A DNA stretch of 64,000 nt, taken from positions 35,516 to 99,515 of the forward strand of contig SCVA01000046.1 in assembly GCA_004297005.1 (NCBI GenBank), written 5' to 3'. Below, piece after piece: positions 1 to 64,000 of this stretch (the first letter of the stretch is position 1; each line of letters opens with the position of its first letter). This stretch comes from Nevskiaceae bacterium. GTDB lineage: Bacteria; Pseudomonadota; Gammaproteobacteria; Nevskiales; Nevskiaceae. The notes under the pieces are model-generated. The model made no database searches. It saw nothing but the letters and a program-made list of their open reading frames with translations, and was not told the DNA's origin. Both the position numbers and the translations under genes were made by a program.

Positions 1-516
1 GCCGGCGTGGCGGGCCAGGAGTTCCAGCAGCCGGTACTCCTTGGGCGAGAGGTGCAGCGGCTCGCCGCGCAGGCTCACCTGCCGGCGCAGCACGTCCACC
101 ACCAGGCTGTCGTGCTCGTAGCGTGGCGCCTCGCCGCCGCTGCGCAGGCGGTGGCGCAGGGCCACGCGCAGGCGGGCCATCAGCTCTTCGGCGCCGAAGG
201 GCTTGGTCACGTAGTCGTCGGCGCCGAGGTCCAGCGCCGCCACCTTGGCGGCCTCGCTGTCGCGGGCCGAGAGCACCAGCACCGGCACTTCGCTCTCGGC
301 GCGCAGCTCGCGGAGCAGCTCCAGGCCGTCGCGGTCGGGCAGGCCGAGGTCGAGGATCAGCACATCGGGCTTTTCGCCACGCGCCAGGGTCAGGCCGGCG
401 TGGGCGCTGGCCGCCTCCAGCACCTCGTAGCCGTTGGCGGCGAGCGTGGCGCGCAGAAAGCGGCGGATCGCCGGCTCGTCCTCGACGATCAGCGCCAGCC
501 GGGTCGGGGCGCTCAT
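1..516 (-). CDS. kdpE: KdpE response regulator (partial, C-terminus runs off window start)
   Basis: Reverse-strand reading from ATG at 516 gives MSAPTRLALIVEDEPAIRRFLRATLAANGYEVLEA...DVLILDLGLPDRDG...VLSARD...LGADDYVTKPFG: OmpR-type receiver, adjacent to kdpD. Confidence 0.93.
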   Translation of the reverse strand, partial: MSAPTRLALIVEDEPAIRRFLRATLAANGYEVLEAASAHAGLTLARGEKPDVLILDLGLPDRDGLELLRELRAESEVPVLVLSARDSEAAKVAALDLGADDYVTKPFGAEELMARLRVALRHRLRSGGEAPRYEHDSLVVDVLRRQVSLRGEPLHLSPKEYRLLELLARHAG

Positions 517-532
517 GCCCGCTGCCGCCCGC

Positions 533-3229
533 TCATGGGCCGATCACCTCTTCGGCGCCGCGTTCGACGATCAGCCGCGAGGGGAAGTCCACCTCGAACA
601 CCGCGCCGCCGTCCTCGCGGTTGCGGGCGCGCACCTCGGCGCCCATGGCCTGCGCGAAGCCACGGCTGATCGCCAGCCCCAGGCCGGTGCCGGCGCGGTT
701 GCGGTCGCCCTGACGCACGCGGTGGAACAGGTCGAAGATCTTGCCCAGCTCGTCCTCGGGGATGCCCGGCCCGCGGTCGCGCACCTGCAAGCTGATGCTG
801 AAGCGGTGCTGCTCGGCGACCAGCTCGATCTCGCTGCCCTCGGGCGTGTACTTGGCGGCGTTGTCGAGCAGGTTGCTGAGCACGTGTTCGAGCAGGGAAG
901 GGTCCAGACGCAGCGGTGGCAGGCTGTCGGGCACCTTCACGGTCAGCCGGTGCCGGGCCAGCGCCGACTGCATCTGCCGCAGCACCTCCCGCACCGCTTC
1001 GGCGAGCCGCACCGGCTCGGTGCGCGGGGTCAGCGCGCCGGCATCGAGGCGGGTGAGGTCGAGCAGATTGCCGACGAAGCGCGCCAGCCGCCGGGTTTCC
1101 TCTTCGGCATCGGCTAGCAGGCCTTCGCGCTCGCCGCGTGGCATCTGCTCGCCGTAGGCGCGCACGCTGGACAGGGCGCCGAGGATGCCGGCCAGCGGTG
1201 TGCGCAGGTCGTGGCTGACCGCGGTGAGCATCGCCGAGCGCAGGCGCTCAGTCTCGGCCTGAGTCTTGGCCTGATCGACATCCTTGGCCAGGCGCACGCG
1301 CTCGACGCCGATAGCGGCGAGATCGCAGACCGACTCCAGCAGCCGCCGCTGCGGTGGAGCGAGCACGAAGTCCGCGTCCTCGCCGCTGACCCCGGCCACC
1401 GCAACCACGCCATTGGGCGTGCGCACCGGCACGAATAGCCGTCGCGCGCCGTGCAGGGTGTCGGAGCCGCGCCCGGTGACCTGGTTCTTCTCGAACGCCC
1501 ATTGCGCGGCGGCGATGTCGGCCTCGCTGAGACTGGCGCCGCCGGGGGCGGAGGCGCTGAGCCGGAGCTGACCGCGCTCGTCGGGTGTCAGCAGCACTGC
1601 CTGCACGCGCAGCAGGTTGCGCAGTTGCAGGGCGGTGTTGCCGAGCAGCTCGTCGAGCTTGCGCAGACCGGCCATGCGCCGCGCGAAGGCCAGCAGCGAG
1701 GCAGTGGCATCGGCCTGGTCGCGGGCCAGCAGGGTCTGTTCGCGCAGGCGCACCGTGAGCCGGCTGGCGATGACCGCAATGGCGCCGAAGAAGCCCAGCG
1801 CCACCACGTTCTCCGGGGTGGCGACGTGGAAGGTGAACACCGGCTCGGTGAAGCTGAAGTTGTAGGCCAGCGTCGCGAAGAAGGCGGTGATCAGCGCCGG
1901 CGTCAGGCCGTAGCGGGTGGCGGTCAGCAGGATCACCGGCAGGTAGGCCAGCGAGATGTTGGGGATGTCGATCAACTGGTCCACGAAGTAACCGACCACC
2001 GTGACCGCCAGCAGGGCAGTGAGGCTGTAGGCGTAGGCGCGGCGCGGCCCCAGCTCAAAGGGCAGCGGGATCAGCGGCTCCGGTGGCGGTTGCTCGTCGC
2101 GCTCGGTCAGCACCTGCACGGTGATTCCACTGGCCTCGCGCACCAGCTTGTCCACCACCGATCCGTGCCGCCATTCAAACCAGCGCGAGCGGCGCGACTT
2201 GGCGACCATCAACTGGGTGAAGTTGTGTTCCCGCGCGTAGGCGAGCAGGTCGCTCGCGAGGTCGAAGCGCGCCGGCAGCATGCGGGTTTCCGCGCCCAGC
2301 TCCTCGGCCAGGCGCAGGCTGGCGGCGACGCGGTCGCGGGCTTTCTCGCCAAGCCGGCGGCTGCGCTCGGTTTCCAGGTAGAGCACGGTCCAGGGCGCGT
2401 TGTAACGGTCGGCGAGCCGCCGTCCGGCGCGCACCAGTGACTCCGAGAACGGCGACTCGCTGATGCACACCAGCACGTTCTCGCCCGCCGCCCAGATGTC
2501 GCGCACGCCCTGGCGCAGGCGGTGCTGCTGGAGTTGGTCCTCGACGCGTTCGGCGGTGCGGCGCAGCGACAGCTCGCGCAGGGCGGTGAGGTTGGCCGGC
2601 GTGAAGTAGCCGGCCAGCGCCCGTTCGCCGGCATCGCCGGCGTAGACCTTGCCCTCGCGCAGGCGCTCGATCAGCGCCGCCGGGGTGAGGTCCATCAACT
2701 CGATCTCGTCGGCGGCGTCGAGCACCGCGTCCGGTACCGTCTCACGCACTCGCACGCGGGTGATCTGCGCCACCACGTCGTTCAGGCTTTCGACGTGCTG
2801 GACATTGAGCGCCGTGTAGACGTCGATGCCGGCTTCGAGCAGCTCCTCGACGTCCTGCCAGCGCTTGGGGTGGCGCGAGCCAGGCGCATTGCTGTGCGCG
2901 AGCTCGTCCACCAAGGCCAACTGCGGCTTGCGGCGCAACATCGCGTCGAGGTCGAACTCCTCCAGCACCCGGCCCTGATAGGGCAGTTGCAGGCGCGGCA
3001 GCAGTTCCAGACCCTCGACCAGGGCCTGGGTCTCCTTGCGACCGTGGGTATCGACCACGCCGATCACCACGTCGACGCCATCGGCCTTCTTCTTGCGGCC
3101 GGCGCTCAACATCTCGTAGGTCTTGCCGACGCCCGGCGCCATGCCCAGGAAGATCTTCAGCCTGCCGCGAGTCTCCCTCTGTGCTTCGGCCAGCAGGGCA
3201 TCCGGATTGGGGCGTGCGTCTTCGTTCAT
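533..3229 (-). CDS. kdpD: KdpD osmosensitive K+ channel sensor histidine kinase
   Basis: 898 aa; N-terminal GRLKIFLGMAPGVGKTYEML (KdpD domain), USP-like domain, four-TM region, HisKA SHDLRTPLAGI, HATPase motifs. Confidence 0.98.
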   Translation of the reverse strand: MNEDARPNPDALLAEAQRETRGRLKIFLGMAPGVGKTYEMLSAGRKKKADGVDVVIGVVDTHGRKETQALVEGLELLPRLQLPYQGRVLEEFDLDAMLRRKPQLALVDELAHSNAPGSRHPKRWQDVEELLEAGIDVYTALNVQHVESLNDVVAQITRVRVRETVPDAVLDAADEIELMDLTPAALIERLREGKVYAGDAGERALAGYFTPANLTALRELSLRRTAERVEDQLQQHRLRQGVRDIWAAGENVLVCISESPFSESLVRAGRRLADRYNAPWTVLYLETERSRRLGEKARDRVAASLRLAEELGAETRMLPARFDLASDLLAYAREHNFTQLMVAKSRRSRWFEWRHGSVVDKLVREASGITVQVLTERDEQPPPEPLIPLPFELGPRRAYAYSLTALLAVTVVGYFVDQLIDIPNISLAYLPVILLTATRYGLTPALITAFFATLAYNFSFTEPVFTFHVATPENVVALGFFGAIAVIASRLTVRLREQTLLARDQADATASLLAFARRMAGLRKLDELLGNTALQLRNLLRVQAVLLTPDERGQLRLSASAPGGASLSEADIAAAQWAFEKNQVTGRGSDTLHGARRLFVPVRTPNGVVAVAGVSGEDADFVLAPPQRRLLESVCDLAAIGVERVRLAKDVDQAKTQAETERLRSAMLTAVSHDLRTPLAGILGALSSVRAYGEQMPRGEREGLLADAEEETRRLARFVGNLLDLTRLDAGALTPRTEPVRLAEAVREVLRQMQSALARHRLTVKVPDSLPPLRLDPSLLEHVLSNLLDNAAKYTPEGSEIELVAEQHRFSISLQVRDRGPGIPEDELGKIFDLFHRVRQGDRNRAGTGLGLAISRGFAQAMGAEVRARNREDGGAVFEVDFPSRLIVERGAEEVIGP

Positions 3230-3398
3230 TTGTTCACGAATCTTGGCAGAAGACGATAGTCGCCGCGCAGCCCTCGCGATGGATGTTGAAGCGACCGTGA
3301 TTGCGGAAGGAGACGGTTGGCTGCGGCTTGTCGCTCGCGAGCAATCCTGGATTCAAGACTCCCCGTGCCGGCCCAGACCTGGTTCTGGATGGCCGAGG

Positions 3399-4010
3399 CT
3401 ATCGGCTGCCCTCGGAAAGTGCGGTGGTTGGTGCGCTGGGCAATGGCGATTGGGCGTCCAGCGCGTAGTTGAGCGCCAGCAGATTGACCACCGGCTCACC
3501 GAGCACGCCGAGCAGACGCGGCTGGCTGTGCTCGTTGATCAGCCTTTCCAGCGCCTCGGCCGAGACGCCCCGGGCGGCGGCGACACGCGGAATCTGGAAG
3601 CGCGCCGCGGCCGGCGAGATCTGCGGGTCCAGGCCGGAGCCAGAGGCGTAGACCAGATCGGCGGGGATGGCCGCGTTCGGGTTTTCCGCCTTCAGTGTCG
3701 TCAGCGTCGTGGCGATGCGCTCCTGCAAGGCCTTGCTGGTGGGGCCGAGGTTGGAGCCGGAGGAGGCGCTGGCGTCATTGCCGTTGGCGCCGGCGGCGGA
3801 AGGCCGGCCGTGGAAGTAGCCGGGCTGGCTGAAGTTCTGGCCGACCAGCCAGGAGCCGATCACCTGGCCGTCCTTGCTGGCGAGGCTGCCGGCGGCCTGC
3901 CGGGGGAAGATCAGTTGCGCCAGACCGGTGACCGCCAGCGGATAGGCGATACCGCATAGCAGGCTGAACAGCACGAGGAGGCTTAATGCGGGGCGTAGAT
4001 GTTCGCGCAT
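3399..4010 (-). CDS. kdpC: K+-transporting ATPase subunit C
   Basis: MREHLRPALSLLVLFSLLCGIAYPLAVTGLAQLIFPRQAAGSL...; operon context; start trimmed from the longer ORF. Confidence 0.96.
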   Translation of the reverse strand: MREHLRPALSLLVLFSLLCGIAYPLAVTGLAQLIFPRQAAGSLASKDGQVIGSWLVGQNFSQPGYFHGRPSAAGANGNDASASSGSNLGPTSKALQERIATTLTTLKAENPNAAIPADLVYASGSGLDPQISPAAARFQIPRVAAARGVSAEALERLINEHSQPRLLGVLGEPVVNLLALNYALDAQSPLPSAPTTALSEGSR

Positions 4011-4021
4011 GGGAGAGTCCT

Positions 4022-6064
4022 TTAGACCAGACCAACAAGGTTGACCAGGAGGTCGATGAGCTTGATGCCAACGAATGGGGCCACCAGGCCGCCGAGGCCG
4101 TAGACCAGCAGGTTGCGGCGCAGCAGGCCGGCGGCCGGGCCGGGGCGGTAGGCGACGCCACGCAGGGCCAGCGGGATCAGGGCGATGATGATGAGCGCGT
4201 TGAAGATGATCGCCGAGAGGATCGCCGATTGCGGCGAGGCGAGGCCCATCACATTGAGCGCATTCAGTTGCGGGTAGATGGCGATGAACAGCGCCGGGAT
4301 GATCGCGAAGTACTTGGCGACGTCGTTGGCGATCGAGAAGGTGGTCAGCGCGCCACGGGTCATCAGCATCTGCTTGCCGATGCCCACCACCTCGATCAGC
4401 TTGGTGGGGTCGGAGTCGAGATCGACCATGTTGCCGGCCTCGCGTGCTGCCTGGGTGCCGGTCTGCATGGCGACACCGACATCGGCCTGCGCCAGCGCCG
4501 GCGCATCGTTGGTGCCGTCGCCGCACATCGCCACCAGCTTGCCCTTGGCCTGTTCCTCGCGGATCAGCTTGAGCTTGGCCTCCGGCGTCGCCTGGGCGAG
4601 AAAGTCATCGACACCGGCCTCGGCGGCGATGGCGGCGGCGGTCATGGCGTTGTCGCCGGTGATCATCACCGTGCGGATTCCCATCTGCCGCAGCTCCGCG
4701 AAGCGCTCGCGGATGCCACCCTTGACGATGTCCTTGAGCTGCACCAGGCCAAGCACCCGATTGTCGCGTACCACCGCCAGCGGTGTGCCGCCGCTCTTGG
4801 CGATCTTCTCGGTTTCCACCGTCAGTTCCGGCGGAACGCCATGGCCGGCCAGCCGTACCTGTTCGATCACCGCATCCACCGCGCCCTTGCGGATCACATG
4901 GCCGTCGATATCGACGCCGGACATGCGGGTCTGGGCGCTGAAGGCGATGAAGCTGGCATGGGCGCTAGCCATGTCGCGGCCACGCAGGCCGTAGCGATCC
5001 TTGGCCAGTACCACGATGCTGCGGCCTTCCGGCGTCTCGTCCGACAGGCTGGACAACTGCGCGGCCTCGGCCAGCTCCTCGGGGCTGACTCCCGGCATGG
5101 CGATGAAGGCGACCGCCTGGCGATTGCCGAGGGTGATGGTGCCGGTCTTGTCGAGCAGCAGCGTATCGACGTCGCCGGCTGCCTCCACCGCGCGTCCCGA
5201 CATCGCCAGCACGTTGAAATTGACCAGGCGGTTCATGCCGGCGATGCCGATCGCCGACAGCAGGGCGCCAATGGTGGTCGGGATCAGCGTGACGAACAGC
5301 GCGACCAGCACGATCAGCGAGATCGAGCCGCCCGCATAAGCGGCAAAGGCAGGGATGGTCGCCACCGCCAGCACGAAGATCAGCGACATGCCGGCCAGCA
5401 GAACGTTGAGGGCCAGCTCGTTGGGAGTCTTCTGGCGGGCGGCGCCCTCGACCAGGGCGATCATGCGGTCGAGGAAGCTGGAACCGGCGGCGGCGCTGAT
5501 GCGGATCACCAGGCTGTCGGAAAGCACGCGGGTGCCACCGGTGACGGCGCTGCGGTCGCCGCCGGATTCACGCACCACCGGCGCCGATTCGCCGGTGATT
5601 GCCGACTCGTCCACGGTGGCGACGCCGGCGACGATGCTGCCGTCGCCAGGAATCACGTCACCGGCCTCGACGCGGACGTAGTCGCCGACCTTGAGCTGGG
5701 TGGCGGGCACCTCGGTCACCGTCACCGCCTCGGGGCTGGCCAGGCGCTTGGCGACGGTCAGCGAGCGGGTCTTGCGCAGCGAGTCGGCCTGCGCCTTGCC
5801 ACGGCCTTCGGCAATCGCCTCGGCGAAGTTGGCGAACAGCACGGTGAACCACAGCCAGGCCACCACCTGGCCAGAAAAGGCCAGGGCCGGCGCGCCGGTG
5901 CCGATGTCGCGCAGCAGCAGCGCGGTGGCGAGTGCGGCGACCAGGGCGGTGATGAAGATCACCGGATTCTTCGCCAGCGAAGCCGGGTTGAGCTTGCGGA
6001 AGGAATCGACGATGGCCGGGGCCATCAACTGCTTGTCGAACAGGGATTGTTTCTGAGCTTTCAT
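4022..6064 (-). CDS. kdpB: K+-transporting ATPase subunit B (P-type ATPase)
   Basis: [29 protein letters not shown]; start taken at [10 protein letters not shown]; the ORF-track extension to 6154 is translated repeat. Confidence 0.97.
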
Positions 6065-6082
6065 GGAATCTCTCTCGATGTG

Positions 6083-6169
6083 CCCCTTCCCCCGCTTGCG
6101 GGGGAAGGTCGGGATGGGGGCGGTGGTCCTCGCGCGAGGCCGCAACGCCCCCACCCCGGCCGGGGGCTT
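6083..6169. repeat. Compound GC-rich palindromic repeat between kdpA and kdpB
   Basis: CCCCTTCCCCCGcttgCGGGGGAAGG plus GGGATGGGGGCG.../CGCCCCCACCCC with internal CCTCGCGCGAGG. Confidence 0.75.
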
Positions 6170-7871
6170 AATAGGACTGGCCGGCGAGCAGGGAGAGCTG
6201 CTCGACGATGGGCCCGAGTGCCAGTGCCGGGAAGTAGGTGAGACCGCCGACGATCAGCAGCACCCCGATCAACAGGCCGACGAACAGGCCGTTGTTGGTG
6301 GGGAAGGTGCCGGCCGAAGGCGCCACCGCCGGTTTCGCGGCCAGCGAGCCGGCCACCGCCAACAGCGGCACGATCATCGCGAAGCGGCCGACCAGCATGG
6401 TGATGCCCAGGAAGGTATTCCACAGCGGCGCGTTGGCGGTGAGCCCAGCGAAGGCCGAGCCGTTGTTGCCGGCGGCGCTGCTGAAGGCATAGAGAATCTC
6501 GGAAAAGCCGTGCGGGCCCGTGTTGGCGAGGCCTTTCAGCATGGTCGGCGAGACACTGGCGTAGGCGCTGAAACCCAGCAGCACCAGTGGCAGGCAGAGC
6601 ACCGCCAGCATGGTCAGCTTCACCTCCCTGGCCTCGATTTTCTTGCCCAGGTATTCCGGCGTGCGGCCGACCATCAGGCCGGCGATGAACACCGCCAGGA
6701 TGGCGTAGACCAGCATGCCGTAGAGGCCGGCACCGACACCGCCGAAAATCGCCTCGCCGAGCTGCATGTTGACCATCGCCACCAGGCCGCCGATCGGCGT
6801 GTAGCTGTCGTGCATGGCGTTCACCGAGCCGTTGGAGGCGGCGGTGGTGGCACTGGACCAGATCACCGACTGGCTGATGCCGAAACGGGTCTCCTTGCCT
6901 TCCAGGTTGGGGCCATCGACGCCCATCGCGGCGACCGCCGGATTGCCCTGCGACTCCGCCCAGTAGCTGAGGCCGATGCCAGCGGCGAGCAGGATGCTCA
7001 TCGCACCGAACAGCGCCCAGCCCTGGCGTTCGTCCTTGACCATGCGCCCGAAGGTATTGGTGAGCGCGGCAGCGAGCAGGATCAGGTACAGCGATTCCAG
7101 GAAGTTGGACAGCGCGTTGGGGTTCTCAAAGGGGTGTGCGGAGTTGACGTTGAAGAAGCCGCCGCCGTTGGAGCCGAGCTGTTTGATCGCCACCTGCGAG
7201 GCCACCGGCCCCTGGGCAATGAGCTGCGTAGTACCTTCCAGCGTGGTCGCCTCGGTGTAGTGCGCGAAGTTCTGCGGCACCCCCAGAGCCACCAGCGCAA
7301 GGGCGCTCAGGAGCGCGAGCGGTAGCAGAACGTAGAGCGTGGCGCGGGTGAGATCCACCCAGAAATTACCGAGGTTGCCGGTCTTGCGACGCACGAAGCC
7401 GCGCACCAGGGCCAGCGCCACGGCGATGCCGGTTGCCGCCGAGACGAAGTTCTGGGTGGTCAGGCCCAGCATCTGGCTCAGGTAGGAGAGGGTGCTCTCG
7501 CCGCCGTAGGACTGCCAGTTGGTGTTGGTCACGAAGGAGACCGCGGTGTTGAACGCCAGGTGCGGCGCCACCCCGGGCAGGCCCTGCGGATTCAGCGGCA
7601 ACACCCCTTGCAGTCGCAGCAGCGTGTAGAGGAAGAGGAATCCCAGCAGATTGAACAGCAGCATCGCGGCGGTGTAGCCGAGCCAGCCCTGCTCGCGCTG
7701 GGCATCGACGCCGGTCAGCCGGTAGATGCTGCGCTCCACCGGCGCCAGAATCGGCGAGAGCAGGGTCTTCTGCCCTTCGAAGACGCGGTACAGGAAGCCG
7801 CCCAGTGGTCGTGTCATCAGCAGCAGGGCGGCGAAGTAGATGAGGATTTGCAGCCAGCCATTGGTGGTCAT
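6168..7871 (-). CDS. kdpA: K+-transporting ATPase subunit A
   Basis: 567 aa [34 protein letters not shown]...; [18 protein letters not shown] selectivity-filter region. Confidence 0.98.
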
Positions 7872-7880
7872 TGCTTAATT

Positions 7881-7931
7881 CTCCCGTGGGGAGTTTCGAG
7901 GGCTGCGAGCCGTGCTCGCAGAGCCGCCCTC
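7881..7931. repeat. Bipartite palindromic element, copy 1 (between kdpF and kdpA)
   Basis: CTCCCgtgGGGAG, spacer TTTC, then GAGGGC-TGCGAGccgtgCTCGCA-gagcc-GCCCTC. Confidence 0.72.
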
Positions 7932-7932
7932 A

Positions 7933-8022
7933 AAACTTCTCCGGCTTGATGAGTGCGTAGCCGAGATAGGCCAGCAGGACGGCGACAGTGAGGCCGCCGA
8001 GGACGAGATCGAGGGTGGGCAT
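7933..8022 (-). CDS. kdpF: K+-transporting ATPase subunit F
   Basis: Hand translation MPTLDLVLGGLTVAVLLAYLGYALIKPEKF*; matches KdpF pattern (one TM, YALI..E.F tail); directly upstream of kdpA; too short for the ORF track. Confidence 0.9.
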
Positions 8023-8030
8023 GGCGGGTT

Positions 8031-8114
8031 CTAGCTCCGGTCGCAGTAACGGGCGTAGGCCAGCATCGCCAGAAAGCCGGCGAGGCCGAGGCCCAGGAAG
8101 AGCAGGTCGTACAT
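8031..8114 (-). CDS. 27-aa putative single-TM protein upstream of kdpF
   Basis: MYDLLFLGLGLAGFLAMLAYARYCDRS*; hydrophobic helix with basic C-terminus; first ORF after the putative KdpE box. Confidence 0.55.
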   Translation of the reverse strand: MYDLLFLGLGLAGFLAMLAYARYCDRS

Positions 8115-8209
8115 GAGAGAGACTCCTGGCCGCGACGGCGGCCTTGCCAGATGCCGGGCATTAGGCGCCGGCGGGCGATAAAGGATCGAGAGCGGCCGGC
8201 CTTTCTCCG

Positions 8210-8226
8210 CATAAAGAAGCCATAAA
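8210..8226 (-). promoter_or_regulatory. Putative KdpE binding site
   Basis: Minus strand TTTATG-GCTTC-TTTATG: two direct hexamers with 5-nt spacer, as in the E. coli kdp operator (TTTATA-N5-TTTACA); ~96 nt upstream of the first ORF of the kdp operon. Confidence 0.55.
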
Positions 8227-8266
8227 CAAATGCGATCCGGCCGGTGGGCGTTGCTAGACTCGACGC

Positions 8267-9085
8267 ATGGTTCATCTGCAAAAAATCGCGCGCGGCCTGA
8301 TCGCCACGCTGGCCGGCCTGTTGCTGTTGGCACCCTTCGCCTGGATGCTGGTGGGCAGCCTGCGCACGCCGGGCGCGGCGATTCCGGTATCGCCGCTGTC
8401 CTGGCCGCAATCGCCGGGCCTGGAGTCCTACCGGCGGGCCTTCGAGTGGGTGCCGATGGCCAGCGGCCTGCTCAACTCCGTGGTGCTGACCCTGGCCGGC
8501 GTGCTGCTGAGCCTGCTCAGCGCCTCGTTCACCGGCTTCGCCATGACCCGCCTGAGCGCCGAGCGGCAACTGCGCGCGGTGGCCTTGCTGGTGGTGGCGG
8601 CAAGCATTCCACTGACCGCCATCTGGGTGCCGCGCTTCGTCCTGTTCGAATGGCTGGGTCTGTCGCGCAGCGCCCTGCCGCTGCTGGCCCCGGCCTTGTA
8701 CGGGGCCAGCCCATTGTTCGTGTTGCTGTACTTCGTGGCCATGCGCCGGCTTGGCGGCGAGCAGTTCGACGCCGCCCGCCTCGACGGCCTGGGCCTGCCG
8801 GCGCAGTGGTGGCGCATCGCCCTGCCACAGGTGCGGCCGACCACGGTGGCGGTGGCCACCCTGGCCGCCATGCAGTTCTGGGGTGGCTTCCTGGAGCCAC
8901 TGCTGTACCTGGAAAGCGAGCGCGAGCTGACCGCGCCGCTGCTGCTGCACGCGCTGGACCTGCTCGGCCCCACCCAATGGGCGGTGCTGATGGCCGGCGC
9001 CGCCCTGCTGACCTTGCCGGTGCTGCTGGCGTTCGTCGCTTCGCAGGGCCTGTTCCGCAGCCTTGATCATCGACCGGAGAATTGA
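8267..9085 (+). CDS. Carbohydrate ABC transporter permease (MalG-like)
   Basis: 272 aa; LL.PF.WML.GSL N-terminus; EQFDAARLDGLG...ALPQVRPTT EAA-type motif. Confidence 0.88.
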   Translation: MVHLQKIARGLIATLAGLLLLAPFAWMLVGSLRTPGAAIPVSPLSWPQSPGLESYRRAFEWVPMASGLLNSVVLTLAGVLLSLLSASFTGFAMTRLSAERQLRAVALLVVAASIPLTAIWVPRFVLFEWLGLSRSALPLLAPALYGASPLFVLLYFVAMRRLGGEQFDAARLDGLGLPAQWWRIALPQVRPTTVAVATLAAMQFWGGFLEPLLYLESERELTAPLLLHALDLLGPTQWAVLMAGAALLTLPVLLAFVASQGLFRSLDHRPEN

Positions 9086-9086
9086 A

Positions 9087-10487
9087 GTGCCCGCCACCCG
9101 CCTCCTTCCCGCCGCGCTGTTGCTGGTGGTCGCCCTCGCGGCCTGTGGCCGTGGCACGCCCGACAAGGCCGAGGCCGCCAAGTCCGGCCCGGTGAAGCTG
9201 CAGGTGTTCGGCGACACCGCCGAACTCAAGAGCTACCGAGAGCTGATCGCCGGCTACGAAGCCAGCCATCCGGGCCAAAGGGTCGAGCTGCTGCCGGTCG
9301 GCAAGCAGGCCGATCACATGGCCAAGCTGTCCACGGCCTTCGCTGCCGGCAATCCACCGGATCTGTTCATCCTCAACTTCCGCCGCTTCGGCCAGTTCGC
9401 CGCCAAGGACGTGCTGTTGCCGCTGGGGCCGGCGATGGCGGCCAGTGGACAATTCAAGGAGGAGGATTTCTACGCTCCCGCGGTGGAGGCCTTCCGCTAC
9501 CGCGATCAGTTGATGTGCCTGCCGCAGAATGTCTCCAGCCTGGTGGTCTACTACAACCGCGCGCTGTTCAAACAGTACGGAGTGCCGGAACCGCAGGCCG
9601 GCTGGAGCTATTTCAAGGATTTCATTCCGGCGGCGCGCCTGCTGACCCGCGATCTCGACGGCGACAAGCGCAAGGATATCTACGGAGTTGGCCTGGACCC
9701 GACCCTGATTCGGCTCGCGCCCTTCGTCTGGGGCATGGGCGGCGAGCTGGTCGATGATTTGCAGGCGCCGACCACCCTGACCCTGGATCGCGGCCCGGCG
9801 CTGCTGGGGCTCAACGCCGTGAAGCTCCTGATCAGCCGTTACCGGGTGACGCCGCGCTTGATCGAATACCAGGCCGAAAACAACGACGCCCGCTTCGCCC
9901 GTGGCGCGCTGGCCATGCTGTTCCAGAGCCGCCGCTACACCGCTACCCTGCGCGAGCTGGAAGGGCAGGGCAAGGGACTGGACTGGGACGTGGCGCCGCT
10001 GCCGCGCCTGCAACAGGAGGTGGGCGTGCTCCACTCCGACGCCTACTGCATGGCGCGCGCTTCCGGCCAGCCGCAGGCGGCGCAGCAGTTCGTCGCCTAC
10101 GCGCTGTCGGAGCAAGGCCAGGGCATCCTAGCCAGGAGCGGCCGCACCGTGCCCTCACGCAAGACCGTGGCGACTTCGCCGGTCTTCCTCGATCCGGCGC
10201 AGAAGCCGGCGCGCGCGCAGGTCTTTCTCGACGCGATCCCGGCGCTACGCCGCACGCCCAACGTCGCGGTCTGGCATGAGATCGAGAGCAAGGCCGACGT
10301 GCTGCTGGAGGAATGGTTCTACGAGCCGCCGCTGCCGGGCGAGTCGGAGCTGGAGGGCAGCGACACTGTGCTGGTCAGCCGCCAGATTCGTGATGCGGCC
10401 CGGCCGTTGCTGGCCGAGGACCTGGCGCGCGAACAGGCGGCCAGAGCCGCCGCGCCGGCACCGGCCGCGACGGGTGAGGCGCACTGA
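9087..10487 (+). CDS. Extracellular sugar-binding lipoprotein of ABC transporter
   Basis: GTG start, signal with LAAC lipobox; SBP_bac_1-like LQVFGDTAELKSYRELIAGYEASHPGQRVELLP. Confidence 0.88.
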   Translation: MPATRLLPAALLLVVALAACGRGTPDKAEAAKSGPVKLQVFGDTAELKSYRELIAGYEASHPGQRVELLPVGKQADHMAKLSTAFAAGNPPDLFILNFRRFGQFAAKDVLLPLGPAMAASGQFKEEDFYAPAVEAFRYRDQLMCLPQNVSSLVVYYNRALFKQYGVPEPQAGWSYFKDFIPAARLLTRDLDGDKRKDIYGVGLDPTLIRLAPFVWGMGGELVDDLQAPTTLTLDRGPALLGLNAVKLLISRYRVTPRLIEYQAENNDARFARGALAMLFQSRRYTATLRELEGQGKGLDWDVAPLPRLQQEVGVLHSDAYCMARASGQPQAAQQFVAYALSEQGQGILARSGRTVPSRKTVATSPVFLDPAQKPARAQVFLDAIPALRRTPNVAVWHEIESKADVLLEEWFYEPPLPGESELEGSDTVLVSRQIRDAARPLLAEDLAREQAARAAAPAPAATGEAH

Positions 10488-11593
10488 TGCTGGAGCTACA
10501 AGACCTTAGTGTCGAGCTCGACCGGCGACCGGTGCTGCGCTCGCTGTCGCTCAGCGTGGCGCCCGGCGAGCGGGTGGTGATCGCCGGGCCCTCGGGTTCC
10601 GGCAAGTCCACGCTGCTGCGCGCGGTGGCCGGTCTGGCCCCGGTGCGCAGCGGCGAGATCCGCCTCGACGGCCGGCCAGTGCAGGCGCTGCCGCCGGGGC
10701 AGCGCGATGTGGCGATGATGTTCCAGAGCTACGCGCTGTTCCCGCACCTGAGCGTGCTGGAGAACCTCTGCTTCGGCCTGCGCGCGCGCGGTATGGCGCG
10801 CCGTGACGCCGAGGACCGTGCCCGTGCCGCCGCCCACACTCTCGACCTCACCCCGCTGCTCGCGCGCCGTCCGCGCGAGCTGTCCGGCGGCGAGCGCCAG
10901 CGCGTCGCCCTGACCCGCGCCCTGCTGCGCGAGCCCAAGGCCCTGTTGCTGGACGAACCTCTGTCCAGCCTCGATACCCAGTTGCGGGTGCGTGCCCGCG
11001 CGGAAATCCTCAAGACCCATGCCGGCAGCCGCGCGGCGATGTTGCTGGTAACCCACGACCAGTCCGAGGCGATGGCCCTGGCCGACCGCCTGGGCGTGCT
11101 GCATGAAGGGCGGCTGTTGCAGTTGGCGCCGCCGCGCACGGTCTACGCCGAGCCGGCCAATCTGTTCGTGGCCCGCTTCCTCGGGCAGCCGGCGATGAAC
11201 ACCCTGGAGGTGCAACTGGCGTTGGACGGTGGCCTCTGGTGGGGCGAGACCCTGCTCAGCCGCCGCCTGGTTTCGCCGCCGGCGGCGCTCGGTCGGCGTC
11301 TGGTTATGGGCCTGCGTCCGGAACACCTGAGCCTGCCGGGCTCGCGCTGGGGTCGCGAAGAAGGCCCGGGTGCCGAACTGCAGGCGACCGTGGAAACGGT
11401 GGAGCCCCTGGGCGAACAGCAGATTGTTTGGCTCAATGCCGGCGGCCAGCGCCTGGCGGCGCGCGCCGAGCCGGAGCTGCGCGTAGGCCGCGGCGTCAGC
11501 CTGCCGCTGAGGCTGGCGCTGACCCGGGCCTGCTGGTTCGATCCCGACAGTGGCGAGGCGCTGGCCCCGGCCTCCGGGGCCGCGCGCGCATGA
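10487..11593 (+). CDS. Sugar ABC transporter ATP-binding protein (MalK/UgpC-like)
   Basis: GPSGSGKSTLLR Walker A, LSGGERQRVALTRAL signature, LLLDEPLSSLD Walker B, TOBE-like C-terminus. Confidence 0.94.
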   Translation: MLELQDLSVELDRRPVLRSLSLSVAPGERVVIAGPSGSGKSTLLRAVAGLAPVRSGEIRLDGRPVQALPPGQRDVAMMFQSYALFPHLSVLENLCFGLRARGMARRDAEDRARAAAHTLDLTPLLARRPRELSGGERQRVALTRALLREPKALLLDEPLSSLDTQLRVRARAEILKTHAGSRAAMLLVTHDQSEAMALADRLGVLHEGRLLQLAPPRTVYAEPANLFVARFLGQPAMNTLEVQLALDGGLWWGETLLSRRLVSPPAALGRRLVMGLRPEHLSLPGSRWGREEGPGAELQATVETVEPLGEQQIVWLNAGGQRLAARAEPELRVGRGVSLPLRLALTRACWFDPDSGEALAPASGAARA

Positions 11594-12465
11594 GCGGCCT
11601 GCGCGCCTTCCTGCGCAACTGGCACTGGACGCTGCCGGGCTTCGTCCTGTTGCTGTTGCTGCTGGGACTGCCGGCGCTGATGGCGCTGCCGCTGGCCTTC
11701 AGCGACTTTGACGGCCTGCATCCGCCGCGCTACCTCGGTCTGGGCAATCTCGCCAAGGCCTGGAACGACCCGCTGTTCTGGACCGCGCTCGGCAACTCGC
11801 TGACGGTCGCCGCCTGGTCGGTGCCGCTGCGTCTGCTACTGGCCCTGGGTCTGGCTCTGCTGTTGCACAGGCCGCGACGCGGTGTTGGCCTGCTGCGCTC
11901 CGCCGCGCTGGCACCGAGCCTGACGCCGGACATCGCCTGGGCGCTGCTCTGGCTGTGGATCCTGAACCCGCTCTACGGCCCGTTCGCCTGGCTGCTGCAG
12001 GCCTTTGGGATCGCGCCGGATATCTGGCTCACCGACGCCGCCGCCGCCCGTCGGGTGCTGGCCCTGATCGGCCTCTGGCTGCTGGGCGAACTGGTGGTGG
12101 TACTGATCGCCGCCCGCAAGGAGATTCCGCAGGAGCTCTATGACCTGAGCACGGTGGAGGGCGCTGGCGCCTGGACAGTGTTCCGGCGCCTCACGCTGCC
12201 CATGCTGCTGCCGGTGCTGCTGCTGCTGGCCTGCCGCGACGCAGCGCTGTCGTTCCAGACCAGCTTCACCCCGGCGCTGATCATCACCAAGGGCGGGCCG
12301 CAGTTCGGCACCCTGCTGCTGCCGCTGTACGTCTACCAGAACGGTTTCGAATACCTGCGCTTCGGCTACGCCGCCGCGCTTACCCTGGCGATGTTCGCGG
12401 TGACCCTGCTGATGATCGCGGTGCAACTGTTCTGGCTGCGGCGCTGGACGCGGATCGGGGCCTAG
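11590..12465 (+). CDS. Carbohydrate ABC transporter permease (MalF-like)
   Basis: MSGLRAFLRNWHWTLPGFVLLLLLLGLPALMALPLAF...; EELYDLSTVEGAGAWTVFRRLTLPML EAA loop. Confidence 0.88.
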   Translation: MSGLRAFLRNWHWTLPGFVLLLLLLGLPALMALPLAFSDFDGLHPPRYLGLGNLAKAWNDPLFWTALGNSLTVAAWSVPLRLLLALGLALLLHRPRRGVGLLRSAALAPSLTPDIAWALLWLWILNPLYGPFAWLLQAFGIAPDIWLTDAAAARRVLALIGLWLLGELVVVLIAARKEIPQELYDLSTVEGAGAWTVFRRLTLPMLLPVLLLLACRDAALSFQTSFTPALIITKGGPQFGTLLLPLYVYQNGFEYLRFGYAAALTLAMFAVTLLMIAVQLFWLRRWTRIGA

Positions 12466-12560
12466 GGGCGGTTGCCGCGGGCATCCCCGGCCTCGGGTCC
12501 GCAGGCCGTCGCGACGCCGGAGCGTAAAATAGTAGGCAATCCCGATTTCCGAAGCCTTCC

Positions 12561-13610
12561 ATGTCTGTCTTCTCCCATCCCGAATACGACGCGCACGAGC
12601 ACGTCGCCTTTCATCAGGACCCGGTCACCGGCCTGAAAGCCATCATCGCCGTGCATTCCACCCGCCTGGGCCCCGGTCTCGGCGGTTGTCGCATGTGGCC
12701 CTATGCCAGCGATGCCGAGGCACTGACCGACGTGCTGCGCCTGTCGCGCGGCATGACCTACAAGGCGGCGCTCGCCGGCCTGCCGCAGGGCGGCGGCAAG
12801 AGCGTGATCCTCGGCGATCCGCGCAAGCACAAGACGCCGGAACTGATGCGGGCTATGGGCCGCTTCGTCAACAACCTCGGCGGCGCCTACATCGCCGCCG
12901 AGGACTCGGGTACCAGCGTCGCCGATGTGCGGCTGATGGCGGAGGCCACGGCGCATGTCGGCGGACTCGCCGATGCCCATGCGCAGGCCGCCGGCCGCAG
13001 CGGTGATCCCTCGCCGGCCACCGCCTATGGCGCCTTCGTGGGTCTGAAGGCGGCGGTGAAGTTCCAGCTCGGTCGTACCGACCTCAAGGGCCTCAAGGTC
13101 GCCATCCAGGGCGTCGGCAACGTCGGCTACCGCCTGGCCAAGTACCTGCACGAGGCCGGGGCCCAGCTCTGGGTCACCGACATCCATTACCCGGCGGTGG
13201 AACGCTGCGTGTTGGAATTCGGCGCCACCGCGGTGAGCATGGAGCGCATCTTCGGCCTCGAGGTCGATGTGTTCGCGCCCTGCGCGCTGGGCGCCATCCT
13301 CAATGACCTGACCATCCCCGAGATCAAGGCGACGGTGATCGCCGGTGCCGCCAACAACCAGTTGCTGCAGGCGCGTCACGGCCAGGACCTGATGGAGCGC
13401 GGCATCCTCTATGCGCCGGACTACGCCATCAACGCCGGCGGCATCATCGAGATATTCCACGAGACTCACGGCTACGACGAGGTCAAGGCCAAGGCGCACC
13501 TGGACCGTATCGGCGACACGCTCACCGCGATCTTCCAGCGCGCGCGCGACCAGCACCGGCCCACCGGAGCCATCGCCGACCGCATGGCCGAGGAGATCTT
13601 CCGCCGGTGA
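12561..13610 (+). CDS. Leu/Glu/Phe/Val dehydrogenase
   Basis: 349 aa; [23 protein letters not shown]...[31 protein letters not shown] Rossmann. Confidence 0.93.
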
Positions 13611-14080
13611 ATGACGCCGGTCTGGTCGAACAGATCGCCGCGCGGCTGCTGGTGCGCGGCGAGTGGCTGGCCACGGCCGAGTCCTGCACCGGCGGGCTGA
13701 TCGCCAAGCGCTGCACCGATCTCGCCGGCAGTTCCGCCTGGTTCGAGCGCGGTCTGGTGAGCTACAGCAATCGCGCCAAGCAGGAACTGTTGGGGGTGCC
13801 GTCGGCGGTGCTGGACCACTTTGGCGCGGTCAGTCAGGAAACGGTGCTGGCGATGGCGGGGGGGCTGATCGCCAAGGCGCCGGTGCAGCACGCGGTTGCG
13901 GTATCCGGTATCGCCGGGCCGGGTGGCGGCAGCGCCGACAAGCCGGTGGGCCTGGTGTGGATCGCCTGGGCCAGCGCGGGCCGGGCCGAGGCCCGCTGCT
14001 TCCACTTCACCGGCTCGCGCGAAGCGGTGCGCGAGCAGGCCGCCGAAGCGGCGCTGGCCGGCCTGCTGGCGCGGCTGTAA
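13607..14080 (+). CDS. pncC: CinA family protein, C-terminal domain (NMN amidohydrolase)
   Basis: [58 protein letters not shown]. Confidence 0.92.
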
Positions 14081-14104
14081 GCGCGGAATTCCGACGCCGA
14101 CAAC

Positions 14105-14608
14105 TCAGTTGATGCGTGGCTTGGCGCCGGAGACGGCGCGGCCAACGGCGCGCAGGATGGGCCAGAGCAGGATCGGCACCAGGAACAAGGTCACCGACAC
14201 CACCCGCGGGCCATCGCCCAGTACCGCCCAGGAGCGGCAGGGCAGCTCGAAGTCCAGCCGCGGCAATTGGCTGCGCACGCCGGCAGCGCAAAACTCGTTG
14301 GTCTGCGACAGTTGCTCGCCGGTGACCAGCACGCAGTCCAGGCAGGAGTCCTTGTATTCCGGCGGCGCCAGCACAGGGAAGATCTGCCGGGCGCGGCCAT
14401 CGCTGTTCACGTGGTACAGCATTCCCTCGTTGTCGCGCATCACCATGCCGGCGCCGGGAATCTGCGAGAGATCGTTGATGCGGAACTTCATGTCCGCCGC
14501 CAGCCGCTCGCCCAGAACCAGCGAGGCAAACCCCCACACCAGCACGCACAGCCAGTAGATCCGTCTGGAGGTCAGGCGGCTCGGCGGGGTGCTGCGGCGT
14601 TCGGTCAT
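14105..14608 (-). CDS. Hypothetical membrane protein
   Basis: 167 aa, N- and C-terminal TM segments, start MTERRSTPPS; no family recognised. Confidence 0.6.
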   Translation of the reverse strand: MTERRSTPPSRLTSRRIYWLCVLVWGFASLVLGERLAADMKFRINDLSQIPGAGMVMRDNEGMLYHVNSDGRARQIFPVLAPPEYKDSCLDCVLVTGEQLSQTNEFCAAGVRSQLPRLDFELPCRSWAVLGDGPRVVSVTLFLVPILLWPILRAVGRAVSGAKPRIN

Positions 14609-14722
14609 GGAGAGAGCCAGGTGAATGGGCCGATTATAGCCAGAGGGGGCGGCGGCCCCGGGCGGCGCTGGCATACTGGCCCCATCGATAAGAACGCCCG
14701 GAATGGGCGCCTGGAGTGAGAC

Positions 14723-17700
14723 ATGACTAGCACCATGGAAAGCGTGCACTCGACCCCTGCGTCGGTGCCGCTGTCCGCCCCCGAACTGATCCAGTCACTG
14801 GAATCCCTGGCCGCGGCGGCCGGCGCCGACGCACCGCCCTTGAGTTTTCTGCGCCGCTACTTCGACACCGCCTCCGGCGACGCCCTGCGGGCACGTACCC
14901 CGGACGCCCTGTACGCCCTGGCCAGCGCCCACTGGCGGCTGGCCGAGCAAAGGGCACCGGGCGAGATTGACGTGCGGGTGCAGCCGCCCAGCGAGGGCCG
15001 TGGTCTGGCCTGGGTGCAGACGGTGATCGAGGACATGCCCTTCCTGGTCGATAGCGTGATGCTCTGCGTGCGCGAGGCCGGGGGCGTGATCGACTGGGCG
15101 GTGCATCCCATCCTGTATCTGGTGCGCGACGCCCAGGGGCGGCTTGATGTCCCCGCCTCGCTGGCGGCGCGGCAGGGGCCGGCGGAATCGTTGATTCACA
15201 TCGAGTTCGAGCCGCTGGCCGACGCGGCCGCCTATGCCCGCCTCGAAGATCGTCTACGGACTACGCTGGCCGAGGTCCGCACTGCGGTCGCCGACTACCC
15301 GGCGATGCGCCAGCGGCTGACGGGCCTGCAGGCCGAACTGACCCAGCCTCCGGCGGCCGCCAGCGCTGCCGAATTCGAGGAGGCGGGAGCCTTTCTCGAT
15401 TGGCTGGACGAGCGCCATTTCACCTTCCTGGGCGTAGCCGAGAGCCGCGTCGAGGCCGGGGGCGACGGTCGCCCCAGCCTGCGCACCTTGCACGAAGCCG
15501 GCCTGGGCCTGCTGCGCGCCGGCGCGCGCCTGGCCACTTCCGACGAGCTGATCGCGCCGCAGGAGGAGCTCGACAAGTACGCCGGGTCGGCGCGCCTGCT
15601 GGTCATCACCAAGGCCAATGTCCGTTCCAGCGTCCACCACGCCGAATATCTCGACGTGATTTCGGTGAAGCGCTTCGCCGCCGATGGCAGCGTCGCCGGC
15701 ACCGTGCGGTTGATCGGCCTGTTCACCGGCGATGCCTATGCCGAGCGGCCCAGCGATATTCCGGTGGTGCGCCGCAAGGTTGCTCAGGTGATGGCGCGCG
15801 CCCAGTTGCCGGCCGAATCGCACTCGGCCAAGAACCTGCATGAGATCCTGCAGGCCTGGCCGCGCGACGAGCTGTTCCAGAGTGGCGAAGACGAGCTGTT
15901 TGCCGCGGCGATGAGCGTGCGCGCGCTACGCGACCGGCACCAGCTCCGCTTCCTGATGCGTCGCGACCGCTACGGCCGCTTCTATTCCTGCCTGGTGTTC
16001 GTGCCGCGCGAGCGCTACTCGCGGGAGCTGCGCGAACAGTTGGCGCGCGAACTGCTGGGCCTGTTCGGCGGCTATGCGGTGGAGCGCAACGTCGATTTCC
16101 TGCGCGGTGGCTTCACCCGTCTGCACTTCATCGTCCGCACGCCGCCCGGCACCCGCAGCGGCCACAGCGCCGACGAGATCGAAGCGCGGCTGGTGGCGGT
16201 GACCCGCTCCTGGCGCGATCAGTTGCGCGAGGCCTTGCTGGCGGCAGGCGATGTTGAAGGCCGGCTGAGCGCGCGCTTCCTCGACGCCTATCCGCTGTCC
16301 GCTCAGGAGGCGACCACGCCGCAGGAGGCTGCCGCTGACATCGCCCAGTTGGCCGGCTTGAGCGCCGAGCAACCGCTGGCTGTTCGTCTTTTGCTGGACG
16401 CGCACCAGCAGGTGGCGGGCTTGAAGCTGTATCGCGAGGGCGGCCCGGTGGCGCTTTCCGACGCCTTGCCGGTACTGGAAAATTTCGGTCTGCGGGTCAT
16501 GAACCAGGACCCTCTGGAGCTGCGTCCGGCGACCGGCGACAGTCTCTGGGTGCAGAGCTTCGTGCTGCAGGCGCAGGTCAGCGGCGAGCTGACGCCGGAG
16601 GCCTTGCGCCGCCTGTTCGAACAGGCCTTCCTCGCCACTTGGCGCGGCGAGGCCGAGAACGACGGTCTCAATCGCCTGGTGCTGGCCGCTGGCCTCTCCG
16701 CCCGGCAGGTGACGGCACTGCGCACGCTCGCCACTTATCTGGTGCAGACCGCGCTGCCGTATGGACCGGTCTACATCCAGACCACCCTGGCCGCGCATCC
16801 GGCGATCTGCGCGCAGATCGTGCGCCTGTTCGAGGCACGCTTCGATCCGCAGCTGAGCGAGAGCCAGCGCCGCGACCAGCAGCTGGAGATCGGCCAGTCA
16901 CTCGACGACGCGCTCGACAAGGTCGCCAGCCTCGATGCCGACCGCATCCTGCGCGCCGCGGTCAACGTGGTGCGCGCCGGCCTGCGCAGCAATTACTTCC
17001 AGACCCTGCCGGACGGCGGCTACAAGCACTACGTCAGCCTCAAGCTCGACCCGGCCAAGGTGCCGGACCTGCCGCTGCCCAGGCCGATGTTCGAGATCTG
17101 GGTCTACGCCCCGGAAGTGGAAGGCGTGCACCTGCGCGGCGGCAAGGTGGCGCGCGGCGGTCTGCGCTGGTCCGACCGTCGCCAGGACTTCCGCACCGAG
17201 GTGCTGGGCCTGATGAAGGCGCAGATGGTGAAGAACACGGTGATCGTGCCGGTCGGCGCCAAGGGCGGCTTCGTACTGAAGACCGGCAACCCGGCCGAGC
17301 GCGAGAGCTGGGCCAGGCTAGGCGTGGAGGGCTACAAGACCTTCCTGCGCGGTCTGCTCGACATCACCGACAACCGCCAGGGTGCGAAGGTCATTCCGCC
17401 CAAGGACGTGGTGCGCTACGACGAGGACGATCCCTATCTGGTGGTCGCTGCCGACAAGGGCACCGCCACCTTCAGCGACATCGCCAACGGCATCTCCGCC
17501 GACTACGGCCACTGGCTGGGCGATGCCTTTGCCTCCGGCGGCTCGGTGGGCTACGACCACAAGAAGATGGGCATCACCGCCAAGGGCGCCTGGGAGAGCG
17601 TCAAGCGCCACTTCCGTGAGCTTGGCAAGGACATCCAGAGCGAGGCGTTCACGGTGGTCGGTATCGGCGACATGTCCGGCGACGTGTTCGGCAACGGCAT

Positions 17701-19540
17701 GCTGCTGTCGCCGCACATCCATCTGCTGGCGGCTTTCGACCATCGCCACATCTTCCTCGACCCGCAGCCGGATGCCGCCGCCAGCTTCGCCGAGCGCGCG
17801 CGGCTGTTTGCGCTGCCGCGTTCGTCCTGGGACGACTACGACAAAACGCTGATCTCCAAGGGCGGCGGCGTGTATCCGCGTAGCGCCAAGTCCATCGAGA
17901 TTTCCGAGGAGCTGCGCCAGGCGCTGGCCATCGAGGCGCGGCGGCTGACGCCCAACGAGCTGATGAACGCGATCCTGAAGGCACCGGTGGACCTGCTTTG
18001 GAACGGCGGCATCGGCACCTATGTGAAGGCCTCGACCCAGGCGCACCCGGAAGTCGGGGACCGCGCCAATGACGGCCTGCGCGTCAATGGCCGCGAGCTG
18101 CGCTGCAAGGTGGTGGGCGAGGGCGGCAACCTGGGCTTTACCCAGCTGGGTCGCATCGAGGCGGCGCTCAAGGGCGTCAAGCTCAACACCGACGCCATCG
18201 ACAACGCCGGCGGCGTGCACAGCTCCGACCGCGAGGTCAACATCAAGATCCCGCTCAACCAGTTGATGGCCGAAGGCAAGCTCGACCGCGCCAGCCGCGA
18301 TCCGCTGCTGATGTCGATGACCGAGGATCTCGCCCGCGCGGTGCTGCGCGACAACACCGTGCAGTCAGGCGCGGTCTCGCTGCTGGAAGCGCAGTCGGCC
18401 GCGCGTCTGGACGAGCACCGCGAGCTGATCCGCACGCTGGAGCGCGAGGGCCTGCTCAACCGCGCGGTGGAGTTCCTGCCCGACGACGAGGCACTCAAGG
18501 AGCGCCAGCGCCAGGGCCTGGGCCTGACCCGGCCGGAACTTTCGGTGCTGCTGGCCTACGCCAAGATGTCGCTCTACACCGCGACGCTGGCCAGCGAAAT
18601 GCCGGACGATCCCTTCTTCGTCCGCGATCTGTTGGCCTACTTCCCGCCGGCCCTGGTCGAGCGCCACGGCGAGGCGCTGCGCAAGCACCAGCTGCGTCGC
18701 GAGATCATTGCCACCATCCTGAGCAACGCGGTGGCCAACCGCATGGGTGTGAGCTTCGCGCACCGGCTCGCCGACGATCACGGTCATGCCCGTGGCGAAG
18801 TGCTCAAGGCCTATGCCATCGCCCACGAGGTCTACGAGGCCGACCGCTACTGGAGTGCCATCGAAGCGCTCGACAACCGGGTGCCGGCGGCCCTGCAGAC
18901 GCGGTTGATGACCCAGGCCAGCGGCCTGCTCAAGCACGCCACGTCCTGGTTGGTGATGGCCGGCTATGCGCGGCGACCGGTCCTGCAGGCGGTGGACCGC
19001 TTCAGTGCCGCCATCCGCGAGATCGAAGCCCTGCTGCCGGAGGCGCTGCCGCCCGGTTATCGCGAGGATTGGCAGCGCACCCTGAGTCAGTTGCAGGCCG
19101 AGGGGGTTCCGGACGCGCTGGCCTTGCGTCTGGCCGCCACCCGGGTACTGGGCAATGCGCCGGATATTACCGAGCTGGCTCTGGAGGCCAACGTCACCTT
19201 ACGCGAAGCCGCCGCCGCCTACTTCGCGGTGGGCGAGCGCTTCCGCCTGCTGGGCCTGTATGCAGCGATCAATGGTCTGCAGGTGCGCGGCAAGTGGCAT
19301 GCGCTGGCGCGCAGCAATCTGCGCGACGATCTTTACCGCATCCATCGGCTGCTTACCGGCCGTGTCCTGCGCATGGCCGGCAAGAGCGCCGAAGAGCGGC
19401 TGGAGCACTGGACGGATCGACACCGCGACAAGTTGAGCTTCGCCGAAGCCCGCATCGCCGAGCTGCGCGCCGCCGGGGTCAGCGACTTCGAGGGCTTGGT
19501 GGTGGCGGTGCGCGAGTTGCGACGTCTTCGCGGTTTGTAG
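14723..19540 (+). CDS. NAD-specific glutamate dehydrogenase (large, ~180 kDa class)
   Basis: 1605 aa; GGKVARGGLRWSDRRQDFRTEVLGLMKAQMVKNTVIVPVGAKGGFV; VGIGDMSGDVFGNGMLLS. Confidence 0.96.
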   Translation: MTSTMESVHSTPASVPLSAPELIQSLESLAAAAGADAPPLSFLRRYFDTASGDALRARTPDALYALASAHWRLAEQRAPGEIDVRVQPPSEGRGLAWVQTVIEDMPFLVDSVMLCVREAGGVIDWAVHPILYLVRDAQGRLDVPASLAARQGPAESLIHIEFEPLADAAAYARLEDRLRTTLAEVRTAVADYPAMRQRLTGLQAELTQPPAAASAAEFEEAGAFLDWLDERHFTFLGVAESRVEAGGDGRPSLRTLHEAGLGLLRAGARLATSDELIAPQEELDKYAGSARLLVITKANVRSSVHHAEYLDVISVKRFAADGSVAGTVRLIGLFTGDAYAERPSDIPVVRRKVAQVMARAQLPAESHSAKNLHEILQAWPRDELFQSGEDELFAAAMSVRALRDRHQLRFLMRRDRYGRFYSCLVFVPRERYSRELREQLARELLGLFGGYAVERNVDFLRGGFTRLHFIVRTPPGTRSGHSADEIEARLVAVTRSWRDQLREALLAAGDVEGRLSARFLDAYPLSAQEATTPQEAAADIAQLAGLSAEQPLAVRLLLDAHQQVAGLKLYREGGPVALSDALPVLENFGLRVMNQDPLELRPATGDSLWVQSFVLQAQVSGELTPEALRRLFEQAFLATWRGEAENDGLNRLVLAAGLSARQVTALRTLATYLVQTALPYGPVYIQTTLAAHPAICAQIVRLFEARFDPQLSESQRRDQQLEIGQSLDDALDKVASLDADRILRAAVNVVRAGLRSNYFQTLPDGGYKHYVSLKLDPAKVPDLPLPRPMFEIWVYAPEVEGVHLRGGKVARGGLRWSDRRQDFRTEVLGLMKAQMVKNTVIVPVGAKGGFVLKTGNPAERESWARLGVEGYKTFLRGLLDITDNRQGAKVIPPKDVVRYDEDDPYLVVAADKGTATFSDIANGISADYGHWLGDAFASGGSVGYDHKKMGITAKGAWESVKRHFRELGKDIQSEAFTVVGIGDMSGDVFGNGMLLSPHIHLLAAFDHRHIFLDPQPDAAASFAERARLFALPRSSWDDYDKTLISKGGGVYPRSAKSIEISEELRQALAIEARRLTPNELMNAILKAPVDLLWNGGIGTYVKASTQAHPEVGDRANDGLRVNGRELRCKVVGEGGNLGFTQLGRIEAALKGVKLNTDAIDNAGGVHSSDREVNIKIPLNQLMAEGKLDRASRDPLLMSMTEDLARAVLRDNTVQSGAVSLLEAQSAARLDEHRELIRTLEREGLLNRAVEFLPDDEALKERQRQGLGLTRPELSVLLAYAKMSLYTATLASEMPDDPFFVRDLLAYFPPALVERHGEALRKHQLRREIIATILSNAVANRMGVSFAHRLADDHGHARGEVLKAYAIAHEVYEADRYWSAIEALDNRVPAALQTRLMTQASGLLKHATSWLVMAGYARRPVLQAVDRFSAAIREIEALLPEALPPGYREDWQRTLSQLQAEGVPDALALRLAATRVLGNAPDITELALEANVTLREAAAAYFAVGERFRLLGLYAAINGLQVRGKWHALARSNLRDDLYRIHRLLTGRVLRMAGKSAEERLEHWTDRHRDKLSFAEARIAELRAAGVSDFEGLVVAVRELRRLRGL

Positions 19541-19547
19541 CCATCTT

Positions 19548-19589
19548 CATCCGAGCTTCAGTCGTGGCGCTCAGACTGAAGCCCGGATG
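19548..19589. repeat. Imperfect inverted repeat downstream of GDH gene (terminator or REP-like)
   Basis: CATCCGaGCTTCAGTC / GACTGAAGCcCGGATG arms around a 10-nt loop. Confidence 0.6.
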
Positions 19590-19628
19590 AAAAACCGTGA
19601 ATCATGCGAAGACAGCCAGGAGATACGG

Positions 19629-20441
19629 ATGCGCTTGGCCTGCCTGTTGATGTTGCTGGGCCTAGTCTTTTCGGGGCCGGCGCGAGCCGACATGCCGATT
19701 GCCGAGTGGCAGTACTCGGCCGGCCAGGTGTTGCAGGGCTATTTTCAGCAGCCGGTGCCGAGGTGGCAGCGTTTGGTCAGCGCCGGCCCGGCGCTGTTGC
19801 CGCGCTACGAGGGTGCCAGCGCCTACCGGGCGATGCCGGGGCTCACTCTGGAAATGCGCTATCGCGACCTGGCGTTCGCTTCCACCGCCGAGGGCCTGGG
19901 CCTGAACCTGCTGCGCGGCAAGCGCTACCGGGCCGGCGTCGCGGCCGGTTTCGATCTCGGGCGCGACGAGGACGATGACCCGCGCCTGCGCGGCCTGGGC
20001 GATCTCGACCCCGCCGCGGAGCTGAAGCTGTTCGGCGAGTGCGTGTTGTTTCCGGTGGTGCTGCGCGCCGATTTGCGGCGCAATCTGGGTTCCGGCGGCG
20101 GCTGGAGCGCCGACCTGGCTGCCTATCTGCCGGTGGTCGGCAGCGAGCGCTACTTCGTGTTCCTGGGCCCGTCGATGACGCTTTCTGATGGTGAGGCGAC
20201 GCGTCGCGGCTTCGGGATCAGTCCGCAGCAGGCGGCGCGGTCGCAGTTTCCGGCCTACCAGGCCGGTGGCGGCTTGCGCAGCGCCGGCTTCGGGGTGAGC
20301 GCTACCTGGTTCCTCGACGAGCGCTGGTTCCTCAATGGGACCGGTGGCCTGCAATACCTCCTGGGCGCCGCCGCAGACAGCCCGCTGAGCCGCAACGACC
20401 AGCAGTACGCGCTGAGTCTGATGCTCGGATACCGCTGGTGA
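19629..20441 (+). CDS. MipA/OmpV family outer-membrane protein
   Basis: Signal peptide MRLACLLMLLGLVFSGPARA; MipA-like beta-barrel pattern ending in ...ALSLMLGYRW. Confidence 0.82.
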   Translation: MRLACLLMLLGLVFSGPARADMPIAEWQYSAGQVLQGYFQQPVPRWQRLVSAGPALLPRYEGASAYRAMPGLTLEMRYRDLAFASTAEGLGLNLLRGKRYRAGVAAGFDLGRDEDDDPRLRGLGDLDPAAELKLFGECVLFPVVLRADLRRNLGSGGGWSADLAAYLPVVGSERYFVFLGPSMTLSDGEATRRGFGISPQQAARSQFPAYQAGGGLRSAGFGVSATWFLDERWFLNGTGGLQYLLGAAADSPLSRNDQQYALSLMLGYRW

Positions 20442-20517
20442 GCAAAAGTCGGGGAACTTGAGCAAGTCCGCGGTGGTCGTTATGGTGCCTCTCACTAATC
20501 ATTGATGGAAACTCGAC

Positions 20518-21222
20518 ATGGCTTTCGAACCCTCCCCGGTCCGCGTTGGCGGTTATGCCGCCAATCAAGGCTCGCTGCTGGCCACCCACAAAGTTCTGCG
20601 CAATACCTATCTGCTGTTGTCCATGACGCTGCTGTTCAGCGCCGTCATGGCGGGTGTTTCGATGGCGGTGCAGGCGCCCTACGGGCTTAGCCTGGTTGCC
20701 TCGCTGGTTTCCATGGGCTTGATCTGGTTCGTGCTGCCGCGTACCGCCAATACCGAAAAGGGCATCTACGTGGTGTTCGCGGTCACCGGCCTGCTCGGCT
20801 TCGGTCTGGGTCCGGTACTCAACATGTACCTCAAGGCGCTGCCCAATGGTGGCCAGTTGATCATGACCGCGCTCGGCGGCACCGGTGTGATTTTCGCGGC
20901 GCTGTCCGGCTATGTGCTGACCACCAAGAAGGACTTCTCCTTCATGGGCGGTTTCCTGATGGCTGGCGTCATGGTGCTGCTGATCTGCAGCCTGGGCGCG
21001 CTGGCTGCCAGTTTCTTCGGTGTTGCGGTCAGTGGGGTGTTCGTGGCGCTGTCGGCGGTATCGATGCTGCTGTTCTCCGGCCTCCTGCTGTACGACACCA
21101 GCCGCATCATCCACGGCGGCGAGACCAACTACATCATGGCCACCGTCGCCTTGTATCTGGACATCTACAACATCTTCACCAGCCTGCTGCATCTGCTGGG
21201 CTTTGCCAGCAACGACGACTAG
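20518..21222 (+). CDS. Bax inhibitor-1/YccA family membrane protein
   Basis: 7-TM protein; L.TYLLLSMTLLFSAVMAG; YDTSRIIHGGETNYIMATVALYLDIYNIFTSLL. Confidence 0.95.
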   Translation: MAFEPSPVRVGGYAANQGSLLATHKVLRNTYLLLSMTLLFSAVMAGVSMAVQAPYGLSLVASLVSMGLIWFVLPRTANTEKGIYVVFAVTGLLGFGLGPVLNMYLKALPNGGQLIMTALGGTGVIFAALSGYVLTTKKDFSFMGGFLMAGVMVLLICSLGALAASFFGVAVSGVFVALSAVSMLLFSGLLLYDTSRIIHGGETNYIMATVALYLDIYNIFTSLLHLLGFASNDD

Positions 21223-21245
21223 GGCGTCTGGGCTCGCGGAGAATG

Positions 21246-21269
21246 GCCCCGCCACGGCGGGGCTTTTTC
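21246..21269 (+). terminator. Rho-independent terminator after BI-1-like gene
   Basis: GCCCCGCCacGGCGGGGCTTTTTCT. Confidence 0.88.
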
Positions 21270-21325
21270 TTGCCCGCGATCCGCGGTCGGGCGTCGCCTC
21301 TTCCGACCCCTATAATCGCGCTCCC

Positions 21326-22000
21326 ATGGCCCAGCCCCACATCCAGCCCCCGCCGCTACAGCGGCTGACTGACGGTATCGCCCGGCTCGGCCTGAGTCTG
21401 CCGCCGGATGCGCCCGTGCGGTTGCTCGCCTACCAGGCCGAGCTGCAGAAGTGGAATCTGGCCTACAACCTCACGGCGGTTCGCGATCCTGACGAGATGC
21501 TGGTCCGGCATCTGCTGGACTCGCTGTCCTTGCTGCCCCTGCTGGATGAGCTGGCGGCCCGTCTGAGCGGCGGTCCGCGCATCCTGGATGTCGGCGCGGG
21601 TGCCGGTCTGCCTTGCATCCCGCTCGCCATCGCCCGCCCGGCCTGGTCGCTGACCGGCCTGGACAGCAATGGCAAGAAGGCACGCTTCATGCGCCATGTG
21701 CAGCGCAGCCTGGGCCTGGCCAACTTCGCGGTGATCGAGGGGCGGGTTGAGGCGGTGCCTGAGGGCGAGGGCTACGACTTCGTCACCAGCCGCGCCTTTG
21801 CCAGCCTGGCGGATTTCTTTCTTCTGACCGATGGCCTGCTGGCGGTTGATGGCATCTGGATTGCAATGAAGGGCAAACTAGAAGGCGACGAACTGGCGGC
21901 GGTGCCGGCTGGCGTCGACATCCTCGAAACACGCCCGCTGCGCGTGCCCGGCCTCCATGAAGAGCGACACGCGGTGATCGCGAAACCGAAGAAGAAATGA
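21326..22000 (+). CDS. rsmG: 16S rRNA (guanine527-N7)-methyltransferase RsmG
   Basis: WNLAYNLTAVRDPDEMLVRHLLDSLS; ILDVGAGAGLPCIPLAI; upstream of parA. Confidence 0.96.
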   Translation: MAQPHIQPPPLQRLTDGIARLGLSLPPDAPVRLLAYQAELQKWNLAYNLTAVRDPDEMLVRHLLDSLSLLPLLDELAARLSGGPRILDVGAGAGLPCIPLAIARPAWSLTGLDSNGKKARFMRHVQRSLGLANFAVIEGRVEAVPEGEGYDFVTSRAFASLADFFLLTDGLLAVDGIWIAMKGKLEGDELAAVPAGVDILETRPLRVPGLHEERHAVIAKPKKK

Positions 22001-22785
22001 CTCGAATTATTGCGGTTGCCAATCAGAAGGGCGGGGTGGGCAAGACCACCACCTCGGTCAACCTTGCCGCCAGCCTGGCGGCGGCCAAGCGCCGGGTGCT
22101 GCTGGTTGACCTCGACTCCCAGGGCAATGCCACGATGGGTGTCGGCATCGACAAGAACAATACCGAGCTGACCGCCCGCGACGTGCTGCTCGACGCCGCC
22201 AAGCCTGCCGAGGCGATCCAGTACCTGCCCGCGCTCAATCTCTGGGTGCTGCCGGCCAATCTCGATATGACCGAAGCCGAGATCAAGCTGCGCGAGCAGC
22301 CGGTGGGTGATTTCGCGCTCAAGGGCGCGCTCGCCGAGATCGCCGACCAGTACGACTACATCCTGCTCGACTGCCCACCGGCTCTGTCCAAGCTCACCGT
22401 CAACGCCCTGGTCGCGGCCGACGGCGTGCTGATTCCCATGCAGTGCGAGTACTACGCGCTGGAGGGCCTGGCCGCGCTCACCGACACGGTGGGCAAGATC
22501 CGCAAGGTGATCAATCCCAAGCTGGACATCGACGGCCTGCTGCGGACCATGTTCGACCCGCGCAACAACCTCGCCAACGACGTCTCGGCACAGCTCACCC
22601 AGCACTACGGCGACAAGGTCTATCGCACGGTGATTCCGCGCAATGTGCGGCTGGCGGAAGCGCCCAGCCACGGCCTGCCGATCATCGCCTACGACCCGCA
22701 GTCGGCGGGCGCGAAGGCCTACTTGGCGCTGGCGGGCGAAGTGTTGCGCCGCCACGACGGCGGCCAGCTGCGGCTGCCGGCCTAG
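21997..22785 (+). CDS. parA: ParA chromosome partitioning ATPase
   Basis: MTRIIAVANQKGGVGKTTTSVNLAASLA. Confidence 0.98.
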   Translation: MTRIIAVANQKGGVGKTTTSVNLAASLAAAKRRVLLVDLDSQGNATMGVGIDKNNTELTARDVLLDAAKPAEAIQYLPALNLWVLPANLDMTEAEIKLREQPVGDFALKGALAEIADQYDYILLDCPPALSKLTVNALVAADGVLIPMQCEYYALEGLAALTDTVGKIRKVINPKLDIDGLLRTMFDPRNNLANDVSAQLTQHYGDKVYRTVIPRNVRLAEAPSHGLPIIAYDPQSAGAKAYLALAGEVLRRHDGGQLRLPA

Positions 22786-22847
22786 AAAAGCCTTCGAAGC
22801 GGCCGCGCGGCATACTGGCGGCCTTCGCAACCGGGAAATTGCAACCG

Positions 22848-23708
22848 ATGTCGGTCAAGAAACGCGGATTGGGTCGCGGCCTCGACGCCCTGCTGGGCAC
22901 CATGAATACCGCTGGCGTGGCGGTCGCACCGGAGCAGTCCGAGGGCGAGGCCCTGCGCGAACTGCCGCTCAAGCAGCTCGCTCCCGGCAAGCACCAGCCA
23001 CGCCGGCATTTCGACGAGGCGGCGCTCTCCGAGCTCACCGAGTCGATCCGCGCCCAGGGCGTGGTGCAGCCCATCGTGGTGCGGCCACTGGGGCCGGACA
23101 GCTACGAGATCGTCGCCGGCGAACGCCGCTGGCGGGCGGCGCAGCGCGCCGGCTTGAGCCTGATTCCGGTGGTGGTGCGGGTACTCGATGAGCGCGCGGC
23201 GATGGCCATCGCGCTGGTCGAGAACATCCAGCGTGCCGACCTCAACGCCCTGGAAGAGGCCGAAGCCCTGCACCGGCTGATCCAGGAATGCGGACTCACC
23301 CACGAGGCCTGCGCGGAGGCGGTGGGCAAGTCGCGCGCCGCGGTCAGCAACCTGTTGCGGCTGATGGAGCTGGAGCCGGAGGTGCAGGCGCTGCTGCGCG
23401 CCGGCAATCTCAGCTTTGGTCACGCCAAGGTGCTGCTGGCAACCTCCGGCAGTCGGCAGGCGCAGCTCGCCAAGCAGGTGGTGGAGAAGCAGTTGTCGGT
23501 GCGTCAGACCGAGGCCCTGGTTCATGACGAGCCCAAGCCCGCCGTGGCGCGCAAGGCGACCGCCGCCGCCCTGCCGCTGGAAGCCGAGCTGGCCAAGAAA
23601 TGGGGCTCGGGAGTGAAGTTGCAACAGAGCGCCAAGGGGCGTGGCAAGCTCACCATCGCCTTCAAATCGCCGGCGGAGCTGGAACGCCTGCTCGCCGTCC
23701 TGCGCTGA
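22848..23708 (+). CDS. parB: ParB chromosome partitioning protein
   Basis: MSVKKRGLGRGLDALLG; PRRHFDEAALSELTESIRAQGVVQPIVVRP; GERRWRAAQRAGL. Confidence 0.97.
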   Translation: MSVKKRGLGRGLDALLGTMNTAGVAVAPEQSEGEALRELPLKQLAPGKHQPRRHFDEAALSELTESIRAQGVVQPIVVRPLGPDSYEIVAGERRWRAAQRAGLSLIPVVVRVLDERAAMAIALVENIQRADLNALEEAEALHRLIQECGLTHEACAEAVGKSRAAVSNLLRLMELEPEVQALLRAGNLSFGHAKVLLATSGSRQAQLAKQVVEKQLSVRQTEALVHDEPKPAVARKATAAALPLEAELAKKWGSGVKLQQSAKGRGKLTIAFKSPAELERLLAVLR

Positions 23709-23729
23709 TTGAATTCACCGGAGGCCGCC

Positions 23730-24509
23730 ATGGCCCAGACCGCTCTCATCACCGGCGCCTCCTCCGGCATCGGTGCCGCCTTTGCCCGCGCCCTCGCGCG
23801 TCGCGGCGACCACCTCATTCTGGTGGCGCGCTCCGAGGATAAGCTGGAGGCACTGGCCGAGAGCCTCCGCGGTGAGCAGGCCGTGACGGTGACCGTGATC
23901 GCCGCCGATCTCAGCCTGCCTGGTTGTGGGGTACGGCTCGCTGCGGAATTGGCGGGGCGGGGGCTGGCCGTGGATGTGCTCATCAACAATGCAGGGTTCG
24001 GGTCGGCTGGCGCCTTCGCCCAGCAAGACCCTGCGCGCGACGCCGAAATGATCGGCCTCAATGTCACGGCAGTGGTCGATCTGGCCCACGCCTTCCTGCC
24101 GGCGATGCTCGAGCGCCGGCGCGGTGGCATCATCAACGTCGCCTCGGTGGCTGGCTTCCAGCCCCTGCCGCAGATGGCGATCTACGCCGCCACCAAGGCC
24201 TTCGTACTGTCGTTCAGCGAGGCGCTGTGGGCTGAGACGCGGGCGCGCGGGGTGCGGGTGACTGCCTTGTGCCCAGGGCCTGTCGATACCCCCTTCTTCG
24301 AGGCCACCGGGACTCCGGAGCTGCGCAAGGCGGTGCCCGAGGGTTTCATGATGACGGCGGAAGAAGTCGCCGCCGAGGCCTTGTCCGCGCTGGCTGCCGG
24401 ACGCCCCGTGGTGGTGCCCGGTGTCGGCAACAAGCTGCTCAGCGTGGTGCCGAGGCTGCTGCCGCGTCGCTGGATGACCCTGGCGTCAGGCAAGGCGATG
24501 GCGCGGTGA
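23730..24509 (+). CDS. SDR family oxidoreductase
   Basis: MAQTALITGASSGIGAAFARALARRGD; NNAG; YAATKAFVLSFSEAL. Confidence 0.93.
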   Translation: MAQTALITGASSGIGAAFARALARRGDHLILVARSEDKLEALAESLRGEQAVTVTVIAADLSLPGCGVRLAAELAGRGLAVDVLINNAGFGSAGAFAQQDPARDAEMIGLNVTAVVDLAHAFLPAMLERRRGGIINVASVAGFQPLPQMAIYAATKAFVLSFSEALWAETRARGVRVTALCPGPVDTPFFEATGTPELRKAVPEGFMMTAEEVAAEALSALAAGRPVVVPGVGNKLLSVVPRLLPRRWMTLASGKAMAR

Positions 24510-24587
24510 TTCCCTGAAAGATCAAGCCGAAAACCTTTGTCAACAGCTACTTGCTGACAACAATTCAGTCTTCACCAAAAGTTTACG

Positions 24588-24617
24588 TTGCTGGCGGACT
24601 GACGAACCCGCTATACT
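24588..24617 (+). promoter_or_regulatory. Putative sigma70 promoter of atp operon
   Basis: TTGCTG-18 nt-TATACT, ~50 nt upstream of atpI ATG (24666). Confidence 0.5.
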
Positions 24618-24665
24618 TTTTGGGCTGAGGGCAGTGCACCAAGATGTGCCGCGCAGATCGCTGAA

Positions 24666-26169
<1,504 letters not shown>

Positions 26170-26196
26170 GCCTCTTAGCCTCTCGGAGCCCACGCC

Positions 26197-26670
26197 ATGC
26201 AGGCGAGCATTCCGTCCATCGTCGGCCAGATGATCGTGTTCGCGATCTTCGTCTGGTTCACGATGAAGTTCGTATGGCCGCCGATCACCAAGGCGATGGA
26301 AGAACGCCGCGCCAAGATCGCCGACGGCCTCGCCGCCGCCGAGAAAGGTGCGCAGGCCCTCAAGGCCGCGTCCTCCAAGGCCGATGACGAGCTGAAGGTC
26401 GCGCGTACCCAGGCTCAGGACATCCTGAGCACGGCGAACAAGCAGGCCACCCAGCTGATCGAGCAAGCCAAGGCCGCGGCCAGCGCCGAAGCCGACCGCA
26501 TCAAGGCCAGCGCCGCCGCCGATGTCGAGCGTCAGGTGAGCCAGGCCAAGGACGCGCTGCGCAAGCAGGTCGGCGAACTGGCCGTGCTCGGCGCCGCCAA
26601 GATCCTCAAGCGCGAGATCGACGCCAAGGCGCACGCCGAAGTGCTCGGCGACCTCGCCGCCCGCGTTTAA
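26197..26670 (+). CDS. atpF: F0 ATP synthase subunit b
   Basis: N-terminal TM plus long charged helix; order in operon. Confidence 0.97.
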
Positions 26671-26685
26671 GGACAGGCTAGAGCC

Positions 26686-27225
26686 ATGGCTGAACTCAGC
26701 ACGCTGGCCCGCCCTTACGCCAAGGCCGTGTTCGAGATGGCGCGCGACGGCAATGCCTTCGCCGCCTGGTCCCGGCAGCTTGCCGCGCTGGCCGAAGCGG
26801 TGGCCCAGCCGCAGGTCGCTGCGGTGCTCGGCCATCCGGCGCTGACGCGCGCCGCGCTGGCTGGTCTGGTGACCTCGGTTGCTGGCAGTGCTCTCGACGC
26901 CCAGGGCGTGGCCCTGGTTCGTCTGCTGGCCGACAACGGCAAGCTGGCGGCGGTGCCGGAACTGCGTCAGCAGTTCGAGCAGCTGCGCGCCGAGTGCGAG
27001 AGCCGCGCCGCGGTGGCGATTACCACTGCCGTGCCGGTCGCCGATGCCCAGCAGCAGGCCCTGTCGCAGGCGGTGGCCAAGCGCTTGCAGCGCGCGGTCG
27101 AGATCACCTGGGACATCGACGAAACCCTGATTGCTGGCGCCCTGATCCGCGCCGGCGACCTGGTCATCGACGGTTCCGCACGCGGCGAACTTGAGCGTCT
27201 GTCCATCCAGCTGTCGCGCCCCTGA
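26686..27225 (+). CDS. atpH: F1 ATP synthase subunit delta
   Basis: LARPYAKAVFEMA; order in operon. Confidence 0.97.
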   Translation: MAELSTLARPYAKAVFEMARDGNAFAAWSRQLAALAEAVAQPQVAAVLGHPALTRAALAGLVTSVAGSALDAQGVALVRLLADNGKLAAVPELRQQFEQLRAECESRAAVAITTAVPVADAQQQALSQAVAKRLQRAVEITWDIDETLIAGALIRAGDLVIDGSARGELERLSIQLSRP

Positions 27226-27274
27226 CTAATTCCTGTCTGATCCGTCGTGTTGTCTTGTTGACGAGAAGAATCCC

Positions 27275-28813
<1,539 letters not shown>

Positions 28814-28835
28814 GGCCTATCAGGACTAAGACCCC

Positions 28836-31126
<2,291 letters not shown>

Positions 31127-31147
31127 GGCCCAAGCCGCATTCCCGCC

Positions 31148-31564
31148 ATGTCCAACATCCACGTCGACATCGTCTCCGCCGAAGGCAACATCTACTCCGG
31201 CGAAGCGACCATGGTGTTCGCGCCGGCGGAGATGGGCGAGGTGGGCATCGCCCCCCGCCACGCTCCGCTGATCACGCGCATCAAGCCCGGCACCGTGCGG
31301 GTGAAGACCGCCACCGAGGAACTGCCGTTCTTCGTTGGCGGCGGCATCCTGGAAGTGCAGCCGCATCTGGTGACGGTGATGGCCGACACCGCGCTGCGTG
31401 CCAAGGACGCCGACGAGGCCGCGGCGCTGGCTGCCAAGACCTCCGCCGAGGAGCGTCTGGCCGGTGCCAAGACCGACATCGACATCGCCCGCGTGCAGGC
31501 GGAGCTGGTCGAGGCGGCGGCGCGTCTGAAGTTCGTACAGGACCTCAAGAAGACCTCGCGCTAG
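31148..31564 (+). CDS. atpC: F1 ATP synthase subunit epsilon
   Basis: MSNIHVDIVSAEGNIYSGEATMVFAPAEMGEVGIAPRHAPLIT. Confidence 0.97.
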   Translation: MSNIHVDIVSAEGNIYSGEATMVFAPAEMGEVGIAPRHAPLITRIKPGTVRVKTATEELPFFVGGGILEVQPHLVTVMADTALRAKDADEAAALAAKTSAEERLAGAKTDIDIARVQAELVEAAARLKFVQDLKKTSR

Positions 31565-31584
31565 TCACCGGTCGTCTTTCGAGA

Positions 31585-31609
31585 AGCCGCGCATTGCGCG
31601 GCTTTTTTG
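31585..31609 (+). terminator. Rho-independent terminator of atp operon
   Basis: GCCGCGCattGCGCGGCTTTTTTG immediately after atpC. Confidence 0.9.
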
Positions 31610-31682
31610 TTGCGTGCCCCACTGAATCCCTCGTCCGCCGCCGCCTATCGCGCCGGCCCTGGCGCGCGGCCTGCATCGACAT

Positions 31683-33350
31683 ATGGTCGAAGTGGGCGTG
31701 AAGGATGAATCTGGAGAGCGGACGATGTGGCAATCGGTAGCGACAAGAATCATGACCGGCACTGCCGCGATCGCGGCGCCGGCAGGCGCGGCTGACAAGG
31801 TGCTGGGCGGCACCCTGCTGGATCGGGGTGCCTCGGCTCGCTTCCTAACCCAGACAACCTTCGGGCCAACCCGCAGCGAGATCGACCGGGTGGCGCTGAT
31901 TGGTCGCGACCTCTGGTTGCTGGAACAACTCGGCAAGACGCCGACTCTGCACCTGCCGCGTTACCAGGCCTTGCTGGCACAGAGCGCCAGCGCCGCCGAC
32001 GCACGCTACGCCGCCTGGTGGGAGATTTCGCTTACCGCGCCCGACCAGCTGCGCCAGCGCGTAGCTTTCGCGCTGTCGGAGATATTCGTCGTCTCCGACG
32101 CCGATACCACGCTGAATGATCGGCCGATGCAGGTGACGGCCTATTACGACCTGCTGGTCCGCAACGCCTTCGGAAACTACCGTAGCCTGATCGAACAGGT
32201 GGCGCTGTCGCAGGCGATGGGCTTGTACCTGAGTCATCTCGGCAACGACAAGCCGGACCCGGTCAGCGGCAGGCGGCCGGATGAGAACTTCGCCCGAGAA
32301 GTCATGCAGTTGTTCAGCATCGGCCTTTGGCAGCTCAATCGCGACGGCAGCCCAATACTGGATGCCAAGGGCGAGCAGATCCCGACTTACGACCAGGAGG
32401 TGATCGAGAGCTACGCGCGGATCTACACCGGTTGGACCTGGGCGCACCGCACGACCTGGGGCCGGGGCTCTTCGGTGGCCGACGAGACCGATGCGCCGAT
32501 GAAGGCATTTCCAGATCACCACGACAGCGGCAGCAAGGTACTCATCGACGGCAGCTTGGTGCCCGCCGGGCAGACGCCGGAACAGGACTTGAAGGCGGCG
32601 CTGGACAGCCTGTTTAACCACGCCAACGTACCGCCTTTCGTTGCTCGCCAGTTGATCATCAAGCTGATCACCAGCAATCCCTCGCCGGCCTTCATTGATC
32701 GCATCGCCCGGGTGTTCGAGAACAACGGTCTGGGGGTGCGCGGCGATCTGGGCGCGGTGGTGACCGCGATCTTTCTCGATCCCGAGGCGCGCCTCGGCTT
32801 CCTGTCCGACCAGACCGTATACGGCAAGCTCAAGGAGCCTTTGCTACGCCTGAGCCAGCTATTGCGCGCGTTCGAAGCCAGCAGCCGCAGCGGCATCTAC
32901 GGCGTGGGCCGTACCCAAGCGGCCTACGCCCAGGCGCCCTTGGGCGCCAACAGCGTCTTCAATTTCTTCAGCCCGCAGTTTCAGCAGCCGGGGCCGATCA
33001 AGAACGCCGGCTATTACTCGCCGGAGTTCCAGTTGCAGACCGAGACCCAGGGCGTGCTGATCGTCGACAACCTCGGCAAGCGCATCGCCCTGATCTCGGC
33101 AACGGCCGGAGACAACGATCCCGTGTTGGATCTCAGCAGTCTCGTCGCCGAGGCGGCCGACAGCAGCGCCATGCTCGACGATCTCAATGTGCTGATGCTG
33201 GGCGGCAGCATGAGCACCTCGCTGCGCGACATCGCCGCCCGCGCCATCGCGCTGACTCCCGATGCCGGAGACGAAGCCTCGCGACTGAAGCGCGCGCAGA
33301 TCGCGGTGACGGTGATCGCGGTTTCTCCCGAATACGCTGTGCAGCGCTAG
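31683..33350 (+). CDS. DUF1800 family protein
   Basis: ARFLTQTTFGPT; DRPMQVTAYYDLLVRNAFGNYRSLIEQVALSQAMGLYLSHLGN; ENFAREVMQLFSIGLWQLN; start uncertain (31683 or 31725). Confidence 0.9.
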   Translation: MVEVGVKDESGERTMWQSVATRIMTGTAAIAAPAGAADKVLGGTLLDRGASARFLTQTTFGPTRSEIDRVALIGRDLWLLEQLGKTPTLHLPRYQALLAQSASAADARYAAWWEISLTAPDQLRQRVAFALSEIFVVSDADTTLNDRPMQVTAYYDLLVRNAFGNYRSLIEQVALSQAMGLYLSHLGNDKPDPVSGRRPDENFAREVMQLFSIGLWQLNRDGSPILDAKGEQIPTYDQEVIESYARIYTGWTWAHRTTWGRGSSVADETDAPMKAFPDHHDSGSKVLIDGSLVPAGQTPEQDLKAALDSLFNHANVPPFVARQLIIKLITSNPSPAFIDRIARVFENNGLGVRGDLGAVVTAIFLDPEARLGFLSDQTVYGKLKEPLLRLSQLLRAFEASSRSGIYGVGRTQAAYAQAPLGANSVFNFFSPQFQQPGPIKNAGYYSPEFQLQTETQGVLIVDNLGKRIALISATAGDNDPVLDLSSLVAEAADSSAMLDDLNVLMLGGSMSTSLRDIAARAIALTPDAGDEASRLKRAQIAVTVIAVSPEYAVQR

Positions 33351-33358
33351 GTAGCCAT

Positions 33359-34735
33359 ATGAGCCAGCAGAGCCGTCGTGATTTCCTGCTCCACACCCTG
33401 CCGACCTTCGCCGCCGGGGCCGGCCTGATCGCCTGCGGTGGCGGCGGCAGCGCAGGGGAAGGCACCAGTCCGGCGCCGACGCCGATTGATCCGGTGCCGC
33501 CCACGCCCGAGGGCTACAAGGCCTTGGTGGCGATCTTCCTGTTCGGTGGCAACGACGCCTACAACATGATCCTGCCGGCCTCCGGCAGCGCCTACAGCGA
33601 CTACGCGAAGGCGCGTCTGGACCTAGCCCTGCCGCAGTCGCAATTGCTCGCGCTCGGCGCCGCCGACAACGGCGTGCCGTTCGCCGCGCATCCGGCGATG
33701 AGCGAGTTTCAGAGCCTGTACGCGCGCGGCCGCGCCACCGTACTGGCCAATGTCGGGCCGCTGGTGGCGCCGATTGCCGACGGCCAGGTGCGCAGCGCCA
33801 GCAGCCAGCTGCCGCCGCGTCTGTTCTCGCATAACGACCAGACCGACCAATGGCAGAAAGCCTCCGCCGCCGGCCTGGAGTCGGTGGGCTGGGCCGGCCG
33901 CGCCGCCGACCTGCTGGCCCCGACCCTGTCCCAGCAGGCCTTGCCCATCGGCATCAGCTACTCCGGCTCCAATTTGCTTCAGGTCGGTCGCTCGCAGGTG
34001 GGCTTCGCGCTGGGCACCGGCGGTGCCGTCGAGGCCAGTTTCCTACGTCAGAACGCGGCGCTGCGCCCGCTCTATGCCGAGATGCTGGCCGCCGGGCAGG
34101 AGCATCTGTTCGCGCAGGAGTACTCCAGCGGACAGCAGCGCGGACTCAGCTACAACGCCCTGATTGCCAGTGCCCTGGCCGCCGCACCGGCCTCGACGGT
34201 CAGCTTCCCCAGCGACCGCCTGGGCCAGCAACTGGCGGCAGTGGCCAAGCTGATCTCGGTGCGCGCCCGCTTGGGAGTGCAAAGGCAGATCTTCTTCGTC
34301 AGCCTCGGCGGCTTCGACACCCATTCCGATCAGCTCGCGCGACACCAGAACCTGCTGCGCTCGCTGAGCCAGAACCTCGACGCCTTCTACCGTGCCACCG
34401 AGGCCATGGGCCTGGCCGGCAATGTCACCAGCTTCACCGCTTCCGACTTCGGCCGCAGCTTGAGCGTCAACGGCGACGGCACCGACCACGGCTGGGGCAG
34501 CCATCAACTGATTGTCGGCGGCGCGGTGCGTGGTGGCCGCTTTCACGGCCAGATGCCCGATCTGGTGCCAGGCGGCAGTCGCGACTACACCGGCGGCCGC
34601 TTCGCGCCCAGCACCTCGGTCGATGAGTACGGCTCCACGCTGCTGCGCTGGTTCGGCATCCCGGCCAGCGAGATGGCGGCGGTGTTCCCCAATATCGGTC
34701 GCTTCGCCAGGCCCGATCTCGGCTTTTTGAGTTGA
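33359..34735 (+). CDS. DUF1501 family protein, Tat-type signal
   Basis: N-terminal SRRDFLLHTLPTFAAGAGLIACGGGGS (twin-arginine and possible lipobox); FLFGGNDAYNMILP; GGFDTHSDQ; TASDFGRSLSVNGDGTDHGWGSHQLIVGG. Confidence 0.93.
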   Translation: MSQQSRRDFLLHTLPTFAAGAGLIACGGGGSAGEGTSPAPTPIDPVPPTPEGYKALVAIFLFGGNDAYNMILPASGSAYSDYAKARLDLALPQSQLLALGAADNGVPFAAHPAMSEFQSLYARGRATVLANVGPLVAPIADGQVRSASSQLPPRLFSHNDQTDQWQKASAAGLESVGWAGRAADLLAPTLSQQALPIGISYSGSNLLQVGRSQVGFALGTGGAVEASFLRQNAALRPLYAEMLAAGQEHLFAQEYSSGQQRGLSYNALIASALAAAPASTVSFPSDRLGQQLAAVAKLISVRARLGVQRQIFFVSLGGFDTHSDQLARHQNLLRSLSQNLDAFYRATEAMGLAGNVTSFTASDFGRSLSVNGDGTDHGWGSHQLIVGGAVRGGRFHGQMPDLVPGGSRDYTGGRFAPSTSVDEYGSTLLRWFGIPASEMAAVFPNIGRFARPDLGFLS

Positions 34736-34877
34736 GTCTCCAGGAGCGCGGGTCGAAGAGTGCGAAAAGCCCGGTGCTATCCTTGCGCGCCCGTCGGCTG
34801 AGAGTGCGCTATGTGATGGTCACGCGCGCCGCGTCCGGTCGACGGGGATATCCGCAAACCTGATCTGGAGCCGTCCG

Positions 34878-36266
34878 ATGAGCGCAGCACTGCATTGCAT
34901 AGTCCTTGCCGCAGGGCAGGGCACGCGAATGAAAAGTGCGCTGCCCAAGGTGCTGCATCCGGTCGGCGGCAAGCCCATGCTGGCGCATGTGCTGGACGCG
35001 GTGCATGGCGCCGGTGCCGCCGCCTGCCATGTGGTCTATGGCCATGGTGGCGAGCAGGTGCAGGCCTGGTGCGCCAAGGCCTATCCGCATGACCGTAGCC
35101 TGCACTGGGCGCTGCAAGCGCAGCAACTGGGCACCGGGCACGCGGTTTCACAGGCCATCCCGCAGGTGCCGGACACCGCGACCGTGCTGATCGCCTATGG
35201 CGACGTGCCGCTGATCCGCAGCGAGACCCTGGCGAGGCTGGCCGCCGCTGGCGCCGAAGGTCTCGCCATCGCCACGGTCGAACTGGCCGAGCCCAGAGGT
35301 TATGGCCGCATCCTGCGCGACGCCCAGGGCCAGGTGAGCGGCATCGTCGAAGAAAACGACGCCAGTGAGGCGCAGCGCGCCATCCGCGAGGTCAACACCG
35401 GCCTGATGGCGGCGCCAGCGCGGCTGCTCAAACCCTGGCTCGCGGCCCTGCGCAACGACAACGCCAAGGGCGAGTACTACCTCACCGACGTGGTCGGCTT
35501 CGCGGTCGCCGCCGGCCTGCCGGTACGGGTGGTGGGTGTCGCCGACGCCGAGGAGGTGGAAGGCGTCAACGACCGCCTGCAGCTGGCCCGCCAGGAGCGC
35601 GTCTACCAGCGTCGCCAGGCCGAGGCGCTGATGCGCGAGGGTGTCGCCTTCGCCGACCCCGCGCGCTTCGACCTGCGCGGCTCGCTGCGGGTGGGCCGCG
35701 ATGTGCACATCGACGTCGGGGTGGTGATCGAGGGCGACTGCCAGTTCGCCGACGGCGTCAGCATTGGCCCCTACTGCGTGCTGAAGAACGTACGGCTCGG
35801 CGCCGGCAGTCAGGTGCTCGCGCATTCGGTGCTGGAAGGCCTCGACGCCGGCCAGCATTGCCGCATCGGCCCGTTCTCGCGGGTGCGACCCCAGACCCGC
35901 TTCGCCGACGAGGTGCACATCGGCAATTTCGTCGAGGTGAAGAAGGGTGAGCTGGGTTCCGGCACCAAGGCCGGGCATCTTGCCTACATCGGCGACGCCA
36001 TGGTCGGCGCGCGGGTCAACATCTCGGCGGGTGTCATCACCTGCAACTACGACGGCACCAACAAGCACACCACGGTGATCGGCGACGACGCCTTCATCGG
36101 CACCGACAGCCAGCTGGTGGCGCCGGTCACCATCGAGCGCGGCGCCTATGTCGCCGCCGGCTCCACCATCACCAAGACTGCGCCGGCCGATAGCCTCACC
36201 ATCTGCCGCGCGCGCGAGCAGAAGAGCATTGCCGGGTGGAAGAAGCCGGTGAAGAGCAAGAAGTAG
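34878..36266 (+). CDS. glmU: Bifunctional UDP-GlcNAc pyrophosphorylase / GlcN-1-P acetyltransferase
   Basis: LHCIVLAAGQGTRMKSALPKVLHPVGGKPML; C-terminal hexapeptide repeats. Confidence 0.98.
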   Translation: MSAALHCIVLAAGQGTRMKSALPKVLHPVGGKPMLAHVLDAVHGAGAAACHVVYGHGGEQVQAWCAKAYPHDRSLHWALQAQQLGTGHAVSQAIPQVPDTATVLIAYGDVPLIRSETLARLAAAGAEGLAIATVELAEPRGYGRILRDAQGQVSGIVEENDASEAQRAIREVNTGLMAAPARLLKPWLAALRNDNAKGEYYLTDVVGFAVAAGLPVRVVGVADAEEVEGVNDRLQLARQERVYQRRQAEALMREGVAFADPARFDLRGSLRVGRDVHIDVGVVIEGDCQFADGVSIGPYCVLKNVRLGAGSQVLAHSVLEGLDAGQHCRIGPFSRVRPQTRFADEVHIGNFVEVKKGELGSGTKAGHLAYIGDAMVGARVNISAGVITCNYDGTNKHTTVIGDDAFIGTDSQLVAPVTIERGAYVAAGSTITKTAPADSLTICRAREQKSIAGWKKPVKSKK

Positions 36267-36446
36267 GTAGCTGCGTTCTGGTTGCGCGACGGACGGCCTC
36301 GCAGGCGATTCGGCGGGGCCGAGGCGCGCGCTTCTACAGGCGGCCGGGAATCGGAGTGGTTGATCGGCCGCGCAGTTGATTCCGAGGGGCCGCGTCGGGG
36401 GCGCTGCTGCGCGGCGCTCGCATCGATCTCGCCGCCGCAGGCGGCC

Positions 36447-37001
36447 TTACCCCCAGTTCTTCCAAGGCTTGTCCGGCAGCGGTTTGTCTTCAGGCTCAGG
36501 CTCCGGCGCCACCATCGGCTCGTCGGGAGGCAGAGGAGTGGAGGTTTCGGACTTGGGCTCGGCGCCCGATACGGGCGGGCTGCCAGCAGCCGGCGCATGC
36601 AGGCCCTTGCGCAGCTCGCGGCCCACCGCCTTGTTGAGGCCGGCGATGGCGCCGTAGATGCCCTCACTGATCGCGTCGTGCAGGCCACGCACCGCCTTGA
36701 CCGGCTGGCGCGCGCCGGGGATGGCCTCCAGCACACTGAACGGAATGTCGGCGATGCCCTTGTGGACCTCGCGGACCAGGGCGGTGCCGGTGGCCACCGC
36801 ATGCTCGGTGAGCTGCTGGCTTTCGCGCAACTGCTCCAGTCCGGCGATGCGCGCCGCCTGTTCCTGGCCGGCGGCCTCGGCGCGGTGCAGGGCGGCTTTC
36901 AGGCTGAGCAGGGTCTTGCGCAACTGCCAGGCGTAATAGGCGGTGGCGACCAGCAGCAGGGCCAGCACCGCCAGCAGCGACAGCAGGCCTTCAATCGACA
37001 T
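36447..37001 (-). CDS. Hypothetical membrane-anchored protein, Pro-rich tail
   Basis: 184 aa, N-terminal TM, coiled coil, Pro/Glu-rich C-terminus. Confidence 0.65.
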   Translation of the reverse strand: MSIEGLLSLLAVLALLLVATAYYAWQLRKTLLSLKAALHRAEAAGQEQAARIAGLEQLRESQQLTEHAVATGTALVREVHKGIADIPFSVLEAIPGARQPVKAVRGLHDAISEGIYGAIAGLNKAVGRELRKGLHAPAAGSPPVSGAEPKSETSTPLPPDEPMVAPEPEPEDKPLPDKPWKNWG

Positions 37002-37329
37002 AGTGGGTCACCTGCGCGCGCACGCCTTGCTCTTCGAGTTGCCGGGCCACCTCCTCGGCGGCCTTGGCGTAGACGATGCGCTCGATCATCTTCGGCGCCA
37101 GCTTCGCCACCGCGCCGGCCCAGGGCGACTCCCTGGCCGCCAGCTCATAGGTGTTGAGGATCTCGATGGCGATGCGCGCGCCCGAGGCGGCTTCCGCCAC
37201 GGTCGCCGGCTCGCCGTCCAGTTCCGCGCGCAGCGCCAGCAGCTGGCGGTTGAGCCGCACCAGGGCAAACAGCAGCAGCGCCGCCAGCAGCAAGGCGGCG
37301 GAGAGGACGATCCCTACCCAAAGCGACAT
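36991..37329 (-). CDS. Hypothetical membrane-anchored protein
   Basis: 112 aa, N-terminal TM; overlaps the next gene by 11 nt, suggesting co-translation. Confidence 0.65.
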   Translation of the reverse strand: MSLWVGIVLSAALLLAALLLFALVRLNRQLLALRAELDGEPATVAEAASGARIAIEILNTYELAARESPWAGAVAKLAPKMIERIVYAKAAEEVARQLEEQGVRAQVTHYVD

Positions 37330-37409
37330 GTCTGACCCCGCGGAGCCCGGTTTGGCTGCCTATAAAATAGCGCCTTGAGCCTGCAGGCAGGCGTCCCTAA
37401 GGATTACCC

Positions 37410-39236
37410 ATGTGCGGCATCGTCGGCGCGGTAGCGCAGCGCAATGTCACTCCCATCCTCATCGAGGGCCTCAAGCGCCTGGAATACCGCGGCTATGACT
37501 CCGCCGGCGTGGCGGTGATCGCCGACGGCCGCCTGCAACTGGCGCGCGCGGTGGGCAAGGTGGCGGAACTCGAAGCGATGCTGGCGGCGGCGCCCAAGCC
37601 CGGCACCACCGGCATTTGCCACACCCGCTGGGCCACCCACGGCGTGCCGGCCGAGCGCAACTCGCATCCGCACGTCTCCACCGACGTTGCGGTGGTGCAC
37701 AACGGCATCATCGAAAACCACGAGGAACTGCGCGAGGAGCTGGCCGCGCTCGGCTACCAGTTCCAGTCCGAGACCGACACCGAGGTGGTCGCGCACTTGG
37801 TGCAGCACTACATCGACAGCGGCAAGGATTTGCGCGAGGCCATGCTCGCCACCGTCAAGCGCATCACCGGCGCCTACGCGCTGGCGGTGATCTCAGCCCG
37901 CGAGCCGGGCCGCATGCTGCTGGCGCGGCGCGGCAGCCCGCTGTGCATCGGTATCGGTGTGGGCGAAAACTTCGCCGCCTCTGACGCCACCGCCCTGGTG
38001 TCGGTGACCAGCCGCATCGTCTACCTCGACGAAGGCGATCTCGGCGAGATCACCACCGAGGGCTACGCGGTGTTCGACCGCGAGGGCCGCGCGGTGATTC
38101 GCAAGGAGCATCTCTCCAACCTGAGCGCCGGCGCCGTCGACAAGGGCGAGTACCGGCACTTCATGGCCAAGGAGATATTCGAGCAGCCCACCGCGCTCGC
38201 CAACACGCTGGAAGGCCGCATCAGCGGCGGCCGCGTGCTCGAAGCCTGCCTGGGCCCGCGCGCGGCCGAGCTGCTGGCGCGGGTCAAGCGCGTGCGCCTG
38301 GTCGCCTGCGGCACTTCCGCACACGCCGGCCTGGTAGCCCAGTACTGGATCGAGCAGATCGCCAAACTGCCCTGCCGCGTCGAGCTGGCCAGCGAGTTCC
38401 GCTACCGCGACCCGGTGATCGAGCCGGATACCCTGTTCATCAGCATCAGCCAGTCCGGCGAGACCGCCGATACCCTGGAGGCGCTGCGCCACGCCAAAAC
38501 CAAGCAGCTCGCCGCCAGCCTGGTGATCTGCAACGCGCCGGAGTCCAGCCTGGTGCGCGAGAGCGACATCGCGCTGATGACCCACGCCGGCCCTGAGCGC
38601 AGCGTCGCCAGCACCAAGGCTTTCACCACCCAGTTGATGGCGCTGGCGCTGGTGATGCTGCTGCTGGCGCGCCGCAACGGCCTCTCCGAGGATCAGGAAC
38701 GCCGCTACGTGAAGAGCCTGGAGGCCGCCGCCCGCCAGGTCGGCGAGGTGCTGAAGGAAGACGCCGTGCTGCAGAAGCTCGCCGAGCGCCTGATGCACCA
38801 GCAGAACGCCTTGTTCCTCGGCCGCGGCCCGATGTGCGCGGTGGCGATGGAGGGCGCGCTCAAGCTCAAGGAAATCTCCTACATCCACGCCGAGGCCTAT
38901 GCCGCCGGCGAGCTCAAGCACGGCCCGCTGGCGCTGGTCGACGAGCACATGCCGGTGATCGCGGTCGCCCCCGACGGCCACCTGCTGGAAAAGGTGAAGA
39001 GCAACTTGCAGGAAGTGAAGGCGCGCGGCGGCGAGCTCTACGTGTTCGCCGACCGCGAGGCCGGTTTCAAGAGCGAGCCCGGCGTCACCGTCATCGGCAT
39101 GCCGCACGCCGACGAGCTGACCGACCCCATCGTCTACACCGTGCCATTGCAGTTGCTCGCATACCACGTCGCCGTACTCAAAGGCACCGACGTCGATCAG
39201 CCACGCAACCTCGCCAAGTCGGTGACGGTGGAATAG
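37410..39236 (+). CDS. glmS: Glutamine-fructose-6-phosphate aminotransferase
   Basis: MCGIVGAVAQRNVTPILIEGLKRLEYRGYDSAG; two SIS domains; 608 aa. Confidence 0.98.
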   Translation: MCGIVGAVAQRNVTPILIEGLKRLEYRGYDSAGVAVIADGRLQLARAVGKVAELEAMLAAAPKPGTTGICHTRWATHGVPAERNSHPHVSTDVAVVHNGIIENHEELREELAALGYQFQSETDTEVVAHLVQHYIDSGKDLREAMLATVKRITGAYALAVISAREPGRMLLARRGSPLCIGIGVGENFAASDATALVSVTSRIVYLDEGDLGEITTEGYAVFDREGRAVIRKEHLSNLSAGAVDKGEYRHFMAKEIFEQPTALANTLEGRISGGRVLEACLGPRAAELLARVKRVRLVACGTSAHAGLVAQYWIEQIAKLPCRVELASEFRYRDPVIEPDTLFISISQSGETADTLEALRHAKTKQLAASLVICNAPESSLVRESDIALMTHAGPERSVASTKAFTTQLMALALVMLLLARRNGLSEDQERRYVKSLEAAARQVGEVLKEDAVLQKLAERLMHQQNALFLGRGPMCAVAMEGALKLKEISYIHAEAYAAGELKHGPLALVDEHMPVIAVAPDGHLLEKVKSNLQEVKARGGELYVFADREAGFKSEPGVTVIGMPHADELTDPIVYTVPLQLLAYHVAVLKGTDVDQPRNLAKSVTVE

Positions 39237-39265
39237 GGCGGGGCTGCGCGCCGCCGCTGCATCCC

Positions 39266-39628
39266 ATGAAGAAGGCAAGAGCAGCGAAGCCCAAGTCCGC
39301 TTCCGGCCGCGGGCTGGACCTGCCCCTGTTCTGCGGCTGGGACGGGGAAACTCTGGTTGTGAACATACTCGGGACGCCGAGCGCCAAGCAGGATGCCATC
39401 GGCAAGGTGAAGGGGAATCAGCTCCGGGTCAGCGTCACCGCCGCACCGGTCGCCGGCAAGGCGACCGACCACATGGTCAAATTCCTCGCCAGGGAGTTCG
39501 AAACCCCGGCCGCCGACATCACCGTGGTATTCGGCCGCTACAACGTCAACAAGCAATTGCGGATCAGAGCGCCGCGGAGATTGCCGCCGGTGGTGGCAAA
39601 CGCGCTTTCAGAGCCCAAGAAAGCCTGA
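39266..39628 (+). CDS. DUF167 (YggU-like) family protein
   Basis: LVVNILGTPSAKQDAIGKVKGNQLRVSVTAAPVAGKATDHMVKFLAREF. Confidence 0.82.
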   Translation: MKKARAAKPKSASGRGLDLPLFCGWDGETLVVNILGTPSAKQDAIGKVKGNQLRVSVTAAPVAGKATDHMVKFLAREFETPAADITVVFGRYNVNKQLRIRAPRRLPPVVANALSEPKKA

Positions 39629-39789
39629 GAGCTAGCGCCAAGGGGGCGGTGGCTCTCAAGAGCCGCGAAATGCGCGCAGGCGTCGCGCGTTCTGGCGTTG
39701 CTCCAAAGGCGAGGCGCAGGGCGTTGACGGCGATCCAAGCTGAGGATCGCCGTGGGCTTGCAGCTGGCCGGATGCCGGGCCTCGCGAAC

Positions 39790-40170
39790 TTACTCGCCGC
39801 CCGGGGTGGGCTCGGTCGGAGCGGGGTCGCTGTTGGCGCCCATACCCATACCCATACCCATGCCCTTACCTCTGCCCATGCCCATGCCTTGGCACTTCAT
39901 GTCCATCATCTTCATCATCATGCCCATGTGCTGATCCATCTGCTCCATGTGCTCCTGCATCAGCCGCAGACGCTCCTTGTCGGTTTTCGCGGCCTTCATC
40001 TTCCGCATGTGTTCCTGCATCTGCGATTGATGCTCCTTCATCATCGGCATGTTCATCATGCCCATCTCGCCTTGCCCCATTTCGCCCTTGCCCATGTCGG
40101 CAGCTTGCGCGGAAAGGGATAGCAGCAGGCCCGTAGTCAGGGCCAGACACAGATTCTGGGTGGTTTTCAT
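39790..40170 (-). CDS. Secreted Met-rich small protein (possible metal binder)
   Basis: Signal peptide MKTTQNLCLALTTGLLLSLSAQA; mature part MGKGEMGQGEMGMMNMPMMKEHQSQMQEHMRKMK...MGMMMKMMDMKCQGMGMGRGKGMGMGMGMG. Confidence 0.78.
   Translation of the reverse strand: MKTTQNLCLALTTGLLLSLSAQAADMGKGEMGQGEMGMMNMPMMKEHQSQMQEHMRKMKAAKTDKERLRLMQEHMEQMDQHMGMMMKMMDMKCQGMGMGRGKGMGMGMGMGANSDPAPTEPTPGGE
39839..39893. repeat. CCCAT(A/G) microrepeat inside Met-rich gene
   Basis: cccatacccatacccatacccatgccc...cccatgcccatgcc encodes the (MG)n tract. Confidence 0.8.
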
Positions 40171-40250
40171 CTTCAGATCCTCCGTTGTCCAGCTTTGTGT
40201 AAAGGGTTCGGCAGGCGTGCCGATCTGCGAAAATTCATGCTGCAGACCGT

Positions 40251-41018
40251 TCAGCGCGCGGTATAGCCGCCATCGATCACCAACTCGGTGCCGGTGACGA
40301 ACTTCGCCTCGTCGCTCGCCAGGTACACCGCGCCCCAGGCGATGTCATCGGGCTCGCCCATATGGCCCAGCGGGTGCAGGGCGGCGGTGGCCTGGCGCGC
40401 GGCCTCGGCGTCTTCGGCGTCTTTCAGGAAGCCCTCGACCATCGGCGTCCAGATGAAGCCGGGATGGATGGAGTTCACCCGGATGCGGTCGGGCGCGTAG
40501 AGCAGGGCGTCGGTCTTGCTCATCATCCGCACCGCGCCTTTGGAGGCGTGGTAGGGCGGCACATCGGGCGCGCTGATCAGCCCGTAGATCGACGACAGAT
40601 TGATGATGCTGCCGCCGCCGGCCTTCTGCAGATGCGGGATGGCGTGCTTGGTGCAGAAGAACACGCCCTTCACGTTGATGCCCATCACCCGGTCCCACTC
40701 CGCCTCGCTGATCTCGTGCGTGGGCTTGTTGATGCCGGCGATGCCGGCATTGTTGACCAGCACATCGAGCCGGCCGAAGTGCTTGGTCGCCTGGTGGATG
40801 ACCTTCTGTACCTCGGCCTCGCTGGCGACATCGCAATGCCAGTAGCGGGCGCGCAGGCCACGTGCGACCAGCTCGGCGACGAACTGTCGGCCAGGCTTGT
40901 CGAGCACGTCGAGGACCGCCACCGAGGCGCCCTCTTCGCACATGCGCAGTGCGGTGGCCCGACCCAGGCCAACGGCGCCGCCGGTCACCACCGCCACCTT
41001 GTTCCTCAGTCTGTCCAT
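40251..41018 (-). CDS. SDR family oxidoreductase
   Basis: NKVAVVTGGAVGLGRATALRMCEEGA; NNAGIAGIN; YHASKGAVRMMSK. Confidence 0.93.
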   Translation of the reverse strand: MDRLRNKVAVVTGGAVGLGRATALRMCEEGASVAVLDVLDKPGRQFVAELVARGLRARYWHCDVASEAEVQKVIHQATKHFGRLDVLVNNAGIAGINKPTHEISEAEWDRVMGINVKGVFFCTKHAIPHLQKAGGGSIINLSSIYGLISAPDVPPYHASKGAVRMMSKTDALLYAPDRIRVNSIHPGFIWTPMVEGFLKDAEDAEAARQATAALHPLGHMGEPDDIAWGAVYLASDEAKFVTGTELVIDGGYTAR

Positions 41019-41095
41019 CCTTGCTCTCCGGTCGTCAGGGCGGGCCGCCCTCGCCATCTGGCTGGGCAGACTGCGTGCCGCCACCGGGGTGGTCA

Positions 41096-41109
41096 TTGAC
41101 CTGGGTCAA
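41096..41109. promoter_or_regulatory. FNR/Anr-like box
   Basis: TTGAC-CTGG-GTCAA between divergent SDR and WS/DGAT genes. Confidence 0.5.
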
Positions 41110-41174
41110 GCGACGGACCGGGCGCTCATGTCTAACTGGCGGCGATCACAGGGCACCGGAGGAGAACGGGCACC

Positions 41175-42659
41175 ATGGACCAGCAGAAGATCGAGGTGAT
41201 GAGCGCGGTGGATCGCGCCTGGCTGGAGATGGACAGTCCCGGCAATCCCATGGTGGTCAACGCCCTGATCGACTTCGCGCCGCCGTTGGACCCGGAAGCC
41301 CTGCGCGCCGAGCTGCTGGTGCGTCTGCTGCGCTACCCGCGCTTCCGTCAGCGTGCTGACGACGCGCACGCGCCGCCCCGCTGGGTCGAGGACGGCGAAC
41401 TGCTCGCCGACTACCACGCCCATATCGAACCTCCCGAGCGCTGGCGGCCAGACGGTGATCTCGCCGCCGCCGTCGCGCGGCAGGTGTGCCAGCCGCTGGA
41501 CCGCGCCCTGCCGTTGTGGCGCCTGTTCTTCTACCCACGCGCCGATGGCGGGCTCACAGTGCTGGTGCGTGTTCATCACGCCATCGCCGACGGCATCGCC
41601 CTGGTGCAGATGCTGATGGCGCTCACCGACTCCGGGCAGCATGCCGCCAGCAAGGAGCCGGCGGTGCGCCTGGAGCATGGTCGTCACGGGCCGCTGGCGG
41701 GGTTGATCACGCGCCTCGACGCGCTCAACCAGGCGGCCGAGCGGATCATCGACTTCGGCCGCGAGGATCTGCGCCACCCCGGCCGCATCCCCGCGCAATT
41801 GCGTGAGCTGCGCGGCCTGCTCGCCAGCGCCAGCCAGGTTCTGAGGCTGCCCCAGGACAACCCCCCGGCGCTGCGCCGACCACTCAGCGGACACCGTGCG
41901 CTGGCCTGGACCAGCGCCATCGCGCTGGCGCCGGTGCGGCGCCGCGCGCGCATCGAGGGGGTGAAGGTCAATGACCTTTTTCTCGCGGCGGTCACCGCCG
42001 CCTTCGCGCGCTATCTGGCCGAGCAGGGCGTGCCGGTTCCGGTGCGTCAGAACCTGAGGGTGTCGGTGCCGGTGAACCTGCGGCCGCCCAAGACCGGCGA
42101 TCTCGGCAACTGCTTCGGTCTGGTTCTGGTGGATCTGCCGCTGGGGCAGGGCGACCGCCGCAAGCGCTTGGCTCTGGTCGCCGAGCGCATGGCCGAGCTG
42201 AAGCATTCGCCGACCGCGCGCAGCGTGTTGCTGGCGCTGGCGGCGGCGGGGCATCTGCCGGTGCCGCTGGAGAAACGCCTGGTCGGTGGCGTCGCCGGCA
42301 AATCGGTGGCGGTGGTGTCGAACCTGCGCGGGCCGGAGCGGCCGCTGCGCATCGCCGGCGTGACCTTGCGTGAACTGGTGTTCTGGCCGCCGCAGGCTGG
42401 CGGCATCGGCGTCGGCGTCAGCCTGTTCAGCTACCGGCGGCGGGTCAGCGTCGGTATCTCCGCCGACCGCGCCCTGCTGGCGGATCCGGCGCGCTGGCTG
42501 GCGCTGTTCCAGGAGGAGTTGCAGGCCCTGCTTGGCCGGCCGGCGCGCAAGCCGACGGCTGCCGCCAGGGGCGAGGCCAAGCCGCGCCGTGGCGCGCGCC
42601 GGGCTGTGGCTAGTCCCAGAACCGCCGGAAGCCGTCGCCGTGCAGGCGCAGCCCCTTGA
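41175..42659 (+). CDS. Wax ester synthase/diacylglycerol acyltransferase (WS/DGAT) family protein
   Basis: VRVHHAIADGIALVQML (HHxxxDG); N-terminal MSAVDRAWLEMDSPGNPM; C-terminal SNLRGPERPL. Confidence 0.88.
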   Translation: MDQQKIEVMSAVDRAWLEMDSPGNPMVVNALIDFAPPLDPEALRAELLVRLLRYPRFRQRADDAHAPPRWVEDGELLADYHAHIEPPERWRPDGDLAAAVARQVCQPLDRALPLWRLFFYPRADGGLTVLVRVHHAIADGIALVQMLMALTDSGQHAASKEPAVRLEHGRHGPLAGLITRLDALNQAAERIIDFGREDLRHPGRIPAQLRELRGLLASASQVLRLPQDNPPALRRPLSGHRALAWTSAIALAPVRRRARIEGVKVNDLFLAAVTAAFARYLAEQGVPVPVRQNLRVSVPVNLRPPKTGDLGNCFGLVLVDLPLGQGDRRKRLALVAERMAELKHSPTARSVLLALAAAGHLPVPLEKRLVGGVAGKSVAVVSNLRGPERPLRIAGVTLRELVFWPPQAGGIGVGVSLFSYRRRVSVGISADRALLADPARWLALFQEELQALLGRPARKPTAAARGEAKPRRGARRAVASPRTAGSRRRAGAAP

Positions 42660-43479
42660 TGTCGGCCATCTGAAGCGCGGCGGCCTCGGCGCAACGCCGG
42701 AGTAGTTGCCGCCGCAGGGTTCGCGCGGCTTCGGTTGGCAGCCGTAAGCCGCGCAGGCGTCGCTCCGCGACCTGTAGGTCCTGCATCCGTCCAAGCTGGT
42801 CCTGCAGGCGCTTGAGCCGGCCCAGATAACGCGCCACCGCCTTGCCGGGATAGCCCGGCGCCAGCAGCTCCACCCGGTACCGCTGGGCCTTGAGCCGCAG
42901 CCGCAGGCGATGCAGGGCTTCGGTATCGTGGCGGTCCAGGTGCCGTGCGCGCCGTCGCAGACGACGGTGCTGCTGCTCCAGCACCTGCACCGCGGTCTGG
43001 CCGGGGTCCTCGCCGTCCGCCGCCGACACGGCGCAGGCGAGCAGGTAGCGTTCCAGCGCCAGCAGCAGGTGCAGGTGATGCTGGTCCTGCAAGGCCGCAC
43101 CGCTCTGTTGCCGCGCCGCGGTCTCTTGCCGCCAGGCCGCGTCGAGCAGCGGGGCACTGGCCTCGGGCTCGGGCTCGGTTTCGGCGAGCAGGGACGGCAG
43201 GGTTTCGGTCAGCAGGACCTGCCAGTCGCGCGCCGGCCCGGTGGCGCGTAGCAGGCCGCGCAAGGCGGTGTGCAGCGGCCGCCATTCGGCTTCCGGCAGT
43301 CGCTCGCGGCTGAGCGAGATCAGCGCGCGCAGGCGGCGCGCCGCCACCCGCAGGCGGTGCAGGCCCTCGCGGGCGCCGGCAGCCTCGGAGTCACGCGCAG
43401 CCTGACTCGCCAGCAGCAGCTCCTCGGCACTGGCGGCGGCCAGCGCCGGCAGGCTAGGCGCGCGGCGCATCGCCACCAA
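42610..43479 (-). CDS. CHAD domain protein
   Basis: EGLHRLRVAARRLRALISL; DTEALHRLRLRLKAQRYRVELL. Confidence 0.9.
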   Translation of the reverse strand: MVAMRRAPSLPALAAASAEELLLASQAARDSEAAGAREGLHRLRVAARRLRALISLSRERLPEAEWRPLHTALRGLLRATGPARDWQVLLTETLPSLLAETEPEPEASAPLLDAAWRQETAARQQSGAALQDQHHLHLLLALERYLLACAVSAADGEDPGQTAVQVLEQQHRRLRRRARHLDRHDTEALHRLRLRLKAQRYRVELLAPGYPGKAVARYLGRLKRLQDQLGRMQDLQVAERRLRGLRLPTEAARTLRRQLLRRCAEAAALQMADIKGLRLHGDGFRRFWD

Positions 43480-44560
43480 CTTCCTGGCGTGGAATCAGCA
43501 TCAACCAATGCGAGCTGAGGTTGATCGCCAGCGCCAGGATCGCCGGCCCCAGGAACAGGCCGATCAGCCCGAAGGCCGCGAGCCCGCCGAGGACGCCCAG
43601 CAGGGTGACGACAAAGGGCAGGTGCGAGCCACGGCTGATCAGGAAAGGCTTCACGACGTTGTCGACCGTGCTGATGCACAGCATGCCGTAGAACACCATG
43701 AACACCGCCCAGCCGGTGTCGCCCTGGCGGAACAGCCAGAGCGCCGCGCCGCCCCAGATCAGTGGTGGCCCGATCGGCACCATCGACAGCAGGAAGGTCG
43801 CCGCGCCCAGCAGCAGCGGTGCCGGCACCCCGGCGATGCTGAAGCCCAGCACCGCCACCATCGCCTGCGCCATGGCGGTGCCGGCGATGGCGACCATCAC
43901 GCTGACCACGGTGTTGCGCGCGGTGGCGAGCAGCTCCGGCCCCAGGCTGCCGCCGATGCGGCCGGCGAGCCGGTGCAGGCGTTCGGCCAGGCGATCGCCC
44001 TCGACGTAGAGGTAGTACAGCACCAGCAGTGCCAGGCCGATCTGTAGCAGGCCATTGCCGGCGGCGCGGCCGGAGTTCAGCGCCAGGCCACGCAGGGTTT
44101 CGGCGAGGTAGCCGGCGGTGCCGCTGGCGAGCAGGTCGCCGCGGCCAAAATGCTGCCAGTAGTCGAGCAGCCAGGGGCCGAGTACCGGCATCGTTGCCAG
44201 CCATTCCGGCAGCGGCGGCAGGCCGCCGCTACTCCAGTCGTCATAGAGCTTCAGTAGCCAGGCCAGGGCGTCACCGATGGAAGCGGCGATCAGCGCCGCC
44301 GGCACCATCACCAGGGCCGTCACCACTAGGCAGGCGAGCAGTGCGCTGCCGCGTTCGCGACCGCCCAGGCGCCGCAGCAGCCAGTGGTATTGCGGCCGGG
44401 TCGAGACCGCGATCACCGCCGCGAACAGGATGGCCGAGAAGAACGGCCGTAGCACCAGCCAGCAGCCCACCGCCAGCAGCAGCGCCACTGCCAGTCGCAG
44501 TACGACCTCGAGCTGCTGCAGCGGGAGCGTGTTCTGTGGTTCAGCGGCGGACATGCGCAC
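43454..44560 (-). CDS. AI-2E family transporter
   Basis: ISTVDNVVKPFLISRGSHLPFVVTLLGVLGGLAAFGLIGLFLGPAILALA. Confidence 0.93.
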   Translation of the reverse strand: MRMSAAEPQNTLPLQQLEVVLRLAVALLLAVGCWLVLRPFFSAILFAAVIAVSTRPQYHWLLRRLGGRERGSALLACLVVTALVMVPAALIAASIGDALAWLLKLYDDWSSGGLPPLPEWLATMPVLGPWLLDYWQHFGRGDLLASGTAGYLAETLRGLALNSGRAAGNGLLQIGLALLVLYYLYVEGDRLAERLHRLAGRIGGSLGPELLATARNTVVSVMVAIAGTAMAQAMVAVLGFSIAGVPAPLLLGAATFLLSMVPIGPPLIWGGAALWLFRQGDTGWAVFMVFYGMLCISTVDNVVKPFLISRGSHLPFVVTLLGVLGGLAAFGLIGLFLGPAILALAINLSSHWLMLIPRQEVGGDAPRA

Positions 44561-44608
44561 TCCCTGGGTCTAGCGGTGCCGGCGGTGGACCGCCACGGCC
44601 GGTGGGGT

Positions 44609-45541
44609 TTATGGGGTGGTGGCGAGCGGCTTACATTGACCGGGCTCGCCGGCCGGAGCAAGCCGGCCCGTGGTGTCGGTGCAGGCCGGATGCCGGTCGG
44701 CCGCCGCTGCGGCAGTCGCCGGGCCTTCCGCGCCGCCGCCCTTGGTCTTGGGCGGGGCCGGCGACCAGGCTGGCCGCTCCGCCAGGCCGGAGTCGATCAC
44801 TACCATCAGCCGCCCCGGCCAGGGCGTCGGCTCGCGGTCGGGGCGCAGCAGCCAGCGCAGCTTGTCCGGCACGGCCTCGGTCAGGTAGTCGGCGTCGAGC
44901 AGACCATAGCGATCGAGGAAGCGGTCGAGGGTGGTGGGGATGCGCACGCAGCCCTTGGACTGCGCGGTGCCCAGCCGCGGCTCCAGATAGCGCGGATCGG
45001 TGGCGTGCATGACCAGCCGCATGGGACTGACGCCACCGGCGCCCCAGCCGCGCGTCGCCAGTTGCCAGCCGAAGTCATAGACGCGCAGGCCCTGCTCGCC
45101 ATAGCCAAGGATGCCGAGCTTGTTCTCGGTGCCTTCCGAGCGGTGGTCGAAGTTGGCGGGGCTATGCCTGAATACGCCGGTGGGAGTGAGGAAATGCTCG
45201 TATTCGCCGGGTTTGCCGGTGGACACCGGCGAGGCGCCGATCAGCGCCGGTTCGCCCAACTCCGAAAGCCACCAGAGCAGCGCGGCCTGCACCTGCGGGT
45301 CGCGATCCACCAGCAGCAGGTACTGCGAGCGCAAATCCGGATAGCCGGCCTGATCCAGCGCCGCGCGCAGGCTCAGCGCGTACCGCGCCTGCGCCTCGGG
45401 TGGCAATTCCAGTCGGTGATCCACCTCGACCCGGTAGCGTTCCCGCAGTGCCAGACCGGGATCGTCGGCCGTCGCCGCGCGGCCACCCAGCAGGGCGGCG
45501 AGCAGGGCCAAGTGCAGTCCGCGCCGAAGCCGGCAGGCCAT
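44609..45541 (-). CDS. L,D-transpeptidase (YkuD-type) family protein
   Basis: MRLVMHATDPRYLEPRLGTAQSKGCVRIPTTLDRFLDRYG; signal peptide MACRLRRGLHLALLAALLGGRAATA. Confidence 0.85.
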   Translation of the reverse strand: MACRLRRGLHLALLAALLGGRAATADDPGLALRERYRVEVDHRLELPPEAQARYALSLRAALDQAGYPDLRSQYLLLVDRDPQVQAALLWWLSELGEPALIGASPVSTGKPGEYEHFLTPTGVFRHSPANFDHRSEGTENKLGILGYGEQGLRVYDFGWQLATRGWGAGGVSPMRLVMHATDPRYLEPRLGTAQSKGCVRIPTTLDRFLDRYGLLDADYLTEAVPDKLRWLLRPDREPTPWPGRLMVVIDSGLAERPAWSPAPPKTKGGGAEGPATAAAAADRHPACTDTTGRLAPAGEPGQCKPLATTP

Positions 45542-45569
45542 GGGCGGACTGCGAAGGCCGGCCGCTGGC

Positions 45570-46037
45570 TCAGAGCGTGGCCGGCAACAGTCCGCGCAAT
45601 TCGTCGGTGCTGTGCTCGGTGACATCCTTGTCGACGCTGCCGGCGATCAGCGCGCCGGTGGCGGCGTCCAGATGCTGACGCAGCAGGCCGAGAAAGCCGG
45701 GTTCGGCGATCAGATACAGCTTGTTGAGCGCGCCGCCCTGACGGGCCTGGCGCAGCCGCTGGCTGATTACTTCGGCGAAGCGCTCGGCGGCCTGCTCCTT
45801 CGGGCTTTCGTGCTGGCCCAGGGCACGTGACGGGCCGCCACGACCCTTCACCAGCCGGCCAGGGCGATCACTGGCCAGAGCCTGCTCGGGCTGGCGCGCC
45901 GCTGGGTTGAGGAAGGCCTGCACTTCCTGCAGAGGTGCGCCGGGCACTGGTTCGCAGAACAGCCGGGCGCGGCCGTGATCGGCGGCCACCACCCAGGTGG
46001 CGCCACGGTTCAGGGGTTGGGCGGTGGGACGGGTCAT
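45570..46037 (-). CDS. Host attachment family protein
   Basis: TWVVAADHGRARLF...; AERFAEVISQRLRQARQGGALNKLYLIAEPGFLGLLRQHL. Confidence 0.85.
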   Translation of the reverse strand: MTRPTAQPLNRGATWVVAADHGRARLFCEPVPGAPLQEVQAFLNPAARQPEQALASDRPGRLVKGRGGPSRALGQHESPKEQAAERFAEVISQRLRQARQGGALNKLYLIAEPGFLGLLRQHLDAATGALIAGSVDKDVTEHSTDELRGLLPATL

Positions 46038-46091
46038 GGCGATGCTCCTCGGAGTGTGCGTCCAGGCTCGCCGACTCCGCGACGGAGAACA

Positions 46092-46105
46092 CTGACCCTG
46101 GTCAA
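46092..46105. promoter_or_regulatory. FNR/Anr-like box
   Basis: CTGAC-CCTG-GTCAA in the divergent intergenic region. Confidence 0.42.
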
Positions 46106-46180
46106 CTCGCGCGGCGTCGTTTGGAAGCCGGGTCGGCCATACTGCCTTAACCGCCAGTACGGCCATCCGGTAGTTTCCTC

Positions 46181-48946
46181 ATGTCCCCAGCCCAGACCGG
46201 CAAGCCACCGCCGCCATCGGCTGCCGAGGAGCGGCGTTGGCACGCGCTGCACAGCCATGAGGCCTTGGACGCCGTTCAGTCCGATGCCGACGGCGGCCTC
46301 TCGCACGAGCAGGTGCGAGAGCGGCTGCTGCGTTTCGGCGCCAACATTCTGCCGGAGCAGGCGCCGCGCTCGCTGCTGGCGGTGTTTCTCGGGCAGTTCC
46401 GCAATCCGCTGATCTATCTGCTGCTGGCGGCGGCGGCGCTGGCCCTGGGGCTGGGGCATGGCAGCGATGCGGCGGTGATCGTCGCCGTGGTGCTGCTCAA
46501 TGCCCTGATCGGCGCTTTTCAGGAAGGCCGCGCCGCCCGCGCGCTGGCGGCCCTGCGCAAGCTCGCCGGGCGCCAGGCGCGGGTGCTGCGTGGCGGCGTC
46601 GAGCAGCGCATCGCCGCGCAGGAGCTGGTGCCCGGCGACATCCTGGTGCTGGATGCCGGCGACGCGGTTGCCGCCGACGCCCGCCTGCTCGACGGCGCCG
46701 CCATCCAGATCGCCGAGGCGGCGCTCACCGGCGAGTCGCTGCCGGTGGCCAAGCACCTGCTGCCGCTGGCGCCCGACACCCCGCTCGCCGACCGCCGCAA
46801 CATGGTCTACGCCGGCACCCATGTCACCGCCGGCCGGGCGCGCGCGGTGGTGGTCGCCACCGGCGGCGCTACCGAGATCGGCCACATCGCCGCGCTGGCC
46901 GAGTCCGCGGTGCGGCCGAAGACGCCGCTGGAGCAGCGCATCGCCGAATTCGGCCGCGCGCTGATCGGCGTCGCGGTGCTGCTGTTCCTGGTCATCAACC
47001 TGATCGGCTACTGGCAGGGCCTGCCGTTCGACCAGATCCTGATGGTCGCCATCAGCCAGGTGGTGGGCATGATCCCCGAGGGCCTGCCGGTGGCGATGAC
47101 CATCGCCCTGGCGGTGGGCGTGCAGCGCATGGCGCGCCGTCAGGTGGTGGTGCGGCGGCTGGCGGCGGTGGAATCGCTGGGCTCGACCACGGTGATCTGC
47201 AGCGACAAGACCGGCACCCTCACCCGCAACGAGATGACGGTCACCGCCATCCTGCTCGCCGACGGCCGCGCGCTGACGGTGAGCGGCGCCGGCTATGCCC
47301 CGGAGGGCGCGTTCAGCAACGGCGAGGGCCTGCTCGACCCCGCCGCCCACGCCGACCTCCAGCGGCTGCTGGAAGCCGGCCTGCTCTGCAACGACGCCAA
47401 TCTGCAGGGGCCGGCCGATGGCGAGACCCGCTGGCTGCCGGTTGGCGATCCCACCGAGGTGGCGCTGGTCACGCTCGCCATCAAGGGCGGCCTGGTGCCT
47501 GCGGAGCTGCGTCGGCAGCGGCCAAGGCGTGCGGAGATTCCCTTCGACGCCGCCGTGCAGATGATGGCCACCCAGCACCAGACTCCGAGCGGCAGCCAGG
47601 TGCTGCTCAAGGGCGCGCCGGAAGTGCTGCTCGCGCTCTGCGCCAGCATCCAGTGCGAGGGCCAGGAAATTGCTCTCGACGCGGCGCACGGTCAGGCCCT
47701 GCTCGACGCCGCGCAAAGCCTGGCCGCGCGCGGCCTGCGCCTGCTCGCCTTCGGGGTGGTCGAGGGCGGCGAGATCGAGGGCGGCCGGGGCTACGGCGCG
47801 TTCGCGGGTCGCGTCCGCCTGCTCGGCCTCACCGGCCAGACCGACCCGCCGCGGCCGGAGGTGAAAGAGGCGGTGGCGCTATGCCGCGCGGCCGGTATCC
47901 GGCCGGTGATGGTCACCGGCGATCACCGCGCCACCGCGCTGGCGGTGGCGCAAGAGCTGGGCATCGCCAGGCCCAGCGACGCGGTGATCGAGGGCCGCGA
48001 GCTGGAGCAGTGGAGCGAGGCCGAGCTGGCCGAGCGCATCGATGGCGTGGCGGTGTTCGCGCGCGTGCATCCGGCGCAGAAGCTGCGCATCGTCGGCGCC
48101 TACCAGCGCCGCCAGGAGGTGGTGGCGATGACCGGCGACGGCGTCAACGACGCGCCGGCCCTGGTGCAGGCCGATGTCGGCGTGGCCATGGGCATCACCG
48201 GCACCGAGGTCGCCAAGGAGGCGGCGAAGATCGTCATCAGCGACGACAACTTCGCCAGCATCGTCGCCGCGGTGGAGGAGGGCCGGGTCGTCTACCGCAA
48301 CATCAAGAAGGTGGTGCTGCACCAGTTCTCCACCTCGGTGGCGGAGGTGCTAATCCTGCTGCTGGCGACCCTGCTCGGGTATCCGCCGCCGTTCGTGGCG
48401 GTGCAGATCCTCTGGAACAACCTGGTGACCGAGGGCATCGTCACCATCAATCTGATCATGGAACCGGCCGAGGGCGACGAGATGCGCCAGCGGCCGATCG
48501 CGCGCGACGAGCCCCTGCTGTCGCGCCTGCTGCTCACCCGCATCGCCTTCATGGTGCCGGCGATGGTGCTGTCCACGCTGGGCTGGTTCATCTGGCGGAC
48601 GGCGGCGGGCATTCCGGCCGAGCAGGTGCGCACCGAGGCCTTCACCCTGCTGGTGATCTGCGAGTGGTTCAACGTGCTCAACTGCCGCTCGGAGACGCGC
48701 TCGGCGCTGCACTTCGACCGGCTGCGCAATCCCTGGCTGCTTGGCGGCCTGCTTGCCGGCGCGGCGCTACAGGGCCTGGTGGTGTACTGGCCGCCGCTGG
48801 GCCAGTTTTTCTACACCGTGCCCCTCGGCCTCGCCGATCTGGTGATGCTGGTCGCGGTCGGCAGCCTGGTGCTGTGGGTGGAGGAGCTGCGCAAGCTGGT
48901 GCTGCGCTCTCGCAAGCGCCGCCGTGACGGCGGAGTGCCGGCATGA
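46181..48946 (+). CDS. Cation-translocating P-type ATPase (P2-like)
   Basis: [51 protein letters not shown]. Confidence 0.95.
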   Translation: MSPAQTGKPPPPSAAEERRWHALHSHEALDAVQSDADGGLSHEQVRERLLRFGANILPEQAPRSLLAVFLGQFRNPLIYLLLAAAALALGLGHGSDAAVIVAVVLLNALIGAFQEGRAARALAALRKLAGRQARVLRGGVEQRIAAQELVPGDILVLDAGDAVAADARLLDGAAIQIAEAALTGESLPVAKHLLPLAPDTPLADRRNMVYAGTHVTAGRARAVVVATGGATEIGHIAALAESAVRPKTPLEQRIAEFGRALIGVAVLLFLVINLIGYWQGLPFDQILMVAISQVVGMIPEGLPVAMTIALAVGVQRMARRQVVVRRLAAVESLGSTTVICSDKTGTLTRNEMTVTAILLADGRALTVSGAGYAPEGAFSNGEGLLDPAAHADLQRLLEAGLLCNDANLQGPADGETRWLPVGDPTEVALVTLAIKGGLVPAELRRQRPRRAEIPFDAAVQMMATQHQTPSGSQVLLKGAPEVLLALCASIQCEGQEIALDAAHGQALLDAAQSLAARGLRLLAFGVVEGGEIEGGRGYGAFAGRVRLLGLTGQTDPPRPEVKEAVALCRAAGIRPVMVTGDHRATALAVAQELGIARPSDAVIEGRELEQWSEAELAERIDGVAVFARVHPAQKLRIVGAYQRRQEVVAMTGDGVNDAPALVQADVGVAMGITGTEVAKEAAKIVISDDNFASIVAAVEEGRVVYRNIKKVVLHQFSTSVAEVLILLLATLLGYPPPFVAVQILWNNLVTEGIVTINLIMEPAEGDEMRQRPIARDEPLLSRLLLTRIAFMVPAMVLSTLGWFIWRTAAGIPAEQVRTEAFTLLVICEWFNVLNCRSETRSALHFDRLRNPWLLGGLLAGAALQGLVVYWPPLGQFFYTVPLGLADLVMLVAVGSLVLWVEELRKLVLRSRKRRRDGGVPA

Positions 48947-49929
48947 TTTATCTGCTGGTGTTCCTGCTCAGCGGCGCAGTGGTGGTGGTCGCCGGCACCG
49001 CGCTGGCCCGGCACGCCGATGCCATCGCCGAGGCGACGCGCATCGGCCGGCTGTGGGTGGGCTCGGTGCTTCTCGCCGGCGCGACCTCCCTGCCGGAGCT
49101 GACCACCGACCTCGCCGCCGTGCGGCTGGGCGCGCCCGATCTCGCGGTGGGCGATCTGTTTGGCTCCAGCCTCGCCAACATGCTGATCCTGGCGCTGCTC
49201 GACTTGATGCCGCCGCGTGGTCAGGTGCTGCGCAATGCCGGCGCCGGCCACGTGCTCGCCGCCAGCCTGGCGATCAGCCTCAACGCGCTGGCGGCGGTAC
49301 TGGTGCTGGTGGGGCTGGAATCCTCGTTCCTGTGGATAGGCCCTGGCTCGCTGCTGCTGTTCTGCGCCTACCTGGCCGGCACCCGCGCGACTTATCTGCA
49401 AGCAGTCAACGGTCATGGCGTGGTCGCGGAAGAGACCGCCGCTCCACGGTCGAGGCTGCGGCCGGCCTTGTACGGCTTCGCCGCCGCGGCGCTCTGGGTG
49501 TTGCTGGCGGCGCCGGCCTTCGCCTGGTCGGCCAAGGGCATCGCCGAGATCAGCGGGCTGGGCAATACTTTTGTCGGCACCTGGCTGGTCGGTCTGGCCA
49601 CTTCGCTGCCGGAACTCGCCGCCTCGCTGGCGGCGGTGCGACTCGGCGCGCTGGATCTCGCGGTGGGCAATCTGTTTGGCTCCAACGCCTTCAACATGGC
49701 GATCTTCCTGCCGCTGGATCTGGCGCAGCCGGGCAATCTGTTTGCGGCGATCGACCGTGGTCATGCGCTGACCGGGCTGTTCGCAGTGCTGCTGACCAGT
49801 CTGGGCCTCGCCGCCATCGTCTATCGCGTCAAGGGGCGCTACCAGATGCTGGAGCCGGGCAGTGTGCTGATGGTGCTGGCCTATTTCGGCGCGCTCTGGA
49901 CGCTCTACCGGCACACCGCCGGCGGTTGA
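48943..49929 (+). CDS. Sodium/calcium exchanger (CaCA) family protein
   Basis: Two inverted repeats: GATSLPELTTDLAAVRLGAPDLAVGDLFGSSLANM and ATSLPELAASLAAVRLGALDLAVGNLFGSNAFNM. Confidence 0.92.
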   Translation: MIYLLVFLLSGAVVVVAGTALARHADAIAEATRIGRLWVGSVLLAGATSLPELTTDLAAVRLGAPDLAVGDLFGSSLANMLILALLDLMPPRGQVLRNAGAGHVLAASLAISLNALAAVLVLVGLESSFLWIGPGSLLLFCAYLAGTRATYLQAVNGHGVVAEETAAPRSRLRPALYGFAAAALWVLLAAPAFAWSAKGIAEISGLGNTFVGTWLVGLATSLPELAASLAAVRLGALDLAVGNLFGSNAFNMAIFLPLDLAQPGNLFAAIDRGHALTGLFAVLLTSLGLAAIVYRVKGRYQMLEPGSVLMVLAYFGALWTLYRHTAGG

Positions 49930-49940
49930 TCGTCAGACGC

Positions 49941-50948
49941 TCAGCCGGGTCGCTTGCAGTCCAGCACCGCCGCGCCCAGCAGGCGGCCGGCGCGCAGGTC
50001 GGCGAGCGCCTGGTTGGCCGCCTCCAGCGGATAGACCTGCACCTGGGTGCGCACCGGCACCTGCGGCGCCAGCGCCAGGAACTCGCGGGCGTCGTCGCGG
50101 GTGAGATTGGCGACGCTCAGGAGTTGCCGCTCGCCCCACAGCCAGGCGTAGGGAAAGGCCGGAATCTCGCTCATGTGGATGCCGCCGCAGACCACGCGGC
50201 CACCCTTGCGCACCGCCTGCAGGGCGATCGGCACCAGGGCGCCGTCGGCGGCGAAGATGATCGCCGCGTCCAGCGTCACCGGCGCGCGCTCATCGGAGCC
50301 GCCGGCCCAGACCGCCCCCAGCTCGCGGGCAAAGCCCTGCGCGGCGACATCGCCGGGGCGGGTGTAGGCGTAGACCTCGCGGCCCTGCCAGCGCGCCAGC
50401 TGGGCGATCACATGCGCGGCGGCGCCGAAGCCGTACAGGCCTAGGCGCTTGGGCTCGCCGCAGAGACGCAGCGCGCGGTAGCCGATCAGGCCGCCGCAGA
50501 GCAGCGGGGCGACTTCCAGATCGCCATAGCCCTCGGGCAGCGGGAACACGTAGTCGGCCTCGGCCAGGCAGTGCGTGGCATAGCCGCCGTCGAGCTGGTA
50601 ACCGGTGAACAGCGCCGCGTCGCAGAGGTTCTCGCGGCCTTCCAGGCAATAGCCGCAGTGGCCGCAGGTGTGGCCCAGCCAGGGCAGGCCGACGCGGCTG
50701 CCGGCGACCAGGCCCTGCACCGCGCGGCCCGAGGTCAGCACCCGGCCGACCACCTGGTGGCCGGGGATGCGCGGGTAGCGAATCTCCGGCAGCTCGCCGT
50801 CGAGCAGGTGCAGGTCGGTGCGGCAGACGCCGCAGGCGGTGACCTCGATCAGCACCTGGTTCGCGGCCGGTACCGGTAGCGGTAGCGAGCGCCGCTGCAG
50901 CGGGCCGCCGGCTTGTTCCAGCACCATCGCGATCACGCGCTGCGTCAT
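49941..50948 (-). CDS. Zinc-dependent alcohol dehydrogenase family protein
   Basis: EVTACGVCRTDLHLLDGELP; GHTCGHCGYCLEGRENLCDAALFTGYQLDGGYA. Confidence 0.94.
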   Translation of the reverse strand: MTQRVIAMVLEQAGGPLQRRSLPLPVPAANQVLIEVTACGVCRTDLHLLDGELPEIRYPRIPGHQVVGRVLTSGRAVQGLVAGSRVGLPWLGHTCGHCGYCLEGRENLCDAALFTGYQLDGGYATHCLAEADYVFPLPEGYGDLEVAPLLCGGLIGYRALRLCGEPKRLGLYGFGAAAHVIAQLARWQGREVYAYTRPGDVAAQGFARELGAVWAGGSDERAPVTLDAAIIFAADGALVPIALQAVRKGGRVVCGGIHMSEIPAFPYAWLWGERQLLSVANLTRDDAREFLALAPQVPVRTQVQVYPLEAANQALADLRAGRLLGAAVLDCKRPG

Positions 50949-50961
50949 GGTCGGCTCACGG

Positions 50962-52398
50962 CTAGAGATAGGGCGACATCAGCCAGCACAGCGCGTCGCG
51001 CAGGCGCTGCGGCAGTGGACGGGCGTCGAGTTCGGCGCGGCTGATTGGCCGCGAGACCGCCTGCAACTCCTCGAAGTGCGCCGCCGCCCAGGCGGCCAGC
51101 GCGCGGTCGTAGCTTTCCACCACCAGCTCGAAGTTGAGACGCAGACTGCGCTGGTCGAGATTGGCCGAGCCGAATTGGAGGTAGTAGTCGTCTACCAGCA
51201 GCAGCTTGCTGTGCGCGAACGGGCCGGGCCGTTCCAGCACCCGTACCTGGCGGTCTAGCAGTTGCCAGAGCACATTGCGGGTGGCCCAGGTCATCCAGGG
51301 CTGGTCGTTCTTTGCCGGTAGCACCAGGCAGACATCGACACCGCGCAGCGCCGCCGACTGCAGTGCGCCGATCAGCGGCGCGGTGGGCAGGAAGTAGGGA
51401 GTCATGATCCACACCCGCTGATGCGCATTGGCGAGCGCGCCCAGCAGCAACATCAGCAGCCGATCCAGCTCCTCGTTGGGTCCGTCGGTGACGGCGCGTG
51501 CCAGCGCCTGGCCGCCGGCCGCCGGTCCGGTAGCGACCGCAACCGGCGTGGCCTCGCCGGTGGCGAAATGCCAGTCGGCGAGGAACACCTGTTCGAGCTG
51601 CGCGACCAGCGGCCCTTCGATCCGGAAGTGCAGGTCGGTGACCTCGGCGGGCTGGCCCGCTTCGCCGCGGTGGTAGCCGGCGATGTTCATGCCACCGGTG
51701 TAGGCGATCTCGCCGTCGGCGATCAGCAGTTTGCGGTGGTTGCGCAGGTTCAGGTGCAGCAGGGGCGGGAACCAGCGCGGCGGCAGGAACAGGGCTGCCT
51801 GAATGCCGTGACGCGCCAGCAGTTGGCTGGCGCGTGGCCGGTACCAGGCATTGGCGGCGCCATCGAGCAGCACCCGCAGGCGCACACCGCGTGCCTGGGC
51901 TGCGGCCAGTGCGAGCGCGAACTCCTCGCCGCAGGCGTCGCCCAGGTAGATGTAGCTGGCCAGGTGCAGGGTGTGCCTGGCCTCGGCGATGCTGCGCAGC
52001 ATCGCGGGATAGGCCTCGTCGCCGTCCCGCAGCGGAGTGATGCGGTTGCCAGTGGTGAGCGGCCGGCCGGTGAGCGCGCTGCCCAGCCGCACCAACTCGC
52101 GCAGTTCCCGGCTTTCGGCGTCGGGCAGTGAGCCGAACAGCGAGTCTTGCGCCTGGGTCTGAGCGTGGATGACCGCCTCGGTGCCCAGCAGTTGCCGCGC
52201 CCGCTGCTCGATGCGGTTGACGCCGAACAGCCAGTACAGCGCCGGACCGGCCAGCGGGAACAGCGCGCAGACCGCGATCCAGCCCCAGGCCGAGCGCGGA
52301 TCGCGCTTGTGCAGCAGCACGTGCGCCACCGTCGGCAGCACCAGCAAGAGGTCCAGCGCCAGCAGCCAATGGCTGCCCGCGGGCAGGGCCAGGTTCAT
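50962..52398 (-). CDS. cls: Cardiolipin synthase
   Basis: NHRKLLIADGEIAYTGGMNIA and PFAHSKLLLVDDYYLQFGSANLDQRSLRLNFE (two PLD HKD motifs). Confidence 0.94.
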   Translation of the reverse strand: MNLALPAGSHWLLALDLLLVLPTVAHVLLHKRDPRSAWGWIAVCALFPLAGPALYWLFGVNRIEQRARQLLGTEAVIHAQTQAQDSLFGSLPDAESRELRELVRLGSALTGRPLTTGNRITPLRDGDEAYPAMLRSIAEARHTLHLASYIYLGDACGEEFALALAAAQARGVRLRVLLDGAANAWYRPRASQLLARHGIQAALFLPPRWFPPLLHLNLRNHRKLLIADGEIAYTGGMNIAGYHRGEAGQPAEVTDLHFRIEGPLVAQLEQVFLADWHFATGEATPVAVATGPAAGGQALARAVTDGPNEELDRLLMLLLGALANAHQRVWIMTPYFLPTAPLIGALQSAALRGVDVCLVLPAKNDQPWMTWATRNVLWQLLDRQVRVLERPGPFAHSKLLLVDDYYLQFGSANLDQRSLRLNFELVVESYDRALAAWAAAHFEELQAVSRPISRAELDARPLPQRLRDALCWLMSPYL

Positions 52399-52466
52399 CG
52401 ACTGGGCTCGGGAGGCGGGTTCACCCGGCCAGTATGTACAAGATCGGCGCCGGTTCGTGCCGGCGG

Positions 52467-52480
52467 TTGATCGTGGTCAA
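52467..52480. promoter_or_regulatory. FNR/Anr-like box
   Basis: TTGAT-CGTG-GTCAA between divergent cls and P-type ATPase. Confidence 0.52.
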
Positions 52481-52540
52481 GCCCGGTGCTGGCTCGGCGG
52501 TCTAAGCTGCGACGTACTGGCCCCTCCCGGATTTCGTTTC

Positions 52541-55099
52541 GTGGACGCAGAACAGAACGGCGGTCTCAGTAGCGCCGAAGCCGCCGAGCGCCTGGCGCGC
52601 TTGGGCCCCAACGAGCAGGTCCGCGACCGCCCACGCGGCTGGACCTGGGTCGCCTACGAGATGCTGCGCGAGCCGATGTTCCTGTTGCTGAGTGCCTGCG
52701 GCGCGGTGTATCTGATGTTGGGTGAGCCGGGAGAGACAGCGCTGCTGCTGGTGGCGCTGGCCCTGATCATCGGCATCACCTTCGTGCAGAAGCAGCGCAC
52801 CCAGCGCGCCTTGGAGGCCTTGCGCGAACTCAGCAGCCCGCGCGCCCTGGTGATCCGCGATGGTCAGCGCCGGCGCATCGCCGGCCGCGAGGTGGTGCCT
52901 GGTGATCTGCTGGTGCTCTCCGAGGGTGACCGTGTGGCGGCCGACGCACTGCTGATTGACGCCCGCAACCTGCGCGTCGACGAGTCCCTGCTCACCGGCG
53001 AGGCCTTGGCGGTGCTCAAGCGTGCCGATCCTGCGGCGCTGCCGAGCGCGCCAGGTGGTGAGGGCAGTGCCTCGGTGTTCAGCGGCAGCCTGGTGGTCAG
53101 CGGCACCGGCGTGGCGCGGGTGGTCGCCACCGGTGCCAAGACCGCGCTCGGCGGTATCGGTCAGGCCCTGCGCGGCATCGAGGAGCAGCCCACCCGCCTG
53201 CAGCAGGAGACCAATGGCGTGGTGCGCCGGCTGGCGCCGCTGGCGCTGCTGCTGAGTCTGCTGGTGGCGCTGGTGCTGGGCTATACCCGCGGCACCTGGC
53301 TGCAAGGTCTGCTCGCCGGACTGGCGCTGGCGATGTCGCTGCTGCCGGAGGAATTCCCGGTAGTGCTGACGGTCTTCCTGGCGCTGGGCGCCTGGCGGAT
53401 GTCGCGGCGGCAGGTGCTGACCCGCCGCACCGCCGCCATCGAGGCCCTGGGTGCGGCGACCGTGCTCTGTGTCGACAAGACCGGCACGCTGACGGAAAAC
53501 CGCATGACCGTGCGCACCCTCGTGCCAGCCGGCGGCGAGCGGCTCGTGGTCGGCAGCGAGCCCTTGCCGGAGGCGGCCCATGCCCTGGTCGAGTTCGCGA
53601 TACTCGCCACCCGCCGCGATCCTTTCGACCCCATGGAGCGCGCCATCCATGCCCTGGGCCTGGGCGGGCTGGTGGAGGCGGAGCATCTGCACGCCGACTG
53701 GCAACTCGCCCGCGAATACCCGCTGGCACCGGCGCTGCCGGCGATGTCGCAGGTCTGGGAAGCGCGGCGCGGCGGCGAGCGCACGGTGGCAGCCAAGGGC
53801 GCGCCGGAGGCCATCGTCGAGCTCTGCCATCTGGACGCCGCGCAGGCCGAGGCGGTGTACGCGCAGGCGCGGACGCTGGCGGCCTCGGGGCTAAGGGTCC
53901 TGGCGGTGGCCCGCGCCCGCCTCACCCATGGCGAGCAGGATGTGTCGCTGGCGGCCACGCCGCTGCCGCCCAGCCTGCACGACTTCGCCTTCGAGTTTCT
54001 CGGCCTGCTGGGCCTGAGCGATCCCCTACGCGCTGGCGTGCCGGCCTCGGTGGCGGCCTTTCGCGAGGCCGGCATTCGGGTGCTGATGGTCACCGGCGAC
54101 TACGCCGAGACCGCCAGCCACATCGCCGCCGAAGCCGGCCTCGCCGAGCCCCAGAGAGTGCTGGGCGGCGCCGAGATCGAAACCCTGGACGAGGCCGGCC
54201 TGGCCGCCGCGCTGGCGCGTTGCAGCGTGATCGCCCGCGCCCGCCCCGAGCACAAGCTGCGCATCGTGCGCGCCCTGCAACAGGCTGGCGAGGTGGTGGC
54301 GATGACCGGCGACGGCGTCAACGATGCCCCGGCGCTAAGGGCCGCCGACATCGGCATCGCCATGGGCGGGCGCGGCACCGATGTCGCCCGCGAGGCCGCG
54401 CATCTGGTCCTGGCCGACGACGACTTCAGCTCCATCGTCCACGCCGTGCGCCTGGGCCGGCGCATCTTCGACAATCTGCGCCGGGCGGTGGCCTACATCA
54501 TCGCCGTGCACATTCCCATCGCCGGCTTGTCACTGTTGCCGATCCTGCTTGGCTGGCCCTTGTTGCTGCTGCCGGCGCACATCGCCTTTTTGCAGCTAAT
54601 CATCGACCCCGCCTGCTCGCTGGCCTTCGAGGCCGAGCCCGGTGACCCGGCGGCGATGCGCCGGCCACCGCGCCGGCGCGACACCCGGCTGTTCGATGTC
54701 CGCACTCTCTGGACCAGCCTGTTGCGCGGCTCTCTGGTGCTGCTGCTGGTCTGGCTGACGGTGCTCGCGGTGCGCGCGCAGGGCGGTTCCACGGAGCTGG
54801 TGCGCGGCGCGGGTTTCATCGTGCTGGTTCTGGGCAATCTCGCCCTGCTGGGTGGCAACCGCGCGGCGGTTGGTGGGCTGCGGGCGAGACTGCGGCAGCC
54901 GAACTGGTTGTTGGCTGGTATCAGCCTGGGCGCGCTGCTGGCGCTGGCGGTGGTGCTGTATGTGCCGGCCGCTCGGCGACTGTTCCGCTTCGAAGCGCCT
55001 AGCCTGACGGTGTTGCTCGCCTGTCTTGCCGGCGCCGCGCTAATCCCCCTGCTGTTGGCCGTGGCGGGACGCTGGCGCCGGCCTGACGCAGGTCAATGA
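52541..55099 (+). CDS. Cation-translocating P-type ATPase
   Basis: [47 protein letters not shown] start proposed because the longer ORF (52169) overlaps cls. Confidence 0.93.
55083..55096. promoter_or_regulatory. FNR/Anr-like box
   Basis: CTGAC-GCAG-GTCAA overlapping the 3' end of the P-type ATPase, 64 nt before the next start. Confidence 0.4.
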
Positions 55100-55159
55100 G
55101 AGACGGGCGCTGGAGGATGAGGCTGAAGGCCCACAATCCGGGGCTTTGCGGGTCACGAC

Positions 55160-55744
55160 ATGGGCAAGCGCATCCTCATCGTCCAGGGTCATCCTGACGC
55201 CGGCCAGAGTCACTACGGCCACGCACTGGCCGAGGCCTATGCGAATGGCGCTAGTGAGGCGGGACACGAGCTGCGGCGGATCGAGGTGGCGAAGCTGGAC
55301 TTCCCCCTGTTGCGCTCGGCCCAGGACTGGCAGCAGGGCGAGCCGGTGCCGGCGATCCGCGAGGCCCAGCAGGCGCTGGCCTGGGCCGAGCATCTGGTGA
55401 TCTTGTATCCGCTCTGGCTGGGGTCTATGCCGGCCCTGCTCAAGGGCTTTCTCGAACAGGTGGCGCGGCCGGGCTTTGCGGTGGCCGCGCCCGGAGAGGC
55501 GCAGGGCTGGCAGAAGAAGCTGAAAGGCCGCTCGGCGCGGCTGGTGGTGACCATGGGCATGCCGGCGCTGATGTACCGCTGGTACTACCGCGCCCATAGC
55601 CTGAAGAACCTGGAACGCAACATCCTCGGCTTTGTCGGCATCAGCCCGGTGCGCGCCAGTCTGATCGGCCTGGTCGAGGGCAATGCCGGCCGTCGCCAGC
55701 GCTGGCTGGCAAGGCTGCGGAAGCTGGGCCGCGAAGCTAGCTAG
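55160..55744 (+). CDS. NAD(P)H-dependent oxidoreductase (flavodoxin-like fold)
   Basis: MGKRILIVQGHPDAGQSHYGHALAEAYANGASEAGHELRRIEVAKLDFPLL; LVILYPLWLGSMPALLKGFLEQV. Confidence 0.92.
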   Translation: MGKRILIVQGHPDAGQSHYGHALAEAYANGASEAGHELRRIEVAKLDFPLLRSAQDWQQGEPVPAIREAQQALAWAEHLVILYPLWLGSMPALLKGFLEQVARPGFAVAAPGEAQGWQKKLKGRSARLVVTMGMPALMYRWYYRAHSLKNLERNILGFVGISPVRASLIGLVEGNAGRRQRWLARLRKLGREAS

Positions 55745-56673
55745 ACCTGACCCGCGGCCGGCTCTGGCTGCACCGCCAGCACATCGCAGCCGGCGGCGGT
55801 CAGGATGCGCTCGGCGGTGCTGCCGAACAGGCTGTGTTCCAGGCTTTCGCGGCGGGCGGTGCCGATCACCAGGAGGTCGGTCTGGGTGTTGCTGGCCAAG
55901 CCGGCCAGCGCCTCGGCCGGCGCGCCCTGCAAGAGGTGGCAATGTTCTTCGGCGATGCCCTGTTCCCGGGCAAAGGCCTGAAAACGGGCGACGGCGTCCT
56001 CGCGCAGTTCGGCATACAGCCCCGCGACGGTTTCCCGCGCCAGGCCGGCGGCGCCGAGCTGGTCTCCGCGCAGCCCCTCATAGGCATAGGCGAGATGCAG
56101 TTCGGCGCCGCTCTGCTCGGAGAGCTGGCGCGCCGCCTGCACCACCCGCTGGTTGAGCTGGCCGGCGCGGTGCTCGGGCGCCACCGGCTCCACCGCCGCG
56201 ATCACCCGCCGCAGCTCCGGGCTGGCGGCGTGGTTGACCAGCATCAGCGGCACCGGACAGAGCCGCAGCAGCTTCCAGTCCAGGGGGTCGGGCAGCAGGC
56301 GTTGCAGCAGCGGCTCGTAGTGCACGTCCTTGATGACCAGCAGCGGCTGCAGTTTCTCGATCTGGTCGAGTATCTGCCGGTGCAGGGGCTCGCCCCAGAC
56401 CAGCTGGGTGCCGATTTGCAGTGGCGCCTGATTGAGGCTGGCGACCGCCGCCTGGAGCCATTGCTCACCCTGATGCCGGTAGTGCTCCAGCGCCGCGTGT
56501 TCCAGCGCCGCGCTGACCCGCCCCAGTGCGGTGACTGCGGCGTGGTAGTCGAAGAGCTGTACCTGCAGGCTGACGCCACCGTGTCGCGCCAGCAGTGCCG
56601 CCCGCTGCAAGGCCGGCGAGGGCTGGGGCAGGCTGCGGTCGGCGATGACCAGAATGAGGGGGGTGGACGACAT
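55741..56673 (-). CDS. Universal stress protein (tandem USP)
   Basis: C-terminal TQTDLLVIGTARRESLEHSLFGSTAERILTAAGCDVLAVQP; start at MSSTPLILVIADR. Confidence 0.9.
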   Translation of the reverse strand: MSSTPLILVIADRSLPQPSPALQRAALLARHGGVSLQVQLFDYHAAVTALGRVSAALEHAALEHYRHQGEQWLQAAVASLNQAPLQIGTQLVWGEPLHRQILDQIEKLQPLLVIKDVHYEPLLQRLLPDPLDWKLLRLCPVPLMLVNHAASPELRRVIAAVEPVAPEHRAGQLNQRVVQAARQLSEQSGAELHLAYAYEGLRGDQLGAAGLARETVAGLYAELREDAVARFQAFAREQGIAEEHCHLLQGAPAEALAGLASNTQTDLLVIGTARRESLEHSLFGSTAERILTAAGCDVLAVQPEPAAGQV

Positions 56674-56732
56674 GGGCTGCACTCCGGGTTCAAGACCGCG
56701 GGCCAGTCTCGGTGACGGCCAATGGCTGAGCA

Positions 56733-56746
56733 CTGATCGGGATCAT
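56733..56746. promoter_or_regulatory. FNR/Anr-like box (degenerate)
   Basis: CTGAT-CGGG-ATCAT 60 nt upstream of the USP start. Confidence 0.38.
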
Positions 56747-58080
56747 TCGCCGCCTCGTTGCGTAGCGAGGGCTGCCGTGGACACTGGCGGCGGCAGCTCC
56801 GGTAGCCCGTACTGATGCCCTGACTTGGGGTTGAGCGCCTTGGCCAGACGCGCCTGCTCGCGCGCCTCGGCCAACTCGCCGTTGGCGGCGGCGGCGCGGG
56901 CGGCGGTGGCGTGCAGCTCGGCGCTGCGCCAGCCGCTGTCCAGCGTCTGCCGCAACCAGCGCAGCGCCTCGGCCGGCTGCCCGGCGTTCAGCAGGGCGGC
57001 GGCGAGCTTGATGCTGGCCTCGCCGTTGGGGCGCAGCGCCTGGTTGCGGCGCGCCAGCGCCAGCGCCTCAGCCGGACTGCCGAATTGCAGATAGTGGTCG
57101 AGGCCGTGGCCGTAAGTGGCCTCCGGCAGCTGCGCCAGCCTTTCCTCGTACAAGGCCCGGGCGCGGGCGATCCAGGGAGCGGCGGCGGCCGCGTCGCCAC
57201 GCTCGCGCAGCAGCCGGGCGCTGGCGTCCATGAACTCGGGGCTGCCGGTGTCGCCGATCACCGCCGCGTATTCCTGCAAGGCCAGCTCGGTCTGGCCCTG
57301 GAGCGCGTGGATCTCGGCGACGTGCTCGCGCGCCAGCCACCAGCCGGGCAGCAGGCGCAGGGCGTGCTGGTAATGCGCCAGCGCCAGATCCCAGCGGCCG
57401 CGGTGCAGCGCCAGCAGGCCGCGTTGCAGCGCCAGCCAGGCACGCGGATGCGGGGAGTCGCCATGGTCGATGCGTTCGGCACGGTCCATCAGCGCCAGGG
57501 CCTCGCTGAGATGCCCCATATGGCCCTGCCAGAGCGCCAGCCGCACCAGGCCCTGGACGTCTTCGCGCAACTCCAGCGCGGCGCGATAGCCGGTGAGCGC
57601 CGCCGGGTAGTCACCGCGCTGGAAGGCGAGATCGGCGCGCAGGCCGAGGATTGCGGCGCGGTCGGGATTGCTCTCGCGCTCGGCGGCATCGAGATCGGCG
57701 GCGACCCGGTCCAGCCGGTGCACGGTGTAGTTGTAGCGGGCGCGCGCCAGGAAGGGGCCGCTGCCGGCGCCGGCCAGATCGAAGGCCTGTTGCAGCGACT
57801 GCTCCGCGGCGGTGTAGAGCCGGTAGTCGCCGCTGAGCTGCGCCAGCGCCAGCTGCGCGCGTGCCAGGGTCTCCCACTGCGGCCAGGCGACCGGCCCCCG
57901 CGCTAGGGCGGCGCGCGCCTCGCTGACCGCGGCCTCGCTGCGCCGCCGCTCGTCGTCATAACTCCAGGCCGGCGCCGGCTCGCTTGCGGCGCCGGCCACG
58001 GGGGCGACCGGTGCCGATGGCTGGCAGCCGGACAAGCCCAGCGCCAGAGCGGCGCCGAGCAGTAGCCGGGCCGGGTTCAC
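56743..58080 (-). CDS. TPR-repeat lipoprotein
   Basis: GTG start giving VNPARLLLGAALALGLSGCQPS (lipobox LSGC) then repeated TPR helices; GTGA overlap with upstream gene. Confidence 0.82.
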   Translation of the reverse strand: MNPARLLLGAALALGLSGCQPSAPVAPVAGAASEPAPAWSYDDERRRSEAAVSEARAALARGPVAWPQWETLARAQLALAQLSGDYRLYTAAEQSLQQAFDLAGAGSGPFLARARYNYTVHRLDRVAADLDAAERESNPDRAAILGLRADLAFQRGDYPAALTGYRAALELREDVQGLVRLALWQGHMGHLSEALALMDRAERIDHGDSPHPRAWLALQRGLLALHRGRWDLALAHYQHALRLLPGWWLAREHVAEIHALQGQTELALQEYAAVIGDTGSPEFMDASARLLRERGDAAAAAPWIARARALYEERLAQLPEATYGHGLDHYLQFGSPAEALALARRNQALRPNGEASIKLAAALLNAGQPAEALRWLRQTLDSGWRSAELHATAARAAAANGELAEAREQARLAKALNPKSGHQYGLPELPPPVSTAALATQRGGE

Positions 58081-58715
58081 GGTGGCGGATGCGGCGCTGC
58101 CAGATACGGGAACTGCGCCAGGAACGGCGACTCGTTGCGGGTCGGGTTGTTGGGCAGGTTCTCGAAAGCGCGGACATCGCAGGGATGGCCGTAGCAATCA
58201 CCCGGCGTGGTGGTGTCGGCCAACGCCATCGACAGGATGCGGTCGACGGTGACGTCCTCGAAGCGGCGGCCGTTGGGGAAGCCGTCGGGCTGCGCGAGAT
58301 CGAGCTGCAAGGTGTCGGGGATGATCTTGTTCACCACCTGGCGCGCGCAGACATCCAGCGCGCAAGGGGTGATGCCCTTGGCGATCAGCGCGTCGTCGAG
58401 GCCGATGTGCAGCTCTTCCAGACGCTCCAGCATCAGCGAGGAAAAGTCGCCGTCCTCGGAGGGATCAGTGCCATTGAAGTGGTCCTTGTCCTCGGTGTGC
58501 AGCAGCACCGTTGCGACTACCGGCTGACCCATGCGATCGACCCGGGCGTAGGCGGAGCGGGGCTGGGTCGAGAAGCTGAAATCGCCACTGCTGCCGCCAC
58601 CGCTGCTGGCGCCGCCGGAGCTGCCACCGGTGCCGCCATCGCCGCCACCACCACCGCAGGCGGCGAGCAGGCAGGCGGCCAGCAGGCCGCCGGTGAATCC
58701 GGGCTGGATCTTCAT
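58077..58715 (-). CDS. DUF4331-like lipoprotein with Gly/Ser-rich linker
   Basis: Lipobox [28 protein letters not shown] linker, then RMGQPVVATVLLHTEDKDHFNGTDPSEDG typical of the DUF4331 C-terminal part. Confidence 0.75.
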   Translation of the reverse strand: MKIQPGFTGGLLAACLLAACGGGGGDGGTGGSSGGASSGGGSSGDFSFSTQPRSAYARVDRMGQPVVATVLLHTEDKDHFNGTDPSEDGDFSSLMLERLEELHIGLDDALIAKGITPCALDVCARQVVNKIIPDTLQLDLAQPDGFPNGRRFEDVTVDRILSMALADTTTPGDCYGHPCDVRAFENLPNNPTRNESPFLAQFPYLAAPHPPP

Positions 58716-59395
58716 GGGCTGCTCCCGACCAGACGATTGGCAGTGGCCCAGACTCGCACCAGCTTACCCGGCTCGGGCACCACCAGGGTCGGGTCCATCT
58801 CGAAGACGATGGCGGTGAGATTGCGGAAAGCGAAAGAGTCGCGGGCGTTGTCGAACATCAGCGTGCCCTTGGGCTTGTCGCTGGAGTTGAAGCTGGCGAG
58901 CGTGGCGGTGAAGCCGACGAAGTCGAAGAAGAAGGGGTCGTCGCGCAGACCGGTGTAGACACGCAGGCCGCTGGGCGCGCTGATGACTTTCTCCACCGGC
59001 CCGGAGACGAACTTGGCCCCGGCCCCCGGCAGGTTCTCAAACTGCACGCCGGCCTCGCCCTTGGCGTTGCGGCCGTAGCGGATCAGGATCTCGTGCTCGG
59101 GCTGGGTGTCGCCGTTGAGGTCGATCTCGTAGCTGAACAGCACGTTCGGGTCGTAGCGGCCGGTGGGGCCGTCCACCCGCGCGCGTGGCACCGGCACGCC
59201 GCCGAAGCAGATCGCGCCGACCAGGCGCCCACCCTCGCGAAACACGAAGACATCGGTGATGTCGGCCGAGGGATCGAGTGTCGAGCTGGGCGCGTCGGCA
59301 TGATCCGCGGCCCAGCTCCAACAGGGAGCGAGTGACAGTGCCAGCACTGCCATGATGCGTCGTCGAGACTGCTGCTTGCTCATGCTGTCCCCCAT
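58712..59395 (-). CDS. DUF4331 family protein
   Basis: Signal peptide; ADHADAPSSTLDPSADITDVFVFREGGRLVGAICFGG; ATGA overlap with next gene. Confidence 0.85.
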   Translation of the reverse strand: MGDSMSKQQSRRRIMAVLALSLAPCWSWAADHADAPSSTLDPSADITDVFVFREGGRLVGAICFGGVPVPRARVDGPTGRYDPNVLFSYEIDLNGDTQPEHEILIRYGRNAKGEAGVQFENLPGAGAKFVSGPVEKVISAPSGLRVYTGLRDDPFFFDFVGFTATLASFNSSDKPKGTLMFDNARDSFAFRNLTAIVFEMDPTLVVPEPGKLVRVWATANRLVGSSP

Positions 59396-59415
59396 TGCGG
59401 CGAATGCGCCGCGTT

Positions 59416-62400
59416 TTAGTGCTCTGGCTCGTCGCTGACGAACCAGGGTTTGCCGTCTGCATCCAAGAATAGGCGCTCCATCTCGGCGCGGGTGAAGGGT
59501 CGCGAGCCGATTCGGCCGAAAACCGCGATCTGGTTCCCGGTTTCATCGACAGCGCGGTCGCGATCCAGGCCCTTGCTCAGCGCCAGCAGCGGCTGTTCGC
59601 TGGGCCAGGTCGCAATCCACTGCGGCTTGGGCTCGGGCGAAAAGCCGTAGAACTTCGGCTGCGTGTCCGGCGCGGTCAGTTGCAGCACTTGCAGGCCGCT
59701 GACGTCGGCGACATAGGCAAACAGGCTGGCATTGGTGGTGCCGATCACCACGTCGTTGGCGCCGCGCAGGCGGCCCTCGGCGGTGGTGCGCTGCTCGATG
59801 CGCGGCTGCTCGGGGTTCTGCACGTCGGCGATCACCAGGCCCTCGGCGCCGGCGGCGATGTAGGCATAGGTGCGGGCGAGGTAGACGCGGCGCGCGTCGG
59901 CGAGCGGCAGCAGCGCCACCGGCACCGGCTGCGCCGGCCGGCTGAGGTCGAACACTTCCAGTCCGCGCGCGCTGATGACAAAGGCGTAGCGGAACTGCAC
60001 GGCCACACCGCGGCCGTCTTCCAGCGGCAGCACGCTCTCCAGCTTCGGCTGCAAGGGCTGATCGAGATCGAGCGTGACCAGGCCGGCGTCGGCGATCAGG
60101 TAGACGCGCGAGCCGGCGATGGCCAGATGCCGCGCGCCCTTGAGCACGCCGTTGGCGTTCCAGGTCAGCGCGCGTTTCAAGAAGTTGTTGCGCGGCTCGC
60201 CGTCCTGCAGGGTATCGACGTCGACCAGGATCAGGCCCTCGACCGCGTCCGCCACCAGCGCGTAGTGGTAGATCGGGTGCATGGGCTGTTCGAGATTGTC
60301 CTCGCGTGCCTGGGCGGTAGCGTTGCGCCAGGGCGCGATCGGCTGGTTGGTGGGCAGGGCCACGCAGCGGGCGTCGGCGCTCTCGACGCGGATGTCCTGG
60401 CCCAAGGGCGAGAACGGCGCCGAGATCAGCTTCTGCGAAAAGCCCTTGTTGGCGATGCTCGCCGCGTCGTAGGCGCGCAGTCCCTTGCGGCCCTCGGCGG
60501 CGTAGAGGTACTCGCCGCGCAGTTGCAGACAGCGCACCGGCTCGCCACTGCCGTTGCGCTGCGCGTTGCCGAGCTTGCCGCCGCGTTCCTGGTGGGCGCG
60601 GTACCAGTCCGGGTAGGCGTAGCGGTGCAGATAGCTTCCGATCACCGCCTGCGGCTCGTCCCATTCGGTGACCTGCACGGCGGCGATGCCGGCGCTGCTG
60701 CCGGCCCAGGCATTGAAGCCGACGAAGTTGACGAAGTTGGTTCCCAGGCCCAGCAGCGAGGCCATCCAGGCGTTGTTGTCCCTGGCTTCGGAGAGATGGC
60801 AGTCGCTGCAAGTCTTGGTTTCGGTGGTGCGCTCGGTGTGCGGGTAGTGCGGCGCGAAAGCCTGGCTGGAATAGCCGCCGGCCGATACCGGCGGCTGCTG
60901 GATGTAGATGCGCTCGCGGTTGCTGTTGGTGGACGACAGCACCAGCGCCGAGGAGGAGCGCACCGGCGCGATGCGGTTGCCCTTCACCTCGCCGTGCTTG
61001 CCGAGCATGAAGAAATCGTCGCGCGCCACCTGCGGGTTGTAGGTGGCGTAGTTGCGCGACTCGCCGCCCTCGAAGTGCTGGCGCTCGCTCTTCCAGTTGG
61101 CCTGGATCGGCAGATGGCAGCCGAAGCAGGAGGTGGTCCAGGAGCTGTGGCAGCTGATGCACATCAGCTCGTCGTCCTGGTGCGCTCGCTCGCCTTCCTT
61201 GACGTCGGTCCCCCAGCTGAACTTCTGGGTGTCCCGCGCCATCAGCTTGGCGCGCGCCGCCTTGGCGTTGTAGCGCGGATGGCCGGGAGTGACCGTGTCC
61301 TTCACCAGATGGATTTCCCATTCCAGGCCGGGGGTGACGCTGCTGCGCTGGATCAGGCGCTTGCGCTCGCCGTTCTCGCAGCCGTCCTTGGCGAGACCCA
61401 TTTCTCCGCGATGAGCCCCGGCCCGGCCATCCATGGCCGGGCGTTCGGAGTCGTTGCGAGCCGTGCTCGCAAAGCACGACTCCTTCACCCATTGGAATCT
61501 TCGCCGCCCATCCTGCACGCGCGTCAGTGAGAGATCGCTGCCGCCTGCTGGTGCGGCCGGGCCGGAAGTGCGCAGCAGCGGATAGCGGTCGGCGGTGCCG
61601 TGGCAGTCCTGGCACTCGATCTCGATGGCCTGCGCGACTTCGCCCTGGATGTGGCCGGTGCCGTGCACGTCCTGCGAGAAGTGGCAGTCCACGCACTGCA
61701 TGCCCTTGTCGACATGGATGCTGGAGAGATGCACCGCCTTCTTGAACTTCTGCGGATCGTCGTCGGCCACCTGGCCGCCCTTGGCGTCGAGCAGGTTGCC
61801 CTTCTTGTCGCGCTTGTAGACGGCGCGGAAGTTCCAGCCGTGGCCGTGGTAGTCGGCAAACTGCGTGTCCTTCATCTCCGGGTTCTTGTCCCAGACGCCC
61901 TTGAGGAAGTCCGGATCGCTCCACAGCCCGCGGGTCGCGGCTTCTTCCGGGTTGCGCTGGTTGATGGCACGGATCTCGGCATCGCTGGGGTAGCGCTGCT
62001 GCTCCGGCCACATGCGCGGCGCGTCGGCCTCGTAGTCCCACATGGTGTAGCCGAGCATGGAGTTCATGAACATGTTCGGCTGGTGCATGTGGCAGACCAT
62101 GCACTGCGCGGTGGGGATCGCGCGGGTGAAGGCGTGCTGCAGGGGATGCCCCGGCTCGTTGCGGGGAATCGTCGGGTCTTTGCTCTGGCTGGTGCCGGAG
62201 TGTCCGAACTTCGCATAGGGGCCGGAGTGGCGCGGGTCGCGGTCGTTGGCATAGACCACATGGCAGGCGGTACAGCCGGAGCTGCGGTAGTCGCCCGGCT
62301 GATCGTTGGTGCCCAGGAACCACAGCAGCGGATCGTTGAGGCGGGTCTTGTGCAGGTTGAGCAGCGGCACCGCGATGCGGTTGCCGGTGCCAGGCCCGCG

Positions 62401-63636
62401 ATTGGACTGCTTGAGGTCGGGGCGGCCGGGTTCTTCCAGGCGCTGGATCAGGCCCAGGGCATTGGGCAGGCCGGTTTCCGGGAAGATCGAATTGATGTTG
62501 CGACCGCCGCGTTCGAACACCCGGAACACGTCGGCGGGCGGCGTCACTTCCCAGGCCGGCAGCGGGTAGAGCGTTTCGATCACGCCCTTGCGGCGCATGT
62601 TCTCGTCCACCGGCACCGGGTTGTGGATGGCGGCGGGCAGGTGGCTCAGCAAAGGATCGGGCGCCGGTCCGCCGGCGGCCTTGAAGGCACGGTCCAGCAA
62701 CTCGGACTTCAGCGGCAGCGGCGTCTCGTCGGGGAAGGCGCGTGGCGCATTTGCCGGGGCGTAGCTCTCACCGGTGACCGAGCGCTTGAACGGCAGGATG
62801 CCGTTGTTGTACGCCGCGCCCTCCCAGAACATCGCCGCCGTTGCCATCAGGCTGCGGCGGCTGGCTTCGATGAGCGGCTGGTGGCAGGCGCCGCAGGCGA
62901 GATCGGCGACCCGGTAGTCGCCGGGATTGACGAAGCGGATGAACTCCGGCGATTCGCGGTTGAGCAGGGTGTAGCTGGACTGCGGATTGGCGCTGCTGGT
63001 CCAGGACGCCGGCCACAGCGGCAGCACGTGCGCGGCATTGAGGGCGTCGGCATAGGCGAGTTCCGCGCGGCTGCTGCCGGTTGGTGGCCGGATGCTGGCA
63101 TTGCCGCCGTGGCAGTCGGTGCAGCCCAGCACCACCGCCGGGTTGGCGTGCATGGACAGCCGGTCGGTGTCGCTATGGCAGCTGCGGCAGCCGGCGGATT
63201 TGGCCTCGGCTTCGGCGGGACTTTGGCTGCTGGGGGAGGCGGGGGTGGTGGTGTAGTTGCGGGGCTCGGGATGGGGGCTGGTTGCGGCGAGGCTGGGGTG
63301 GGGGAAGAGCAGGGCGAGGATGACAGCCAAGCTGCCAGCCAGGATGTTCCCCTTCCCCTTGCGGGGAGGGGTTAGGGGAGGGGAAAAGCCGTGGCGGAGC
63401 GCTGTGTTTTCGCCTTGGTCTGCGTGTGTGTGGTTCGCGCGTTCGCGCTCTGTTTTGTGTGTGCTGTCTGAGGTCTTTTTTTCGCCTCTTGGCGACTCAC
63501 TTTTCTTTGCTCCTGCAAAGAAAAGTAAGCAAAAGAAAGCAGGCCCCTGCGTAGCGCCCCCTTTGGGGGTAAACCTGCGATGCTCGGCCCAAAGGGGCCG
63601 CTCGCGAACTCGGCGCCCTATAGGCGCCTCAGACAT
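59416..63636 (-). CDS. Large decaheme c-type cytochrome with C-terminal LVIVD-like beta-propeller repeats; true start uncertain, probably near 63330-63350
   Basis: Ten CxxCH motifs (CRSCH, CTDCH, CGACH, CTACH, CMVCH, CVDCH, CQDCH, CISCH, CFGCH, CSDCH); signal-like ILAGSLAVILALLFPHPSLAA; C-terminal repeats such as LVTLDLDQPLQP, LEVFDLSRPAQP, LVIADVQNPEQP, LQVLQL. Confidence 0.88.
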   Translation of the reverse strand: MSEAPIGRRVRERPLWAEHRRFTPKGGATQGPAFFCLLFFAGAKKSESPRGEKKTSDSTHKTERERANHTHADQGENTALRHGFSPPLTPPRKGKGNILAGSLAVILALLFPHPSLAATSPHPEPRNYTTTPASPSSQSPAEAEAKSAGCRSCHSDTDRLSMHANPAVVLGCTDCHGGNASIRPPTGSSRAELAYADALNAAHVLPLWPASWTSSANPQSSYTLLNRESPEFIRFVNPGDYRVADLACGACHQPLIEASRRSLMATAAMFWEGAAYNNGILPFKRSVTGESYAPANAPRAFPDETPLPLKSELLDRAFKAAGGPAPDPLLSHLPAAIHNPVPVDENMRRKGVIETLYPLPAWEVTPPADVFRVFERGGRNINSIFPETGLPNALGLIQRLEEPGRPDLKQSNRGPGTGNRIAVPLLNLHKTRLNDPLLWFLGTNDQPGDYRSSGCTACHVVYANDRDPRHSGPYAKFGHSGTSQSKDPTIPRNEPGHPLQHAFTRAIPTAQCMVCHMHQPNMFMNSMLGYTMWDYEADAPRMWPEQQRYPSDAEIRAINQRNPEEAATRGLWSDPDFLKGVWDKNPEMKDTQFADYHGHGWNFRAVYKRDKKGNLLDAKGGQVADDDPQKFKKAVHLSSIHVDKGMQCVDCHFSQDVHGTGHIQGEVAQAIEIECQDCHGTADRYPLLRTSGPAAPAGGSDLSLTRVQDGRRRFQWVKESCFASTARNDSERPAMDGRAGAHRGEMGLAKDGCENGERKRLIQRSSVTPGLEWEIHLVKDTVTPGHPRYNAKAARAKLMARDTQKFSWGTDVKEGERAHQDDELMCISCHSSWTTSCFGCHLPIQANWKSERQHFEGGESRNYATYNPQVARDDFFMLGKHGEVKGNRIAPVRSSSALVLSSTNSNRERIYIQQPPVSAGGYSSQAFAPHYPHTERTTETKTCSDCHLSEARDNNAWMASLLGLGTNFVNFVGFNAWAGSSAGIAAVQVTEWDEPQAVIGSYLHRYAYPDWYRAHQERGGKLGNAQRNGSGEPVRCLQLRGEYLYAAEGRKGLRAYDAASIANKGFSQKLISAPFSPLGQDIRVESADARCVALPTNQPIAPWRNATAQAREDNLEQPMHPIYHYALVADAVEGLILVDVDTLQDGEPRNNFLKRALTWNANGVLKGARHLAIAGSRVYLIADAGLVTLDLDQPLQPKLESVLPLEDGRGVAVQFRYAFVISARGLEVFDLSRPAQPVPVALLPLADARRVYLARTYAYIAAGAEGLVIADVQNPEQPRIEQRTTAEGRLRGANDVVIGTTNASLFAYVADVSGLQVLQLTAPDTQPKFYGFSPEPKPQWIATWPSEQPLLALSKGLDRDRAVDETGNQIAVFGRIGSRPFTRAEMERLFLDADGKPWFVSDEPEH
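61421..61483. repeat. Bipartite palindromic element, copy 2 (inside cytochrome ORF)
   Basis: GCCCGGCCATccATGGCCGGGC, spacer GTTC, then GGAGTCGT-TGCGAGccgtgCTCGCA-aagc-ACGACTCC; identical 17-nt core to copy 1. Confidence 0.75.
63347..63385. repeat. CCCCTTCCCC/GGGGAGGGG palindromic repeat, same class as 6083-6169
   Basis: gttCCCCTTCCCCttgcGGGGAGGGGttaGGGGAGGGGaa. Confidence 0.65.
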
Positions 63637-63690
63637 GCGCTCGCTGTTATCCCCCTTTGGTCCTCCGCTTCTCGGCGCTACGAAGGGGAC
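63501..63690 (+). repeat. Structured intergenic repeat, left copy
   Basis: tgcaaagaaaagtaagcaaaagaaagca ... gaactcggcgccctataggcgcctca ... cttctcggcgctacgaagggga. Confidence 0.85.
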
Positions 63691-63819
63691 CGGAACATCT
63701 ACAGCACGGCGGTCTTCGCCCGCCGCAAAGACAGAAGCAACCGCAGGCGCGCGCTTCGCTCGCGCGAGGTCGGCGTAGCCGACGAGCCTGAGTGCTGTTG
63801 ATGTGGCTTTTGACTTGCC

Positions 63820-64000
63820 CTCCCCTTCGTAAGCGCCGAGAAGCGCAGTGGACGGGGGGTATGGAAGCGCCCGCCTGTTTGAGGCGCCTATAGGGCGCCG
63901 AGTTCGGGCGCGTCCCCCCGGCCACGAGCATCGCAGGGTACCCCGTAGGGGCGCGACGCAGGGGTGTGCTTTCTTTTGCTTACTTTTCTTTGCACAAGCA
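63820..64000 (-). repeat. Structured intergenic repeat, right copy in inverted orientation (may continue past window)
   Basis: Reverse complement shares the identical 28-nt and 26-nt blocks of the left copy in the same order. Confidence 0.85.

Follow-up and report, generated by a model that had tools for sequence, protein, structure and literature searches.

A dispersed hairpin-forming repeat lies in frame within a multiheme cytochrome gene of a Nevskiaceae bacterium and its sister species

The cytochrome gene and its insert

The window analyzed here, a stretch of 64,000 nucleotides from a Nevskiaceae bacterium, carries an uninterrupted minus-strand ORF for a multiheme c-type cytochrome, to which ExtM-type cytochromes are only distantly related. 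An LVIVD repeat occupies its C-terminal part (59416–60700, minus strand). Residues 1 to about 95 (MSEAPIGRRVRERPLWAEHRRFTPKGGATQGPAFFCLLFFAGAKKSE..., 63340–63636, minus strand) correspond to a separate dispersed repeat, which recurs many times both in this genome and in that of the sister species introduced below (G004). These first ~95 codons are probably non-coding, with the true start probably near a hydrophobic, signal-like stretch around residues 95–118. Two adjoining minus-strand ORFs (58077–58715 and 58712–59395) match consecutive parts of DUF4331 (profile positions 249–291 and 155–236) and are possibly one gene split by a frameshift. The features of the cytochrome insert are as follows.

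59416–63636, minus strand: host ORF, 1406 aa, uninterrupted, multiheme c-type cytochrome
61489–61491, minus strand: left junction, host codon TGG (Trp716), whose GG is the target dinucleotide; the element starts GTGA
61381–61488, minus strand: the palindromic element proper, probably mobile (GTGAAGG...GCCAAGGACGGC), 108 nt or 36 codons, delimited by covariance-model match and by copy and ortholog alignments; encodes residues 717–752, VKESCFASTARNDSERPAMDGRAGAHRGEMGLAKDG
61447–61483, minus strand: hairpin 1, variable in sequence with a covarying stem, GGAGTCGT...TGCGAGCACGGCTCGCA-ACGACTCC (from the fold)
61421–61442, minus strand: hairpin 2, conserved core GCCCGGCCATGGATGGCCGGGC
61381–61394, minus strand: region of the conserved 3' end motif, TCGCCAAGGACGGC (family consensus GCGCCAGGGATGGC; from copy alignments)
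61357–61380, minus strand: right-hand tail, 24 nt, residues CENGERKR, unlike the element consensus (from ortholog alignment)

With slashes marking the boundaries, the coding (minus) strand reads TTC CAA TGG / GTG AAG GAG TCG TGC ... on the left side and ... GCC AAG GAC GGC / TGC GAG AAC GGC GAG CGC AAG CGC / CTG ATC CAG on the right. The peptide stretches tied to the insert are VQESCVASTARK and KDGCENGER. A covariance model of the repeat (R1) gave a single full-length match in the window, at 61381–61490 on the minus strand including the two target G's, with a score of 106.9 bits to be read in light of the window copy having belonged to the training set. Compared with dinucleotide shuffles, the fold of the segment is better by 4.1 s.d.

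A sequence-only reading of this DNA had described two palindromes within the ORF. Both are present (61421–61442 and 61447–61483), in one uninterrupted minus-strand frame, and the translation given for them is correct. That reading located the right segment, at 61396–61493, but not its extent: because the element ends at 61381, the lower boundary cut off its 3' end. The heptamer ACCCATT, proposed as a target duplication, does occur at 61396–61402 and 61487–61493. We rejected this proposal and attribute the match to coincidence, as the inner copy is internal to the element, within its variable spacer, reads AAACGGGG in the sister species, and is spaced wrongly for the frame. No convincing target duplication was found at the cytochrome copy itself.

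Orthologs with and without the insert

Orthologs of the 1406-residue protein were sought in 61 relatives, of which 27 gave some match, part of these being short or confined to the dispersed N-terminal repeat. Eleven aligned orthologs, three congeners among them, lack exactly 40 residues, so that the region spans 359–360 aa compared with 400 aa in the window and in G004. At the insertion point, these empty orthologs read F-E-W-(I/V/R)xxK-L or similar. The element and its 24-nt tail replaced 12 nt, such that 44 codons stand in place of four ancestral codons (IGGK). The insertion claimed earlier is therefore real, while its size was underestimated, the net gain being 40 residues rather than about 30. 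The net insert amounts to 120 nt, and the cytochrome frame stayed open.

The same insert, in the same frame, is found in G004, which appears to be Stagnimonas aquatica THS-13 (94% identical); three further species of the genus are without it. As had been anticipated, the insertion is limited to the window species and this sister, and no ortholog examined has the residues without the palindromes. At the level of sequence comparison, these data show the insertion to date to the common ancestor of this genome and S. aquatica, and its site to be the loop F-(E/Q)-W-IGGK-L, directly behind the GG of the TGG codon.

Between the window and the sister, the insert differs by few substitutions and no indels: six nonsynonymous and one synonymous codon changes, against 18 nonsynonymous and 53 synonymous over the ~400 flanking codons (Fisher P = 0.003). 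As judged from these counts, purifying selection acts on both flanks, and the insert drifts without protein constraint while its frame is kept. We infer that translation continues through the element and that the extra residues form a tolerated loop. An AlphaFold model of residues 561–960 with 13 orthologs, too poor to prove a surface loop (mean pLDDT 35) and not relied on here, hints at the insert being a β-hairpin loop (fragment strands 154–160 and 197–204).

A dispersed family with conserved pairing

BLAST with the 98 bases of the originally described segment returned many partial copies in the same genome, with E values down to 1e-12. Together with the orthologs that lack the segment, these copies bear out the earlier proposal of a lineage-limited coding insertion of a mobile or REP-like palindromic element. 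The covariance model found at least 22 copies in this genome and matches in 64 of the 100 genomes searched; all copy numbers are lower bounds, at most 38 candidates having been scored per genome. The repeat is one of Nevskiaceae, Lysobacteraceae and a number of further gammaproteobacteria. Carriers named in the scan are Stagnimonas, Solimonas, Sinimarinibacterium, Stenotrophobium, Luteimonas, Lysobacter, Pseudoxanthomonas, two Pseudomonas, and MAGs labelled Lysobacteraceae, Thiotrichales and Porticoccaceae.

The family unit measures about 107–117 nt, the cytochrome copy (108 nt) being one base above the common 107. Its layout is GG/GTGA, a variable hairpin, GAAC, GCCCGGCCATGGATGGCCGGGC, about 19 nt and GCGCCAGGGATGGC; aligned copies (alignments of 14 and 103) read GGGTGAG(C/G), the variable hairpin, GAACGCCCGGCCATGGATGGCCGGGCCGGGG, 18 or 19 nt and TCGCGCCAGGGATGGC. 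Among 101 distinct copies, stems are paired in 94.8% of cells, with compensatory double changes in 21 of 26 pairs. The covariation score for these copies is 0.454, compared with 0.100 after shuffling and no more than 0.08 when the structure is slid, in an alignment that was fitted to the structure and favours it. Double compensatory changes affect all 13 stem pairs of hairpin 1, whereas hairpin 2 (97% of cells paired) shows them in six of nine. Hairpin 1 is thus nearly free in sequence with its pairing kept, which implies that the folded single strand matters.

The window copy had no match to Rfam covariance models at E ≤ 1, and an Rfam identity for the element was rejected; one sub-threshold match occurred on the opposite strand in six other loci. 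A search of mainly open-access literature for a prior description of the sequence yielded analogues and no match. The element is apparently a separate, so far undescribed family. Tandem second copies, at spacings of ~90–190 nt, occur at six loci (L003, L005, L007, L083, L136 and L154).

A precise left junction at stop codons

The start GGGTGA is found in 83 of 90 copies, and GTGA is the foot tetranucleotide in the great majority. In 58 of the 90, GGG TGA is entered in frame by an ORF that is 100 codons or longer, compared with 27 and 35 for the other two frames. Judging from these frames, the element's TGA is the predicted stop codon of the upstream gene in most copies, often supplanting a native Gly-stop. 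Relative to relatives without the element, the host gene already ended in Gly-stop in nine of 11 comparable cases (short-chain dehydrogenase, LpxA, DUF484, GlyS, MoaD, PntA, acyl-CoA dehydrogenase, ThiG and SerC, with XerD and GspG as exceptions). The background of Gly-ending ORFs in these loci is roughly 16%, in a sample that itself includes element copies.

Filled and empty gene ends coexist within the genus for CysT, PntA, LpxA, ACAD, ThiG and GlyS. At PntA, the sequence is GGC TAA where the element is absent and GGG TGA where it is present, indicating that the stop arrives with the element and that the target is GG alone. XerD (HHPRG-stop) is filled in Stagnimonas and three Pseudoxanthomonas, and ThiG in Stagnimonas and Luteimonas. 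That GTGA rebuilds a Gly-stop offers a simple, checkable reason why such repeats hug stop codons.

Flanking duplications and a variable right end

Direct repeats of 20–310 bp (84–100% identity) flank eight copies, representing seven independent sites since two of the loci (L015 and L121) are orthologous. All eight repeats end at the GG(G)(T) of the left junction; about 2% of mismatched controls reach the duplication score cut-off. Only ~9% of copies have such flanking duplications, and the median flank similarity of copies equals that of controls. From sequence reading, we take the genes at the duplicated sites to be ddl, pncC, gph, tRNA-Lys, a glycine-riboswitch-like leader, thyA and mltB on the opposite strand. 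The intact gene is the right-hand copy at duplicated sites, and for gph and pncC comparison with empty relatives identifies the left-hand flank as the native upstream region.

The element is separated from the right-hand copy by 2–44 nt of unrelated sequence. A spacer derived from the donor copy's transduced 3' flank was considered and rejected: no donor was convincing, the matches being tandem or orthologous copies. At CysT, ~20 nt of target were lost with no duplication. Taken from these alignments, the left end would be precise and the right end imprecise. The cytochrome copy fits the family rules, with its junction after the GG of TGG, its 24-nt tail and its loss of 12 nt of target.

Two loci can be described individually. 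In L111 (1480–1660), the 5' end of a tRNA-Lys(UUU)-like gene is duplicated and stands ahead of the element, and the complete tRNA restarts ~12 nt past the element. In L099 (1430–1710), a glycine-riboswitch-like leader is interrupted by the element and re-copied downstream of it.

In-frame copies in other proteins

The element lies in frame inside at least four conserved proteins: the cytochrome, RdgB (41 residues where E. coli RdgB has five), an RND efflux pump (41 residues where MdtB has one) and an APH-like kinase, whose insertion is common to two genera at 74% protein identity. It also alters the C-terminus of CysT and of a desaturase-like protein, and makes a nitrogenase-like protein longer. 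The open-frame rate over the three sense frames is 0.66–0.70, compared with 0.61–0.63 for shuffles. We rejected a special coding openness of the element; with openness like that of composition-matched shuffles, it is translatable owing to high GC, not design.

Origin and movement of the insert

We consider it very probable that the insert is a copy of a non-autonomous, hairpin-forming mobile repeat that entered the cytochrome gene in frame by one-ended insertion and is carried as a tolerated loop. In such an event, only the left end would be joined precisely, at GG/GTGA. The right end would be finished by imprecise repair or template switching. The resulting tail would vary, accompanied by either duplication of the upstream target (20–310 bp) or a small target loss. 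Survivors would mainly be insertions sparing the host protein: those at a terminal Gly codon, with Gly-stop rebuilt by the element's GTGA; those in which the gene start is re-copied downstream of the element; and those in which the net insert is in frame, as in the cytochrome.

Other accounts of the cytochrome segment fare poorly. The insert could be a selected functional addition, such as a binding loop with a new Cys, given that both species have retained the frame along with one Cys (VKESC/VQESC) and that the APH-like kinase insertion survives in two genera; the 6:1 ratio of nonsynonymous to synonymous changes, against 18:53 in the flanks, speaks for unconstrained residues and makes this quite improbable. 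A low-quality-looking peptide in a draft genome of 63 contigs might raise suspicion of an assembly error or a pseudogene, which we regard as hardly conceivable. A separately assembled species shares the insertion and its frame, differing by few substitutions and no indels, which renders assembly error very unlikely, and strong purifying selection on either side of the insert opposes decay of the gene. An ancestral segment lost from all other orthologs would demand parallel losses, a bare possibility to which we give next to no credence, as the segment is absent from all other genera aligned and from three congeners and copies of this DNA turn up at unrelated loci.

How the repeat moves is a separate question. 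Tentatively, and as one possibility among several, it may represent a new class of mobile element with a single precise end (GG/GTGA) and a repair-made other end, traveling as a folded single strand of DNA or RNA by unrecognized machinery. If so, duplication of the upstream target would let mid-gene entry leave an intact copy downstream, and Gly-ending genes would be capped with the element's own stop codon. Rather unlikely, in our estimate, is an ordinary REP moved in trans by a RAYT (Y1 HUH transposase), with a GTGA foot in place of GTAG and a dinucleotide cut. The conserved foot tetranucleotide, GG junction, single-strand structure, gene-end location and foot-supplied stop codon all resemble GTAG-REPs (PMC3733652). 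However, no Y1_Tnp (PF01797) match was found in G005, G007 and G024 (at least 23–38 copies) or in G017 (at least 27), and the only Y1-like protein of the present genome has 181 aa and falls below the cut-off. REPs are also not known to carry long, variable duplications. RNA-templated, SINE-like insertion, in which an antisense RNA ending ...CACCC primes on the target GG and is reverse-transcribed, would give a precise left end, a ragged right end and variable duplications. These are the junctions and 20–310 bp duplications observed, and the covariation is strong; we nevertheless judge this route improbable, given no RVT_1 match in G004, G006, G014 and G015 (at least 18–28 copies). Neither Y1 transposase nor reverse transcriptase occurs in every element-rich genome; neither is supported as a necessary partner, and no mobilizing enzyme was found. 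Copies with 100%-identical duplications have best relatives of 78–86% in their own genomes; resident near-identical donors were thus rejected, and simple recent copy-and-paste is not supported. Gene conversion may keep the flanking duplications alike.

Comparison with known systems

Bacterial MITEs (ERIC, NEMIS, YPAL and RUP) are likewise small, non-autonomous and structured, and in-frame fusions of MITEs are known (PMC2229807). Our element differs in its ends, GTGAG... and ...GGATGGC, which are non-complementary; the hairpins are internal, and no terminal inverted repeats pair both ends. There is also no short TA-type target-site duplication flanking both ends, the existing duplications being 20–310 bp. 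The intergenic repeat R178 of Pseudomonas fluorescens (101 bp, internal 11-bp inverted repeat, 9–28 copies per genome; PMC2718517) is, compared by description only, similar in size and copy number, and our element occurs in two Pseudomonas genomes.

GTAG/CGTC REPs and REPINs, mobilized by RAYTs, can supply TAG stops or lie within genes (PMC3733652). Shared features are a hairpin with a foot tetranucleotide, gene-end location, a stop codon in the foot and some intragenic copies. In contrast, the present element has GTGA/TGA for GTAG/TAG, a two-hairpin unit of ~107–117 nt and long flanking duplications. The foot is GTGA, not GTAG or CGTC, in the great majority of copies, and a search for a cognate Y1 (PF01797) transposase found none in several rich genomes (G005, G007, G017 and G024).

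In-frame palindromic insertions are documented best in Rickettsia. Rickettsia palindromic elements (RPEs), among the nearest descriptions in the literature (PMC10969869), are likewise palindromic repeats of ~100–150 nt found in frame in unrelated protein genes and apparently tolerated, and in-frame palindromic insertions in conserved genes recur here at several loci. Compared by description only, the present element differs in its host group, its fixed GG/GTGA left junction, the location of most copies at gene ends rather than inside, and the lack of any special coding adaptation, its frame not being specially open. The parallel with Rickettsia drawn by the sequence-only reading holds as functional analogy and does not establish family membership: by that analogy, the element appears to work like an RPE. 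It would constitute a second family of in-frame palindromic insertions, here in housekeeping proteins of free-living, GC-rich gammaproteobacteria. Orthologs with and without the element exist in a single genus, and S. aquatica is a named, cultured strain. Two old questions become testable in this way: by what route inserted DNA of this kind turns into protein that the host tolerates, and by what means small non-autonomous palindromes spread when no transposase is evident.
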